From Bacteroidota bacterium (GTDB lineage Bacteria; Bacteroidota; Bacteroidia; Chitinophagales; Chitinophagaceae): DNA of 64,000 bases. The translations under genes were made by a program, and so were the position numbers. The DNA is taken from positions 1 through 64,000 of the forward strand of contig JACPEA010000012.1 of the NCBI GenBank assembly GCA_016183765.1, read 5' to 3'. Every line of letters begins with the position of its first letter. Within the stretch, counting starts at the first letter, position 1. The notes under the pieces were generated by a model, which was not told the origin of the DNA, did no database searches, and saw nothing but the letters and a program-made list of their open reading frames with translations. Positions 1 through 64,000 of this stretch are shown here, piece after piece.

Positions 1-31
1 AGGTCGTCGGTTCGACCCCGATACTCTCCAC
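1..31 (+). tRNA. 3' end of a tRNA truncated by the window edge (T-arm GTCGGTTCGACCCCGAT, acceptor 3' strand ACTCTCC plus A)
   Basis: T-loop GGTTCGA with flanking stem, then ACTCTCCA; CCA not clearly encoded. The 5' part lies outside the window, so isotype cannot be assigned. Confidence 0.6.
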
Positions 32-33
32 TT

Positions 34-66
34 AAAAGAGTCTTGATGTTCAAGGCTCTTTTTTAT
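34..66 (+). terminator. Hairpin terminator after the truncated tRNA
   Basis: aaaagagtcttga-tgt-tcaaggctcttttttat: near-perfect stem (one G-T) followed by T-run. Confidence 0.6.
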
Positions 67-141
67 TTGTCTTACTCCAGGTTGGATCAGAGCGTCCCCC
101 CATCGGCGGGAAGGTCGTCGGTTCGACCCCGATACTCTCCA
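67..141 (+). pseudogene. tRNA pseudogene/fragment with intact 3' half
   Basis: Has D-loop-like GGTTGGATCAGAGC and the same T-arm/acceptor 3' strand as bases 1-31, but the upstream strand (ttgtctta) cannot pair with ACTCTCC and no normal anticodon loop with U33 is visible. Confidence 0.5.
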
Positions 142-146
142 CTTAA

Positions 147-187
147 AAAAGAAAAGGTTTCAGGGGTTCCTGAAACCTTTTCTTTTT
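147..187 (+). terminator. Rho-independent terminator
   Basis: Perfect 18-bp stem aaaagaaaaggtttcagg/cctgaaaccttttctttt with loop ggtt; could also serve the - strand gene ending at 214. Confidence 0.8.
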
Positions 188-213
188 CCGGTTCATGTAA
201 CCTCTCATCCGGT

Positions 214-1410
214 TTATAGTACCAGCCGGATAGTATTTATTTTTTTCAATTTCGCATCCGTCCAGGCAAATACCACGCTGTTTGCTGATCTTGTCATCTG
301 CGGAAAACCGCTTGTACGGGATTGCGAAGACGAAGCAATGATAACGGATGGCTCTTTTGTTCCATCCGCATGAATTTTTGCTGCTTTTATGGCATCTCCT
401 TCCATCCAGCTCACCATTGCGGTTTTACTATCCAGTAACAGGATATCTACCCGGCCAATGGTCTGCCCTTCATCAACCCGGACCGGAGTGCCAAAACTGG
501 CTCCCCCATCCTGCGAAAAGGCAACACTTACCTGCCCGATCTTGTTTGGCGAGGTAAACCTTGCCACGGCAACATTATTGCCGATCGCATCCACTCTCGG
601 ACCATTGACAGGGCAACCGGCAATTTCCCAATTATCCCGAAAGATGGTCTGGGGATCTGTCCACTTTCCGTTGAGTAAACGAACAATGGAAATATCCCTG
701 ATCTCCGATTCAGAACGGTCCCGATAAATGACTATCGGGCCGTTTTTGGTTATTGCGGCAGTTGTCTGGCAACAATCACACACGCGGTTGTCTAATTCCC
801 ACTCTGCAGTTTTTGTACCCGATTTGGTAATGATTGCGGCACGTAATGTCATCTGGCCATGATGTCCTCCACTATGACCAGCTTCTCCTTCTGCAGCCGT
901 ATTTCTTCCATCGAGCCATGCAACAAAAAAATCGTTGCCGTAAGGAACCAGTGAGACAAATCCATGTTCCGCTTTTTTCCCATCTTCATTCAGGATCTTC
1001 GGACTGCTCCACACCTTACCTCCATCGCCGGAAATAACCCATTTCACATCGTAAGTAAACTTCCCGTTTTCGCTTTTTTCCAAATAATGGGCCATCAGGG
1101 AGCCAGCCCCATCTGAAGCAAGCATAGGATAATCGGCCCAGTTAACAAACCAATTCTCACCTGAACTGATAACAGTTGGCGCTGACCATACATCCTCTTT
1201 AAGTCTTGAAAAATTGAGCGTACTTTTTCCGCCTTCCTTTTTAATCCAGGAAAGAAAAGTAACACCGGCAGTATCAGTAACCAGGTACGGCTCTCCACTC
1301 ACAGAGTCGACAGCCAATGCAAGTTCCCTGAATTTACCCTGCCCCTGCGATGGATCTTTGCAGGCCATCAACAGTACGGTCACGGTGAGAAAGGTTAGCA
1401 GTTTAGTCAT
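214..1410 (-). CDS. Lipoprotein, sialidase/BNR-repeat-like beta-propeller with His-rich loop and CDCC motif
   Basis: N-terminal MTKLLTFLTVTVLLMAC lipobox; repeated SxDGGxxW/FGTP-like motifs (SGDGGKVWSSPK, SQDGGASFGTPV). Confidence 0.65.
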   Translation of the reverse strand: MTKLLTFLTVTVLLMACKDPSQGQGKFRELALAVDSVSGEPYLVTDTAGVTFLSWIKKEGGKSTLNFSRLKEDVWSAPTVISSGENWFVNWADYPMLASDGAGSLMAHYLEKSENGKFTYDVKWVISGDGGKVWSSPKILNEDGKKAEHGFVSLVPYGNDFFVAWLDGRNTAAEGEAGHSGGHHGQMTLRAAIITKSGTKTAEWELDNRVCDCCQTTAAITKNGPIVIYRDRSESEIRDISIVRLLNGKWTDPQTIFRDNWEIAGCPVNGPRVDAIGNNVAVARFTSPNKIGQVSVAFSQDGGASFGTPVRVDEGQTIGRVDILLLDSKTAMVSWMEGDAIKAAKIHADGTKEPSVIIASSSQSRTSGFPQMTRSANSVVFAWTDAKLKKINTIRLVL

Positions 1411-1912
1411 GTTGTTTGATTATGTCCCTGATCAGGTTTATATTATCTTTTGAATCCCAGTTACGAAAGCCCATTTCAGAAAATACAAGGTTTCCTCTGG
1501 CATTAAAAATAAACGTTGTTGGCAATGCCTGAATATGCAGCAATTCATCGTTTTCAAAACGAAGATAGGTAAACTGATAACCATGATCGTTGCTAAACGC
1601 CTGTATATCTTCCGCAGTTTCACTTGATGCCAGCAGGAAAACGATCTCCTGGTTACCCAGTATGGTCTGTGCTTTTTCTATGGAAGGCATTTCTTCGATA
1701 CAGGGTTTACACCAGGTTGCCCAAAAATTAATAAAAACGGTTTTCCCTCTGTACCTGTCGAGTTTGACCATATTACCCTCCAGGTCCGTTAACCGTATCT
1801 GCTGATTAAGTTCAGTAGACACATTCTCTTTACTGGCAATGGTTGTTTTGTCTGTATGACATGCCATAAACAGGAAAGCAGGCATTAGTATGAACCTTCT
1901 TACACTTCGCAT
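1403..1912 (-). CDS. TlpA/ResA-like thioredoxin-fold lipoprotein
   Basis: Lipobox FLFMAC; INFWATWCKPCIEEMPSI active site (WCxPC); TTFIFNARG cis-Pro motif. Confidence 0.9.
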   Translation of the reverse strand: MRSVRRFILMPAFLFMACHTDKTTIASKENVSTELNQQIRLTDLEGNMVKLDRYRGKTVFINFWATWCKPCIEEMPSIEKAQTILGNQEIVFLLASSETAEDIQAFSNDHGYQFTYLRFENDELLHIQALPTTFIFNARGNLVFSEMGFRNWDSKDNINLIRDIIKQHD

Positions 1913-1967
1913 AGGTTGTTGATTAAAGTTGGGCTTACCTCATCCGTCATTGCCAGGTATTCCGCAT

Positions 1968-3215
1968 TTATACTGTTTTTGCAATCTTCTCCATAATATG
2001 ATGGCTCTCACCAAATTTACAAAGAGCATCACAATGCTGGCGCAGTTCGGAAAAAAGTATATATTTAATGGCCACTTCGTTTTGTTTAATAGCAGGGCGG
2101 CTCAATTGCAGTAGCACATCTTTCTCTCTTTTATCCGGCACAATCAGATAGAATACTTCATCACCATCGGCAATGGTATAACTCAAATCCGTTAAACGCA
2201 AAATACCTGAATAAATGCTGGTGCTTTTTTCAACCTCAAAAGCTGCTATCACATTATTGGTCGTTTTTTGAAACCAAAGTACATCTATCAGTTTAACTGT
2301 GTTTAACGTTTCCCTGTCGAGGCTAATTTCAGGAAATTGCTGCAAGCTGATAAAGGAAAAACTGTTTCCGCAATAAGATTTTGAACGGTCATTTGACGCT
2401 GCTATTACATCATAACCCAATGCCGAACCAATTTTTAGCAGGTGATACTGCATTTCTGTATGCAGGTCTTCTTCCAGCCTTTCCAGTGCCACATCTTCTT
2501 TTCTTTTTTCAATTAGTTTTTCTAACTTCTTTCTTTCAGCTTCAGACAGGTATTCATCCGTACCCAGGACTAATTTCTGAGTACCTATTTCAAAAAGTAA
2601 TCCGGCAATAGCGCCCAGGTCAGATGACAGTTCAGAGCGGTATTGATTGTTGCTGTCAATCATCACCTCCCTTAATTTCAGGTACTCACTCCAGCTTCCT
2701 AATTTCTTTTTATCCTTATACAAAAAATTAAAGCCATTGATAATTGCAGTATTAAATGGCGGAATAATAGTTGGATGAAGAAAATAGAGAATGCTGGCGA
2801 CAGCAGGACCAAGACCTTTGATTCGTAAGCTATCAAGGCGGATTATTTCTTTAATGATTTGATCCTCTGATTTTGCATTGAGGCAATTTTCCAGAAACTG
2901 ACCAAAAGCCTGCTTGTTATTTTCATTCTCATAGATATCCGGAATACGGAGTTTGGGTTTCCAGTAAAAGGGATGGGAAGCACCTTCAAACACTTGCTTT
3001 TGTTCTGTAATGCAGGTTAATACGAACTCGAGGGATGATCCTTTAAAGTCGTTAGGGAAACGCTTGTTTTTAATATCATCAATCACCTGCATTACCCCTC
3101 TTCGGATAAACCGGAATGCTTTAAGCCTGTCTTCATTATTAATAAACCAGGTATGATAAACTGATTGCTTGTCGGATTTATGCTGTTGAATAAGCTGGTT
3201 GAAATTTCCATTCAT
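1968..3215 (-). CDS. Predicted PD-(D/E)XK nuclease-like protein with N-terminal HhH-like region (solitary restriction-type enzyme candidate)
   Basis: HhH-like LDSLRIKGLGPAVASILYFL; C-terminal IDVLWFQKTTNNVIAAFEVEKSTSIYSGILRLTDL resembles restriction endonuclease-like folds. Confidence 0.5.
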   Translation of the reverse strand: MNGNFNQLIQQHKSDKQSVYHTWFINNEDRLKAFRFIRRGVMQVIDDIKNKRFPNDFKGSSLEFVLTCITEQKQVFEGASHPFYWKPKLRIPDIYENENNKQAFGQFLENCLNAKSEDQIIKEIIRLDSLRIKGLGPAVASILYFLHPTIIPPFNTAIINGFNFLYKDKKKLGSWSEYLKLREVMIDSNNQYRSELSSDLGAIAGLLFEIGTQKLVLGTDEYLSEAERKKLEKLIEKRKEDVALERLEEDLHTEMQYHLLKIGSALGYDVIAASNDRSKSYCGNSFSFISLQQFPEISLDRETLNTVKLIDVLWFQKTTNNVIAAFEVEKSTSIYSGILRLTDLSYTIADGDEVFYLIVPDKREKDVLLQLSRPAIKQNEVAIKYILFSELRQHCDALCKFGESHHIMEKIAKTV

Positions 3216-3425
3216 TTTACTGGCTTTAAGATCTTTAAACTATTAAAAATATCTGATGCCAGCTTTCGGTAAATCTAAATAGTCAACGTTTTGAGCTCGT
3301 GTTTGCTTTTAGATCTATAGAACGCATAAAAGCTATCAGTATAGCATCCCCCCTTATTTACTTTTCTATGTCGCCACCGGGATTCCGAATCAATTCAAAA
3401 AAACCAATACTACATCCAAGATTCC

Positions 3426-3962
3426 CTACAACCATCCCATTTTCCTGTACGCATCATACCCTATCTGAATGGCTTTCTCCACTTCCGCCAATATCGCCGG
3501 ATCCATTCTTTTGATGTGGAAACAGGCTTTGCCTTTCAGGCATCCGATAAATGCCGGGCTGAACAGTTTTTCCATCGACGGATTCATATAAACGGGCAGG
3601 TAATGAAAAGCCACATACCCTTTTTGTACCATCACAGATACCAGCCACATTTCCTGTCTTTTACGCCCTTCAATTTCAATGGCTTTGTGACTGACCAGGT
3701 GTGCCTGCCCACCGGTAGCTGCATGAAAAACCAGTGAACCCTTTTGGTCATAGGGTATCATCATCTGTTGAATGGCAGTAAAGATCTTTACCAGTTCCGG
3801 CTGCCCGGCAGATTTATCGGTATACTTGACCGAGATGGTTTTTTCTTTCTTCGCCGGTCCGTTTTTTTTGACCTCCATTTTTTTGACAGTGGTCTTTCCG
3901 GCAACCGTTTTTTTAGCCGTCTTTTTTATTGCTTTGACCGCAACACCCGTAGACTTTGCCAT
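3426..3962 (-). CDS. DUF1801-like protein with Lys/Ala-rich histone-H1-like N-terminal tail
   Basis: MAKSTGVAVKAIKKTAKKTVAGKTTVKKMEVKKNGPAKKEK tail; globular C-terminal part HYLPVYMNPSMEKLFSPAFIGCLKGKACFHIKRMDP. Confidence 0.6.
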   Translation of the reverse strand: MAKSTGVAVKAIKKTAKKTVAGKTTVKKMEVKKNGPAKKEKTISVKYTDKSAGQPELVKIFTAIQQMMIPYDQKGSLVFHAATGGQAHLVSHKAIEIEGRKRQEMWLVSVMVQKGYVAFHYLPVYMNPSMEKLFSPAFIGCLKGKACFHIKRMDPAILAEVEKAIQIGYDAYRKMGWL

Positions 3963-3983
3963 AGGATCTGTTTCTCCTAATAT

Positions 3984-4025
3984 AAAAAAAGTCCGCCGAA
4001 GAAACTACTCCGGCGGACTTTTTTT
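3984..4025. terminator. Strong bidirectional hairpin with A/T tracts
   Basis: aaaaaaagtccgccg (12-nt loop) cggcggacttttttt; perfect 15-bp stem. Confidence 0.75.
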
Positions 4026-4028
4026 GGT

Positions 4029-4240
4029 GAAATGTCAATGGTGAATGGTCAATTGTGAAATGTCAATTGACACCGTGGTAAACTAACTACTCCCTACTCC
4101 CTACTCACCACTCACGACTGACGATTCGTTGCAATTGTCAATGGTGAATTGTGAATAGGCAGGAGACACGGTACTAACTACTAACTACTAACTACTCACC
4201 ACTCACCACTCACCACTCACTACTGACGATTCACGATTGC
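4029..4240. repeat. Intergenic short-word repeat locus (TGTCAATGGTGAAT / ACTCACCACTCACC words), internally duplicated
   Basis: Tandem 7-mers such as actcaccactcaccactcaccactcac and aactactaactactaactact; two consecutive ~100-bp related halves. Confidence 0.85.
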
Positions 4241-4242
4241 CC

Positions 4243-5565
4243 CTAATCCCAGATCTCTTCCTTCCCTTCCAGCCATAATTTAACGGCTTCGGTGGTAACG
4301 GATTTGGGTCTTTCGAGCGGGAAACCGAGGGCCCTGTCCCAGCAAAGGCTGGCCAGTACACCCAGGGCACGGCTAACGGCAAACAGTACCGTGTAGAATT
4401 CGTATTCCACAAGGCCGTAATGAACCAGCAAGGCGCCGCTATGCGCATCCACGTTGGGCCATGGGTTTTTGATCTTACCCAGCGATTGCAGGATTGGTGG
4501 AACCGTATCGTAGATATTCCATACGGTATTCACCAGTTTATCATCGGGCATGTGTTTTTTTCCGAACTCCATCTGCGCGGTAAAACGGGGGTCGGTCTTG
4601 CGCAATACCGCATGACCATAACCCGGAACCACTTTACCGGATGACAGGGTTTCCTGTACATAGGCAGCGATCTGTTCTTTGGAAGGACTATCGGTGCCCA
4701 GTTTCTCCTGCATCTCAAAGATCCATTTGATCACTTCCTGGTTGGCCAGTCCGTGCAGGGGACCCGCCAGGCCATTCATACCCGCTGCATAGCTAAGGAA
4801 AGGATCGCTCAGGGCAGATCCCACCAGGTGCGTGGTATGTGCCGATACGTTACCACCTTCATGGTCGGCATGAATGGTCATGTATAAACGCATCAGTTCT
4901 TTGAAACTTTCATCTTCAAAGCCCATCATATGTGCCAGGTTACCGGCCCAGTCGAGCAACCCATTGGGTTGAATATGTTCGTTGTTCTTGTATTTGCGGC
5001 GATAGATATAAGCCGCTATTCTTGGTAAACGCGCAATCAGGTCCATGGAATCATCGAACACCGGATCCCAGTAATCTTTTTTATTGATGCCTTTTGCATA
5101 TTCTTTGGCGAACTGGCTCTCGGTCTGCAGGGCCATCACACCTGTTACAAACATGGTCATGGGATGCGCACTGATGGGCAGGGCATCGATGGTATCGAAC
5201 ACATAATTGGGAACATGGCTACGGCGCTGCCAGATGCTGGTAAGGTTGTTCACCTCATCGCAACCCGGCAATTCACCGATCAGCATCAGGTAAAACAGGC
5301 CCTCAGGCAGGGGTTCTCCTCCATCGGGAGCTTTGGGCAATTTAGTCTGCAACTCAGGAATAGAATACCCGCGGAAACGGATACCTTCCTGTGCATCCAG
5401 TAAACTGGTTTCGGTTACCAGGCCAGTAATACCACGCATACCCTGGTACACCTGTGATAGGGTCACTTCCCCCACTTTTTTGCTACCGTGTTCTTTCAAT
5501 AATGTTTTGATCTCTGCATTCGAAGCATCTGCTTTTGCTTTGAACCGCTCTTTTACTATTTCCAT
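4243..5565 (-). CDS. gltA: Citrate (Si)-synthase, mitochondrial-like type
   Basis: HTTHLVGSALSDPFLSYAAGMNGLAGPLHGLANQEV and KVVPGYGHAVLRKTDPRF motifs. Confidence 0.93.
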   Translation of the reverse strand: MEIVKERFKAKADASNAEIKTLLKEHGSKKVGEVTLSQVYQGMRGITGLVTETSLLDAQEGIRFRGYSIPELQTKLPKAPDGGEPLPEGLFYLMLIGELPGCDEVNNLTSIWQRRSHVPNYVFDTIDALPISAHPMTMFVTGVMALQTESQFAKEYAKGINKKDYWDPVFDDSMDLIARLPRIAAYIYRRKYKNNEHIQPNGLLDWAGNLAHMMGFEDESFKELMRLYMTIHADHEGGNVSAHTTHLVGSALSDPFLSYAAGMNGLAGPLHGLANQEVIKWIFEMQEKLGTDSPSKEQIAAYVQETLSSGKVVPGYGHAVLRKTDPRFTAQMEFGKKHMPDDKLVNTVWNIYDTVPPILQSLGKIKNPWPNVDAHSGALLVHYGLVEYEFYTVLFAVSRALGVLASLCWDRALGFPLERPKSVTTEAVKLWLEGKEEIWD

Positions 5566-5709
5566 GACTAAGCTGTGTTTTTATTAGCCGTTGATAACAA
5601 GCACGTTAGAATGCTTGCAGGCTAAGGGTTGGTTGTAAGTGCTAAAGGTAAAACAAGTTGCTTTCTGCAACAAAACAATTAGGGTTAAGCTTGTCAGAAT
5701 CAGGTAAAA

Positions 5710-6801
5710 TTACTTGGGAGCTTTCCGGTAAAGATAGACCACCACTAAAACGAAGATCATATTCGGGATCCAGGCCGCGATCAGGGGTGGCAGGTTGCCT
5801 TTGGTAGAGAAAATAGTGGAAAAACGATCGGTTATGATGAACAGCGCGGCGATCATAAAACCCACGGCCAGGTGCACGCCACTACCGCCCCTCACTTTAC
5901 GCCCGGCAACAATGGCGCCGATCAGGGTCAGCAATAATACCGTGATACAGGTGGCATCCCTGCGGTAACGTTCCACTTTCAGTTCATTCAACCCTTCCGA
6001 ACCTCGAAGCTCCTCCAGACGGATAAAACGATCCAGCTCGGGCGAAATCAGTTTGTCTTTGGTGTATTTATCCCGGCTCAGGTCGTAGGGTTTGAAATTG
6101 AAGTTCATGGTCTTGGTCATTTCCAGCTTCACGTCTTCCTTCAATGGCTGCAGTTTCCGGTCGAGCAGCGATTCCAGCCGCCATTTTTTGGTGGCCGTAT
6201 CCCAGGAAATACCATCGGCACGCATGTTCTCCACCACCTGATCGTTCTGCACTTTGTAAAAGAACACCGGCCCTCCCCGTTTGGTCAGGGTATCGTAAGA
6301 ATAAATACCGGCATAGGTGAACGAATCTACCCGCAGGTAAATATTGCTGCTGGTGGCAACCAGTGCATTATAGGAATTATTACCGTCGATGTATTTGGCC
6401 TCAAAAGCCCCTCTTACCTGGTTGGCCCTGGGTACCACATACTGGTTGGCAAACCAGAGCAGCACACAAAGGAATCCTCCCCCGATCCAGTAAGGCCTGA
6501 GCCAGCGCATATAACTGGTACCACTGGCCAGTATGGCAATGATCTCGCTTTTGCCGGCCATTTTGGAGGTAAAGAAGATCACCGCAATAAACACGAACAA
6601 CGGAAACAGCAAGGCAATGATATGCGGAACAAACCCGAAATAATACAATGTGATGATCTGGTTTACACCCAAGCCGGTCTTGACAAAATCATCGGTCTTT
6701 TCACTCACATCCACCACCACGGCAATGATGGTGAACAGGAAAATGGCAAAAAAGAACGTGGTCAGGAATTTCTTCAGTATGTACCAGTCAAGTTTCTTCA
6801 T
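5710..6801 (-). CDS. LptF/LptG-family permease (YjgP/YjgQ)
   Basis: MKKLDWYILKKFLTTFFFAIFLFTIIAVVVDVSEKTDDFV; hydrophobic N- and C-terminal helices typical of the family. Confidence 0.85.
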   Translation of the reverse strand: MKKLDWYILKKFLTTFFFAIFLFTIIAVVVDVSEKTDDFVKTGLGVNQIITLYYFGFVPHIIALLFPLFVFIAVIFFTSKMAGKSEIIAILASGTSYMRWLRPYWIGGGFLCVLLWFANQYVVPRANQVRGAFEAKYIDGNNSYNALVATSSNIYLRVDSFTYAGIYSYDTLTKRGGPVFFYKVQNDQVVENMRADGISWDTATKKWRLESLLDRKLQPLKEDVKLEMTKTMNFNFKPYDLSRDKYTKDKLISPELDRFIRLEELRGSEGLNELKVERYRRDATCITVLLLTLIGAIVAGRKVRGGSGVHLAVGFMIAALFIITDRFSTIFSTKGNLPPLIAAWIPNMIFVLVVVYLYRKAPK

Positions 6802-6846
6802 GATGGGTTATGGGCAAAGATACGGGGGGCGGGGAGTTAGAGGGGC

Positions 6847-7034
6847 GTAAAATCGTTAAAAGGGTTAAAATCGTTAAAGCAGTTAGAATGGTTTAGAGCG
6901 TTACAGGGCTACCCAGTGAGACCAAGCCCCCTTTAACCTCTTTAACCATTTTAACCCCTTCCCTTTAACCTCTTTAACGATTTTAACCCTTTTAACCTCT
7001 TTAACCATTTTAACGATTTTAACCCTTTTAACCA
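6847..7034. repeat. Tandem ~9-10 bp TTTAACCnnT repeat locus with partial inverted copy
   Basis: ctttaacctctttaaccattttaacccc...ctttaacgattttaacccttttaacctctttaacc; left segment taaaatcgttaaaagggttaaaatcgttaaag is its reverse complement. Confidence 0.85.
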
Positions 7035-7036
7035 CC

Positions 7037-8176
7037 CTACAGCCTTTGCTTCACCTGCTCCACCATACTCTTTTTCCAGCTGCTGAAATCGCCTTCCAGG
7101 ATATGTTTGCGGGCTTCCCCTACCAGCCAGAGGTAGAACGACAGGTTCTGGATACTGGCCAGTTGCAGGCCCAGAATCTCGTCTGCCACGAACAGATGCC
7201 GCAGGTAGGCTTTGGTATAGAACTGGCTCGATTCCACAGGTAGTCCGGGATCGAGAGGCGAAAAATCGCTGGCCCATTTTTTATTGCGGATATTGATCAC
7301 GCCCTGGGTGGTGAACAGCATGCCGTTACGGCCATTGCGGGTGGGCATTACGCAATCGAACATATCGATACCAAGATCAATACACTCCAGAATATTCCAG
7401 GGAGTACCCACACCCATAAGGTAACGAGGTTTGGCTGCTGGCAAATGATCGGCACAAAGCGCGGTAAATTCATACATCATTTCTTCCGGTTCACCTACGC
7501 TCAACCCTCCGATAGCATTACCCACTGCATTTTTAGATGAGATATAATCACAGGAAGCTTTCCGCAGGTCCTGGTACGTACTCCCCTGTACAATCGGGAA
7601 CAGGTTCTGTGTATATCCATATTTATCAGGCGTCTCTTCCAGTCTTTTGAAACAACGGTCGAGCCAGCGATGGGTGAGTTCCATACTTTTTTTAGCATAC
7701 CCATATTCACTGGGATAGGGCGGGCATTCGTCAAATGCCATGATGATATCGGCGCCGATGCTGCGCTGGATATCCATGACGGACTCCGGACTGAACAGGT
7801 GTCGGCTGCCGTCAATATGCGATTGGAACATCACACCCTCTTCCCTGATCTTCCGGTTGGCCGCCAGGGAAAAAACCTGGTAACCGCCGCTATCCGTCAG
7901 GATGGGTCTGTTCCAGCCATTGAACCGGTGCAAACCACCTGCAGCCTCCAAAACTTCTGTACCCGGACGGAGGTACAGGTGATAGGTATTACCCAGGATG
8001 ATCTTTGCATCGATCTCGTTTAATAACTGTTGCTGGGTAACCGCTTTTACACTGCCTACTGTGCCTACGGGCATAAATATGGGCGTGGGTATCTCACCAT
8101 GATCCGTTGTGATCTTTCCTGCCCTTGCTTTGGAACCCGCTGCGGTTGTCTGTAACGCAAAATCCAGTGCTGCCAT
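7037..8176 (-). CDS. tgt: tRNA-guanine (queuine) transglycosylase
   Basis: TDSGGYQVFSLA, IMAFDECPPYP, IGGLSVGEP, YLMGVGTPWNILECIDLGIDMFDCVMPTRNGRNG; start taken at MAALDFALQ. Confidence 0.95.
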   Translation of the reverse strand: MAALDFALQTTAAGSKARAGKITTDHGEIPTPIFMPVGTVGSVKAVTQQQLLNEIDAKIILGNTYHLYLRPGTEVLEAAGGLHRFNGWNRPILTDSGGYQVFSLAANRKIREEGVMFQSHIDGSRHLFSPESVMDIQRSIGADIIMAFDECPPYPSEYGYAKKSMELTHRWLDRCFKRLEETPDKYGYTQNLFPIVQGSTYQDLRKASCDYISSKNAVGNAIGGLSVGEPEEMMYEFTALCADHLPAAKPRYLMGVGTPWNILECIDLGIDMFDCVMPTRNGRNGMLFTTQGVINIRNKKWASDFSPLDPGLPVESSQFYTKAYLRHLFVADEILGLQLASIQNLSFYLWLVGEARKHILEGDFSSWKKSMVEQVKQRL

Positions 8177-8311
8177 GGCGCAAAAGTAGGGAAACTCGGT
8201 GTTTGAGAGGCAGCAGCCGGCGTTCCCTGCTTGTACAGACCCCCGTTTTGCCGCCACCTATCTTTTCCACACCCGCGCAAGACGAAGCTTTCAAAGCGCT
8301 ATTTTTGCCGG

Positions 8312-9436
8312 ATGATGATACCAACCATCACCTGGACTATACTGTTTTATGTATTCTGCGCCGTCATTGCCATACAGGTCATGTATTACCTGTATTTCTT
8401 CAGACGACTGGCTTTTTTCAAGAAACCGGCAAGGGACGTAAATGTGGAACACCCCGTATCCGTGATCATCTGCGCCCGCGACGAGGCCGATAACCTTACC
8501 CGCAACCTGCCCGGTGTGCTGGTGCAGGACTATAAGACCACCCACGAGATCGTGATCGTGAACGATAACTCCACCGATGAAGGCAGATATGTGATCGAGG
8601 AGTTTCAGAAATCGTTCAAGAACATCAACCATATCCAGCTTACGCAGGAAGCCAAGATGATCAGCGGAAAGAAATTTCCCCTGTCCATCGGTATCAAAAG
8701 CGCCAAATACGAGATCGTATTACTGACCGATGCGGACTGCACACCCGCTTCCGAATTCTGGATGCAGCAAATGCAGGATACCTATCAGGAAGACACCGAG
8801 ATCGTGCTGGGATATGGTGCCTACCACAAACGTCCCGGGATACTGAACAAACTGATCCGTTTCGAAACCTTTCATACTGCTTTACAATACCTCTCCTATG
8901 CACTTGCCGGAACACCTTATATGGGTGTGGGACGGAACCTGAGTTACAAGAAAGACGTGTTTCTCCGCAATAAGGGATTTTCATCCATCAACCAGATCCC
9001 CAGCGGCGATGATGACCTGTTCATCAACCAGGTAGCCACAGCGGAGAATACGGCAGTAGTGATCGATCCCGAAGCGCATACCCTGAGTGAACCCAAGAAA
9101 CGATGGAGCGACTGGATGACACAGAAATACCGCCATTACACTACGGGACGTTATTATAAGCCCAAACATAAATTCCTGTTGGGACTGTATTCACTCAGTT
9201 TATTCCTGCTCTATCCCTTACTGGCCCTGTCGATCATCTTCTTTAACTGGTGGATCGCGCTGGCTGTGTTTGGCTTTCGTTTGCTGATACAGGCAGTAAT
9301 CCTGTACAAGGGCATGAAGAAACTGAATGAGTCCGATCTCTGGCCCTGGTTCCTGTTGCTGGATATCTGGATGTTCTTTTATTACATTTTTACCTTACCT
9401 GCCATATGGAAAGCGCCCCGCAAAAACTGGGATTGA
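8312..9436 (+). CDS. Family 2 glycosyltransferase with C-terminal membrane helices
   Basis: VSVIICARDEADNLTRNLPGVLVQDY, VNDNSTDEG, VLLTDADCTPAS; internal start chosen at MMIPTITW. Confidence 0.9.
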   Translation: MMIPTITWTILFYVFCAVIAIQVMYYLYFFRRLAFFKKPARDVNVEHPVSVIICARDEADNLTRNLPGVLVQDYKTTHEIVIVNDNSTDEGRYVIEEFQKSFKNINHIQLTQEAKMISGKKFPLSIGIKSAKYEIVLLTDADCTPASEFWMQQMQDTYQEDTEIVLGYGAYHKRPGILNKLIRFETFHTALQYLSYALAGTPYMGVGRNLSYKKDVFLRNKGFSSINQIPSGDDDLFINQVATAENTAVVIDPEAHTLSEPKKRWSDWMTQKYRHYTTGRYYKPKHKFLLGLYSLSLFLLYPLLALSIIFFNWWIALAVFGFRLLIQAVILYKGMKKLNESDLWPWFLLLDIWMFFYYIFTLPAIWKAPRKNWD

Positions 9437-10050
9437 TCCTGAAGTACTTCGACGATTTCACCGAAGAACAGATCGCACAGTTCACAGCGCTGGAAGCGTT
9501 GTACAAAGAATGGAATGCCAGGATCAATGTGATCTCGCGTAAGGACATCGACAGTATTTACCTGCACCATGTACTGCATTCGCTCAGCATTGCAGCGATC
9601 GCGAATTTTGAGCCAGGCATGCAGATCATCGATATCGGTTGCGGCGGTGGTTTTCCAGGTGTGCCGCTGGCGATATTTTTTCCGAAAGTGAAGTTTCACC
9701 TGGTCGACAGTATCGCCAAAAAACTCAAAGTGGTGGAAGCCGTTTGCGAGGGAGCCAATATCCGGAACATCACCGTTCAGCATACCCGGGCAGAAGATAT
9801 CAGGAACCGCAAATTCGATTATGCTATCTCCCGCGCGGTAGCTCCCTTGAAGGATCTCTGGAAATGGAGCGCCCCCCTGCTGAAAAAAGACCATAGCAAA
9901 CCACTGCCCTCGGGTTTGATCTGTTTAAAAGGCGGCGACCTGGCCCAGGAAATTTTCGAAAGTGGTTTACGCCCTAAAATGATGCCGATCTTCAAGATCT
10001 TCCCGGAAGAATATTTTGCGGAGAAATATGTGATCCACGCAGCAAAATAG
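9406..10050 (+). CDS. rsmG: 16S rRNA (guanine527-N7)-methyltransferase RsmG
   Basis: WNARINVISRKD, IIDIGCGGGFPGVPLAIFFP, DYAISRAVAPL, CLKGGDL. Confidence 0.95.
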   Translation: MESAPQKLGLILKYFDDFTEEQIAQFTALEALYKEWNARINVISRKDIDSIYLHHVLHSLSIAAIANFEPGMQIIDIGCGGGFPGVPLAIFFPKVKFHLVDSIAKKLKVVEAVCEGANIRNITVQHTRAEDIRNRKFDYAISRAVAPLKDLWKWSAPLLKKDHSKPLPSGLICLKGGDLAQEIFESGLRPKMMPIFKIFPEEYFAEKYVIHAAK

Positions 10051-10125
10051 AGTCTTCAGCTGTTGGGCTTTTGTCTTAGAGATATTTTTTATTACTTGCT
10101 CATTCTTCAAGGCGCTCTTCACCGC

Positions 10126-10163
10126 GGAGTCGCAGAGACCAGGGAGTTAACGCAGAGGTTTGC
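10126..10163. repeat. Dispersed intergenic repeat (TTCACCGCGGAGTCGCAGAG...GGGAGTTAACGCAGAG), inverted relative of 13192-13243
   Basis: Matches the reverse complement of 13192-13243 (ttcaccgcagagaacaggagaacagggagtttgcgcagag) with few changes/indels. Confidence 0.6.
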
Positions 10164-10189
10164 CTACTGCAGGACACTATCATCTGTCT

Positions 10190-10356
10190 CTTGTCCCCTT
10201 GTTCCTTGTTTTGTTCCTTGTCCCCTTATTCCTTGTCCCCTTATTCCTTGTCCCCTTATTCCTTGTCCCCTTATTCCTTGTCCCCTTGTCCCTTGTTCCT
10301 TGTCCCCTTGTCCCTTGTTCCTTGTCCCTTGTTCCTTGTCCCTTGTTCCTTGCTCA
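10190..10356. repeat. Minisatellite of TTCCTTGTCCCC(TTA/TTG) units
   Basis: ccttgtccccttatt repeated four to five times, continuing as ccttgtcccttgtt units; no coding character. Confidence 0.9.
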
Positions 10357-10399
10357 TCTGTTCATCTGTTCTACTGATCGCAGGATAGCATCACTCAAA

Positions 10400-10458
10400 A
10401 CCACTGCGCCTCAGCGTCTTTGCGTGCATTTTTTCTCGCAAAGGCGCTAAGACGCAGG
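10400..10458. repeat. Inverted repeat GCGCCTCAGCGTCTTTGCG / CGCAAAGGCGCTAAGACGC
   Basis: ctgcgcctcagcgtctttgcg-tgcattttttct-cgcaaaggcgctaagacgcag. Confidence 0.75.
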
Positions 10459-10482
10459 AAGTATTATGGGTCAGGAAGAGGA

Positions 10483-12351
10483 TTAATCAGGTATAACAAG
10501 TTTATTATTGACCCTGTTCACATCCGCTAAACGCTGACTGGGATCGATCTCGATGGATTTGATCTCCTGTATGCCCCTGGAAGTGGCGAATGTATAATCG
10601 GGATGTGTCCATTTCCATTCTTCATGAACGGTTCTGGGTGTGGCATCTTCGGCAGGTTTTTCTCCAAACATCAGGCTCAGCGGTATATAATGTAATTCCT
10701 TGCTGCCATCTTTGAAAGTGAGTAATACATCAACCGGCATCGGCATTTTGCCTATGCGCCTGATGGTGATCTGGGTCTTGCCTTCTTTTACAGCAATATC
10801 CCCCACTCCGTAATCGATGGTTTTGGTGCTGTTGATCCAGTATTCTTTGAACCAGTCAAGTTCCATACCACTTTGCTTTTCCGCCACACGCACAAAATCA
10901 TTGGGATTGGGATGCTTGAACCGCCACTGGTTATAATAGGACAGCAATATCTTATCCCGCACACTATCACTCACGATATAACCCAGTTGCGAAAGGAACA
11001 AAGCGCCTTTGCTATACGCTGCACTGGCATAGGCATAGTTGGTATTGTAATGATCGGCATGTGTACTGGCTGGTTCTTCGTAACCACTTTTGGCCAATGC
11101 AAAATATCCGCGGTAAGAACCTGCATACCAGAAGCCATTACTGTTCCGCAAAGTGGCCAGTACCCGGGTGCTGCCGTAATCGGTGAACCCTTCGTCCATC
11201 CAGGGGTATAAGGATTCGTTGCTGCCCATCATCATCTGGTACCAGCTGTGCATCCACTCATGAATGGCCGTTCCCACGCTGGCACTCTTCAGCAGGGTTC
11301 CCATGGGATATTCCATGCCACCATCACCACCCTGTATAAAAGTGTAGGTCTTGTATGGATAAGCGCCAAAGGTCTTTGCCATGATCGGGTAAGCCAGGGC
11401 GGCAGTATCTGCCATTTTCTGCCAGCGGTTCTCCAGCGAGTCCACGGCTTTGTATACCACACGGATCAACGGACCGTCTTTTACGGTACGGGTGATCATC
11501 TTATAGGAAGGGTCTGCAGCCCACATAAAATCATGCACATTATATGCCTGCCATTTCCAGGTAAGGGTATTGCCGGCAGCAGGTTTTACAACAGTTCCGG
11601 GTGCCTGGTAACCAAAACCCACTTCATGGGCATTCACCAGGTCGCCACCGGCAGTAACCATATAATTCTTGTCGATGGTGATGTTCACCTCAAAGTCTCC
11701 CCAAACGCCATAAAACTCGCGGGCAATATAAGGGTTGGCATTCCAGCCCTGGTAGTCGTATTCCACCATTTTCGGATACCACTGGCTCATGCTGTAACGG
11801 ATGCCCTCCGCATTATCACGGCCGCTACGGCGTATCTGCAAAGGCACTTGCGCTTCGAACGCCACGTCCATCTGCACTTTGCTCTTGGGTAAGATGGGTT
11901 TGCTGAGTATCACTTCCAGGATGGTCTCATGTTCTTTCAGCTTCTGCTCCACGCCCGCTATCCGGATGCTGCTGACACGCTGGTACCCGATCTGGTCGGG
12001 CGTCAGTTTGCTGATACGGTCTTTCACACGCGAATCCCAGTCCAACCCATCGCTGTTCCGGCGGGGTTCCGCTAGCTGTATCTTGCCCAGCTCCCTGCTG
12101 CGCACATCCATGCTGCTGCCGGGCTGGAATGCATTCCAGTACAGATGAAAATACACTTTATCCAGTGTATCGGGCGAATTGTTGGTGTATTCCAGTTTTT
12201 CCGTTCCTGTAAAACGGTTGGTGGTCACATCCACAGCTACTTGGATATTGTATTTGATGCGCTGCTGCCACCGGTCGGGCTGGGCAAAGACAGCGGTTAA
12301 CCGGGAAACGGCAATCGACAGTAAGAAAACCTTCAATAGTTTTTGGCTCAT
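10483..12351 (-). CDS. M1-family metallopeptidase (secreted)
   Basis: GGDGGMEYPMGT and AIHEWMHSWYQMMMGSNESLYPWMDEGFTDYG (HExxH...E). Confidence 0.9.
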   Translation of the reverse strand: MSQKLLKVFLLSIAVSRLTAVFAQPDRWQQRIKYNIQVAVDVTTNRFTGTEKLEYTNNSPDTLDKVYFHLYWNAFQPGSSMDVRSRELGKIQLAEPRRNSDGLDWDSRVKDRISKLTPDQIGYQRVSSIRIAGVEQKLKEHETILEVILSKPILPKSKVQMDVAFEAQVPLQIRRSGRDNAEGIRYSMSQWYPKMVEYDYQGWNANPYIAREFYGVWGDFEVNITIDKNYMVTAGGDLVNAHEVGFGYQAPGTVVKPAAGNTLTWKWQAYNVHDFMWAADPSYKMITRTVKDGPLIRVVYKAVDSLENRWQKMADTAALAYPIMAKTFGAYPYKTYTFIQGGDGGMEYPMGTLLKSASVGTAIHEWMHSWYQMMMGSNESLYPWMDEGFTDYGSTRVLATLRNSNGFWYAGSYRGYFALAKSGYEEPASTHADHYNTNYAYASAAYSKGALFLSQLGYIVSDSVRDKILLSYYNQWRFKHPNPNDFVRVAEKQSGMELDWFKEYWINSTKTIDYGVGDIAVKEGKTQITIRRIGKMPMPVDVLLTFKDGSKELHYIPLSLMFGEKPAEDATPRTVHEEWKWTHPDYTFATSRGIQEIKSIEIDPSQRLADVNRVNNKLVIPD

Positions 12352-12488
12352 GTGATGAGGGAATTTTTAGAAGGGGTAAATTTCAGGAAATTCGGCTTAG
12401 AAAGTGCAGAATAATGGCCAATGGGTAAAAGAAGCCGGGCATGGGGTGAATCTTGCTGTCACCTGCCTGCTAACTGGCACTATAACAC

Positions 12489-13154
12489 CTATTCCTTACC
12501 GGCAAGAACGATCACGATCTCGCCCTTCACCGTTTTGGCCTTGAAATGATCAGCCACTTCGCGCAATGTGCCCCGTTTGTTCTCTTCGAACAGTTTGGTA
12601 AGCTCGCGACTGACACAGCACTGTCTTTCGGCGCCAAAATAGGTGATGAATTCTTCCAGCGTCTTTACCAGTCGCATCGGGCTTTCGTAGATGATCATGG
12701 TGCGCTCTTCTTCCGCCAGTTGTTTCAACAGGGTCTGTCTGCCTTTTTTAATGGGCAGGAAACCTTCGAACACAAAGCGGTTGCCAGGTATCCCACTGTT
12801 CACCAGTGCCGGTACAAAAGCAGTAGCGCCGGGCAGACATTCCACTGTCACTTCCTGTTTAATGCATTCGCGCACCAGCAGGAAGGCCGGATCTGAAATA
12901 CCCGGCGTACCTGCATCGGTGATCAGCGCCATCGTTTTACCGGCACGCAGCTGGTCAACAATATGCTGAACGATCTTATGTTCATTATGCTGGTGATAGG
13001 GCGATACCGGTTTCTGTATCTGGTAGTGGTTCAGCAAACGGGCGGAAGTCCTTGTATCCTCACAAAGGATCACGTCCACCTGCTGCAGCACTTCCAGGGA
13101 ACGGAGCGTGATGTCCTTCAGGTTACCAAGCGGTGTGGGAACAAGGTATAGCAA
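12489..13154 (-). CDS. rsmI: 16S rRNA (cytidine1402-2'-O)-methyltransferase RsmI
   Basis: MLYLVPTPLGNLKDITLRSLEVL, CEDTRTSARLLNHY, ITDAGTPGISDPAFLLVRE. Confidence 0.95.
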   Translation of the reverse strand: MLYLVPTPLGNLKDITLRSLEVLQQVDVILCEDTRTSARLLNHYQIQKPVSPYHQHNEHKIVQHIVDQLRAGKTMALITDAGTPGISDPAFLLVRECIKQEVTVECLPGATAFVPALVNSGIPGNRFVFEGFLPIKKGRQTLLKQLAEEERTMIIYESPMRLVKTLEEFITYFGAERQCCVSRELTKLFEENKRGTLREVADHFKAKTVKGEIVIVLAGKE

Positions 13155-13191
13155 GGGAGTTAATAGTTAGTAATTAACGTATTGTGTTATT

Positions 13192-13328
13192 AAAATCTCT
13201 GCGCAAACTCCCTGTTCTCCTGTTCTCTGCGGTGAATAAGGTTCCGAACAATAGCAACTTGCCTTTTTGTAAGGTTTTTTCACCGGAGAGAATAGGAGGA
13301 GCAAAGTTTTCGCAGAGGGTTTCCGATT
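13192..13328. repeat. Inverted-repeat intergenic locus (CTCTGCG...CTCTGCGGTGAA / TTCACCGGAGAG...CGCAGAG)
   Basis: ctctgcgcaaactccctgttctcctgttctctgcggtgaa facing ttcaccggagagaataggaggagcaaagttttcgcagag. Confidence 0.75.
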
Positions 13329-13405
13329 ATCGTAAGAGGTTACTACAATTTCTTAATTAATCGTTGATGTAAAACTACTGTTACCGGCTGCTGGTGCGTG
13401 TGCTA

Positions 13406-13654
13406 TTAATTGATCAGTTCGATCTCGTAAAATTCCATCACCGGGTTAGCCAGTAATTTTTTGCTGGCTTCATCGGCTATCTGTTTGGCCGCTTCTTCGC
13501 TGGACGCTTCTATATCCAGGGTAATATGTTTTCCAACACGCACATCGGTTACAGCAGGTAATCCCAGGTTCTGCAATCCGCCCAATACGGCTTTGCCCTG
13601 TGGGTCAAGCAGGTCTTTCAAAGGCATTACTTTGATCTGAACATGATAGGTCAT
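13406..13654 (-). CDS. purS: Phosphoribosylformylglycinamidine synthase subunit PurS
   Basis: 82 aa; VQIKVMPLKDLLDPQGKAVLGGLQNLGL...VRVGKHITLDIEA. Confidence 0.93.
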   Translation of the reverse strand: MTYHVQIKVMPLKDLLDPQGKAVLGGLQNLGLPAVTDVRVGKHITLDIEASSEEAAKQIADEASKKLLANPVMEFYEIELIN

Positions 13655-13658
13655 GATA

Positions 13659-14420
13659 CTATTCGGGTTGTTTGAAGGTCAAAGATAGAATTACGTACGC
13701 AATAAATGCGATGGGAACTGCCAGCCAGCCAAAACTTAATCCACTGGCCAGCGTCAGCAGGGCTATGATGAGGAAAGGAAGCAGTTTGCGCGTGGTGATA
13801 CCCGAAAACTTGAGTGCCAGCATGGGCAGGCGCGATACCATCAGGTAACTGCACAGCAGCACTGCACCATACCAGAACCATTTATTCAGTAAGAGGTTGA
13901 TCAGGAAATCGCTGCCGGAATACCAGTAGATCAGCGGAAAAGAAGCAAATAACAATCCAACGGCGGGTATGGGTACTCCTTTGAAGCCATATACCTGCGA
14001 ATGATCGATATTGAAGCGCGCCAGGCGGTAAGCGCCGGCACAGGGCAGCAGGAAAGCGGGTAATAACCAGAGGGTACTGATATCCAATCCGTCTGCCTGT
14101 TGGGCAAAACACAACCGAAGGAACTGGTAAGCGATCAGGCCCGGGGCCACGCCAAAACTGACCGTATCGGCCAGCGAGTCCAGCTGTTTACCCAGTTCGG
14201 AGGGTACCTGCAGCAGGCGTGCGACAAAACCATCCAGAAAATCAACCACGGCTGCCAGGCCTATGAACAGGCTGGCGAGCCAGATCTTTTCAGGTATCAC
14301 TACCAGGTTCTCGCCGTTGGCATCCACCGAAATGGTGAGGCCCGACTGCATAATGGCAACAATGGCCAGACATCCGGCCAGCAGGTTCAGTAAGGTAAAT
14401 AAATTGGGGATCTGTTTCAT
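13659..14420 (-). CDS. pssA: CDP-diacylglycerol-serine O-phosphatidyltransferase
   Basis: IPNLFTLLNLLAGCLAI; DFLDGFVARLLQVPSELGKQLDSLADTVSFGVAP (CDP-alcohol phosphatidyltransferase motif). Confidence 0.93.
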   Translation of the reverse strand: MKQIPNLFTLLNLLAGCLAIVAIMQSGLTISVDANGENLVVIPEKIWLASLFIGLAAVVDFLDGFVARLLQVPSELGKQLDSLADTVSFGVAPGLIAYQFLRLCFAQQADGLDISTLWLLPAFLLPCAGAYRLARFNIDHSQVYGFKGVPIPAVGLLFASFPLIYWYSGSDFLINLLLNKWFWYGAVLLCSYLMVSRLPMLALKFSGITTRKLLPFLIIALLTLASGLSFGWLAVPIAFIAYVILSLTFKQPE

Positions 14421-14496
14421 GCCTGGTTCTGGGGGTCATTGGTCTATGATCCATGCCCCTTATGGTATCAGCGGCAGCGGGATCAGGAAAGATCAA

Positions 14497-15789
14497 CTAT
14501 TTTCTTTTCATCAAAGCTTCTATCTCTTCTGCCGTGATCGGAATATTCTTCATTAAATCAATGTTACCATTTTTAGTGATCCAGAAATTATTTTCGATAC
14601 GGATCCCCATGTTTTCTTCCTCGATATAGATACCGGGTTCAATGGTGAACAACATACCCGCCTGTATGGGTGCTGTGCGCGTTCCCAAGTCGTGTACATC
14701 AAGGCCCAGGTGGTGCGAAATGCCGTGGTACAGGTATTTACGGTAGGCCCGGTTCTCAGGGTCCTCGTTCTTAACATCCGATTTGCGCAGCAGGCCGATC
14801 TTCAGGAACTGCTGGGTGGCTTCCTCTCCTACTTTTTCTGTGTATTCAACAATGGATATTCCGGGTTTGAGAATGCTTTTGCAATAGTTGTGTAAATGCA
14901 GACAGGCATTGTACACCGTTTTCTGCCTGCGGCCGAATTTACCATTCACCGGAACAGTCCGGGTAAGATCGGCGCAGTAATTACCGTATTCGGCGCCAAA
15001 GTCCATCAGGATCAGTTCGCCATCCTTACATTCCGCATTGTTGGACACATAATGCAGGGTGCGGGCATTATCGCCACTGGCAATGATGCTGCCGTAGGCC
15101 GGACCGGTGGCGCGCTGGCTTAAAAAACTATGCCAGATCTCGGCTTCGATCTCATATTCAGTTACACCCGGTTGAATGAACTGCAGTAAACGGCGGAAAG
15201 TGTTTTCGGTGATATCGATCGCTTTCTGCACCACTTCGATCTCTTCTTTGGTCTTGATGCTGCGCAGCTGCTTCATGATCCTGGCAGCGCGCTGGAACGA
15301 ATGCAGCGGGTAAGCCGCTTTCATCTCATCCACAAAACGGTATTCGCGGCTGCGGATATGGGAAGCTTTCCGGTCGTTCTCATTGGTATCAAGGTAGATA
15401 TGATCCGCCAGGTGAACCCAGGTCTGCAGGGGTGCATCGATCGTATCCAGCCATACGATGGTCTGTATGCCGGAAATTTCAGCAGCTTCCTTCGCACGCA
15501 ACCGTTTACCATCCCATTTCTCTTTCAGCTCGTTGGGACGAACCAACACCAATACCTCACGGTATTTGGGATCCGGGTTATCAGGGAACAGGATCACCAT
15601 GGAATCTTCCTGGTTGATCCCGGATAGCCAGAACAGATCCGTATTCTGCTTGAAAGAGTGAAGTGCATCGCCATTGGAAGGAAACTCATCATTGCTCACA
15701 AATATGGCAATGCTGTTGGGCAACATCTCTTTCACAAACCTTTTCCGGTTATTGAGGAAGAGTTGCGGATTCAGCGGCAAATATTTCAT
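14497..15789 (-). CDS. pepP: Xaa-Pro aminopeptidase (aminopeptidase P family, M24B)
   Basis: LILMDFGAEYGNYCADLTRTVPVNGKF, HGISHHLGLDVHD, FTIEPGIYIEEENMGIRIEN. Confidence 0.92.
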   Translation of the reverse strand: MKYLPLNPQLFLNNRKRFVKEMLPNSIAIFVSNDEFPSNGDALHSFKQNTDLFWLSGINQEDSMVILFPDNPDPKYREVLVLVRPNELKEKWDGKRLRAKEAAEISGIQTIVWLDTIDAPLQTWVHLADHIYLDTNENDRKASHIRSREYRFVDEMKAAYPLHSFQRAARIMKQLRSIKTKEEIEVVQKAIDITENTFRRLLQFIQPGVTEYEIEAEIWHSFLSQRATGPAYGSIIASGDNARTLHYVSNNAECKDGELILMDFGAEYGNYCADLTRTVPVNGKFGRRQKTVYNACLHLHNYCKSILKPGISIVEYTEKVGEEATQQFLKIGLLRKSDVKNEDPENRAYRKYLYHGISHHLGLDVHDLGTRTAPIQAGMLFTIEPGIYIEEENMGIRIENNFWITKNGNIDLMKNIPITAEEIEALMKRK

Positions 15790-15919
15790 AGCGGTTCGTT
15801 GATATGCCGCAAGATAAAAATTAAGCCGCAGGAATGCGCATAATATATTTGACCAGCTAGATCAGCCATCCCGACGTATTTGTTAAATAATTAAAAAAAT
15901 GATGACCGGTAATCCTAAT

Positions 15920-15957
15920 TACGAACACATTCGTATATTTACTACGAAATTATTCGT
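15920..15957. promoter_or_regulatory. Twin palindromic operator: TACGAACACATTCGTA and TACGAAATTATTCGTT
   Basis: Two ACGAA-N4-TTCGT palindromes centred 23 bp apart, ending ~18 bp upstream of the + strand CDS start. Confidence 0.7.
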
Positions 15958-15975
15958 TTATTAAACCATGTATCT

Positions 15976-16758
15976 ATGAAACAACAAACAAAAAAGGGGC
16001 TGGCACTGGCAGGAATAGCTATTGCTGCCCTGGGCATGTTTTCCTGGAAAACCGCTGAGAACAACCAGATCCCGGTAAGACCCCACAGCGTTCATTACCA
16101 GGACGACACCAGCAAACCCCGTAAAAAGTATTCGCAGAACAGGGATTATACGGTTGGTGATCTTGACAAAGCCGCCAAAGATCTAGACCGTGCTGCAGAG
16201 GAACTGAATAAGAACATGCAGGTCGACCTTACTAAAATGGACAAGGAACTGAAAGCTGCCATGGACGAGATGAAAAAGATCGATCTTGAAAAGATCAGCC
16301 GCGAAGTACAGACCGCCCTCGCAAAAGTGGATTGGGAAAAAAACAGGGCCGAACTGGACCGTTCTTTGCGGGAAGCTGAAAAGAAAATGAAGGAGATCGA
16401 CAAGAAACAGATCGAAAAGGAAATGGCCCGGGCCAAAGATGAGATGAACGAAGCCAGGCTGACGCCGAAGATCGATATGGAAAAGATCAAAAAAGATGTG
16501 GAGAAAGGTATGGCTGCGGCCAGGGTTGGCATTGAAAAAGCGAAAAAAGAGATCGCGCTGTTAAAAGAGTTTACGGAGAGCCTGGAAAAAGATGGCCTGA
16601 TCGACCGGAAAAAAGGATACCGTATTGAAGTAAAAAAAGGTGAGCTCTACATCAACGGCACCCAACAACCGAAAGAAGTGAACGATAAATACAGGAAATA
16701 TTTCAAGGAAGAAGATTACAGCATCAGGAGTGATGGAGATGAGATCTCATCCCTGTAA
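15976..16758 (+). CDS. Exported/membrane-anchored coiled-coil protein with repeated charged segments (M56/BlaR1-tail-like)
   Basis: MKQQTKKGLALAGIAIAALGMFSW N-terminus; repetitive KMDKELKAAMDEMKKIDLEKISREV.../AEKKMKEIDKKQIEKEMARAKDEM heptads. Confidence 0.55.
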   Translation: MKQQTKKGLALAGIAIAALGMFSWKTAENNQIPVRPHSVHYQDDTSKPRKKYSQNRDYTVGDLDKAAKDLDRAAEELNKNMQVDLTKMDKELKAAMDEMKKIDLEKISREVQTALAKVDWEKNRAELDRSLREAEKKMKEIDKKQIEKEMARAKDEMNEARLTPKIDMEKIKKDVEKGMAAARVGIEKAKKEIALLKEFTESLEKDGLIDRKKGYRIEVKKGELYINGTQQPKEVNDKYRKYFKEEDYSIRSDGDEISSL

Positions 16759-16788
16759 ACACCGAACGCTTATTCCCCCGTATCAGCT

Positions 16789-16840
16789 GAATGGGGTAGT
16801 ATGCAGCGGATCATCCCTGCAGGGCTACCCTATTCCTGTT
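16789..16840. terminator. Hairpin between convergent genes
   Basis: gaatggggtag ... ctaccctattc with inner tgcag/ctgca pairing; followed by ctgtttt. Confidence 0.55.
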
Positions 16841-16855
16841 TTGTGAGATCGGGAA

Positions 16856-17881
16856 TTAAAAACGCACTGTTGGACAACGCACCGATCTTCCGGCGCTGGA
16901 AGGGAATATCCCGGTTTTCACGATGGAGAGTTCATAGGCGCCCCGGGTGCCATTCAGGCTGCTGAGGCTGGATACCGTTGCATCGTAATTGATGGTGAAC
17001 CGGAGATCATTCACCTGGTAACCCAACATCGGGATCAGTGCATCCTTGTTACGGTAATACAGACCAATGATGAATTGGGAAAGTCCATCGCCGGTAAGGT
17101 CGCGGTTGGCATTGAAGCCCACAACGGTCTCCCAGCTATTGCCCATTTTACTGACATATACATTCGGGTTCACGATCCACACATCCTGTATCTTGATGCT
17201 GCTGTTCAGGAAAGCCGTATACCTTCTTTGCACGCGGTTATCCGATACTGTGGCATCAAAAAAACTTTCCCGCGGGTGGTTGATGTGCATCACGCTCAGC
17301 CCGGCATTGAAATATACATTCTCAGAAGCAAAATAGGCATAGTTGATGCCCACCTGCAGGTCCAGGTAATTGACTTTGTTATAAGCAAAAGGTTCGTTTG
17401 GCGGAATGGTGACATCAAAGAAACTTCCGTTCCACTGGTTATCAAAAGTGAGTTTGGAGAGATCGATGCGTTTGGATACATACCCCAGTGAAAAACCACC
17501 ACTCAGCAAACTGTTATAACCCAGCATCTGGTGATAGGCAACACTGGCAAAACCGCCTGTGGAAGACAAGCTACCGCTACCCGCCACATCTTTTAGAATA
17601 GAACCGCCCACACCGAGCCAGCCATTCTCAAAACGATCGGTAAATAATTTGGTATCCGCCCATACACTCATGGTACGATAGGGATTACCGCCTACGCTGG
17701 CCCACTGGTTCCGGTAATTACCCCCTACCCTGAAATCGTAATCCGGGTTAAAACCGGTGTTGGCAGGATTCACCAGCATGGGCGTATTGAAGTACTGTGA
17801 AAAATGCAGATCCTGTGCATCTCCTGTCCCTGCCAGCAGCAAGGGTATCAGCGCCATTAGTATTTTCTTTCTCACCTGCAT
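16856..17881 (-). CDS. PorP/SprF-family type IX secretion outer-membrane protein
   Basis: AQDLHFSQYFNTPMLVNPANTGFNPDYDFRVGGNYRNQW N-terminus is diagnostic; start at MQVRKK. Confidence 0.92.
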   Translation of the reverse strand: MQVRKKILMALIPLLLAGTGDAQDLHFSQYFNTPMLVNPANTGFNPDYDFRVGGNYRNQWASVGGNPYRTMSVWADTKLFTDRFENGWLGVGGSILKDVAGSGSLSSTGGFASVAYHQMLGYNSLLSGGFSLGYVSKRIDLSKLTFDNQWNGSFFDVTIPPNEPFAYNKVNYLDLQVGINYAYFASENVYFNAGLSVMHINHPRESFFDATVSDNRVQRRYTAFLNSSIKIQDVWIVNPNVYVSKMGNSWETVVGFNANRDLTGDGLSQFIIGLYYRNKDALIPMLGYQVNDLRFTINYDATVSSLSSLNGTRGAYELSIVKTGIFPSSAGRSVRCPTVRF

Positions 17882-17885
17882 AATC

Positions 17886-20800
17886 TTATCGCAATAATGT
17901 GATATCTCCTTTTTTCGTTGTCCGCTCCTTACTGCTGAACTCCACCACCAGGGTATAATGATACACATCCTGTGGCTGTATCTTTCCCTGATAAGTGCCA
18001 TCCCAGCCTTCATACGGATCCGTTCCTTTATAGACCACCGCTCCCCAGCGGTTATAGATGGTCCAGGTCATCCGTTCGATACCGTATCCCCGCACATAGA
18101 TCTTATCGTTCCGTCCGTCGCCATTCGGCGAAAAAGCATTGGGCACATCCAGCAAACTGTTGATGGTAACGGATATGGGCTGGCAGGTGGTATCGCTGCA
18201 TCCTGTGTTGTTGTAAGCAACCAGGCAGGTATTATAGGTTCCCGATGCGTTGAACAGGTGCCGCACTGTTGTATCGTTACTGATCGTGAACAAAGTATCG
18301 CCATCTCCAAACAGCCATTTATAACTGTTTGCCCCCACTGCCGCATTCAGGAATGTGACCGCTGTATTGGGCTCTGTTGGATTGGGGGTATACGTGAATG
18401 AAGAAGTGGGATTAGGGTTGACAGTTATCGTAAAATAAGCTGAGGTATCCGTTTGGTTACAGGTATTCGGATCATTGGCAATCAACCTCACCCGGTATAC
18501 CCCAATTCGGGTATATACATGCTGCGGTTCGTGTTCGGCAGAGGTAGTACCATCACCAAAATCCCAGATAAAATCACTGCCGCCCAACGAAGTATTATCG
18601 AACAATGCCGTATAAGGAACACAACCATTGGCCGGTGTGGTGAACTGCGCTTTTACATTGGTAGAGATCCGTATGCGTAAGGTGATACTGTCAGGAGCAT
18701 TACAATAATTGGTATCGATCAATACCAGGCGCACGTTGTAGGTGCCTGCCGCGGCATAGGTATGGGTCACTTTTCCCAGGCCGGCCAGTTGTGTGGTGCC
18801 ATCGCCAAAATCCCAGCGGAAACTGGTATTGGTGAATGGTTTATTAGCCACTGAATTATTGGTGAACTCATAGGCCAGCAAGGTACAGGGCGGCAGTTTT
18901 ACGGCGGTCATTTTCAGTGCAGCCTCGTCATCACGCACCCGCATGGTAACATAGGCCGTGTCGGAAATATTACAACTGGTCGAATCCACCGATATCAGGC
19001 GTACCCGGTACATACCGATGGTGTTGAAAGTATGTGTAACCGTTGGTGCGGTAGTGGTATCAGGCATACCGCCATCGTTAAAATCCCAGATATATTTTTT
19101 TCCCATGGCAACCGTATCTGTGAAGACCACGGTCATGGGCACGCAACCCGAAGTATCACGAGGCACTCCGTTGATAGAAGCCTGTATTCCGGCACCGATA
19201 CCCGCCAGGTTGAACGCAATTTTCACTGCGGCCAGGTTACAGCCCCGCGAGCCATTGTAGGGCGACCATACACCTGGTGTGGTCGGAAACCTGGGTTTTA
19301 TAAAATTATCACAATTGGCGCACATGGCCTGGTAGATGACCCCGTTCCTGTCGAAGCGGCTGGTACCACCATCGACATGCTCTCCAAAACCACCTGTTTG
19401 ACCGAAAAAACTTCCATACAACTGCGATGCAGCATCTTTCTCCAACACAAAAAAGTAAAAATCACTGTTGTCTGTCGTTTTCTGGTATGCTTCCCGCCCG
19501 GGGCCTGTTGTTATGGGAAGTCCATTGGTTCCGGCACTGGGATAAGTGGCGTCAGTATTTACAGAGCCTCCCCAGCCGGAATAATATACGTTCTCGCACC
19601 TGTCCACCAGGAAGGCAGTAGGCGATAAATTAGGATTGGCACTGCCTGAACCAAACACGGTGGAATACACATAATCGGACAGATCGGGCTTTAGTTTGGC
19701 GATGAATTGTTTTCCATTGGTCTGGCTGAAAGCTGCGTTGATCACGGGCCAGGTACCGGTGGTAGTTCCAGCTATATACGGAAAACCGAATCGGTCGAAC
19801 TGGATACCATAAATCATATCAACACCCGAAGTACCAAAAAAACCAGTTCTTACCGGGACACCGTTGCTGGTATATTCGGCTACAAAACCATCACTTAATC
19901 CACCCTGATAGGTTGGATATTTGGTCCCGGTCTTATCACCCGGGAAATTGCTGCTGGCTGTAGCGCCCGCCACAAAAATATTGTTGGTAAAAGGATGGAT
20001 GGCCAGTACAAATGCCGCATCATCATCGTTGCCGCCAACGATCACACTGAACAGGACCTGTCCCAGGTCTGGCGTCAGTTTTAATATAACTGCATCCTGC
20101 GCACGGTTCTTGGCATTGACACCGCCCAAGCCGGTTTGTACAGAAACAGCAGTGACCGGAAAGTCGGGCGACTGCGTACAGGAAACAAACAAAATATTAC
20201 CGGCATTGTCCAGGATCACTTCACTTCGGGCATCATCGCCATAGTTTCTATTGATCGACTCTACACCCCGTGGTGTAGAATATTTGGACCGGATATTGAC
20301 ACCGTCGTCTCCCTGTCCTCCGATCCTGACCGAACCGATCAGTCCTGTTCCGGTTGCATTCAATTTGGTAACAACTATATCCCATCCGCCACCCAGCGGG
20401 CCATAGGTCTTTAAAGCGCCCTGCACAGGATAGTCGGTAGAACTGGTTCTACCGGCGATCACCAGGTTACCAGCCCCATCCACCACCATACTGTGTGGCT
20501 GCTCATTACCTTTAGTACCTCCAAGATAAGTCGCATACAACCGCCTTGAGCCCGTAGGATCGAATTTCATGATCGCAATATCAAAACCACCTTGTTCACC
20601 TGTTTGAGAATCCCCCCCCTGGTAGGTCTGCTGAAAAGCCCCGTTACTTACCGGGAATGTTCCCCCGCTACCAAACACAATACCGCCGGCATAAAAATTA
20701 CCACTGGCATCATAGGTAGCCGTATAACCCCAGTTACTCGGTACACTTCCGGTGAAAGTGGAGAATACTACCGAGGGATCTATCACCATCGTAGCCGAGG

Positions 20801-21572
20801 GTGAATACCCTGCACCCAGTTTGAACTGAACGATATTGCCTTTCACATCATAACTGCAGGGGATTTCTTTGCGACTGTTATCGATCAGCTGATACGTGTA
20901 TGGCGCCATTTCCTGCACCAGTTCCACAGAGGTTTTGATCTGCAGTGCCCGGTCTTTTACCCGCAGGTTCTCGGCTCCGTCGAAATACATGGCGATACTG
21001 GCAGGGTTTCCGCCGGGATGCACGATGATATCATACTTCAATACCCCATTGGCGGTATAGTAACGCACATCGATATTGGGATACACATTTTTGTAGGTAA
21101 GCGCCTGGTAGGTCTTACAGTTACTGGCCCATTTGGAGGGATCGTTACCGATAAGATAATTGGTATAGGTTTCCAGCGGTTTGTCAGGCACGATCTCGGG
21201 AGCGGGATTGGCATGCAGGAAACGCATTTCATAGGCATGCCCGCGTAATGGCTGGGAAACAGGGTCCTGCTCAGATGGCAAAGGCAACGGTTTTTCCAAT
21301 GAATTCTTTACACCGAGCGTTGCTTGTTCCGGTTTTACCCCATGTTTGTGAACCGATTCACCGATACGGGTAAGGTCTTCCTTGTTATATAACACCACGC
21401 GGTAGCCGTTATCCTGCAGTAAAAAAGCTCCCGTACTCATCTCGCCTTTGAAACGGATCTGCTTGTCCCATTGCCCTTTATTCTCGATAAATTCAAGGTT
21501 GTTTTGGGAAAAGGTATTTGCAGCTACCAGCAGCAATATCAGTATGCTTCCTATCGTCTTCAGTATAGCCAA
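17886..21572 (-). CDS. Large secreted PKD-repeat protein with SBBP-like propeller and T9SS type B (gliding-motility-type) C-terminal domain
   Basis: FIENKGQWDKQIRFKGE N-terminal domain; four PKD-like units (WDFGDGTT); C-terminus DVPNAFSPNGDGRNDKIYVRG...YNRWGAVVYKGTDPYEGWDGTYQGK. Confidence 0.93.
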   Translation of the reverse strand: MAILKTIGSILILLLVAANTFSQNNLEFIENKGQWDKQIRFKGEMSTGAFLLQDNGYRVVLYNKEDLTRIGESVHKHGVKPEQATLGVKNSLEKPLPLPSEQDPVSQPLRGHAYEMRFLHANPAPEIVPDKPLETYTNYLIGNDPSKWASNCKTYQALTYKNVYPNIDVRYYTANGVLKYDIIVHPGGNPASIAMYFDGAENLRVKDRALQIKTSVELVQEMAPYTYQLIDNSRKEIPCSYDVKGNIVQFKLGAGYSPSATMVIDPSVVFSTFTGSVPSNWGYTATYDASGNFYAGGIVFGSGGTFPVSNGAFQQTYQGGDSQTGEQGGFDIAIMKFDPTGSRRLYATYLGGTKGNEQPHSMVVDGAGNLVIAGRTSSTDYPVQGALKTYGPLGGGWDIVVTKLNATGTGLIGSVRIGGQGDDGVNIRSKYSTPRGVESINRNYGDDARSEVILDNAGNILFVSCTQSPDFPVTAVSVQTGLGGVNAKNRAQDAVILKLTPDLGQVLFSVIVGGNDDDAAFVLAIHPFTNNIFVAGATASSNFPGDKTGTKYPTYQGGLSDGFVAEYTSNGVPVRTGFFGTSGVDMIYGIQFDRFGFPYIAGTTTGTWPVINAAFSQTNGKQFIAKLKPDLSDYVYSTVFGSGSANPNLSPTAFLVDRCENVYYSGWGGSVNTDATYPSAGTNGLPITTGPGREAYQKTTDNSDFYFFVLEKDAASQLYGSFFGQTGGFGEHVDGGTSRFDRNGVIYQAMCANCDNFIKPRFPTTPGVWSPYNGSRGCNLAAVKIAFNLAGIGAGIQASINGVPRDTSGCVPMTVVFTDTVAMGKKYIWDFNDGGMPDTTTAPTVTHTFNTIGMYRVRLISVDSTSCNISDTAYVTMRVRDDEAALKMTAVKLPPCTLLAYEFTNNSVANKPFTNTSFRWDFGDGTTQLAGLGKVTHTYAAAGTYNVRLVLIDTNYCNAPDSITLRIRISTNVKAQFTTPANGCVPYTALFDNTSLGGSDFIWDFGDGTTSAEHEPQHVYTRIGVYRVRLIANDPNTCNQTDTSAYFTITVNPNPTSSFTYTPNPTEPNTAVTFLNAAVGANSYKWLFGDGDTLFTISNDTTVRHLFNASGTYNTCLVAYNNTGCSDTTCQPISVTINSLLDVPNAFSPNGDGRNDKIYVRGYGIERMTWTIYNRWGAVVYKGTDPYEGWDGTYQGKIQPQDVYHYTLVVEFSSKERTTKKGDITLLR

Positions 21573-21657
21573 ACTATTTTTTTAAAAGTTACGATTTATA
21601 TACGTCCGGTGCAATGATAAAGTTCAAAATTTCAGATTGTTAGGATAGTTTTAAGAA

Positions 21658-21824
21658 TCGTGAGCCGTGAATCGTCAGTCGTGAGTGGTGAGTGGTGAGT
21701 TGGCAATAGTGAAAGGGCAATGGTCAATTGTCAATAGGGGCCACCCATTCACAATTCACAATTCACAATTGCCAATTCACAATTCACTCCCTACTCCCTA
21801 CTCCCTACTCACCACTCACGATAT
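21658..21824. repeat. Nested inverted short-word repeat locus (GTGAGTGGTGAGT / ACTCACCACTCAC; CAATTGTCAAT / AATTCACAATTC)
   Basis: atcgtgagccgtgaatcgtcagtcgtgagtggtgagtggtgagt...attcacaattcacaattcacaattgcc...actccctactccctactcaccactcacgat. Confidence 0.88.
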
Positions 21825-23927
21825 CTTCCCCCACCCGTGTTTCCGTTTCTGCGACTGCAGGAAGTTCTTTAACGGCAAATTCTTTGCCATGGTCAGCTCC
21901 ACATCCTCTTCCACCAGTTTTTCCGCTTCTGCCCGGGCCAGTTCCAGTAATTCCTTGTCGTTCACGATACTTGCGATCTTAAAATTGAGCGCTCCGCTCT
22001 GGCGGGTACCCTCAATATCGCCAGGACCCCGGATCTCGAGGTCCTTTTCGGCTATCCGGAACCCATCATTGGTAGCGCACATAGTCTTGATACGTTCGCG
22101 GGCCTCTTTGCTTGCTGAACTACCCGTTAATAAAATGCAAAAACTTTTTTCACTGCCCCGGCCCACCCTTCCGCGCAGCTGGTGCAATTGAGACAGGCCG
22201 AATTTTTCGGCGCTTTCGATCACCATCACCGTGGCATTGGGTACATTCACGCCCACTTCTATCACCGTAGTGCTCACCATGATCTGCGTATCGCCTTTTA
22301 CAAAACGCTGCATATTGGTCTCCTTCTGTTCGGCAGGTTGCCGGCCATGCACCATGCTGATATGGAATTTGGGTTCCGGAAAAAAACTTTTTACCTGTTC
22401 ATATCCCTGCATCAGGTCCTCATAACTCAGTTTCTCACTTTCCTCGATCAGGGGATAGATAAAGTATGCCTGCCGTCCCTTATCGATCTCAGATCGCACA
22501 AAATCCATCACATTGGCCCTGGCAGTTTCGTTACGGTGAACCGTAGTGACCGGTTGCCTGCCGGGTGGCAGCTCGTCCATGATGCTGTAGTCCAGGTCGC
22601 CATAGGCCGTCATGGCCAGCGTGCGGGGAATGGGGGTTGCCGTCATCACCAGTACATGCGGCGGTACAGCCGCTTTCTCCCATAGTTTGGCCCGCTGCGC
22701 CACCCCGAAACGGTGCTGTTCATCCACGATCACCAGTCCCAGGTTACGGAACTGTACCGCATCTTCTATCACAGCATGGGTGCCCACCACAAAATGGATC
22801 GTATCCTCCAGCAACCCTTTCAGAATACGTTTCCTTTCCGCCGACCGGGTACTGCCGGTAAGCAGGGCAATTTCAACGGGCATTTCTTTCAGGAGTTCAC
22901 TCAATCCGGTATAATGCTGCTGGGCCAGTATTTCTGTGGGTGCCATCAAACAGCTCTGGTAACCGTTATCTGCTGCCAGCAACATACTCAGTAGTGCCAC
23001 AATGGTCTTGCCACTGCCCACATCGCCCTGTAACAGACGGTTCATCTGGTGCCCCTTACCGGTATCCGTTCTGATCTCTCGCAACACCCTTTTCTGGGCG
23101 CCGGTCAAAGTAAATGGCAGGTAGTTGGCATAGAGCGTATTAAAATAATCACCCACTTTCTCAAACACCACCCCTTTACTGGCATGATGCCGTTGCAGCC
23201 GAACCAGGTTAAGTCTTACCTGCGCAATAAAGAGTTCTTCGAACTTCAGCCGTTTCATCGCTGCATCGGCCAAAGCCGGTGAGCCTGGGAAATGTATGTT
23301 GCGATAGGCTTCAAAACGGCTCATCAGTTGCAGCTTCTCAAGTATCTCCTGCGGGATATTTTCCGGCAGGTCTTTGGGTTGCAGCAGGCTAATGAGCGTA
23401 TAAGTGAGTTTGCCCAGCTGTCTTCCATTAAAGCTTCTTGCCTTCAGTTTTTCGGTAGTGGGGTACACCGGCTCCAGAAAGGCTTTACCACCCGCTTTGG
23501 CCGCCACATAGGGCTCTATTTCCGGGTGCACGATCTGGGGTTTGCCGTTAAAGAAACCTGTTTTGCCAAACACCAGGTAATCACTGCCTACATGCAAACC
23601 TTTCACCACCCAGTTGATGCCCTGGAACCAGGTCAGTTCCAGTATGCCCGATGCATCACGCAATTGGGCCACCAGGCGTTTGCCCCTTCCTGCCCCCATC
23701 GTTTCATAACTGATGAGTGTACCTGCCACCTGCGCATATTCTGTCTGCGGCGTGATCTCGCGGATACGGCTGACCTTGGTCTTATCAATATGCCGGTTGG
23801 GAAAATGATCCAGCAGGTCGCCGAATGTGAAGATCTCCAGTTCTTTCTTCAACAGGTCTGCACGCAAAGGCCCCACCCCTTTCAGGTATTCGATGGGAGA
23901 GGTTAATATGGTGGCGATCTCGGTCAA
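21816..23927 (-). CDS. recG: ATP-dependent DNA helicase RecG
   Basis: LLQGDVGSGKTIVALL (Walker A), DEQHRFGV, MTATPIPRTLAMTAYGDLD, HQLRGRVGRG. Confidence 0.96.
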   Translation of the reverse strand: MTEIATILTSPIEYLKGVGPLRADLLKKELEIFTFGDLLDHFPNRHIDKTKVSRIREITPQTEYAQVAGTLISYETMGAGRGKRLVAQLRDASGILELTWFQGINWVVKGLHVGSDYLVFGKTGFFNGKPQIVHPEIEPYVAAKAGGKAFLEPVYPTTEKLKARSFNGRQLGKLTYTLISLLQPKDLPENIPQEILEKLQLMSRFEAYRNIHFPGSPALADAAMKRLKFEELFIAQVRLNLVRLQRHHASKGVVFEKVGDYFNTLYANYLPFTLTGAQKRVLREIRTDTGKGHQMNRLLQGDVGSGKTIVALLSMLLAADNGYQSCLMAPTEILAQQHYTGLSELLKEMPVEIALLTGSTRSAERKRILKGLLEDTIHFVVGTHAVIEDAVQFRNLGLVIVDEQHRFGVAQRAKLWEKAAVPPHVLVMTATPIPRTLAMTAYGDLDYSIMDELPPGRQPVTTVHRNETARANVMDFVRSEIDKGRQAYFIYPLIEESEKLSYEDLMQGYEQVKSFFPEPKFHISMVHGRQPAEQKETNMQRFVKGDTQIMVSTTVIEVGVNVPNATVMVIESAEKFGLSQLHQLRGRVGRGSEKSFCILLTGSSASKEARERIKTMCATNDGFRIAEKDLEIRGPGDIEGTRQSGALNFKIASIVNDKELLELARAEAEKLVEEDVELTMAKNLPLKNFLQSQKRKHGWGKIS

Positions 23928-24111
23928 GAAAAATCAGTGGATTGCGGATCAAAGAAGCAATTAGCCAAAGCATCCGTGAATCGGTACAAATATCCTTACA
24001 CAAATTCATATTCTGCATTTATCGCATACACTTCCTGAAAAACGCCTTTCCTGAAATGGGACCCCTGTTCACAGCGGGATTTCAGCCATCCCTGGCGTTC
24101 AGACCATTGAC

Positions 24112-24149
24112 TGGCGGATCCAGATGCAAGCAAGATCTGGTATCCGCCA
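24112..24149. promoter_or_regulatory. Inverted repeat in the trpS upstream region
   Basis: tggcggatccagat-gcaagcaag-atctggtatccgcca (one inserted base). Confidence 0.4.
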
Positions 24150-24216
24150 ATCCGTTCCCCTAAAAAAAAGCATGCCCGTTCACCATTCCCCATGCACTAA
24201 TATTATCTTCGCACCT

Positions 24217-25227
24217 ATGGAAAAAGAGGTTGTTTTAAGCGGCATTCGCCCCACCGGGTTCCTGCACCTGGGTAATTATTTCGGGGCCATGCGCAATTAT
24301 GTGCGGATGCAGGATGATTATAACTGTTACTTTTTTGTGGCTAACTGGCATAGTCTTACCACCCACCCCGATACCAGGGAACTGCAGAGTAGTGTACACC
24401 GGGTGATCGCTGAAAATATTGCCTGCGGACTGGATCCTGAAAAAGTGTCGCTTTACATTCAAAGCGATGTTCCGGAAATAGCCGAACTATACCTGTACCT
24501 GAATATGCTGGCTTACAAAGGGGAGCTGGAAAAGACCGTGACCTTTAAAGAGAAAGTCCGCCTGCAACCAGAGAATGTGAACGCGGGATTGCTCACTTAC
24601 CCGGTTTTGATGGCTTCAGACATATTGATCCACCGCGCCCTGAAAGTACCGGTTGGCAAAGACCAGGAACAACACCTGGAAATGGCCCGGAATTTTGCCG
24701 AACGCTTTAATTACCGTTATGGAGAAGTATTCCCCATGCCCTATGCCTTTAATTTTGGCGGCGACCTGGTACGCATCATGGGACTTGACGGCAATGGTAA
24801 AATGAGCAAGAGCGAGAACCAGCTGGCCACCCTGTACCTGGCAGATGACGATGAGAGCATCCGTAAAAAGATCATGAAAGCAAAGACCGACCAGGGGCCG
24901 GCTGAACCCAATGCTGTGAAACCGGATTATATCGAGAACCTGTTCACGTTGATGCGGCTGGTAAGCGGTCCGGACACCGTGAAAAAATTCGAGGACGACT
25001 TCAATGCCAGCAGCAGCGGTAACTGCGTGATCCGTTACGGCGATATGAAAAAACAGCTGGCGGAAGATATGGCAGGTTTCATCAAACCTATCCGCGAAAA
25101 AGCGGCTGATATCCAGAACAACAAGGAACTGCTGGGCAGGATCATCCGGCAGGGCGCCGATAAAGCCAGGGCCAGCGCCTCAGAAACGCTGAAGCTGGTA
25201 AGACAGGCGGTTGGGATGAATTACTGA
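24217..25227 (+). CDS. trpS: Tryptophanyl-tRNA synthetase
   Basis: VLSGIRPTGFLHLGNYFGAM (HIGH-like) and GNGKMSKSENQLATLYL (KMSKS); start at MEKEVV. Confidence 0.96.
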   Translation: MEKEVVLSGIRPTGFLHLGNYFGAMRNYVRMQDDYNCYFFVANWHSLTTHPDTRELQSSVHRVIAENIACGLDPEKVSLYIQSDVPEIAELYLYLNMLAYKGELEKTVTFKEKVRLQPENVNAGLLTYPVLMASDILIHRALKVPVGKDQEQHLEMARNFAERFNYRYGEVFPMPYAFNFGGDLVRIMGLDGNGKMSKSENQLATLYLADDDESIRKKIMKAKTDQGPAEPNAVKPDYIENLFTLMRLVSGPDTVKKFEDDFNASSSGNCVIRYGDMKKQLAEDMAGFIKPIREKAADIQNNKELLGRIIRQGADKARASASETLKLVRQAVGMNY

Positions 25228-25247
25228 GGGGGCGGAGGCTGGATACT

Positions 25248-25412
25248 GGAGGCTGGATACTCATAGCTCGCAGATCAAAGCCAATACGCCAATACGCCTT
25301 ACTGGATGCTGGATACTGGTTACTGGAGGCTGGTTACTCATAGCTCGCAGATCAAAGCCAATGCGCTAATGCGCCAATACGCTAACACGCCTTACTGGAT
25401 ACTGAATGCAGG
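25248..25412 (+). repeat. 77-bp tandem duplication with 9-10 bp internal words
   Basis: ggaggctggatactcatagctcgcagatcaaagccaatacgccaatacgccttactggat repeated from 25325 as ggaggctggttactcatagctcgcagatcaaagccaatgcgctaatgcgcc.... Confidence 0.88.
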
Positions 25413-25479
25413 CTGGGGGGAGTAAAAAAATATTTTTATTATCGCATAGTTCATATGCGTATTTCGTACTTTCATTTTT

Positions 25480-26115
25480 ATGGCAAAGGCAAAAAAACCA
25501 AAACACATTGCAGTGGCCGGCAATATCGGCGCGGGAAAGACTACGTTAACGGAAATGCTGAGCAAACATTACCGTTGGATTCCCCAGTTCGAAGATGTGG
25601 ACCATAACCCCTACCTCATGGATTTTTATGAGGATATGCCCCGCTGGAGTTTTAACCTGCAGATCTTCTTCCTGAACAGCCGCCTGAACCAGTTGCTTGA
25701 AATCCATCATGGAACCGAGACCGTGATACAGGACCGCACCATTTACGAGGATGCTAACATATTTGCTCCCAACCTGCACGAAATGGGTTTGATGAGCAAG
25801 CGGGATTTTGATAATTACTACCTTTTTTTCCAGACCCTGAAAAGCATGGTGCAGCCGCCAGACCTGCTGATCTACCTGAAAGCCTCTGTACCCACCCTGG
25901 TGGCCCAGATACAGAAACGCGGACGGGAATATGAAGAGAATATCCGCCTGGATTACCTGAAGCGGCTGAACGAGTATTACAATAAATGGATCGACAGCTA
26001 CAAAGAAGGTCCCTTACTCATCATTGATTGCGACAAGAATAAATTTGCCGAAACAGATGAACATTTCGGGGATATTATCAGTAAAGTGGACAGTACATTG
26101 TTTGGTCTATTCTAA
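25480..26115 (+). CDS. Deoxynucleoside kinase
   Basis: KHIAVAGNIGAGKTTLTEML P-loop; VIQDRTIYEDANIFAPNLHEMG (DRS-like motif). Confidence 0.93.
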   Translation: MAKAKKPKHIAVAGNIGAGKTTLTEMLSKHYRWIPQFEDVDHNPYLMDFYEDMPRWSFNLQIFFLNSRLNQLLEIHHGTETVIQDRTIYEDANIFAPNLHEMGLMSKRDFDNYYLFFQTLKSMVQPPDLLIYLKASVPTLVAQIQKRGREYEENIRLDYLKRLNEYYNKWIDSYKEGPLLIIDCDKNKFAETDEHFGDIISKVDSTLFGLF

Positions 26116-26157
26116 ACAGATCGGTCCCGATCCCTGACTTCATCATCTCTTACCATA

Positions 26158-26497
26158 TTTCCTTCTCAGGAGGGTCTCCCCAGTGGGGGACCCTCCGCTT
26201 AGCATTACAAAATACTCATGCTTACACTCAGTACAGGCCTCCGTTTTTAGAAACACGAATTCCCCTGCGTACAAACCGCAATCAACCGCTGCAGGCGGGA
26301 CTGCCGGAAAACTACCTGCACAGCTCAGCCCGCTATTATCATACAGGTGAACAAGGCGTATATCCTGTTATTACATATATGGAGTTGCAGGATGTTGCTC
26401 TTACTTAGTTTTATGTGCTATGATGAGTGAAGCAGTGGTAGAGCGGTGCTTCTAAGCAAAGAGCCCCCCGCTGGGGAGACCCTTCGCAGAAGGGAAA
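26158..26497. mobile_element. ~340-bp MITE/REP-like element, copy 1, with hairpin-forming inverted termini
   Basis: Left end TTTCCTTCTCAGGAGGGTCTCCCCAGTGGGGGACCCTCCGCTTAG; reverse complement of right end TTTCCCTTCTGCGAAGGGTCTCCCCAGCGGGGGGCTCTTTGCTTAG; interior matches 29651-29895. Confidence 0.7.
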
Positions 26498-26557
26498 CTT
26501 ATTTTAGGACGAGACAGAAGGCTACCGAAACTGTGTCTACTATTCGATTCCCTATTT

Positions 26558-27361
26558 TTATTCTCCCGGCTTTTGACTGGTTTTCGCTTTAATTGCCTTT
26601 ATGAATTCACCAGAATTGGAAACCCATCCTAATACACTCTGGATAACTAAAATAGATGCTTCGTGATTACTTTTTGGCAGGTCATACCCGATCGGTTCAG
26701 CAGTGCAATCTTCAAGAACTATGGCTGAATAATCTCTGAACATGGCATCTCTGACAGTTGATTCAACACATACGCTCGTTGTACATCCCGTAACAATGAG
26801 GTAAGTTATTTTTAATTTTTTAAGTATTGAATCCAAATCGGTCTGGTAAAAGCCACTATACCTTGTCTTGTATATGACAATGTCTTCTGGTTGAGGCCTG
26901 AGTTCTGGAACTATTTCCGTTCCCCAGGAATCCCTTATGAGAATACGGCTTTCTGATCCATCCGGGGCAATCATTGTATCACCCACATGCATAATGTTCA
27001 GGTGGCTAAAGCGATTTTTTGATCCTTCTTTTCCTACGTCCGATAGATCTTCATGATAGCCCATTTTAAGATAAATGATTTTTATGCCTGCTTTCCGTGC
27101 TGCTTCCAAAACTCTGGCGGTAGTGGGTACAACTTTCTGAATCATGGAAATATTGACTCCGGCTTTATCAAACATACCTCCTTTTGAGCCGAAGTCGTTC
27201 TCCATATCAACCACAATTAAAGCCGTGTTTGCAATATTAACTGCAATTGGACCTGGCTTTGCTTCTATGAGAATTTTTTTCATGTCAGGTGTTTTGTTTT
27301 GTGCGTGAGTAATGCCTACCATCAAAAAGGATATTAATACTAAAACATAAACTCGTTTCAT
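26558..27361 (-). CDS. Isochorismatase-like cysteine hydrolase with signal peptide
   Basis: MKRVYVLVLISFLMVGITHAQ signal; TALIVVDMENDFGS, TYLIVTGCTTSVCVESTVRDAMFRDY; start reassigned from 27517. Confidence 0.9.
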   Translation of the reverse strand: MKRVYVLVLISFLMVGITHAQNKTPDMKKILIEAKPGPIAVNIANTALIVVDMENDFGSKGGMFDKAGVNISMIQKVVPTTARVLEAARKAGIKIIYLKMGYHEDLSDVGKEGSKNRFSHLNIMHVGDTMIAPDGSESRILIRDSWGTEIVPELRPQPEDIVIYKTRYSGFYQTDLDSILKKLKITYLIVTGCTTSVCVESTVRDAMFRDYSAIVLEDCTAEPIGYDLPKSNHEASILVIQSVLGWVSNSGEFIKAIKAKTSQKPGE

Positions 27362-27452
27362 AACAAATAATTTTGCACTAACAAAATTGAACCGTATTTG
27401 GAATGAAAAGTGGTAAAAAAAGGACATTTTGGGATAATGGCATTTAGCTGAA

Positions 27453-28301
27453 TTAAATACGATTTCGATAAAGTTCATTTGAAAGTCCAAGTTTACATTC
27501 AGGAGAATTGCTTTCAAGCAAATGAAATTCGCATGGAGTTAAGCCGGTAAATCTTTTATAATCTTTCACCAAATGTTGGTAATCATAATAGCCGCATTCA
27601 ATGGCTATCCTAAGCCAATCCATTTTGGGATACCTGTTTTTTATATTAAAGGCATTGGTAAATCGAATGATCGTTGAATACATTTTAGGATTAATACCTG
27701 TCCTTTCATTAAAGGTTCTCTTAAACTGTTTTGCAGAGAGGCAGCATTCTTTAGCTAACTGATCGAGAGAGATATTACCGTAGCGTTTCATCATTAATTT
27801 ACTTGCAGAATCTAATAGATGAACATCTCTTCGTGAATTGTTTACTATGTCAGCTACAAACCTATCAGCTATTAAAAGCATCTCACTGTAACTTTTGGCA
27901 TGCTGTAACTGTTCGTGGGTAAAACGGATGTTTTTGGGAAAAGTAACTGTTGCATCAACAAATTGATCCGTAAGTTCAAAAGAGGGTATGCCTGTTAGCC
28001 GGAATAAGCCGGTTGGCTGAAAAACAATCTGAAGGTTTAAAAAGTCTTTCTGTAAATATCGCCTGGTAACTGAGGTCTGTTGCCCTATCATACTAATAGG
28101 AGGCAGCCTGTTTTTTTCTTTGGAATTATTAAATTCAACCAGTAAACTATCGCGAAGAATAAAAGAAAGACAGTTTTCCGGTTTTGGAGGGTACACTTTA
28201 AAAGGAATGGCAAAAGAATTATCAAATTCAAAATGTACTATTCTATACCATTGTACAAACTCGCTGAATGCAGGATTTGGCAAAAAATCTTTTATGATCA
28301 T
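27453..28301 (-). CDS. AraC-family transcriptional regulator
   Basis: C-terminal ISLDQLAKECCLSAKQFKRTFNERTGINPKMYSTIIRFTNAF...WLRIAIECGYYDYQHLVKDYKRFTGLTP double HTH. Confidence 0.92.
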   Translation of the reverse strand: MIIKDFLPNPAFSEFVQWYRIVHFEFDNSFAIPFKVYPPKPENCLSFILRDSLLVEFNNSKEKNRLPPISMIGQQTSVTRRYLQKDFLNLQIVFQPTGLFRLTGIPSFELTDQFVDATVTFPKNIRFTHEQLQHAKSYSEMLLIADRFVADIVNNSRRDVHLLDSASKLMMKRYGNISLDQLAKECCLSAKQFKRTFNERTGINPKMYSTIIRFTNAFNIKNRYPKMDWLRIAIECGYYDYQHLVKDYKRFTGLTPCEFHLLESNSPECKLGLSNELYRNRI

Positions 28302-28492
28302 ATTTTTAGATTTTAAGTCCGGTACACCTCGGAAATAAATGCCTTCCAATTTTTCCTTCTAACATGACCGCTACTGTTTTGCAACTGGCGAAAGTGGCGA
28401 ATACGAAGCTCCCTTGTTCAATTAACCACTAAACAGCCATTTGCGCTGAACCCTTGCTATCCGCTCGTTGTATTCTCAATTCATCTCACTGG

Positions 28493-28711
28493 CTATTTTT
28501 TTAAGAGCTTAGTAAGTGCAGAACCTTTATGAGCGGCAATATGATCTGTCTTGCTGCTTTTTATTTCATACTGAGGTTCTTCTTCCGTAGCATGATGCGT
28601 ATAACCTTTGTAATCAAAATTTTTGGTATGTATCTTAATAATAGTCCCTGAAACCTTTCCTGCTTCGGAGTTCCAGCTTACATTGTCGCCTACTTGAAAT
28701 TTGGTTGTCAT
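28493..28711 (-). CDS. DUF2945 / hypervirulence-associated TUDOR-like domain protein
   Basis: MTTKFQVGDNVSWNSEAGKVSGTIIKIHTKNFDYKGYTHHATEEEPQYEIKS. Confidence 0.85.
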   Translation of the reverse strand: MTTKFQVGDNVSWNSEAGKVSGTIIKIHTKNFDYKGYTHHATEEEPQYEIKSSKTDHIAAHKGSALTKLLKK

Positions 28712-28733
28712 AACCAGATTTTTAATGACAGAT

Positions 28734-29270
28734 CTAATTTTCATCGGAATAGAATACATTGCCATCAACTATTCTTGCCGGTGCAGTGTATGTATGATCC
28801 TGGGTTTTCCCGGTTGTCATAATATGTAATACCGTCCAGCCTTTTGCTTTCAGATAATCGGACACCATTGAACGATGACATCTCCACCAAACCGCTTCGG
28901 AGCACATATAAGCCGTGGGCTGTTGTAAAGCGATAAATTCCAGTTTTGCTATGCCGCTTTCAAATTCTCCGGTTTCCATATAATCGGCATAAGCCCTGAA
29001 AGAGTCATTGTTCCAGCGGTTATTCTTTGAATCTTTTTTCTTCTTTCTTCTTCCTCCCAAATCAGCCAGATGTATGTATTGTATCCCGGTTTCTTCCAGG
29101 GATATTTTTAAATTTTCCCTGTCAAATTGCGGGAACTTGCGTGAACCGGGCAAACTCCGTATGTCGGCAAGAGCCTTAATGTCAAAAGAATGCAGCATAT
29201 CCAAAAAAACAGCTATACTATGGGTAGAATGACCTATGGTATAGATGGTATATGTTCCCGGTTTGTTCAT
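28734..29270 (-). CDS. DUF488 domain-containing protein
   Basis: IYTIGHSTHSIAVFLDMLHSFDIKALADIRSLPGSRKFPQFD; CSEAVWWRCHRSMVSDYL. Confidence 0.92.
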   Translation of the reverse strand: MNKPGTYTIYTIGHSTHSIAVFLDMLHSFDIKALADIRSLPGSRKFPQFDRENLKISLEETGIQYIHLADLGGRRKKKKDSKNNRWNNDSFRAYADYMETGEFESGIAKLEFIALQQPTAYMCSEAVWWRCHRSMVSDYLKAKGWTVLHIMTTGKTQDHTYTAPARIVDGNVFYSDEN

Positions 29271-29344
29271 TTGGGATCATTCAATGCTAAATTATATTTG
29301 GTAATATACTGCTGTTTTTCTTTTGGTATCCTAAAATGTAGATT

Positions 29345-29412
29345 CTGGAGCATACTGCCCCTCATTCTGTTTTATGCTGACCCTCATTCCGGAGTGTTGA
29401 CCCCGCCAAAAT
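29345..29412. mobile_element. Candidate IS21-like end remnant (multiple terminal repeats)
   Basis: catactgcccctcattctg...tgctgaccctcattccggagtgttgacccc resembles TTGACCCC/TTCCGG terminal repeats of Bacteroidetes IS21-family ends; no istA/istB in window. Confidence 0.45.
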
Positions 29413-29439
29413 CTATTGAATTAGAATCTGTTATAGGTA

Positions 29440-29497
29440 AAGCGACGATTCTAAACAAAGCCCCCCCGCTGGGAAGGCTCTTTGCAGAAGGGAAAAA
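29440..29497. mobile_element. Solo right terminus of the hairpin element (partial copy)
   Basis: attctaaacaaagcccccccgctgggaaggctctttgcagaaggga parallels 26449-26494. Confidence 0.55.
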
Positions 29498-29601
29498 AGA
29501 TCGCCGGAAGTATTAAGGTGGAAAACATGTTCTGTTGCCCAGCTTTGGTAAATGCAATGTTAGCTGAGTTGCTTAAGAATCCAGGAGAACCTGAACTTCT
29601 G

Positions 29602-29920
29602 ATTCCTTCTAAGCGGAGGGTCTCCCCAGCGGGGGACCCTCCGCTTAGAATTACAAAACACTCAGTACAATCCTCTATTTTTTAGAAACGCGAATTTCCC
29701 TGCGTACAACCCGCAATCAACCGTTGCAGGCGGTACCGCCGGAAGACTACTACTGCACAGTTCAACCCGCCATTATTATTATATAGGTGAACAAGGTGTA
29801 TATCCCGTTATTACATATAGGGAGTTGCAGGATATTGATCTAACTTGGTTTTCTGCGCTATTATGATGAGTGAAACAGTGGCAGAGCGGTGATGCTTCCG
29901 CGAAGGGGCTTGGGGGGGGC
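29602..29920. mobile_element. ~320-bp MITE/REP-like element, copy 2, right end degraded
   Basis: ttccttctaagcggagggtctccccagcgggggaccctccgcttagaattacaaaacactcagtaca...gcagagcggt aligns with 26158-26445. Confidence 0.7.
29607..29650. repeat. 44-bp near-perfect palindrome/hairpin at the left end of element copy 2
   Basis: ttctaagcggagggtc-t-cccc-agc-gggg-gaccctccgcttagaa: 16 + 4 bp stem with one bulged T. Confidence 0.85.
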
Positions 29921-29930
29921 GATCGGGAGG

Positions 29931-30019
29931 CGTGAGTCGTCAGTGGTGAGTGGTGAGTAGGGAGTGGGTTGGGAACAGCCCATTCACCATTCACAACTCA
30001 CAACTCACCACTGACGACT
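29931..30019. repeat. Inverted short-word repeat locus (GTCGTCAGTGGTGAGTGGTGAGT / ACTCACAACTCACCACTGACGAC)
   Basis: gtgagtcgtcagtggtgagtggtgagtaggga...cccattcaccattcacaactcacaactcaccactgacgac. Confidence 0.85.
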
Positions 30020-30103
30020 TTCCTTCTCCGGAAGGGAAGGTTACTGAAACCGATCGGCACCTCCTGCTGTAGGGCGGGGCCTATCAGCACCCTATCCCAA
30101 AAG

Positions 30104-30132
30104 AAAACGCCACCTTTTGGGTGGCGTTCCTG
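30104..30132 (-). terminator. Terminator of pckA
   Basis: aacgccacc-ttttg-ggtggcgtt hairpin; T-rich on the - strand (cttttggg). Confidence 0.7.
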
Positions 30133-30187
30133 TAACAGACAAGCAACCAAGAGACCCTTTCTGTAACACGTTATGGCATTACGGTAA

Positions 30188-31792
30188 TCAGTTAGTTTTG
30201 GGTGCGGCCTGCAGAATTTCTTCGGATACGCCGGAAGCGTATTTTTCAAAATTCTGCACGAATTGCAGGGCCAGGTCGCGTGCTTTGGCATCATAGGCAG
30301 TTGTATCCGCCCAGGTGCTGCGTGGATTCAAAATTTCTGCGGGTACACCGGGGCAAGTCAATGGTATTTCCATCCCGAATATAGGGTGAGTTTCATATGC
30401 TACCTTATCCAGCTTGCCTTCCAGCGCCGCGGTGATCATGGCGCGGGTATATGCCAGTTTCATGCGGTTGCCCACACCATAAGGACCACCACTCCAGCCG
30501 GTATTCACCATCCATACGTTCACTTCGTGTCTGCGCATCTTCTCTCCCAGCATTTCGGCATATTTACCCGGGTGCAGTGGCAGGAAAGGTGCACCAAAAC
30601 AAGCACTGAAAGTGGTTTTGGGTTCGGTGACTCCCGCTTCGGTACCTGCAACTTTAGCGGTATAACCACTGATGAACTGGTACATAGCCTGTCCGGCAGA
30701 TAAACGGCTGATCGGTGGCAATACACCGTAGGCATCACAGGTCAAAAAGAAGATGTTTTTGGGTAAACCGCCAATACTTGGCTCCAATGCATTACTGATA
30801 TAACCCAGCGGGTAACTTACCCGGGTATTTTCGGTGATCCGTTTGCTGCTGAAATCGATCTTTTGTGTACCGGGATAAAACTGGATATTCTCTACCAATG
30901 CCGCCGGGCGGATGGCCCGGAAGATCTCGGGTTCTTTCTCTTCACTCAGGTCGATGGTCTTGGCATAACAGCCGCCTTCAAAATTGAATACGGAGCTGTC
31001 GGTCCAGCCATGTTCATCATCACCGATCAGTTTGCGGTTGGGATCAGCGCTGAGGGTGGTCTTGCCCGTTCCACTCAGACCAAAGAAAACGGCCACATCA
31101 CCTGCTGCACCCATATTGGCACTGCAGTGCATGCTCAGTACATTCCTTTGATTGGGAAGGATAAAATTGAGCACGCTGAAAATGCCTTTTTTGATCTCAC
31201 CCGTATAACCTGTTCCACCTATGAGAATGGTTTTGTGCGTGAATGACAGGATCGCAAAATTGTGCTGCCGGGTTCCATCAACTGCCGGATCGGCTTTAAA
31301 ACCGGGCGCCTGTATGATATGCCATTCGGGTTCAAAACCCGGCAACTCCTCTTCTGATGGACGAAGGAACATGTTATACGCAAACAGGTTGCTCCAGGGA
31401 TGTTCATTGATGACACGGATATTCAGGCGGTGAGATGGATCGGCGCAGGCATGTGCATCGCGCACCCATATCTCTTCTTTCTCACCGAGATAATCCAGCA
31501 GTTTTTTCTTCAGCTGGTGAAAATATTTTTCCTCGATGGATATATTGAAACCGTTCCAGTCCACCGAGTCCGCCGTGATCGCATCTTTTACGATGAATTT
31601 ATCTTTCGGACTACGGCCGGTAAATTCTCCCGTCTGAATACAAAGCGCCCCGGTATCGTTAAACACCCCTTGTCCGCGCAGAACCGTCTGTTCTGCCAAT
31701 TCTTCGGGTGATAACTGGTAATGAATGCCTGTGCTGTCGGTTAAACCCAATTCCTGCAGGATCTGCCTCGAGATCATGGTAGCTGTCATCAT
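30188..31792 (-). CDS. pckA: Phosphoenolpyruvate carboxykinase (ATP)
   Basis: VFFGLSGTGKTTLSADPNRKLIGDDEHGW; TGRSPKDKFIV; VNTGWSGGPYGVGNRMKLAYTRAMI. Confidence 0.97.
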   Translation of the reverse strand: MMTATMISRQILQELGLTDSTGIHYQLSPEELAEQTVLRGQGVFNDTGALCIQTGEFTGRSPKDKFIVKDAITADSVDWNGFNISIEEKYFHQLKKKLLDYLGEKEEIWVRDAHACADPSHRLNIRVINEHPWSNLFAYNMFLRPSEEELPGFEPEWHIIQAPGFKADPAVDGTRQHNFAILSFTHKTILIGGTGYTGEIKKGIFSVLNFILPNQRNVLSMHCSANMGAAGDVAVFFGLSGTGKTTLSADPNRKLIGDDEHGWTDSSVFNFEGGCYAKTIDLSEEKEPEIFRAIRPAALVENIQFYPGTQKIDFSSKRITENTRVSYPLGYISNALEPSIGGLPKNIFFLTCDAYGVLPPISRLSAGQAMYQFISGYTAKVAGTEAGVTEPKTTFSACFGAPFLPLHPGKYAEMLGEKMRRHEVNVWMVNTGWSGGPYGVGNRMKLAYTRAMITAALEGKLDKVAYETHPIFGMEIPLTCPGVPAEILNPRSTWADTTAYDAKARDLALQFVQNFEKYASGVSEEILQAAPKTN

Positions 31793-32123
31793 AAAACAAA
31801 CAAACGTTAGTTAGAATACAAATGTAATTGTTTAATGCTTTCGCTGATTTTGATGTGTGGCAGGTACACATCAAAAATATTTAACCTGTTTCCGGTTTCT
31901 TGAAAAATATCCAACAGGTTTTGTGGTTTTCTAAACCAGACACATGGATAACAGGCATATTTTGAAGGTTTTAGAAATAATTTTGAGCGGTTCCAACAAA
32001 GAAGCGCCTGGAAGATCCTGCCGGTAAAAAATGGTTATAACTGCCTGGGTGACCGCTGATCCCGGCGATCCTAACATTTTTTTAGATAACAAAAAATTTC
32101 TATGCCTGCTGAATTGAGTAGGT

Positions 32124-32744
32124 TTGCAGGAAATCTGCGTTATGAATATCCGGAAACTGCTTTTTGTACTTGTTCTGGCTGTAACAGCCACCGGCAGTTT
32201 TGCCCAGCAGAATGAAGATGGAGATGAGAAGGGCAAATTCAAAAGAGAAAATATTTTCCTGGGAACCAGTCTGAACCTGGGTATCACCAACCGTTCGTTC
32301 AATGTTGGTTTGAACCCCGAGATCGGCTACAGCATTGCCAGGTGGCTGGATGGTGGCGTGGCGCTCAATATCAACTATTTTTCACAGAACGCTTCTGAAT
32401 TCAGCAATATCCGTTTCCGCAATTTCAACCTGGGTGGCGGACCTTTTCTGCGGGTATGGCCCGTCAGTTTCCTGCACCTGCAGGTACAACCCGAATTTAA
32501 CTGGATCAACTCCAGTCAGAAAAATGTTCAGACCGGGCAAACAGGCAGTTTTCAATACCATGCGGGAAGTTTACTGGTTGGTGTGGGTTATGGAACACGT
32601 GTACTGGGCTCACATTACTCTTATGTTACCCTGATGATCGATGTTACCCAAAACATCAACTCCCCCTACCGCGATCAGTACAACGATCCGCTGCCCATTT
32701 TCCGGGCAGGTTTTGGCATGTACCTTAAACCAAAGCGTCGATAG
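32124..32744 (+). CDS. Outer-membrane beta-barrel-like protein
   Basis: Signal peptide MNIRKLLFVLVLAVTATGSFAQ; alternating barrel strands LNLGITNRSFNVGLNPEIGYSIARWLDGGVALNINYF. Likely start is the internal MNIRK at 32142. Confidence 0.75.
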   Translation: MQEICVMNIRKLLFVLVLAVTATGSFAQQNEDGDEKGKFKRENIFLGTSLNLGITNRSFNVGLNPEIGYSIARWLDGGVALNINYFSQNASEFSNIRFRNFNLGGGPFLRVWPVSFLHLQVQPEFNWINSSQKNVQTGQTGSFQYHAGSLLVGVGYGTRVLGSHYSYVTLMIDVTQNINSPYRDQYNDPLPIFRAGFGMYLKPKRR

Positions 32745-33279
32745 CAGCAACCGGATCATCACAAACGATCAACCGGTCGCGCCAGTTATCATACAGGAAT
32801 TCCTCATCCAGCATCCTGTCGATATGTGCCACCAGGTGTTGGTAAAATCCGGCCGTATTCAGCAGCACGATCTTTTTATTATGGATATTGAGGTTGTTCC
32901 AGGTAAGCATTTCAAAAAATTCATCGAGCGTTCCGTTACCACCGGCCAGTACAATGGCCGCATCGCACAATTCATACATCGTTTTTTTACGAACATGCAT
33001 ATCGGCCACCACACGCAGTTCCGTAATACCTTTGTGTTCGGCTTCCCATTCCAGTAAGATCTCGGGTATCACACCGATCACTTTACCACCATTGTCCATG
33101 GCAGCATTGGCCACAGCTCCCATCAGGCCTTTGTTGCCGCCACCATACACCATCGTGATCTTCCGATCTGCAAACAGCCAGCCCAACTGTGCAGCATGCG
33201 TAACATACAATGGATTTTTACCGGATCGTGACCCGCAAAACACTGCGATATTGTTGACAGACATATACCAAATTTTCAA
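32725..33279 (-). CDS. LOG-family protein (TIGR00730-type Rossmann fold; cytokinin-activating phosphoribohydrolase family)
   Basis: AVFCGSRSGKNPLY, MVYGGGNKGLMGAVANAA, ALAGGNGTLDEFFEMLTW. Confidence 0.93.
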   Translation of the reverse strand: MKIWYMSVNNIAVFCGSRSGKNPLYVTHAAQLGWLFADRKITMVYGGGNKGLMGAVANAAMDNGGKVIGVIPEILLEWEAEHKGITELRVVADMHVRKKTMYELCDAAIVLAGGNGTLDEFFEMLTWNNLNIHNKKIVLLNTAGFYQHLVAHIDRMLDEEFLYDNWRDRLIVCDDPVAAIDALV

Positions 33280-33347
33280 ATGGCAAATTAGGTTAAATAT
33301 TTTTCACTACTTTTCCATTTTCGTTTGATCATTTTAATTACCCCAAT

Positions 33348-34808
33348 ATGTCTCCATTACTGCTTTTTTCCTTTGTTATCGCTTATTTCATGATATTACT
33401 CGGTGTGGCCTGGTACACCGGCAAGAACAGCACCAACGACTCTTTCTTCATCGGTAACAAAAGCAGTAACTGGATGCTGGTGGCATTCGGTATGGTGGGT
33501 ACTTCTCTTAGCGGCGTTACGTTCGTGAGTGTTCCGGGAGCCGTTGCCAAAGAATCCTTTGCCTATTTCCAGATCACGCTCGGTTACCTTATCGGTTACC
33601 TGGTGATCGCCTATGTGTTGCTTCCACTTTACTACCGGCTGAACCTTACTTCCATCTATCATTACCTGCACAACCGCCTGGGCTTTACATCCTATAAAAC
33701 GGGGGCCAGCTTTTTTATCCTGTCACGTATCCTTGGCGCTACCGCACGTTTGTACCTCGTGGTCAATATCCTGCAGGAAGCCATCCTGAACAGTTTTCAT
33801 ATTCCTTTCTGGGCCACTACCCTGATCATCCTGGTGATGATCTTATTGTATACCTATGAAGGGGGTGTTAAAACCATCGTTTGGACTGATACCCTGCAAA
33901 CTACCTGTATGCTGCTGGGACTGATCATCTGCGTGGTATATATCCTCAGCCAAATGAACATGGGTTTTGGCGAAAGCCTGCAGGTCATGGGTGAAAAAGG
34001 GTATTCCAAAATCTTCTTCACAGACCCTAACAGCAAACTGTTCTTTGTAAAACAGATCCTGGCCGGTGCCTTTATCACGGTGACCATGACCGGTATGGAC
34101 CAGGAAATGATGCAGAAAAACATTTCTGTAAAAACGTTGAAAGATTCGCAGAAGAATGTGATCTCCATGTCCATCGTGCTGATGATCGTGATCCTGATCT
34201 TCCTGTTCCTTGGCGGTCTACTGTACCTGTATGCTACCCAGCTGAACCTGGATGTAACCGGCGACAAATTATTCCCGACCATCGCACTGCAGCATATGCC
34301 GCCATTTGTTTCCGTGATCTTTATCATCGCCCTGATCTCGGCGCTCTTCCCTAGTGCTGATGGCGCCATCACGGCCCTGACCTCCACTTTCTGTATCGAC
34401 ATCATCGGCATGCAACGCAGGGCGGACATGACAGATGAACAAAAGAAAAAATTACGCCAGCGCGTGCACCTTTCCTTCGCATTCATCTTCCTGCTGTTTG
34501 TGATGATGTTCAAATGGATCAACGACTCCAGCATGATCGGCCTGATCCTGAAAGTGGCCACATTCACCTACGGACCGCTGCTGGGCCTGTTCACTTTCGG
34601 CATTATTTGCAAGCGTAAGGTGAGCGATCACCTGGTGCCTTTTGTCTGTATCATTTCGCCGATCATCTGCTTCCTGCTGGACCGCTTCCAGAAACAGATC
34701 TTCGGCTCTTTTGAACTGGGCCTGGAACTACTGATCATTAATGGACTGATCACTTTTATCGGCTTATGGCTGGTCTCTAAACCTTCCCCTGAAACCGCTA
34801 AAGCATAA
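33348..34808 (+). CDS. Sodium:solute symporter family protein
   Basis: WYTGKNSTNDSFFIGNKSSNWMLVAFGMVGTSLSGVTFVSVPG; multiple TM helices. Confidence 0.92.
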   Translation: MSPLLLFSFVIAYFMILLGVAWYTGKNSTNDSFFIGNKSSNWMLVAFGMVGTSLSGVTFVSVPGAVAKESFAYFQITLGYLIGYLVIAYVLLPLYYRLNLTSIYHYLHNRLGFTSYKTGASFFILSRILGATARLYLVVNILQEAILNSFHIPFWATTLIILVMILLYTYEGGVKTIVWTDTLQTTCMLLGLIICVVYILSQMNMGFGESLQVMGEKGYSKIFFTDPNSKLFFVKQILAGAFITVTMTGMDQEMMQKNISVKTLKDSQKNVISMSIVLMIVILIFLFLGGLLYLYATQLNLDVTGDKLFPTIALQHMPPFVSVIFIIALISALFPSADGAITALTSTFCIDIIGMQRRADMTDEQKKKLRQRVHLSFAFIFLLFVMMFKWINDSSMIGLILKVATFTYGPLLGLFTFGIICKRKVSDHLVPFVCIISPIICFLLDRFQKQIFGSFELGLELLIINGLITFIGLWLVSKPSPETAKA

Positions 34809-34851
34809 GATGAGTGGATGAGTGAATGTGGCATTCACTCATCCACTCATC
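34809..34851. repeat. Perfect 20-bp inverted repeat made of GATGAGTG words
   Basis: gatgagtggatgagtgaatg-tgg-cattcactcatccactcatc; immediately follows the symporter stop codon. Confidence 0.9.
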
Positions 34852-34879
34852 CACTCATTCATTCATTGTATATTTGCCC

Positions 34880-35518
34880 ATGGACCTCATCCTTCCACTG
34901 GCAGAAGCCTATGCGGCTAAATACAGCTCCCCGGAGAATACCCTTCTGCAGGAGGTGAACCAGCAGACCCTGGCCAGCCATCCCCTGTCGCATATGCTGA
35001 GTGGCCCTGTACAGGGCAGGTTCCTTTCCCTGATCAGCGCTCTCATACATCCCCGGTATATCCTGGAAGTGGGTACTTTTACCGGTTACAGTGCGCTTTG
35101 CCTGGCTGAAGGACTGGCAGAGGACGGCGAACTGCATACCATTGAACTGCGGGACCAGGATGCAGCCACTGCCCGGGCAAATTTTAGCAGATCCGAAAAG
35201 AATAAGCAGATACATTTGCACGTTGGTAATGCAGGGGAGATCATCCCGACCCTGGGTCATACCTGGGACCTGGTCTTCCTGGATGCCGACAAGACCGGTT
35301 ATATCGGGTACTACGAGCAGATCGTACCCCGCTTACGCCCGGGAGCCATTATCATAGCCGACAATGTATTGTTTCATGGCGAGGTATTACAGGAACCCAT
35401 CAGCGGCAAAAATGCCAAAGCCATAGAAGCTTTTAATGAACATGTACGCAATGACCCCCGGACTGAACAGGTGCTGATTACGATACGCGACGGGGTATTG
35501 CTGATAAAAAAGAAATAA
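34880..35518 (+). CDS. Class I SAM-dependent O-methyltransferase (CCoAOMT-like)
   Basis: YILEVGTFTGYSALCLAEGL, DLVFLDADKTGYIGYYEQIVPRLRPGAIIIADNVL; start at MDLILP. Confidence 0.92.
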   Translation: MDLILPLAEAYAAKYSSPENTLLQEVNQQTLASHPLSHMLSGPVQGRFLSLISALIHPRYILEVGTFTGYSALCLAEGLAEDGELHTIELRDQDAATARANFSRSEKNKQIHLHVGNAGEIIPTLGHTWDLVFLDADKTGYIGYYEQIVPRLRPGAIIIADNVLFHGEVLQEPISGKNAKAIEAFNEHVRNDPRTEQVLITIRDGVLLIKKK

Positions 35519-35519
35519 C

Positions 35520-36614
35520 ATGAAAAAACTGCTCCTGCTTTTCTGCCTGGCTCTCTCTTTCACGGCCCGGGCGCAGAAAGAAAAAGTATTGGCTTATATC
35601 GATAGCTACAAAGAACTGGCGATGGCAGAAATGCAACGCACCGGTGTTCCCGCCGCCATTACCCTGGCCCAGGGCATACTGGAGTCGCAATGGGGAGAAA
35701 GTTCCCTGGCCAAAACTTCCAACAACCATTTCGGTATCAAGTGCAAGACCGAATGGACAGGCGCTAAGACTTATCATGATGACGATGAGAAAGGGGAATG
35801 TTTCCGCGTATACCCGTCTGCAGAAGACTCTTATCATGATCATTCCGATTTTTTAAAAGCAAGGCCCCATTATGCGTTCCTGTTCAAACTGGACCCCACA
35901 GATTATGAAGGCTGGGCCCAGGGCTTAAAAAAAGCCGGTTATGCTACCAGTCCTACCTATCCACAGCGTTTGCTGAAACTCATCAATGATTATCAACTCC
36001 AGCAATACAGTCTTACCGCACTCGCCAGGAGCCAGGCGCCTGTAAACGAATCTTACAGCCAGTCTAAACCGGCCATAGTCGATCCTGCACCGGTTATCAC
36101 ACCGGTTGCGGAACAACCCGTTGTTGTTGTTACGCAAGAAACGGTTCAACCCGAACCGTCAACAGCAGCAGTATCAACCAATACAAATTCATTACCTGCT
36201 GCACCGGTTGCTGTCAACAGAAAAACAAACTATCCCTCGGGTATTTTCATCATCAACAATACCAGAGTGATCTATGCCACCGAGGGCACATCGCTATTAT
36301 CGCTGGCCAACCAATACGATATTCCCCTAAGCAACCTGATAGCGTACAACGACCTTTCTTCCATGGATGTGCTGGATACCGACCGGTTGATGTTCATTGA
36401 AAGAAAACCCAAAAAAGGAGCTGTTGATTTGCATGTGGTGACCGAAGGCGAAACCCTGCACTCCATTTGCCAGCAGGAAGCCATACGGCTGGACAGCTTA
36501 CTGGAATATAACCGGCTGGGCCGGAGCAGTAACGTGAATGCAGGCGAGAAGATCTACTTACGTCCCGCCACTGCTGCACCCACTGTTAATACAATACCAC
36601 ATTCACCCAAATAA
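35520..36614 (+). CDS. Glucosaminidase (flagellum-type/FlgJ-like) with C-terminal LysM repeats
   Basis: AITLAQGILESQWGESSLAKTSNNHFGIKCK; LysM-like ATEGTSLLSLANQYDIPLSNLIAYNDL and VTEGETLHSICQQEAIRLDSLLEYNRL. Confidence 0.92.
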   Translation: MKKLLLLFCLALSFTARAQKEKVLAYIDSYKELAMAEMQRTGVPAAITLAQGILESQWGESSLAKTSNNHFGIKCKTEWTGAKTYHDDDEKGECFRVYPSAEDSYHDHSDFLKARPHYAFLFKLDPTDYEGWAQGLKKAGYATSPTYPQRLLKLINDYQLQQYSLTALARSQAPVNESYSQSKPAIVDPAPVITPVAEQPVVVVTQETVQPEPSTAAVSTNTNSLPAAPVAVNRKTNYPSGIFIINNTRVIYATEGTSLLSLANQYDIPLSNLIAYNDLSSMDVLDTDRLMFIERKPKKGAVDLHVVTEGETLHSICQQEAIRLDSLLEYNRLGRSSNVNAGEKIYLRPATAAPTVNTIPHSPK

Positions 36615-36656
36615 TCATTCCTGATACTCAGTTTCGGAACCAATTAAAACTGTCAT

Positions 36657-37199
36657 ATGTCAGCCATCACCGTTCACGATAAGACTTTTGTACCTTATTT
36701 ACCGGAGACGCTCATCCTGGAAAAAGTAAAAGAACTGGCCAATGCCATTGACAGGGATTATGCAGACAAAAAACCTTTGTTCATCGCCATACTGAACGGT
36801 TCTTTCATGTTCACATCAGACCTGTTCAAATACCTGACCATTGAGGCGGAGATCTGTTTTATCAAACTGGCTTCTTATAAAGGGACCAAATCTTCCGGGC
36901 AGGTCATCACGGCTATTGGGCTGGATACAGATATCGCAGACCGCCATGTAATCATACTGGAAGATATTATTGATACCGGTAAAACCATGAACGAGTTTTT
37001 GCCGCAGTTGCGCAACCAGCATCCCTCATCTTTAAAAGTGGCGGTATTACTGCACAAACCGGATGCTACCGTTTACCCGGTCACCATCGACTATTGCTGT
37101 TTTTCTATTCCCGATAAATTCGTGTTGGGCTATGGGCTGGATTATGACGGACTGGGACGTAATATCCGTGAGCTTTACCAACTGGAACCGGGGGCATAG
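36657..37199 (+). CDS. hpt: Hypoxanthine phosphoribosyltransferase
   Basis: VIILEDIIDTGKTMNEFLPQL (PRPP loop); VLGYGLDYDGLGRNI. Confidence 0.95.
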   Translation: MSAITVHDKTFVPYLPETLILEKVKELANAIDRDYADKKPLFIAILNGSFMFTSDLFKYLTIEAEICFIKLASYKGTKSSGQVITAIGLDTDIADRHVIILEDIIDTGKTMNEFLPQLRNQHPSSLKVAVLLHKPDATVYPVTIDYCCFSIPDKFVLGYGLDYDGLGRNIRELYQLEPGA

Positions 37200-37321
37200 C
37201 CAAAATACAGCCATTAAAATACCACCAAATAGTAAGCAGCATTTCTGATTTGCAAAGAGTGCAGACCCATCCATTAAAAATGGCTCTTTAACAGCTATCC
37301 CCAAATAGGATCTCAATAAGT

Positions 37322-38485
37322 TTAATTGAACGCATCCCGTATCCGCTCGAAGAAACTTTTTTCCCCTTTACTGGGATGTGGTTTAAAATTATCGCTCTGG
37401 CCCATTTTTTCCAGCGATTCCTTTTCCTCGGCCGTTACATGCTGTGGTGTCCATATGTTCACCTGTATCAGCTGGTCGCCCTTGCCATAACCCTGCACTT
37501 CCGGGAATCCTTTTCCTTTCAGGCGGAAGATCTTTCCACTCTGTGTTCCCGGTGGTATCTTGATCTTGGCGCGGCCATCAATGGTCGGCACTTCCACATG
37601 CGTACCAAATACGGCATCGGGTATGGAGATATGCAGGTCATACGCCACATTCAATCCATCCCTGTGCAATTCTGCATGTGCTTCCTCTTCTATCTGTATG
37701 ATAAGGTCACCAGGTGCACCACCTCTTTCGCCTGCATTGCCTTTTCCGCTCATGCTGAGCTGCATACCTTCCTGTACACCTGCGGGGATATCGATGCTGA
37801 TGGTCTCTTCGCCATATACCCTTCCCTCCCCTTTACAGGATCCGCATTTTGCGGTTACTGTGGTGCCTTCCCCGTTACAGGTAGGACAGGTGGTTACGGT
37901 TTGCATTTGCCCCAGGAAGGTGCTGGTTACTTTCCGTACCTGTCCACTGCCATTACAGGTACCGCAGGTCTGTACACTGTTCTTGTCTTTTGCGCCATTA
38001 CCACCACAGGTACTGCACACAACGTGTTTTTTCACTTTCACACTTTTGGTAACTCCCTTGGCGATCTCTTCAAAAGTTAGTTTGAGTTTGATACGCAGGT
38101 TGCTTCCCCGCTGACCGCGTGCGGCACGGCCACCGCCACCACGTCTTCCACCGCCACCGAAGAAACTGCCAAACATGTCTTCCCCGAAAATATCCCCGAA
38201 CTGGCTGAAGATATCATCCATATTACCACTGTACGCACTGCCGCCCGATGTACCCGGACCAAATGCCTGGTGTCCGTAGCGGTCGTACTTGGCTTTTTTA
38301 TCCGCATCACTCAATATCTCGTAGGCTTCGGCAGCTTCTTTAAATTTCTCTTCAGCGGCTTTATCACCGGGGTTACGGTCGGGGTGGTACTGCATGGCCA
38401 CTTTCCGATAAGCTTTTTTGATCTCATCGGCACTGGCTGATTTGCTGACCCCAAGTATCTCGTAAAAATCTCTTTTATTAGCCAT
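37322..38485 (-). CDS. dnaJ: Molecular chaperone DnaJ
   Basis: J domain with HPD ([12 protein letters not shown]); four CxxCxGxG repeats. Confidence 0.97.
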
Positions 38486-38563
38486 TGGCTTCTATCTTTT
38501 AGCTGCGAGCAGAAAATAAGACCAGAACCCGGCTCGCAGCGAAAGGTTCCTGGTGCACGGTTT

Positions 38564-39133
38564 TTATTTCCCTACCACCACTTTGGCAAAACGGATGATC
38601 TTATCATTCAGATAATAGCCTTTTACCACTTCATCCATCACTTTACCCTGCATAGCAGCGTTTGGTGCCGGTATTTCGGTGATGGCTTCATGTTTTTCCA
38701 CATCAAAATCTGTATTGACGCTCTCCATGACTTTTAGTCCCTTTGCCTGCAGGGTACTGCGCAGTTTGTTAAATACCAGCTGGATACCTTCTTTCTGCAG
38801 GGCAATATCATCAGAAGCCTGTAATTGTTTTTCGGCCCGGTCACAATCGTCCAGCACTTCGAGCAGGGAAACGATCACTTCTTTTCCGGCGGTCTGCATC
38901 AGTTCCAGACGCTCTTTGGCAGTTCTGCGGCGAAAATTGTCGAATTCCGCCATCAGGCGCAGGTATTTATCCTTTTGTTCCTGCAGTTCGGACTGCAATT
39001 TTTCCAGGCCGCTTTCCTCGGCTACCGGCTCGTTCAGGTGCGAGGTTCCGGCTGCATTTTCGTCAGTATTGATGTCCATTTCGTTCACTGTTTCTTTACT
39101 TTCAGGGTTTTGTGTCACTTCTTGCTCTTCCAT
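38564..39133 (-). CDS. grpE: Nucleotide exchange factor GrpE
   Basis: DKYLRLMAEFDNFRRRTAKER; start at MEEQEV (39133) or 39142. Confidence 0.94.
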   Translation of the reverse strand: MEEQEVTQNPESKETVNEMDINTDENAAGTSHLNEPVAEESGLEKLQSELQEQKDKYLRLMAEFDNFRRRTAKERLELMQTAGKEVIVSLLEVLDDCDRAEKQLQASDDIALQKEGIQLVFNKLRSTLQAKGLKVMESVNTDFDVEKHEAITEIPAPNAAMQGKVMDEVVKGYYLNDKIIRFAKVVVGK

Positions 39134-39294
39134 AGTAATCATTCGTTGTGCAGCAATACCTGTCAAAAATATTGCCGGGGCAAAGAAAAGGGAAAAAATG
39201 GCAGAAAGGAAGCGAAGTTTGGAGTTTGGGGTTAGCATTTGTTCTATCGTGGCTGAATCCCCGCCTCAAAATGCCAAACCATTATCTTTGGCGC

Positions 39295-40470
39295 ATGACA
39301 AGTGTATATCTCCGGAAAAAGATCGCCCCCAGGATCGCCAACGGGCACCCCTGGATCTATGGAAATGAAGTGGAAAGAATTGAGGGCGAAGTGACCGGCG
39401 GGGATATCGTGAACGTGTATTATGGCGATGGCAAACCTTGTGGCCGTGGTTATATCAACCCAAAATCGCAGATACTGGTGCGTCTGCTTACCCGCAAAGG
39501 GGAAACCATCAATGAGCAGTTTTTCCATAACCGCATTCTGCAGGCATGGGAATACCGGAAAAAGATCGGTTATACCGAAAACTGCCGGCTGGTATTTGGC
39601 GAGGCCGATGGTTTACCTGCCCTGATCATTGATAAGTTCAACGATTATTTTGTGATCCAGACCCTGTCACTGGGGATCGATACCTGGAAAGCAGCCATTG
39701 TTTCGGCATTAGAGGCCATTTTTTCGCCCAAAGGTATCTATGAAAGGAATGATGTACCTGTTCGTGAACTGGAGGGTTTACCCCAGCAGAAAGGGTTCTT
39801 ATCCGCCCCCTTCGATGCTAATATCCTCATCAACGAGAATGGTTTACGGTTTTGGGTGGATATTGAGAACGGACAGAAGACCGGCTATTTTCTCGACCAG
39901 CAGGATAACCGCCGCGCCATACAGCATATAGTAAAAGACGCTGAGGTATTGGGCGTATTCACTTATACCGGCACATTCGAGATACATGCGGCCCATTATG
40001 GCGCCAGATCGGTGCTGGGACTGGATATTTCCGAAACCGCCGTGGCACAGGCCAATAAGAATGCGGCCCTGAACCAACTGGATAATATCTGCCGCTTTGA
40101 AGCCGTAAATGCATTCGATGTATTGAAACAATGGGGTAAGGAAGGCAAACAATACGATGTGGTGATGCTTGACCCTCCCGCTTTCACGAAGAGCCGCGAG
40201 AATATACAGAAAGCCTTAACGGGTTATAAGGAGATCAACCTCCGCGGCATGAAACTTGTTCGCAACGGGGGCTTCCTGGTAACTTCCAGTTGTACCAACC
40301 TGGTTTCGCCCGAACAGTTCCTGCAAACCATTGACCAGGCCGCCAAAGATGCCCGAAAAAAAATTCGACAGGTAACTTTCCAGGCGCAGGCCAGCGATCA
40401 CCCGATCATCTGGGGTATGGAGAATACCAACTACCTGAAATTCCTGGTCGTAGAAGTTACGGACAGGTAG
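39295..40470 (+). CDS. Class I SAM-dependent rRNA methyltransferase (RlmI/PUA type)
   Basis: RIANGHPWIYGNEVERIEGEV PUA-like N-terminus; GYFLDQQDNR; VVMLDPPAFTKSRENI. Confidence 0.92.
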   Translation: MTSVYLRKKIAPRIANGHPWIYGNEVERIEGEVTGGDIVNVYYGDGKPCGRGYINPKSQILVRLLTRKGETINEQFFHNRILQAWEYRKKIGYTENCRLVFGEADGLPALIIDKFNDYFVIQTLSLGIDTWKAAIVSALEAIFSPKGIYERNDVPVRELEGLPQQKGFLSAPFDANILINENGLRFWVDIENGQKTGYFLDQQDNRRAIQHIVKDAEVLGVFTYTGTFEIHAAHYGARSVLGLDISETAVAQANKNAALNQLDNICRFEAVNAFDVLKQWGKEGKQYDVVMLDPPAFTKSRENIQKALTGYKEINLRGMKLVRNGGFLVTSSCTNLVSPEQFLQTIDQAAKDARKKIRQVTFQAQASDHPIIWGMENTNYLKFLVVEVTDR

Positions 40471-40576
40471 TGAAGGAATGGCTAATTTGAGAATTTGTAA
40501 ATTGGTGAATTTGCATTGGCAGCTGGTATTGTCTGCGATGTATCCGGGACCCACTGATCCCTTAATTAACCAACGC

Positions 40577-40939
40577 TTACTTGTTTACCTGGAACTTGCC
40601 TGATTCTACGATCCTTCCGCTTTGATCGCGCAGCTGGTAAATATAGAGGCCTCTTAAATAATTATCATCCAGGTTAATGGTGAGTTTGGCATCGGTGATG
40701 CGGTACTCATTCATCTTTTTCCCAATGAAATTATAGACCTGTAAGGTGTAGGATTTGTCAACCGATTTTTCGAAGGTAAAATTGATATAACTGGTGGCGG
40801 GGTTGGGATAAAAATGCGCAATCTTGGGGGTAGACCCGTCGGTGAAATTCCAGTACACGGTATCGTCAGCACCAAAACTGCTGCTGAAAAGGGAGAAAAG
40901 TACCAGTCCGATCAGGTAAAATTTTCGCATGCATGACAA
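40577..40939 (-). CDS. Short T9SS type A sorting-domain protein
   Basis: Signal peptide, then FYPNPATSYINFTFEKSVDKSYTLQVYNFIGKKM...GLYIYQLRDQSGRIVESGKFQVNK. Confidence 0.9.
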   Translation of the reverse strand: MSCMRKFYLIGLVLFSLFSSSFGADDTVYWNFTDGSTPKIAHFYPNPATSYINFTFEKSVDKSYTLQVYNFIGKKMNEYRITDAKLTINLDDNYLRGLYIYQLRDQSGRIVESGKFQVNK

Positions 40940-40988
40940 ATTACCTAAATCTAACCCGTTTTAACAAGGGTTTCACCCCATTTTTAAC

Positions 40989-41025
40989 AAAAATGCCCTC
41001 CGGTTATGAGCCGGAAGGCATTTTT
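40989..41025 (-). terminator. Hairpin terminator of the downstream-lying peroxiredoxin gene
   Basis: aaaaatgccctccgg-ttatga-gccggaaggcattttt; one mismatch. Confidence 0.7.
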
Positions 41026-41035
41026 TGAGGATATT

Positions 41036-41509
41036 TTAGTTCAATTCGGCCAGTGTTTGCTGGATCGCTGCAAAATTGGGAAGGTCGCCCGGGGTGGCAC
41101 AAACTTCTGCATAACGCACAACACCTTCTTTATCGATAACAAAAGCCGCCCTTTTACTTACACCCTGCATTTCGAATGCCGGGAAGGTTTCGTACAGTAC
41201 GTTAAAGGCTTTGGCTGCTTCTTTGTTAAAATCGCTCAGCAGCGGGAAGTTCAGGTTCTGCTCGGCCTTGAATTTACCCAGGCTGAACAGTGAATCAACG
41301 GAAACGCCAAATACCTTAGCGTTGGTATTGTTATAGATAGCGATATTATCCCTGACATTACACAATTCGGTTGTACAAACGCCTGTAAATGCAAGGGGGA
41401 AGAACAATACCACTACATTACTTCCTTTCTGATCTGCCAGTGATACCTTGTTCTTATCGGTATCAAACAATGAAAATTCTGGAGCCTTTTGTCCTGTCTG
41501 GATACTCAT
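41036..41509 (-). CDS. AhpC/TSA-type redoxin (peroxiredoxin)
   Basis: APEFSLFDTDKNKVSLADQKGSNVVVLFFPLAFTGVCTTELC. Confidence 0.93.
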   Translation of the reverse strand: MSIQTGQKAPEFSLFDTDKNKVSLADQKGSNVVVLFFPLAFTGVCTTELCNVRDNIAIYNNTNAKVFGVSVDSLFSLGKFKAEQNLNFPLLSDFNKEAAKAFNVLYETFPAFEMQGVSKRAAFVIDKEGVVRYAEVCATPGDLPNFAAIQQTLAELN

Positions 41510-41616
41510 GATGTTATTTTATGTTTTTGGTGAAAGTTACCGATATAAAACAATCTGTCAGCCAGATCGTTGTCCGGTGTGCAAAGAAACACTATTTTCT
41601 TTAGCTGCGAAGGTGG

Positions 41617-42282
41617 TTATAACATCATTTCCGGTACAAAATCGGGAACGATCAGTTTGCCCAGGGTCCTGGAAACGATCTCTGCTACCGGTACGCCGGG
41701 GGCGCGCTCTTTTAAGACAAATCCTTCAGGGGTAATATCCAGCACCGCCAGTTCTGTCACTACTTTTTTCACGCAGCCCACTCCCGTTAAAGGAAGGGTG
41801 CAGGCAGGCAGCAGTTTACTTTCTCCTTTCGGGTTGGTATGCATCATGGCTACAATGATATTCTTGGCACTGGCTACCAGGTCCATCGCTCCTCCCATCC
41901 CTTTCACCATTTTACCAGGTATTTTCCAGTTGGCAATATCGCCGTTCTCGCTCACTTCCATGGCACCCAGTACAGTAAGGTCTATTTTACCCGCACGGAT
42001 CATGCCGAAACTTTCTGCACTGTCGAAGAAAGCCCCGCCGGGTATCAGCGTCACGGTCTCTTTTCCTGCGTTGATCAGGTCTGCATCCACTTCTGCCTCC
42101 ACGGGATAAGGTCCCATACCCAATATACCGTTCTCGCTCTGGAAGATCACGGTCGTGCCTTCCGGAATATAGTTGGATACCAGCGTGGGGATACCGATGC
42201 CCAGGTTTACATACATACCATCTTTCAGTTCCTGTGCAATGCGTTTGGCGATACCGAATTTATCTAGTGACATACGAATCAA
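41617..42282 (-). CDS. scoB: 3-oxoacid CoA-transferase subunit B
   Basis: [44 protein letters not shown]. Confidence 0.92.
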
Positions 42283-42321
42283 TTATTAATGAGTAATGGG
42301 TAGTTAGTAATACAGGTATTG

Positions 42322-43023
42322 CTAACTATTCGCCAATTGAACCGTTTTGCGTTCAATGCGTTTCTCGTAATGATTTCCCTGGAAGATGCGGTGTACATAT
42401 ACACCGGCCACATGCACATCATCCGGGTCAATCTCGCCCGGTTGCACCAGTTGCTCCACTTCAGCGATCGTAATATCACCTGCTTTGGCCATAGAGGTGG
42501 AAAAATTCCGGGTGGTTTTGCGGAAAACAAGGTTGCCCATCGTATCTCCTTTCCAGGCTTTCACGATCGAAAACTGCGCATGCAAAGCGTGTTCCATCAG
42601 GTACTTCTTTCCGTTGAACGCACGAACCTCTTTTCCTTCAGCTATCTCGGTTCCATAACCGGCGGGCGTATAAAAAGCGGGGATACCCATTCCGGCCATC
42701 TGGATCCGGGTAGCCAGGGTTCCCTGTGGTATCAGGTCCACTTCCAGTTCTCCGCTCAATAACTGCCGCTCAAACTCTGCATTCTCTCCCACATAACTGG
42801 CCATCATTTTCCGGATCTGGCGGGTCTGCAATAACAGGCCCAGTCCAAACCCATCCACTCCGGCGTTATTGGAGATACAGGTAAGGTTCTTAATTCCCTT
42901 TTTAACAAGGGCGGCAATGGTGTTTTCGGGAATACCGTTCAGGCCAAAACCACCCAGCATTAAAGTGGCGCCATCGGGTATGTCGTGAATGGCCGCGTCG
43001 GCATTGGCAAATACTTTATTCAT
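42322..43023 (-). CDS. scoA: 3-oxoacid CoA-transferase subunit A
   Basis: ATLMLGGFGLNGIPENTIAAL; LIPQGTLATRIQMAGMGIPAFYTPAGYGT. Confidence 0.92.
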   Translation of the reverse strand: MNKVFANADAAIHDIPDGATLMLGGFGLNGIPENTIAALVKKGIKNLTCISNNAGVDGFGLGLLLQTRQIRKMMASYVGENAEFERQLLSGELEVDLIPQGTLATRIQMAGMGIPAFYTPAGYGTEIAEGKEVRAFNGKKYLMEHALHAQFSIVKAWKGDTMGNLVFRKTTRNFSTSMAKAGDITIAEVEQLVQPGEIDPDDVHVAGVYVHRIFQGNHYEKRIERKTVQLANS

Positions 43024-43061
43024 GTGGCAATCGTTATACCCCTAAAGGTAGAGAAGATTCC

Positions 43062-43430
43062 CTATTTGGGCGCGCCATACTTCTTTTCGAACTGTTTGGT
43101 GCGTTCGCGCAGAGCGTAAGTATCCAGTGAGTCAAGCAGTAGCTTGAACTGGTCGGGATGAGCCGCATAAAAATGGTAACTGCGGTCGAACTGTTTTTTG
43201 GTGATCCGGTGTACGGCAAAAACCTGTTCGTACAAACGGATATTCTCCTTTCGCCTGGCAGCAGTCGTGTCTTTGGCACTGATACGGAGGTACAATTCAT
43301 CGGCCTTCATCATGTCCCACATGACCGCTTTCATACTATCAGGCGCCAGCAACCCATCATTGGATGCACCGGACCGGCAGCCCATCGCGGCTAACAGGCA
43401 AACACAAAACAGTTTGGTGGCATACCTCAT
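43062..43430 (-). CDS. DUF4296-like lipoprotein
   Basis: Lipobox LLAAMGC; LLAPDSMKAVMWDMMKADELY; pairs with DUF4835 gene. Confidence 0.75.
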   Translation of the reverse strand: MRYATKLFCVCLLAAMGCRSGASNDGLLAPDSMKAVMWDMMKADELYLRISAKDTTAARRKENIRLYEQVFAVHRITKKQFDRSYHFYAAHPDQFKLLLDSLDTYALRERTKQFEKKYGAPK

Positions 43431-44353
43431 CGCAATTCCTGTTTATAACGTGAAGCATTGATCACATCGATCTGGGAGAGAATATCGGCTGCTTTGTTCT
43501 TCTGTTCACCTGTTCCCTTTTTGAAAACGCCGATCAGTTCCTGCGCTTTTCCCTGTAAAAAGAACTGGAGGAACATGGTATTGGCATTCTCTTTATTGAA
43601 TGCCTGCAACCGGATCAGGGTTTCCAGCAAGTTCTTACGGGCTTCTGCTTCTGTTCCGGACATATTATCCATTCCTTTCCGGTAATATGCGTAGACCACA
43701 TCATGGATGATATTGTACCGGGTATTGATCAGGTTCTCATTGAGCCAATAACGGTTACGCTGCCCGTCGAACATCCGCCAGCCAGTTACGTTCCTGCCTT
43801 CGGGTGCATTGTTCACTATGTTCTGGGCTTTCCGGTAGAATGTTTCTCCGCCCTTGGGTGAGAACGAGTCATAATCCAGCCCAATGATCATATACGCATA
43901 ATACGCCAGGATGGCCGGCAGGTTAGCCGCCGCCGCATCCGTTCCCTGTACCCGGTTTTCATTGAACTCTACCGGTTGAAATTCCTGGTACTTGAAAGTC
44001 ACATCCGCATCAATGAAATTCACGAGCGCGGCCTTGTAGGAACTGTTATACACAGGTCGCGCGGCCTGTATGGTCAATGTGGCTTTGTACACGTTGGTCT
44101 CCACAATACTTTCTATGTTCAGCAGGAAACTGCACTCGATCTTTTCGTTTGCCTGAAAAACATCATTGGTCCATTTCCGGTTGTTCAGCAGGTTGTTCAG
44201 CTGTGTCTGCAGCGTGGTAAATATCTTCTTATCGACCGTAGAATTCACCCTTGATGCCACCACGCTCACCCTTGCCTGCAGTTCCTGCGAAACAGCCGGA
44301 ACTGCCATCAGGCAGCAAAGGATCATACTATAAACAACTTTTCTATTCAGCAT
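43427..44353 (-). CDS. DUF4835 family protein
   Basis: SQELQARVSVVASRVNSTVDKKIFTTLQTQLNNLLNNRKWTNDVFQANEKIEC; GLDYDSFSPKGG. Confidence 0.88.
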   Translation of the reverse strand: MLNRKVVYSMILCCLMAVPAVSQELQARVSVVASRVNSTVDKKIFTTLQTQLNNLLNNRKWTNDVFQANEKIECSFLLNIESIVETNVYKATLTIQAARPVYNSSYKAALVNFIDADVTFKYQEFQPVEFNENRVQGTDAAAANLPAILAYYAYMIIGLDYDSFSPKGGETFYRKAQNIVNNAPEGRNVTGWRMFDGQRNRYWLNENLINTRYNIIHDVVYAYYRKGMDNMSGTEAEARKNLLETLIRLQAFNKENANTMFLQFFLQGKAQELIGVFKKGTGEQKNKAADILSQIDVINASRYKQELR

Positions 44354-45542
44354 GTAAACGGGATACGATGAATGAAACAATATCTTTTGCAATCTCTTTT
44401 TTACTCTTCAGCTCAGTAACCATTTCGGATCCGTCCTTGCTGAGCAAGGTAACTTTATTCGTATCAACGCCAAAACCAGCCGCTTCGTCACGCAGTGAAT
44501 TCAGTACGATACAATCTGCCTGTTTACTTTCCAGTTTTTTGCGCGCGTTCTCTTTTTCGTTCTGTGTTTCCAGGGCAAAACCCACTACATACTGGCCTTG
44601 TTTTTTATGGGTACCCACATACCGCAGGATATCTTTGGTGGGTACCAGCACCAGCGCCAGGTTACCCGGTTGTTTTTTGATCTTTTCATCGGCTGTTTTC
44701 TCCGGACTGTAATCGGCAACGGCTGCCGACATCACAGCGATGTCCACACCCGGAAATATTGCCACACTGGCGTCGAACATCTCTGCTGCAGATCGCACTT
44801 TGTTCACGCGGATACCAGTAAAGGCAGTGGTTTGCTGTGTAGGTCCGGTGATCAGCTGTACATCGGCGCCGCGCAGGTACAGTTCTTCCGCCAGGGCAAA
44901 ACCCATTTTACCGGAAGAATGGTTTCCGATAAAACGTACGGGATCAATGGCTTCATAGGTGGGCCCGGCCGTGACCATAGCTTTTTTACCCGCCAGCTCC
45001 TTTGTCCTGAAAAAATGCTCCACCAGGAATGAGGCGATGGCTTCGGGTTCTGCCATTCTACCCTCACCGAACAGGCCACTGGCCAGTTCTCCGCTGTTCA
45101 CCGGGATGATCTGGTTACCGAATTCTCTCAGCAAACCGAGGTTTTTCTGTGTGGCAGGGTGCTGCCACATATCTTCATCCATGGCCGGCGCTATGACCAC
45201 CGGACAGGTGGCTGAAAGGTATACGGCCAGTAACAGGTTATCGCATAACCCGTTCGCCATTTTAGCGAGTGTATTACAACTTAGCGGCGCAATCACGAAC
45301 ACATCTGCCCAACGGCCAAGCATTACATGATTGGACCATTCACTACCCTCTGCCAGTTCAGTAATGACGGCATTTTTGGAAAGTGTTGCCAATACCAATG
45401 GAGAAACAAATTCCCTGGCGGCAGGGGTCATCACCACTTTTACTTCGGCTCCCTGTTTTACCAACTGCCGAACCAGCAGGATGGACTTATAGGCAGCAAT
45501 GCTGCCTGTAATGCCAATGAGTATTTTTTTATTCTGAAGCAT
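44343..45542 (-). CDS. coaBC: Bifunctional phosphopantothenoylcysteine decarboxylase / phosphopantothenate-cysteine ligase
   Basis: KKILIGITGSIAAYKSILLVRQL; APAMDEDMWQHPA; SGKMGFALAEEL; start at MLQNKK. Confidence 0.95.
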   Translation of the reverse strand: MLQNKKILIGITGSIAAYKSILLVRQLVKQGAEVKVVMTPAAREFVSPLVLATLSKNAVITELAEGSEWSNHVMLGRWADVFVIAPLSCNTLAKMANGLCDNLLLAVYLSATCPVVIAPAMDEDMWQHPATQKNLGLLREFGNQIIPVNSGELASGLFGEGRMAEPEAIASFLVEHFFRTKELAGKKAMVTAGPTYEAIDPVRFIGNHSSGKMGFALAEELYLRGADVQLITGPTQQTTAFTGIRVNKVRSAAEMFDASVAIFPGVDIAVMSAAVADYSPEKTADEKIKKQPGNLALVLVPTKDILRYVGTHKKQGQYVVGFALETQNEKENARKKLESKQADCIVLNSLRDEAAGFGVDTNKVTLLSKDGSEMVTELKSKKEIAKDIVSFIVSRLHAE

Positions 45543-45549
45543 GTTTTTT

Positions 45550-45738
45550 TTGTGAATGGGCAATGGGCAATGGTGAATTGTCAATGGTGAATAGGCAATA
45601 GGCAGTCGGCAATGAAAACGGGTGTAAATATAAGAATTCTCTGGGGGGAGCGGTAAGTGGTCAGTAGTGTGTAATTTATTGACCATTCACCATTCCCTAC
45701 TGACCACTCACCACTCCCTACTGCTCATTGCCCGCCAC
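45550..45738. repeat. Inverted short-word repeat locus between rpoZ and coaBC
   Basis: tgaatgggcaatgggcaatggtgaattgtcaatggtgaata...ggtcagtagtg...attgaccattcaccattccctactgaccactcaccactccctact. Confidence 0.85.
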
Positions 45739-45758
45739 AATCTCCCTCAAAATAACAA

Positions 45759-45788
45759 AAAACGACAGTTCATCACTGTCGTTTTCGT
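45759..45788 (-). terminator. Terminator of rpoZ
   Basis: aaaacgacagt-tcatc-actgtcgtttt. Confidence 0.75.
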
Positions 45789-45809
45789 ATCATTTATCAA
45801 ATAGTTGGC

Positions 45810-46133
45810 TTATCTGAACAGGTCGTTCTCGTCGTTGCGCCTGTGGTATACTTTTCCTTCCATGAATTCCTGGGTAGCCAGGATGGCCGGGTTAGGCATT
45901 TTTTCGTAGGCCCTTGAGATCTCGATCTGCTCTTTGTTCTCATGAATTTCCTCCAGGCTGTCTGTATGGCTGGCAAATTCTTCGAGTTTATTGTGCAGTT
46001 CTTCCCGCAGGGATATGTTGATCTGATTGGCCCTTCTGGCAATAATAGCGATCGACTCGTACAGGTTGCCCGTTTTACCCTTGATATCGATCAGGCTTTT
46101 GGTTTCAACCACACTGGCGGTGTTAGCGCTCAT
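45810..46133 (-). CDS. rpoZ: DNA-directed RNA polymerase omega subunit, Bacteroidetes type
   Basis: GNLYESIAIIARRANQINISLREELHNKLEEF; position between bamD and coaBC. Confidence 0.88.
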   Translation of the reverse strand: MSANTASVVETKSLIDIKGKTGNLYESIAIIARRANQINISLREELHNKLEEFASHTDSLEEIHENKEQIEISRAYEKMPNPAILATQEFMEGKVYHRRNDENDLFR

Positions 46134-46950
46134 TTGCCTTCTTAGCTTGCTCATTTTTCAGATTTTTTAAAATGTTATTGGTTTGTGTTTTGTATTTGCC
46201 AACTTCCTCCACGTATTTGCTGTCTGCAAAACGCTCGGAAAAGTCGTTACATTCCGAGATCACTTTCTCGTAACGCTCTTTCTGCTTTTCTTCGTAACTC
46301 ATTTCTGCATACTTGACGTATGACTTGATCACGAGTAACTTATATTCGTCCCCTTTTTTTGAATCGGGGAAATTATCAGACACATTCCCGAAAGCTATGG
46401 CGGCCGCTTTGTAAAAGCCCAGGTTGTAATACAGTTCTGCTCCTTTGAATTCTTTCAGTTCCAGTTTCTCACGGCATTTATCAATGATCTCACTGGCATC
46501 CTTCGCCCTTTCGGAGTTGGGATGCGTGTTAAGGAATGCCTGCATCAACTGCATGGTTTTGTTGGTATTGGTCTGGTCCAGTTCCACTTTGGGTGATTGC
46601 TTGTAATAGCAATAGGCCCGCATATAATCACATTCCTCCCCCCTGGTGCTGGTGGGGAAGTTCTCTACAAAACTTTTGAAGAGGTTCTCTGCATTCATAT
46701 AATCTTTCTGGTAGTAGTAGGAGTACGCGAACTTGTAATACATATCCTCGTAGCGCGTAGACCCTTTTACATAGGGAAAGATATCTTCAAAGAGCTGCTG
46801 GGCGTAACCGTAGTTCTTGTTTGCATAGTATTGCTCGGCCATTTTATATTTGTACTCATAATCCTTGCTCTTCATGATCTTTCCAAATTTATTGGAGCAG
46901 GAAGAGGTGAGCAGTACTATCGATAACAATAACAGAACGATCCTATTCAT
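46123..46950 (-). CDS. bamD: Outer-membrane assembly lipoprotein BamD
   Basis: Lipobox VLLTSSCSNKFGKIMKSKDYEYKYKMAEQYYANKNYGYAQQLFEDIFPYVKG; TPR-like repeats. Confidence 0.92.
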   Translation of the reverse strand: MNRIVLLLLSIVLLTSSCSNKFGKIMKSKDYEYKYKMAEQYYANKNYGYAQQLFEDIFPYVKGSTRYEDMYYKFAYSYYYQKDYMNAENLFKSFVENFPTSTRGEECDYMRAYCYYKQSPKVELDQTNTNKTMQLMQAFLNTHPNSERAKDASEIIDKCREKLELKEFKGAELYYNLGFYKAAAIAFGNVSDNFPDSKKGDEYKLLVIKSYVKYAEMSYEEKQKERYEKVISECNDFSERFADSKYVEEVGKYKTQTNNILKNLKNEQAKKANER

Positions 46951-47045
46951 AACAAGTTGGCAAAATTAGTTAATTACGGGCAATTTATAAAGTCCGATTG
47001 TGGTTTGGGCCGTTATTTCGTTAAGAATTACCCAAAAAGGCAGCT

Positions 47046-47098
47046 TTGAGCCACGAGCGGCGAGCTAACACCTGCTCATGGCTCGTGGCTCATAGCTC
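47046..47098. repeat. Inverted repeat TGAGCCACGAGC ... GCTCGTGGCTCA with AGCTCGCAG word
   Basis: tgagccacgagcggcgagctaacacctgctcatggctcgtggctcatagctcgcag. Confidence 0.8.
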
Positions 47099-47119
47099 GC
47101 AGCCCTTACCCTCCCAACA

Positions 47120-47149
47120 CGAAGGGCTGCCCAAACAGGCAGCCCTTCG
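47120..47149. terminator. Hairpin downstream of rpsA
   Basis: cgaagggctgcc-caaaca-ggcagcccttcg perfect 12-bp stem; weak T-run on the - strand. Confidence 0.55.
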
Positions 47150-47170
47150 TTATTTTAGAACAGAAGAAGA

Positions 47171-49072
47171 CTATTTAGCGTCGCCCTCTCCTTCCTGTAA
47201 TTTGGCTTTGATCTCGGCCAGTGCACCCAGGTCGCCCAGGGTTGCTTTTTCTACCTTGGCCTGGATGTTTTTCACCGCTTTTTTGGTGTTATCCGCTTCA
47301 GCTTTGGCTTCTTTTTTCTCTGCCGCTACCACATCTGCCACATGCTGTTCCCAGATACGTGCATGGCTCAGAACGATACGTTTTTCGTTACGATCGAACT
47401 CGATCACCATGAACTGTGCTGTTTCGTCGGCCTGTACCTGTTTGCCATCTTCCTTGTTCAGGTGACGGTTAGGGGCAAAACCTTCGAGACCATACTGTAA
47501 CTGAACCAGGGCGCCCTTGTCATCCTTACGGGTAACAGTGCCTTCGTGGATGGTACCTACAGCAAAGGTATCTTCCAGGGCATTCCAGGGATCTTCTTCC
47601 AGCTGTTTGTGGCCCAACTGCAGTTTGCGGTTCTCCTTATCAATGCTTAAGATGATGATATCGATCTGCTCGCCAACTTTTGTATAGTCGGTCGGGTGAT
47701 TGAAACGCTTTAACCAGCTCAGGTCGCTGATATGGATCATACCGCCGATACCTGCTTCCAGCTCAACAAATACACCGTAAGGAGTGATGTTTTTCACCAG
47801 TCCTTTGTGTTTGCTGCCTTCTGGGAATTTGGTTTCGATGGTGTTCCAGGGATCCTGGCTCATCTGTTTGATGCTCAGGCTCATCTTGCGGGAATCTTTA
47901 TCCAGGGTAACCACTTTTGCTTCGTACTCATCACCCAGTTTGAAGAATTCCTTCGCGTTGATCGGCGTATTGGCCCATGTGATCTCTGATACGTGTACCA
48001 GACCTTCCACACCAGGCTGAATTTCCAGGAACGCACCGTAATCTTCAATATTCACCACTTTACCTTTCACTACTGAACCTTCGGCCAGGCCTTCAGGCAG
48101 CACATCCCATGGATGCGGCGTCAGTTGTTTCAGACCCAGGCTGATACGTTTTTTGTCGTCGTCGAAATCCAGTACCACCACCTGTAATTTCTGGTCCATC
48201 TTCACCACTTCGCTTGGGTGAGAGATACGGCCCCATGAAATATCGGTGATGTACAGCAGACCATCCAGGCCACCGAGGTCCATGAAAGCACCGAAATCTG
48301 TGATGTTCTTCACCACACCTTCCAGTACCTGTCCTTTTTCGAGTTTGCTCATGATCTCTGCACGCTGTGCTTCGATATCGCTTTCGATCAGGGCTTTGTG
48401 TGATACTACGGCATTCTTGATGGTTTCGTTGATCTTAACCACTTTGAATTCCATGGTCTTGCCTACAAACTGATCGTAATCAGTTACTGGCTTCACATCG
48501 ATCTGAGAACCTGGTAAGAAGGTTTCCATTCCAAACACGTCTACGATCAATCCACCCTTGGTTTTGCTGGTAACGGTTCCGGTGATCACTTCTCCGGTCT
48601 TATGTACTTCCACAATTCTTTCCCATGCGCGGAAAATGCGGGCTGATTTGCGGCTCAGGTGCAGGTTACCGGAACGGTCTTCTTTCTCCACTACCATCAC
48701 TTCCACTTCATCTCCTATCTTCAGTCCTGGCACATCACGGAATTCGTTCAGGGAAACGAGGCCATCACTTTTAAAACCGATGTTTACAACCACATCTGTT
48801 TTGGTCAAAGCAACTACCCCACCTCTTACGATCTCGCCATCATTGATCTGTACAAAAGTGTCATCATACACTTTGTCGTACTTCATTCTTTCTGTTTCAG
48901 CATAGTGACTCACATTACGCTTGTCAATGCTCCAGTCAAAATCATCATGAGCGGTTTCAATTACCGGCTCTGCCACAGGTGCATTTGTTGTCGCAGTAGT
49001 AACTTCTACAGCTTCTGAAGCTGCAGCGTTCTCCTGTGCATCTGCGTTTAGTTGTTTGTTAATAAGATTCAT
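47171..49072 (-). CDS. rpsA: 30S ribosomal protein S1
   Basis: Multiple S1 domains (GVVKNITDFGAFMDLGGLDGLLYITDISWGRISHP; GLVKNITPYGVFVELEAGIGGMIHISDLSW). Confidence 0.95.
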   Translation of the reverse strand: MNLINKQLNADAQENAAASEAVEVTTATTNAPVAEPVIETAHDDFDWSIDKRNVSHYAETERMKYDKVYDDTFVQINDGEIVRGGVVALTKTDVVVNIGFKSDGLVSLNEFRDVPGLKIGDEVEVMVVEKEDRSGNLHLSRKSARIFRAWERIVEVHKTGEVITGTVTSKTKGGLIVDVFGMETFLPGSQIDVKPVTDYDQFVGKTMEFKVVKINETIKNAVVSHKALIESDIEAQRAEIMSKLEKGQVLEGVVKNITDFGAFMDLGGLDGLLYITDISWGRISHPSEVVKMDQKLQVVVLDFDDDKKRISLGLKQLTPHPWDVLPEGLAEGSVVKGKVVNIEDYGAFLEIQPGVEGLVHVSEITWANTPINAKEFFKLGDEYEAKVVTLDKDSRKMSLSIKQMSQDPWNTIETKFPEGSKHKGLVKNITPYGVFVELEAGIGGMIHISDLSWLKRFNHPTDYTKVGEQIDIIILSIDKENRKLQLGHKQLEEDPWNALEDTFAVGTIHEGTVTRKDDKGALVQLQYGLEGFAPNRHLNKEDGKQVQADETAQFMVIEFDRNEKRIVLSHARIWEQHVADVVAAEKKEAKAEADNTKKAVKNIQAKVEKATLGDLGALAEIKAKLQEGEGDAK

Positions 49073-49104
49073 AAAATACCCGATGGTTTTATTTCGGGGG
49101 AGCA

Positions 49105-49230
49105 AAGGTAGGGAATATTGAATATTGAATGGTGAACAAGGAATGATGAATGATATAACTTATTGACAATCAATAAAAAATGTTGAAGTATACCCAGTTC
49201 AACATTCAAAATCCCTTGTTCATGATTCAA
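49105..49230. repeat. Inverted repeat upstream/downstream of rpsA-uxuA made of GAATATTGAAT / ATGAACAAGG words
   Basis: gaatattgaatattgaatggtgaacaaggaatgatgaat ... ttcaacattcaaaatcccttgttcatgattcaatattc. Confidence 0.8.
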
Positions 49231-49234
49231 TATT

Positions 49235-50401
49235 CTACTGGTTTCGCTCGATGCCCAGTTCCAGGCCCCTCAGTTCTGCCAGGCCTCTTAAACGGCCGAT
49301 AGCGGTGTAACCGGGGTAGGCTCCGGATTTTTTCAGGTCGTCCAGCATCTGGTGACCATGATCCGGGCGCATAGGAATGGAGATACCGCGGCGCTTCTGT
49401 ACCTGAACGATCTCCTTCACCACAGCATACATATCCACGTCGCCATCCAGGTGATCGGCTTCATAGAAATTACCCAGGTCATCCCTTCGGGTGCTTCTGA
49501 GGTGGAGGAAATGAATATGATCACCCAGGCGTTTTACCATACCGGGCAGGTCATTATCCGGGCGTACCCCGAAAGAGCCGGTACAGAAACAAAAACCATT
49601 GGCAGGCGAAGCAACAGCAGCGCGCAGGTCATTGGCGTCCGCTTCGGTGCTCATGATACGTGGCAGACCCAGCACAGAATAGGGAGGATCATCCGGATGG
49701 ATGGCCATTTTCAATCCAAGTGATTCTGCTACGGGAACCACTTCGCGCAGGAAATGGAAAAGATGTTCTTTCAGTTTGGCGCGGTCAATGCCTTCGTATT
49801 TCTTCAGCGCATCAAAGATCTGTTCCGGCGTGAACTGCTCGCGACTACCTGGCAATCCCAGCAAAGTATTCTTGCACAGGAGGTCTTTCTCTTCCTGCGA
49901 CATGGAAGCCAGTTTCTGTTTACCTCTTTCGATCTCTTCAGGGGTATAATCTTTTTCTGCGCCGGGTCTTTGTAAAAGGAACAGGTCGAACGCGATGAAA
50001 GCCGCTTTCTCAAAATACAGGGCGCGACTTCTGTCGGGCATTTCGTATGCAATATCTGTCCTTACCCAATCCAGTATGGGCATGAAATTATAGGTGACCA
50101 CTTTCAGACCACAGGCGGCTACATTGTGCAGGCTGGTCTTATATTTTTCGATCCACTCCTGGAAGTTGCCGTACTGCCTCTTGATATCTTCATGCACGGG
50201 CAGGCTTTCAATCACGGTCCAGGTCATACCCGCAGCTTCGATCAATGCCTTTCGTTCGTTGATGGCTTCCACCGTCCAGATCTCTCCTACCGGGATCTGG
50301 TGCAAAGCGCTGACCACACCGGTACATCCGGCCTGTCGTATATCCCAAAGATCAACCGGGTCTTCCGGTCCGTACCATCGCATAGTGTGTTCCATTGCCA
50401 T
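49235..50401 (-). CDS. uxuA: Mannonate dehydratase
   Basis: [66 protein letters not shown]. Confidence 0.95.
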
Positions 50402-50491
50402 AATGCTTGCTTTTTATCAAACCTAAAAGTATCCCCACATATTTCATCGATCCCGACAGAAAAAATCTGCGAAATCGATGGCGGGAACGTC

Positions 50492-50582
50492 GTTCGTGAG
50501 TCGTGAATCGTGAATCGTGAGTAGTGAGTAGTCAATGGTGAGTGTTTTACTTCCTACTCACTACTCACTACTCACTACTCAC
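50492..50582. repeat. Inverted short-word repeat locus (CGTGAGTAGTGAGTAG / CTACTCACTACTCACG)
   Basis: gtgagtcgtgaatcgtgaatcgtgagtagtgagtag...cctactcactactcactactcactactcacg. Confidence 0.9.
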
Positions 50583-50589
50583 GCTCCCC

Positions 50590-52260
50590 CTACCAGAAAA
50601 TCGTATACAGCGCCGTCAGGATACCGCCTACGATCAAAGTCCCTACTGCAAAAGCAGGGTTGAGCTTAAACATAGATTTATCTATCTCGAGTCCATTGGT
50701 CTTAACACCGCGCTTATTTTCAATAGTACTGATGATCCACATACCAATGATACAGATCACGAATACGAAACCCATCCTGTCGATAAAAGGTATTTCATAG
50801 ATTCCTTCCACTTTTGCGGCGAAGCCCATGGGTTCGAGGAAAGAGAGGTCGGCAAATTTGGGAAGGAACTTGAAGAATATGGAGAACACAAATCCGCCCA
50901 CGGTGGCAAACAATGCTGCATTGGATGTGGTCTTTTTCCAGAAAAAACCCAGGATGAACATGGCGAAGATACCGGGCGATACAAAGCCCGTATATTCCTG
51001 TATGAATTCAAAACCACCTTTTTTACCGATACCCAGGAATGGCGCGATCAGTACGGCAACGATCAATGCTATGATCACTGAGATCTTTCCGATCCAGACC
51101 ATTTTCTTTTCGCTGGCATCTGGATTGATCTTTTTCTTGTAGATATCAAGCGTAAAAATAGTGGCGATACTATTGGCCTTTCCTGCCAGGGAAGCCACCA
51201 CGGCAGCTGTGAGGGCGGCAAATGCCAGTCCTTTCAGTCCCGGACCCAGCAGGTTCAGCATAACGGGATAGGCATTGTCCTGCACCAGTTCCCCGTTCAC
51301 CATCATCTGGTCCTGGAAACCACCTTCGTTATACAATACATATGCAGCAATTCCTGGCAGCACAACGATCACCGGCATCAACAGTTTCAGGAATGCGGCA
51401 AAGAGCAGTCCGCTTCTGGCAGTTTTCAGGTCGGCCCCCAGCGCACGTTGTGTGATGTACTGGTTACAACCCCAATAATTCAGGTTCACGATCCACATGC
51501 CGCCGATCAATACGGTGAGGCCTGGCAGACTGATAAAATTGGGGTTATCTTTTTTCAGGATCATGTGAAAATGATCATCGGCTTTTTCAGTAAGCAGTTT
51601 CAATCCATTCAATACACCCGTTGTGCCGAATTTTTCGGACACCAGTGTCAACGCAAGATAGGTAGTGGCCAGTCCGCCCACGATCAGGAAGAACACCTGG
51701 ATCACATCCGTATAACCAATCACTTTCATACCCCCCAATGTGATGACGATCGCAAACAAGGCGAGGAATATCATACAGAGATACAGAGGCAACCCGGAGA
51801 TGGCATGAATGGCCAATGCACCCAGGTATAAGATCGACGTGAGGTTCACCACTACGTAGAGTAACAACCAAAACACCGCCATGATCATTGCCACGGTACT
51901 GTTGTAACGCTGGTTCAGGAATTGCGGCATGGTGTAGATCTTATTCTTCAGGTATACCGGGATGAAAAAGATGGCTACGATCAGCAGTGTAGCGGCCGCC
52001 ATCCACTCGTAGGTTGAAATGGCGAGTCCCATTTTAAATCCATTGCCACTCATACCGATCATCTGTTCGGCAGAGATATTGGAAGCGATCAGCGATGCCC
52101 CGATGGCCCACCAGGTAAGAGATCCCTCGGCCAGAAAATAATCGTGTGAAGCAGTAGTGCTCGCTTTTTTCTTACGCCGGTAAACCCAGTATCCATAAGA
52201 GGCAACGATGATAAAGTACACTAGAAAAACAATGTAATCTGCAGTCTGCAATGATCTCAT
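50590..52260 (-). CDS. Sodium/sugar cotransporter (SSS family, vSGLT-like)
   Basis: DYFLAEGSLTWWAIGASLIASNISAEQMIGMSGNGFKMGLAISTYEWMAA; NYWGCNQYITQRALGA. Confidence 0.94.
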   Translation of the reverse strand: MRSLQTADYIVFLVYFIIVASYGYWVYRRKKKASTTASHDYFLAEGSLTWWAIGASLIASNISAEQMIGMSGNGFKMGLAISTYEWMAAATLLIVAIFFIPVYLKNKIYTMPQFLNQRYNSTVAMIMAVFWLLLYVVVNLTSILYLGALAIHAISGLPLYLCMIFLALFAIVITLGGMKVIGYTDVIQVFFLIVGGLATTYLALTLVSEKFGTTGVLNGLKLLTEKADDHFHMILKKDNPNFISLPGLTVLIGGMWIVNLNYWGCNQYITQRALGADLKTARSGLLFAAFLKLLMPVIVVLPGIAAYVLYNEGGFQDQMMVNGELVQDNAYPVMLNLLGPGLKGLAFAALTAAVVASLAGKANSIATIFTLDIYKKKINPDASEKKMVWIGKISVIIALIVAVLIAPFLGIGKKGGFEFIQEYTGFVSPGIFAMFILGFFWKKTTSNAALFATVGGFVFSIFFKFLPKFADLSFLEPMGFAAKVEGIYEIPFIDRMGFVFVICIIGMWIISTIENKRGVKTNGLEIDKSMFKLNPAFAVGTLIVGGILTALYTIFW

Positions 52261-52352
52261 AATGACGGTCGTTTATTGTTGGGTCTGTGGGTTTGCATCT
52301 TAATGAAACATAAAAGACGGCTAAACAGTAGGTTCCATTTCATACCCGGCGA

Positions 52353-53483
52353 TTATTTGACAGAAAACTGGTAGCGGGTAAGGGACCGATAGGTGTCACC
52401 TGGTTTTAGAATAGTATTTGGAAAAGAGGGTTGGTTGGGACCATCCGGAAAGTGCTGGGTTTCCATACAAAAGGCAGCATGTTGCTGGTATGGCTGCTGC
52501 CACTTTCCTTTCAGGGTTCCATCCAGGAAATTACCGGTATAGAATTGCAGTCCGGGCTCTGTCGTGAACACTTCCATCAACCTGCCACTGGAGGCATCAT
52601 ATGCAGTCGCTATTTTTTCAAGGTCATTGCCCTTACGGTTCAATACCCAGTTATGATCATATCCCCCTTTTACGGCAGCCAGTTCTGCACCGATCTTTTT
52701 GGGAGACGTAAAATCCATCGGGGTGCCTTTTACAGCAGGCAACTGCCCGGTTGGTATCAGCAGGCTATCCACTGCCGTAAACTTTTCTGCCTGGAGCATC
52801 ACTTCATGATCCAGGATGGTATTCTGTTTTCCGGCAGACAAATTAAAATAACAATGATTGGTCAGATTTACCGGCGTAGCTTTATCCGTAGTGGCGCTGT
52901 AAGCGATCTGCAGGGCATTATCGGAACCGAGTGTGTACACTACTTCTATCATAAGATTACCCGGGAAACCCTGATCCCCGTCCTTACTGGTATACGTAAG
53001 TTTCAGGCTGCTGTCGCCCGCCGGTTTACTGGCCTGCCAGATCACTTTATCTAGTCCCTGCAGTCCGCCATGTAAGGTATTGCCATGATCGTTCAGGGTA
53101 AGCTGGTAAGCCTGGCCTTCCAGTATAAATTTTCCTTTGGCAATCCGGTTACCATAGCGACCCACCAGGCATCCGAAATAGGGGTTTGCTTTTTGCAGGT
53201 ACCCAGAAAGTGAATCGAAACCCAGTACCACATCTCCCAATTCCCCTTTCCTGTCAGGAACCCAAAGCTGTGTAACGGTTCCTCCGTAGTTAAGGATGCT
53301 TACCTGCGTACCCTGCGGGTTGGTAAGGGTATACTGCACTACCGAATCGTTTTGGATGGTTCCCCAACTTTGTTCTGTTATTTTGAAGGCCATTTGAGAA
53401 GGTTCGGTATGATCTGTACTGTTCCGGCAGGAGCTGAATAATACCAACATGACTGCCAGAAAAAAAAGACCCTGTTTATTCAT
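52353..53483 (-). CDS. Galactose mutarotase (aldose 1-epimerase) lipoprotein
   Basis: Lipobox VLFSSC; NPYFGCLVGRYGNRIAKGKF, NDHGNTLHGGLQGLDKV, NLTNHCYFNLSA; start at MNKQGL. Confidence 0.93.
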   Translation of the reverse strand: MNKQGLFFLAVMLVLFSSCRNSTDHTEPSQMAFKITEQSWGTIQNDSVVQYTLTNPQGTQVSILNYGGTVTQLWVPDRKGELGDVVLGFDSLSGYLQKANPYFGCLVGRYGNRIAKGKFILEGQAYQLTLNDHGNTLHGGLQGLDKVIWQASKPAGDSSLKLTYTSKDGDQGFPGNLMIEVVYTLGSDNALQIAYSATTDKATPVNLTNHCYFNLSAGKQNTILDHEVMLQAEKFTAVDSLLIPTGQLPAVKGTPMDFTSPKKIGAELAAVKGGYDHNWVLNRKGNDLEKIATAYDASSGRLMEVFTTEPGLQFYTGNFLDGTLKGKWQQPYQQHAAFCMETQHFPDGPNQPSFPNTILKPGDTYRSLTRYQFSVK

Positions 53484-53594
53484 ATGTTTATTTTTATACC
53501 CGGGACAGACTGGTTTTACCACTGTCTCTTTTGTTTGATCTTATTTTATTTCAAATCTGCAGGTTCCGATCAGTATCCGATCTTGAAAATTAGT

Positions 53595-54923
53595 TCATAT
53601 AAACCGATTGATCAGGTTTTCGAGGTATTCCTGTTTGCCGCTAACTACTTTGGGTTCTCCCTGGGCGATGGCAAACTCGCGCAGTTTCTCCAGCGTCATC
53701 TTACCTGTTTCAAAATCCCTGCCTGCACCATTGTCGAATGAGGCATACCGGTCTTTGCGGATCTTCCGGTAGTCTGACTGCTGCAATACCTGGTCTGCCA
53801 CGATCAGTGCTCTGGCAAACACATCCATACCTCCGATATGGGCATAGAACAGGTCTGCCGGATCGGTTGAATTACGCCTGCGTTTGGCATCGAAGTTGAT
53901 GCCGCCGCCAGCAAAACCACCTGCTTCCAGAACCACCAGCATGGTCTCTGCCAGTTCATTGATATTATTGGGAAACTGGTCCGTGTCCCAACCGTTCTGG
54001 TAATCGCCCCGGTTGGCATCCATGCTGCCCAATACACCGGCATCGGCCGCCACCTGCAGTTCATGTTGGAAAGTATGCCCGGCCAGTGTGGCATGGTTCA
54101 CTTCAATATTTAATTTAAAATCATTCAGCAGATCGAACTGGCGCAGGAAACCGATCACGGTTTCGCTGTCATAATCATACTGGTGTTTGCTCGGCTCGCA
54201 AGGTTTGGGCTCAATAAAGAAGGTCCCGGTAAAACCCTGCCTGCGTGCATAATCTTTGGCCGTATGCAGGAAACGGGCCAAATGTTCTTTCTCCCGTTTC
54301 ATGTCGGTATTCAGCAAACTCATATATCCTTCACGTCCGCCCCAGAATACATAGTTTTCGCCTCCCAGTGCAATAGTGGCATCCAATGCTGCTTTTACCT
54401 GTGCACCGGCATGTGCCAGCACGTGAAAATCAGGGTTGGTGGCAGCTCCGTTCATGTAACGGCGGTTATTGAAAAGATTAGCGGTACCCCACAATAGTTT
54501 CACACCACTGGCGGACTGTTTCTGTTTGGCATAATCAACCAGGGCCTGCAGCCTTCTTTCGTTCTCGTGTACATCGTCCGTATAATCCACTACATCCACA
54601 TCGTGAAAACAGTAGTATGGGATATTCATTTTGGTGATGAATTCAAAAGCCGCATCCATCTTGTCCTTTGCTTTTTCTACTGCATCTGCTTTTGCGTTCC
54701 ATGGATACAGGTGTGTGGGTTCTCCGAATGGATCGCCTCCATTCCCAACAAAGGAATGCCAGTAAGCACAGGCAAAACGCAACCAGTCTTTCATGGCTTT
54801 GCCGGCTACTATTTTGTCTGCATCGTACCAACGAAAAGCCAATGGATTATCACTGCCGGCTCCTTCATATTTCACCTGGCCAATTCCCTGGAAAAACTCC
54901 TTGTCGCCTGTTATCACTTTCAT
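53595..54923 (-). CDS. xylA: Xylose isomerase
   Basis: [56 protein letters not shown]. Confidence 0.97.
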
Positions 54924-54941
54924 ATTGTTATGATTTGGTCA

Positions 54942-56435
54942 TTACGAATTGTATGATGTTCTCAGTTTATCCTGTAGTAATTTTTCCCATTCCTGGTACA
55001 TCGTATCATATCGTTTTGTATCAGAAGGCTGCACTACTTTCAGCTTCTTCATGTTGCCGAAAGCCTCTTTTTCATCACGATAAATACCTGCACCGATACC
55101 TGCACCAAGGGCTGCGCCCACGCTTCCGTCACAGGCATACAATTCTACAGGTACTCCGGTGGTATTGACAAATATTTCCGTAAACACATCACTGAGAAAC
55201 AGGTTAGCCCGTCCTGCGCGTATCACTGAGGGCTGCAAGCCATTGCCACGCATGATATCCAGTCCATAACGGAAGGAGAAAGCGATACCCTCCTGTGCCG
55301 CCCGGAACAAGTGTGCTGATCCATGTTTATTGAGATCGATATTCAGCACATGCGCACCAATAGTTGCATTATTCAGCATCCTCTCCGCGCCGTTGCCGAA
55401 GGGCAGGATAGAAAGTCCCTCACTTCCTGGTTGAATGGCAGCTGCCGCTATATTCATTTCCTGATAGCTTAGTTGCGCCCCGGTTATGTTGCGTACCCAA
55501 TTATTGAGGATACCTGTTCCATTAATGCACAACAGGATCCCCAACCGCTGTTGCAGTGCACTATGGTTGACATGTGCAAACGTATTTACACGGGATTGCG
55601 GATCGTAGGTCAGTATGTCGCTGACACTATAAATCACGCCAGATGTTCCGGCAGTAGCAGCGATCTCACCGGGTTGCAGCACATTCAGCGATAAGGCGTT
55701 GTTCAACTGATCGCCCGCCTTGTACGATACCGGGATACCTGCTTTCAGTCGCAGCATATCAGCCACTTCCGGGCTTATCATTCCATGAGGTTCAAACACT
55801 TTTTTGATCGGGGGGATGATTGCCGTATCAAAACCATAATAGGCAAATACATCTTTCGACAGTTCCTGTTCGGCAAAATCCCAGAAGATCCCTTCCGACA
55901 AAGCAGAGAGGGTTGTGCCCGTCTGGCCAGTGAATTTCATGGCGATAAAATCCCCGGGTAATAGCACCTGGTCAATTTGTTCGTAGCGTTCCGGCTCATG
56001 AAGTTTTACCCATGCCAGTTTGGATGCTGTGAAATTACCCGGTGAATTCAATAAATGGGAAAGGCATTTCTCCGGACCGATAGCGTCAAAAGCTGCGTTG
56101 CCGATAGCTACCGAACGGCTATCGCACCAGATAATGCTATCGCGGAGAACACGCTGGTTTTTATCTACCAATACCAGTCCATGCATCTGGTAACCGATAC
56201 CAATGGCCCCAATATCTGCCGGATGATAGTTTCCGGTGGCGTGTGCTTTGAGGATAGCCTGCTGCACATGCTGCCACCACATTTCGGGCGACTGCTCGGC
56301 CCAGCCGGGCTGCAGTGATGTAATGCCCGATTCGGATTCGGGATACTGCGCCGATGCCAGGATTTGTTGCGTAGCAGCATCTACTATCGAAACTTTGATA
56401 GAAGAAGTGCCAACATCTATTCCTAATAATAGCAT
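54942..56435 (-). CDS. xylB: Xylulokinase
   Basis: LLLGIDVGTSSIKVSIVDA; GIGYQMHGLVLVDKNQRVLRDSIIWCDSRS; start at MLLLGID. Confidence 0.95.
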   Translation of the reverse strand: MLLLGIDVGTSSIKVSIVDAATQQILASAQYPESESGITSLQPGWAEQSPEMWWQHVQQAILKAHATGNYHPADIGAIGIGYQMHGLVLVDKNQRVLRDSIIWCDSRSVAIGNAAFDAIGPEKCLSHLLNSPGNFTASKLAWVKLHEPERYEQIDQVLLPGDFIAMKFTGQTGTTLSALSEGIFWDFAEQELSKDVFAYYGFDTAIIPPIKKVFEPHGMISPEVADMLRLKAGIPVSYKAGDQLNNALSLNVLQPGEIAATAGTSGVIYSVSDILTYDPQSRVNTFAHVNHSALQQRLGILLCINGTGILNNWVRNITGAQLSYQEMNIAAAAIQPGSEGLSILPFGNGAERMLNNATIGAHVLNIDLNKHGSAHLFRAAQEGIAFSFRYGLDIMRGNGLQPSVIRAGRANLFLSDVFTEIFVNTTGVPVELYACDGSVGAALGAGIGAGIYRDEKEAFGNMKKLKVVQPSDTKRYDTMYQEWEKLLQDKLRTSYNS

Positions 56436-56462
56436 TCGTATTTTTTTATACACTACCCCAGC

Positions 56463-56481
56463 CATTCCATATAATGGAATG
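56463..56481. promoter_or_regulatory. Palindrome CATTCCAT-ATA-ATGGAATG 5' of xylB
   Basis: Perfect 8-bp arms, ~28 bp upstream of the xylB start codon. Confidence 0.5.
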
Positions 56482-56891
56482 TGCAACCGGGTTAGATGGA
56501 TCAATTTACTGATAATGTTTGCAAAAAGCCGGAATTCCTTGCAATAAATACCTGCACCCGTTAAAACCCATCAAAAGCTACCTGCAACAATACTTTGCGA
56601 AAACGATATCGTAAACAAACAAAAATTACCGCCGGTTCTGTAAATTCATGAAAGGAACTGTTCTCAGCGATTGGGCGTATTTTCCACTGTTGCTGCAATA
56701 GGCCGTCAGGAATTGCCTCCTGTTGTATCTGGCATGGGTGGTGAAAAGCATGGAACGGATGCAGCAAAACCCGTTCCCGGAAACACAAGGGACAGGAACT
56801 GACAGCCTGCCTAAAACAGACCTGCCATTGGCTCTTCGCTGATTTGTATGAAATATATGATACCGCTTCACTTATCCTAAAACCAAAATGT

Positions 56892-58406
56892 ATGCCTAAC
56901 GCTGCTCTTCATCGAACTTCCCCACTGGTATTCCTGTTGCTCCTCTTCTGCACTTCTGCCAAAACACAGCCCGGTCACCTGGGTCTTTTTGATCAACAGG
57001 ATGCTATTGGCAACCCAACACAAAAGGGATCTGTTGTGTACCATACAAATGATCAGACCTACCTGCTCACCGGTGCCGGGAAAAATATGTGGTTTGACCA
57101 TGACCAGTTCCACTTTGCCTGGAAAAAGATCAAGGGGGATTTTATCATAAAAGCCACTATCCGTTTTATAGGCAAGGGCTCGGACGAACACCGGAAAATC
57201 GGTATCATCGCAAGGGATCAGCTTACGCCCGACGCACGTCATATCAATGCCTGTGTACACGGAAATACGCTGACATCCATGCAATACAGAGAAGTAGCTG
57301 GTGATTCTACCAGGGAAATCCCCGTATCCTCCTTTCATCCCACCGAAATAGAACTGGAACGCTCAGGCAATGTATTTACTTTTTCCGCTGCCAGCGCCGG
57401 CGAAAACTATAAATCAGTCCGCAAAGAAGTCATCCTGAATGAAGAAGTATATGCAGGTATCTACATCTGTTCCCATGCAGAAAATATTCTGGAGCAGGCT
57501 GTATTCAGCAATGTGCGTATCATCATACCCCCCTCCCGCGATTTTCGGGTTTACCGCGATTACCTGGGGAGCCATCTCGAAGTAATGGATATCGCAACCG
57601 GGCACCGCAGGATATTGCACAGTGCTCCCAATTCACTGCAGGCGCCCAACTGGACGCCCGATAACCAATACCTTATTTACAACGAAGACGGTCTGTTACG
57701 CAGATACGAACTGGCCACCGGAAAAATTTCTGTACTGAACACGGGCTTTGCCAGGGATAACAATAATGACCATGCGCTTTCATTCGATGGCAAACGAATG
57801 GCTATCAGCAACCATACCGGGCCTGAACATACTTCTGTGATCTACACGTTACCCGTTAGCGGCTCCGACAAACCAGAGCAGATCACATCCGAAAAAGATG
57901 GACATTCTTACCTGCATGGCTGGTCGCCGGATGGCAGCAAACTGCTTTTTACCGGTCAACGGGGAAAAGAGTGGAATATCTGGTCTGTGGATATCGCCAC
58001 TAAAAAACAAATCCGGTTAACTGAAGACCCCTTGCTGGATGACGGACCCGAATATACGCCTGACGGTAAATATATTTATTTCAATTCGGTCCGCACGGGC
58101 ACCATGAAACTCTGGAGAATGAAACCAGATGGCTCGGAACAGGAGCAGGTAACATTTGATGCATACAACGACTGGTTCCCCCATATATCGCCCGATGGTA
58201 AATGGATCGTGTACCTTTCCTTTCCCAAAGAGATCGACCCTTCCTCCCATCCCTTTTACCAGAAAGTATACCTTCGGCTGATGCCTGCGGGTGGCGGCGT
58301 TCCCAGAACCATTGCGTATGTATATGGCGGACAGGGAACCATCAATGTACCCAGCTGGTCGCCCGACAGCAAAAAAATCGCTTTTGTGAGTAATACTAAA
58401 CTATGA
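56892..58406 (+). CDS. TolB/PD40 beta-propeller protein with N-terminal DUF1349/LamG-like region (secreted)
   Basis: SDKPEQITSEKDGHSYLHGWSPDGSKLLFTGQRGKEWNIWSVDIATKKQIRLTEDPLLDDGPEYTPDGKYIYFNS repeats. Confidence 0.88.
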   Translation: MPNAALHRTSPLVFLLLLFCTSAKTQPGHLGLFDQQDAIGNPTQKGSVVYHTNDQTYLLTGAGKNMWFDHDQFHFAWKKIKGDFIIKATIRFIGKGSDEHRKIGIIARDQLTPDARHINACVHGNTLTSMQYREVAGDSTREIPVSSFHPTEIELERSGNVFTFSAASAGENYKSVRKEVILNEEVYAGIYICSHAENILEQAVFSNVRIIIPPSRDFRVYRDYLGSHLEVMDIATGHRRILHSAPNSLQAPNWTPDNQYLIYNEDGLLRRYELATGKISVLNTGFARDNNNDHALSFDGKRMAISNHTGPEHTSVIYTLPVSGSDKPEQITSEKDGHSYLHGWSPDGSKLLFTGQRGKEWNIWSVDIATKKQIRLTEDPLLDDGPEYTPDGKYIYFNSVRTGTMKLWRMKPDGSEQEQVTFDAYNDWFPHISPDGKWIVYLSFPKEIDPSSHPFYQKVYLRLMPAGGGVPRTIAYVYGGQGTINVPSWSPDSKKIAFVSNTKL

Positions 58407-58494
58407 TCAGGATAGCAGGTAATGATACCCCTATCAATAGAGAAAAAACAGGGACACTTATTCAATACCGTATCTTACATACAATACAAAGCCC

Positions 58495-59811
58495 ATGGTA
58501 TTCCTCATCATTTTATTCGCGATCGCCTTACAGGTATTTCTTACCGTAAAAAAAATCAGCCCGTTTCTGTCGCTCCTGGTGGTTGCCATTGTATCCGGTC
58601 TGTTGTTGGGCATGGAACCATCTGTACTGCTGACGTCCATTGAAAAAGGGGTGGGCAGCACGCTTGGCGGACTTGCCCTCATTGTTTGCCTGGGCGCCGT
58701 TCTGGGAAAAATATTGGAAACCAGTGGTGCCGCCGAACAGATCTCCGGCACGCTGATCAACGGTTTTGGTGAAAAAAATATTCAATGGGCTGTGCTGCTC
58801 ACCGGTTTTCTGATCGGTATCCCACTTTATTACAACGCAGGATTTGTGATCCTGGTGCCATTGGTATTTTCCATCGCCCGTAGAACAGGCCTTCCGTTAT
58901 TGTATATCGTTATGCCCATGGCAGCTTCCTTATCAACCACACATTGTTTTCTTCCACCCCATCCCGGACCGGTAGTACTGGTCAACGCTTTTAAGGCCAA
59001 TATGGGTAAAACACTGATGTATGGACTTGTGATAGCCATCCCGGCAGTGATCATTGCCGGACCGTTACTGGGAAGGGTTTTAAAAAACAGGAAAGCCGGC
59101 AGCTACGACCTGTTTGGAGATACGGACCCGGTTGCACACGAACACCTGCCTTCCGTTCTATCCAGCTTTTGCATTGCCCTGATGCCGGTTGTACTCATCA
59201 GTATGGCTGTGATCGGCAATCTTATCCTTGACAAAGAAAATGTGCTTCGTCGTTTCCTGGCTTTTACCGGTGACTCCACCATTGCCTTATTGTTGGCCGT
59301 AATTGCCGCGATCTATTTTTTTGGATTACGGATCCACAAGACCATGCCACAGGTAATGCAATGGGCATCCGATGCCATTTCCGGTATAGCGGTGATCTTA
59401 CTGACCATTACAGCTGGTGGCGTATTCAAGCAGGTGCTGATCGATAGTGGTACCGGCAGTTATATATCTTCCTTCAGCAGCACACTGGAAATGCCACCCC
59501 TGTTATTTGCCTGGATCTTAACGGCGCTATTACGTGTTACGATGGGTTCAGCAACCGTTGCAGGATTAACAGCGGCCGGTATTGTATCACCACTGGTTGC
59601 TGCCGGTCATGTATCGCCTGAGCTGATGGTACTGGCCGTTGGAGCGGGCAGCGTATTCGGATCGCATATCAACGATTCAGGTTTCTGGATGTATAAGGAG
59701 TTCTTCGGGTTGTCTTTAAAAGAAACATTCCTGTCGTGGACGGTCATGGAAACATTGATCTCCATCATCGGTCTCGCAGGAGTATGGATACTGCAGCTGT
59801 TTATCCGGTAA
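58495..59811 (+). CDS. Gluconate:H+ symporter (GntP family)
   Basis: VKKISPFLSLLVVAIVSGLLLGM; PLYYNAGFVILVPLVFSIARRTGLPLLYIVMPMAASLSTTHCFLPPHPGPV. Confidence 0.95.
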   Translation: MVFLIILFAIALQVFLTVKKISPFLSLLVVAIVSGLLLGMEPSVLLTSIEKGVGSTLGGLALIVCLGAVLGKILETSGAAEQISGTLINGFGEKNIQWAVLLTGFLIGIPLYYNAGFVILVPLVFSIARRTGLPLLYIVMPMAASLSTTHCFLPPHPGPVVLVNAFKANMGKTLMYGLVIAIPAVIIAGPLLGRVLKNRKAGSYDLFGDTDPVAHEHLPSVLSSFCIALMPVVLISMAVIGNLILDKENVLRRFLAFTGDSTIALLLAVIAAIYFFGLRIHKTMPQVMQWASDAISGIAVILLTITAGGVFKQVLIDSGTGSYISSFSSTLEMPPLLFAWILTALLRVTMGSATVAGLTAAGIVSPLVAAGHVSPELMVLAVGAGSVFGSHINDSGFWMYKEFFGLSLKETFLSWTVMETLISIIGLAGVWILQLFIR

Positions 59812-59843
59812 ACAGCGCAAAATATTTTCCGCTTCGTTTATCC

Positions 59844-60272
59844 TTACGATTGGATGTAACTATGCAGGTGTGAAATAGTTTCCTGCTGCGTTGAAATGGT
59901 TTCCGTAACCACATCATTGATAGAGATGATACCCGCCAGCTGACCATTTTCAATCACAGGCAGGTAACGGATATGTTTATCCGACATCAGCTGCATACAG
60001 GCATCTACGGTATCAGACTGTTTGATCACAGGAAAATCCGCGGTCATGATCTCCCGCACCGGAGTTTCACTTGAATAGCGCCCCATCAGGATCACTTTCC
60101 GGGAATAATCGCGTTCTGTCATGATACCCAGAAAAGTATCCTTCTCCATGATCACCACAGAACCGATATTCTGTTCAGACATGATTTTTAATGCTGCGAT
60201 TACCGTGGTTTCCGGTGTTACGGTGGTTACCCGGTTCCCTTTTCTTTTTAGAATATCACTTACTTTATGCAT
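59844..60272 (-). CDS. Tandem CBS-domain protein
   Basis: VTPETTVIAALKIMSEQNIGSVVIMEKDTFLGIMTERDY and KQSDTVDACMQLMSDKHIRYLPVIENGQLAGIISINDVV; start at MHKVSD. Confidence 0.92.
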   Translation of the reverse strand: MHKVSDILKRKGNRVTTVTPETTVIAALKIMSEQNIGSVVIMEKDTFLGIMTERDYSRKVILMGRYSSETPVREIMTADFPVIKQSDTVDACMQLMSDKHIRYLPVIENGQLAGIISINDVVTETISTQQETISHLHSYIQS

Positions 60273-60474
60273 ATGGCAGAATTTACCACATAAGTTAACA
60301 CAATTTCTCGGGATTGTCAAGTCCCATATTTCTTCAACCATCCTAATTGTCTGATAATCAGTTATAAAAACACCTAATATTGTCAATAAGCCAAAATTTC
60401 ACTAAAAAAAACCTGGTGGTGTTTCATACACCATTACAGTTCTGTAACTTGATTACTCATTTAAAACCTATCTT

Positions 60475-60771
60475 ATGAAAAAACTACTCATCATCATTGC
60501 TGCTGTTCTCTGCTTTTCTACCGCTTCATTTGCCCAGGCCAAACCTTCGTCAGAAAAAGCCAAAGCAGCCACCAGCAAGACCACCCCGGCCGATACCAAA
60601 AAAGCCAGTACTGCCGCACCTGTTAAAAAAGACGGCACACCCGACATGCGTTACAAAGCCAACAAGGAAGCCGCCAAAACCGCAGCTCCTGCTGGTCCCT
60701 TAAAAAAAGATGGCACACCGGATATGCGCCACAAAGCCAACAAAGAAGCCGCAGCCAAAAAGAAAGGGTAA
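60475..60771 (+). CDS. Small exported Ala/Lys-rich protein with duplicated KKDGTPDMRxKANKEAA motif
   Basis: Signal peptide MKKLLIIIAAVLCFSTASFAQ; VKKDGTPDMRYKANKEAAK and LKKDGTPDMRHKANKEAAA. Confidence 0.8.
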   Translation: MKKLLIIIAAVLCFSTASFAQAKPSSEKAKAATSKTTPADTKKASTAAPVKKDGTPDMRYKANKEAAKTAAPAGPLKKDGTPDMRHKANKEAAAKKKG

Positions 60772-60785
60772 TCCAGGTACCTGCC

Positions 60786-60824
60786 CAATAAAAAACTTTC
60801 CGTCATGCGGAAGGTTTTTTATTG
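60786..60824 (+). terminator. Hairpin terminator
   Basis: caataaaaaactttccg-tcatg-cggaaggttttttattg. Confidence 0.8.
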
Positions 60825-60880
60825 ATAAGCACATTTACATAAAATACCAAAATCCTGCTATAAGCGGCGGAAATACTATG

Positions 60881-62113
60881 TTATCCGAGCGCTGCGGCCG
60901 CTACAGACCGTGCAGCGATCCAGCCGCTGGTCCAGGCATGCTGGAAATTGAATCCACCAGTGATGCCATCTACATCCAGTATTTCCCCGGCAAAATAGAT
61001 CCCGGATTGTTTACGGCTTTGCAGGGTATTGGGATCTACTTCTGCCAGCTGAATACCGCCACAGGTAACAAATTCTTCTTTAAAAGTGGTTTTTCCTTTC
61101 ACCGGTAATTCCTGCGCTGAAAGGTTTTTGATCAGTTTATTCTGCTGTTTAGCCGGTATTTCGGCCCATCGTATATCCGGGTTGCTATCGCTCACCTGCA
61201 ACAGGTACAACCATAACCGGTTGGGCAAACCAAAGGGGTTCCTGTTTCCCATTTTCATGGTGGCATGGGTTTCCCGGTAAGCCGACCAGGCCATACGCAG
61301 ATCCTGTTCTGTTTGTCCGGGCAGCCAGTTCACCAGCAATGTGAATTGATATTGTTTATCGGCCAGTTGCCTGGCTCCCCAGGCAGATAAGCGCAGGATG
61401 GCAGGCCCGCTCATACCCCAGTGGGTGATCAGCAGCGGCCCCTGTTCTGCCAGTTTGGTACCCAGTACCTTAACAGCGGCGTTTTCTACGGCAACACCCA
61501 TCAGTTCTGTAATACTGTTGCCCGGCATATTACAGGTAAATAAGGAAGGAACCGGCTCCGCAATACTATGACCCAACTCACGCAACCAGCCGAACATAAT
61601 TGATTTTGGATAACCACCGCAGGCAACGCATACATAACCGGCTGTGAAAACAGCACCAGGCGTGCGAATAGAAAAACCATTGGGCGTGACCGCTATCTGC
61701 TGTACTTCGCATTGCACCAGTACCTTGACACCATATTTAACTGCCTCTCGCAGCAGGCAGTTAACGATCGTCTGCGAATCGTCCGTTACAGGGAACATCC
61801 TGCCGTCTGCTTCCGTTTTCAGTTGAACACCGCGTTCTGCAAACCACTCAATAGTGTCTCCGGGATGGAAAGAGTGAAAGGTCTTTTTAACAAAATGCTG
61901 TCCTCTCGGGTATCGTTTTACCAGTTCAGGGATATCAAAACAAGCATGTGTTACGTTACAACGTCCACCACCACTCACTTTCACTTTCGACAATAACTTA
62001 TTCGACTTTTCAACAATGGTCACTTTCAATTCCGGGTTCATGCGTGCGGCATTCACTGCACAGAAAAATCCGGCAGCACCGCCTCCAATTACTAACAGTG
62101 ATTTGTCTCTCAT
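60881..62113 (-). CDS. HI0933/YhiN-like NAD(P)/FAD-dependent oxidoreductase
   Basis: LLVIGGGAAGFFCAVNAARM; KVKVSGGGRCNVTHACFD; SGIYFAGEILDVDGITGGFNFQHAWTSGWIAA. Confidence 0.95.
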   Translation of the reverse strand: MRDKSLLVIGGGAAGFFCAVNAARMNPELKVTIVEKSNKLLSKVKVSGGGRCNVTHACFDIPELVKRYPRGQHFVKKTFHSFHPGDTIEWFAERGVQLKTEADGRMFPVTDDSQTIVNCLLREAVKYGVKVLVQCEVQQIAVTPNGFSIRTPGAVFTAGYVCVACGGYPKSIMFGWLRELGHSIAEPVPSLFTCNMPGNSITELMGVAVENAAVKVLGTKLAEQGPLLITHWGMSGPAILRLSAWGARQLADKQYQFTLLVNWLPGQTEQDLRMAWSAYRETHATMKMGNRNPFGLPNRLWLYLLQVSDSNPDIRWAEIPAKQQNKLIKNLSAQELPVKGKTTFKEEFVTCGGIQLAEVDPNTLQSRKQSGIYFAGEILDVDGITGGFNFQHAWTSGWIAARSVAAAALG

Positions 62114-62114
62114 A

Positions 62115-63638
62115 TTAATACATCGTCATGATCGCTGCCATTGTTTCTATACCATTCCACAAGTTCCGGATACGTATGTTCTCATTCTCGGCATGCTGGT
62201 TATTATCGTGGTTCGCCACAGGAACGGTGATGGTAGTGGCTTTCAAATGTTTCTCAAATAAGAAGAGGGGCAGGCTGCCACCCATGGTAGGTATCAACAC
62301 TACTTTATCAGAGGTTGTACTCTTCACAGCTTCGATCACATCCTGTACCACCGGCATGTCCATGGGGGTTCTTTGTGCATTATACCCTCCACTGAGTTTC
62401 ACCCTGGCAATACGGGAAAATATGTTCCTTTCTGCTTCTGTCGGTTCCTCTTCCGTAATATAATAACCCTGTTCGCGTATATGATTCACCACCCGCTCCT
62501 GCTGCCTTTTATAATCATTACCGGGCACCATCCGCAGGTCCAGCACCGCTGCAGCCGTTGTGGGTATCACATTACTGGCTTTCGCACCCACATTCCCGCT
62601 TTGCATACCATTGATGTTCAGGGAAGGCATCATGATCGCTTCACCAAGATCCACGCCGGGCATTTCTTCCGCAACAAAATGCAATTCCTCTTTTAACTGG
62701 TTGCCGACCGGAGGCATTTCACTGATCGCTTTTTTTTCCTGTGCAGTCAGCGGTATCACATCATCGTAAAATCCCCGGATGGTCACACGGCCTGTTTCAT
62801 CTTTCATGGAAGCCAGTAACCTGGCCAGCAACAAGCCGGGATTCGGGGCCCAGTTGCCGTAATGTCCGCTATGCAAAGGGCGGGTTGCCCCATAGATCGT
62901 AATGTCTACATGCGCATCGCCCCTGGCACCAAACAAAATGGCTTTTTTACCTGATTGATGAACAGGCCCATCGCAGATGACCCATAGATCCGAGCGGAGT
63001 AAGGTTTTGTGTTTATCAAACAGGCTACCCAGGTTGGGTGATCCTGCTTCTTCCTCCCCTTCAAAAAAGAACTTGATATTATAATGCAACGGCAAGCCTG
63101 CTTTTTGTATAGATTCATAGGCGTTGAGTATGGCCATGATACCTGCTTTATCATCCGAAGCTCCCCGGGCATATATACGCCAGTCCGGATCATATTTACC
63201 ACCTGCCTCCGGAAAAGCCACGATGGCCGCTCCCTGTTCCAGCGAACCCTTTACCAGCTTTGGCACAAATGGCTTCAAACCTTTTGCCCACTGCGTGCTA
63301 TCGACCGGCTGACCATCATAATGCGCATAAAAAATAAGTGTACGCGTAGCGCCAGGAACCATTACTTCTCCATAAATAGCGGGTGTTGCAGTACTGGATT
63401 CATTTTGCAGCAACTGCACATGTTGTATGTTCCTTTGCCGCATCATCTGCATGATAAAAGCGGCATTCCTGTTCAGGCCGGCTTTATCCGCAGCAATATT
63501 GGGGACCGATAAAAAACGGATATATTCCTGCATCCATATAGTCTCCTTCTGTTCGCGCACCGAACGGATGCGCAGGGTTTCATCCGACTGCGAATGAACA
63601 CATACAGGGAGCAATAAGCATAGCAGCCATGTTCTCAT
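62115..63638 (-). CDS. M20-family dipeptidase
   Basis: TLIFYAHYDGQPVDSTQW; IYARGASDDKAGIMAILNA; FFFEGEEEAGSPNL. Confidence 0.93.
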   Translation of the reverse strand: MRTWLLCLLLPVCVHSQSDETLRIRSVREQKETIWMQEYIRFLSVPNIAADKAGLNRNAAFIMQMMRQRNIQHVQLLQNESSTATPAIYGEVMVPGATRTLIFYAHYDGQPVDSTQWAKGLKPFVPKLVKGSLEQGAAIVAFPEAGGKYDPDWRIYARGASDDKAGIMAILNAYESIQKAGLPLHYNIKFFFEGEEEAGSPNLGSLFDKHKTLLRSDLWVICDGPVHQSGKKAILFGARGDAHVDITIYGATRPLHSGHYGNWAPNPGLLLARLLASMKDETGRVTIRGFYDDVIPLTAQEKKAISEMPPVGNQLKEELHFVAEEMPGVDLGEAIMMPSLNINGMQSGNVGAKASNVIPTTAAAVLDLRMVPGNDYKRQQERVVNHIREQGYYITEEEPTEAERNIFSRIARVKLSGGYNAQRTPMDMPVVQDVIEAVKSTTSDKVVLIPTMGGSLPLFLFEKHLKATTITVPVANHDNNQHAENENIRIRNLWNGIETMAAIMTMY

Positions 63639-63671
63639 CTTAGCGGTTTTACCGTAAGGTACAAGAAAAGA

Positions 63672-64000
63672 TCAGTAATAGCTGGTGTTCAGGTTGGCGT
63701 TCGCCTTCTCGGCCGCTTCAATGATGCTGTAATCAGATAAGACCAATGCCTGGTTCCTTTTGATACAAACATCATGTTCAAAATGGACCGATGGTTTGCC
63801 ATCCCGGGTTCTAACGGTCCAGCCATCCTCTTCCGTATACACTTCGCGTGAGCCGAGGTTGATCATTGGCTCAATGGCCAGTACCAGGTTCTCTTTCAGT
63901 TTGGGTCCTGTGCCGCGTTTGCCATAGTTGGGCACCTGTGGGTCTTCGTGCAGGCTGCGGCCCAGGCCATGGCCTACCAATTCCCTCACCACACCGTATC
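63672..64000 (-). CDS. map: Type I methionyl aminopeptidase, C-terminal part (5' end beyond window)
   Basis: [51 protein letters not shown]...HFEHDVCI. Confidence 0.93.

Follow-up and report, generated by a model that had tools for sequence, protein, structure and literature searches.

An inverted heptamer-word hairpin in a Chitinophagaceae genome and its relation to known intergenic heptamer arrays

An excess of heptamer repeats has been recorded in many bacteria. The STRR heptamers of cyanobacteria form dispersed intergenic arrays, which have been described as tandem. As far as later accounts report it, an excess of heptanucleotides was found by Mrazek (2007), with polymerase slippage proposed (PMC4679880 and PMC4692102). 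In Xanthomonas, (GGGANTN)n arrays form 70 (Xcc) and 75 (Xac) convergent inverted pairs, are 89-93% intergenic, lie on average 28 nt from the upstream ORF and 160 nt from the downstream ORF, and differ greatly from species to species at the same genes (PMC4692102). Rehm et al. (2015, PMC4692102) also describe a related repeat of Nostoc, GGGGA(C/T)T, and mention three tandem heptanucleotides in Calothrix PCC7601. Direct TAACTGA heptamers occur in Beggiatoaceae, Cyanobacteria and five Bacteroidetes (PMC4679880). REPs are single palindromes of 20-40 bp that carry a GTAG or CGTC tag; those of the GTAG type often lie near a RAYT (PMC3733652).

The locus described here lies in a window of 64,000 nt (the whole stretch of DNA analysed), contig C17 of a 3.67 Mb Chitinophagaceae genome near Sediminibacterium (G000). 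At positions 50496-50583 two heptamer arrays, GTGAGTN and NACTCAC, form an inverted pair in which the left-hand words stand opposite CTACTCAC repeats. The left arm (50496-50543, plus strand) has its G-rich strand running 5'->3' to the centre and reads GTGAGTC, GTGAATC, GTGAATC, GTGAGTA, GTGAGTA, GTCAATG, GTGAGT. The right arm (50549-50583) is made of CTACTCA repeats, including four perfect 7-mers at 50554-50582 (TRF 100%); here the minus strand is the G-rich one, and it too points at the centre. The ungapped arms are separated by a short unpaired centre at 50544-50548, and in the plus-strand RNA fold the central loop is about 10 nt. Arms 50509-50543 and 50549-50583 (35 nt) are 80% complementary, and the alternative pairing of 50502-50531 with 50554-50583 (30 nt) is 87% complementary. 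Predicted RNA folds were much stronger than those of shuffled sequence on both strands (-43.8 kcal/mol, z -6.2 on the plus strand; -48.5 kcal/mol, z -8.4 on the minus strand). Direct reading, arm pairing and TRF confirm the hairpin that an earlier, sequence-only reading had placed at 50492-50582.

The upstream neighbour is a sodium/solute symporter-like gene, read as a sugar symporter (50590-52260, minus strand), whose stop codon is 6 nt from the right arm and whose product has Sediminibacterium soli and S. roseum among its close named relatives. Downstream lies a uxuA-like (mannonate dehydratase) gene (49235-50401, minus strand). A conserved site upstream of it, GCCATCGATTTCGCAGATTTTTT (50463-50485, minus strand), forms the uxuA-side limit of the hairpin. 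Most relatives keep this site, hairpin or not (L158-L164, L166), and it is probably a binding site for a regulator.

With up to two mismatches, ACTCACTACTCAC was matched 37 times in the window against 0.67 expected, a number reached in 0 of 100 shuffles. Five loci using this word had been named (4.1, 21.7, 29.95, 45.65 and 50.5 kb), all said to be intergenic with both orientations. All matches in the window do fall there, both orientations are present at each, and gene calls place all five between genes. Two hairpins of this GTGAGTN family lie side by side at 4034-4241; the one at 21655-21823 has inner GTGAATT/GGCAATG words; that at 29924-30022 has a loop in common with C1:70837-70913; and that at 45552-45723, between dfp-like and rpoZ-like genes, lies beyond the rpoZ-side terminator and is missing from genome G010. 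Six further word loci in the window are likewise intergenic by gene calls. A hairpin of a 9-mer family (GTTAAAANN) was found at 6848-7034, and a perfect hairpin of an 8-mer family (GATGAGTG) at 34809-34858, with its first base directly after a stop codon and 20/20 positions paired. A GAGCNRY-family hairpin 3' of rpsA (47042-47103) lies beyond the ordinary rpsA terminator, and a GAATATT/GAACAAG-family hairpin (49110-49235) is inherited in common with an 88%-identical relative.

Palindromes without such words were also seen. One family, CTAAGCGGAGGGTCTCCC / CGAAGAGTCCCCCGCTGGGTAGACTCTTCG, is present at 26158-26496 and 29607-29650 of the window and at C1:430737-431938. Non-periodic palindromes with words such as CTCTGCG..CACCGCAGAG and AACCGCGCC..GGCGCGGTT were met more than once in the sampled genome (window 10051-10125 and 13155-13250; C1:72991, C1:76390 and C1:161645).

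A catalogue covering 861 kb of G000 contained dozens of word hairpins, outside genes. Tandem-periodic stretches in these 861 kb were sharply in excess at periods of 7, 14 and 21 nt, with further excesses at 8/16 and 9/18; a Markov control had no such stretches at any of these periods. Inverted repeats were counted at a score of at least 14 in intergenic spacers of at least 50 nt, against matched coding windows. Intergenic bias and inverted pairing, both proposed as checks in the sequence-only reading, were borne out in G000: inverted repeats were present in 104/467 spacers and 0/467 coding windows, and 31 adjacent pairs faced inward as compared with 4 outward. Its claim of several word families is likewise supported by the catalogue. 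Clustering of the periodic hairpins of G000 and G043 gave 19 word clusters, 14 of them with at least two members, although a few clusters, rich in AT or weak in their periodicity, may not be genuine word families. The arms are arrays of 3-10 words, with a median arm of 34 nt, and main-family words fit G[TG][GC]A[AG]TN. The main words GTGAGTN, GAATGTT and ATTTGAAA have no GGG tracts.

In the whole G000 genome, ACTCACTACTCAC with at most one mismatch gave 340 matches against 62 for a reversed control, which probably itself contains other word families. Several genomes of the f17 family (G154, G181, G221, G281 and others) were rich in the reversed control pattern, CACTCANCACTCANCACTCA, in a phylum scan. 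Among 61 sampled genomes of the genus, G000, G033, G043 and G049 were rich in the word and the others had 0-4 matches; G308, a relative outside that first sample, had 285. By the same score, inverted repeats were present in 61/406 spacers of G043 and in 12/157 spacers of G010, of the same genus, where none was periodic. In an rpsA tree the carriers and the repeat-free G010 form one clade with branching inside it not resolved, and therefore one gain followed by loss in G010 fits, as do several gains. G010 has a palindromic repeat of its own, CGTCATCCTGAGCGAGCGAAGCGAGTCGAAGG, in several spacers (L085, L089, L090, L097). Two contigs of G043 end within about 13-15 copies of ACTCACA (C89, 35250-35346 of 35347; C102, 43539-43635 of 43637), so the repeats probably break draft assemblies and the longest arrays are probably undercounted.

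One polarity is common to some 14 multi-copy word families with periods of 7, 8 or 9: read 5'->3', the strand rich in G and poor in C leads to the hairpin centre. The left arm was G-rich and C-poor in 45/46 scorable periodic hairpins of G000 (binomial p 1.3e-12) and in 26/27 of G043 (p 4e-7); both p values assume independent loci, an assumption that fails within a family. Taken family by family, the polarity was kept in nearly all clusters with at least two members. Non-periodic hairpins followed no rule (25 vs 23). Clear hairpins of other words, all with the same polarity, were present elsewhere in Bacteroidota, in five genomes that belong to other genera, families and classes (G154, G159, G186, G187 and G232), those of G154 being of the GTGCTGAG type. 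Transcription direction was rejected as the source: the polarity is unchanged in the word hairpins of divergent spacers and is therefore a property of the element. The C-poor arm is the stop-codon-rich arm, and selection for inward-reading stops would be a possible, trivial cause. We judge the polarity rule to be the part of these observations that no current explanation covers.

The main family also has a word order. Toward the centre, C-linked words (GTGAATC, GTCAGTC) give way to G- or A-linked words and then to GGGAGTG. C-linker words came first in 274 cases against 46 and GGGAGT words late in 105 against 23, and neither order was reached in 2000 within-arm permutations (0/2000 for each). 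Loops are mostly private to each locus, with no common internal sequence of the kind that marks a MITE; the exceptions are a 16-nt loop present at both window 29932 and C1:70837, and a tandem duplication at C1:69.5 kb. Across 34 loci of one family, left arms matched their own right arms (17.6) no better than foreign ones (17.7). Together, word order, private loops and this parity argue for the exchange of arm tracts between loci, and against fixed-element transposition or local fold-back as the main process. No obvious target-site duplication was seen relative to the empty gap of L162, in a sample with no close pair of empty and filled strains.

Turnover was followed between species, the closest genome being 88% identical (L158 = G308, JADBXR01). 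From the symporter stop to the conserved site GCCATCGATTTCGCAG, G000 has 107 nt of hairpin-bearing sequence and L158 has 59 nt, 48 nt less, with shorter arms. The excess in G000 amounts to 14 nt for one arm and 28 nt for the other, plus about 7 nt at the outer edge; at this one locus, in a hand alignment kept in register and uncertain as such alignments are for repeats, the arms differ by whole words. Inheritance was followed between the same two genomes at a second locus, the rpsA-uxuA hairpin, which is of common descent and free of arm indels. The symporter gap carries other arrangements in other relatives. In L164 (G049) one arm is written in 8-letter GGTAARTR words, L161 (G043) has the GTGAGTN family in another arrangement, L163 has GTTAAAAGTGAATAG words and a second hairpin, of GAATGTT, before uxuA, and L189 (G033) has a GAATGTT-type hairpin without the conserved site. 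In L159, L160 and L162 only about 15-18 nt and no hairpin follow the symporter stop, the empty gap of L162 being put at about 20 nt; the genome of L162 (G311) is rich in the repeat, and those of L159 and L160 have none of the GTGAGTN word. Across 97 syntenic spacers of G000 and G043, the word families of the hairpins often differed. Rapid turnover of word hairpins between relatives is supported. The 50.5-kb locus had been read as the least drifted and hence the most recent; this holds for the expansion of its words but not for the birth of the locus: a hairpin already stands at this position in the 88%-identical relative.

With moderate confidence, we regard the locus as a member of a genome-wide population of non-coding inverted word arrays that is largely neutral or selfish. 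Within a locus, words would be gained and lost by replication slippage in one-word steps. Between loci, template switching or ectopic exchange would rewrite short arm tracts from other arms of one family; in this way arm words and their order would come to be shared genome-wide and loops would stay private. New copies would survive wherever they do no damage, in the stretch from a stop codon or terminator to the next promoter. Transcribed copies are predicted to fold as strong 3'-end RNA hairpins and may have mild effects, but these hairpins are not required, because sister species lack them at the same gap. Slippage and exchange alone account neither for the common polarity nor for the birth of the inverted pair.

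It is unlikely, though worth serious consideration, that the hairpins are selected 3'-end RNA elements, acting as bidirectional transcription barriers or stabilisers of mRNA 3' ends with the word free to change. Their folds, far better than those of shuffles, would suit such a role, as would their position right after stops: in tandem spacers they start a median of 6 nt past the stop and end 52 nt before the next start. In G000 they occupy 33/67 convergent, 60/306 tandem and 11/94 divergent spacers; convergent spacers are richer than tandem ones (p=1.6e-6), and the difference between tandem and divergent spacers, the latter being poorer, is by itself not significant. Hairpins were also present in both G000 and G043 at syntenic spacers above chance (odds ratio 6.6, p=0.0015), an association confounded by spacer length and orientation. 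Nevertheless, ordinary terminators coexist with the word hairpins, preceding them at rpsA and rpoZ, and the right arms are not followed by the T tract of an intrinsic terminator (T fraction 0.28). No Rfam family was matched in the window at gathering score, several relatives lack a hairpin at the locus, and in the rpsA-uxuA hairpin of L158 the arms have decayed and pairing has been lost with no compensation.

Movement by Y1 (RAYT/TnpA-REP) transposases, as for REP/REPIN-like elements, is improbable. The high copy number, palindromic form and intergenic position 3' of genes are consistent with it, Y1_Tnp genes are present in G000 (three full-length, one partial), G043 and G049, and a Bacteroidetes TnpA-REP subclass, 2.6, has been reported beside 'atypical secondary structures' (PMC6006769). 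However, loops are private, word number per arm is variable, the words were absent from about 1.5 kb around the three full-length Y1 genes of G000, and the 800-nt flanks of Y1 genes had no match elsewhere in the sampled genome; linkage to RAYT/Y1 was rejected. The carrier G033 has no Y1_Tnp over the cut-off, and the non-carriers G010 and G035 have it; Y1_Tnp seems neither necessary nor sufficient for the repeats, although the G033 assembly is a draft and REPtrons can be lost (PMC3733652). A reverse-transcriptase link was likewise rejected, RVT_1 having no match in three of the four carriers (G000, G033, G049) and being present in the carrier G043 and in several non-carriers. The search for an associated RT or Y1/HUH protein, as the sequence-only reading had advised, therefore found neither tracking the carriers. 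Its suggestion that no known REP family explains the loci fared better: no obvious REP family and no RAYT linkage were found, and direct reading of the sequences gave no single 20-40 nt palindrome with a GTAG/CGTC tag. Arms of several loci pair very well, up to the 20/20 of 34809-34858, as local fold-back copying would have it, one arm templating the other by quasi-palindrome template switching; this is very unlikely, since across the 34 loci own arms match no better than foreign ones, the result on which locus-specific palindrome copying was rejected, and since the genome-wide sharing of words and their order would be left without account. End addition at breaks, with G-rich repeats placed on both 3' ends that are then joined like head-to-head telomere fusions, would account for the universal inward G strand, the private loops and the inverted pairing. 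It is nevertheless hardly credible, with no RVT_1 match in carriers G000, G033 and G049, no enzyme or template identified, and many templates needed for the many word families.

Beside the largely neutral or selfish population that we favour, we offer a tentative and rather unlikely proposal, that a single undescribed directional DNA-copying process builds the hairpins, with the word sequence as interchangeable cargo. It is put forward because unrelated word families in several Bacteroidota families have one polarity and one inverted layout, and because relatives swap word families at the same gap. Polarity, word order, whole-word change and word replacement at one gap provide testable predictions on heptamer repeats, and such word repeats break assemblies and rewrite the between-gene DNA where regulation sits.

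In the open literature, nothing closer to the word hairpins of Bacteroidota or Chitinophagaceae was found than the papers cited here. The proposal that they form an undescribed class stands only in part. The Xanthomonas repeats (PMC4692102) have the same architecture and a similar word skeleton, and therefore the class is not undescribed. Both systems consist of tandem heptamers with variable positions, (GGGANTN)n there and G[TG][GC]A[AG]TN here, which are intergenic, nearer the upstream ORF and few in divergent spacers, with many convergent inverted pairs, and in both the repeats at the same gene pairs of relatives are very different in length and sequence. Xanthomonas has one word family per genome, whereas some 14 multi-copy families were found here in two genomes, with periods of 8 and 9 as well; G-quadruplex potential (GGG tracts) is stressed there, and most words here have no GGG. 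Words replaced at orthologous gaps, and a word order along the arms, were seen here and do not appear in the accessible part of the Xanthomonas description. The skeleton G-[GT]-[GC]-A-N-T-N is common to GTGAGTN here, GGGAATC in Xanthomonas, GGGAYTG in Nostoc and GTGATTA in H. pylori; the likeness could be due to chance (a few percent per random heptamer), yet it recurs across phyla.

The TAACTGA repeats (PMC4679880) are also intergenic, sporadic heptamers, with relatives lacking the array at the same place, but they are direct (one of 170 sets is inverted), lie for the most part shortly before start codons, and are of one word. The long simple sequence repeats of Mrazek share period 7 as the commonest unit; inverted pairing and polarity are not treated in that work as it is reported. 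REP, BIME and REPIN elements are likewise high-copy intergenic palindromes 3' of genes, whereas the arms here are word arrays of variable length without RAYT linkage. Cyanobacterial STRRs, compared by their description, share the dispersed intergenic heptamer arrays. The population described here is a richer, multi-family variant of a known but poorly understood type of repeat, to which it adds the coexistence of many families in a genome, 8- and 9-nt periods, a polarity common to the families, an order of words along the arm and the replacement of words at one gap.
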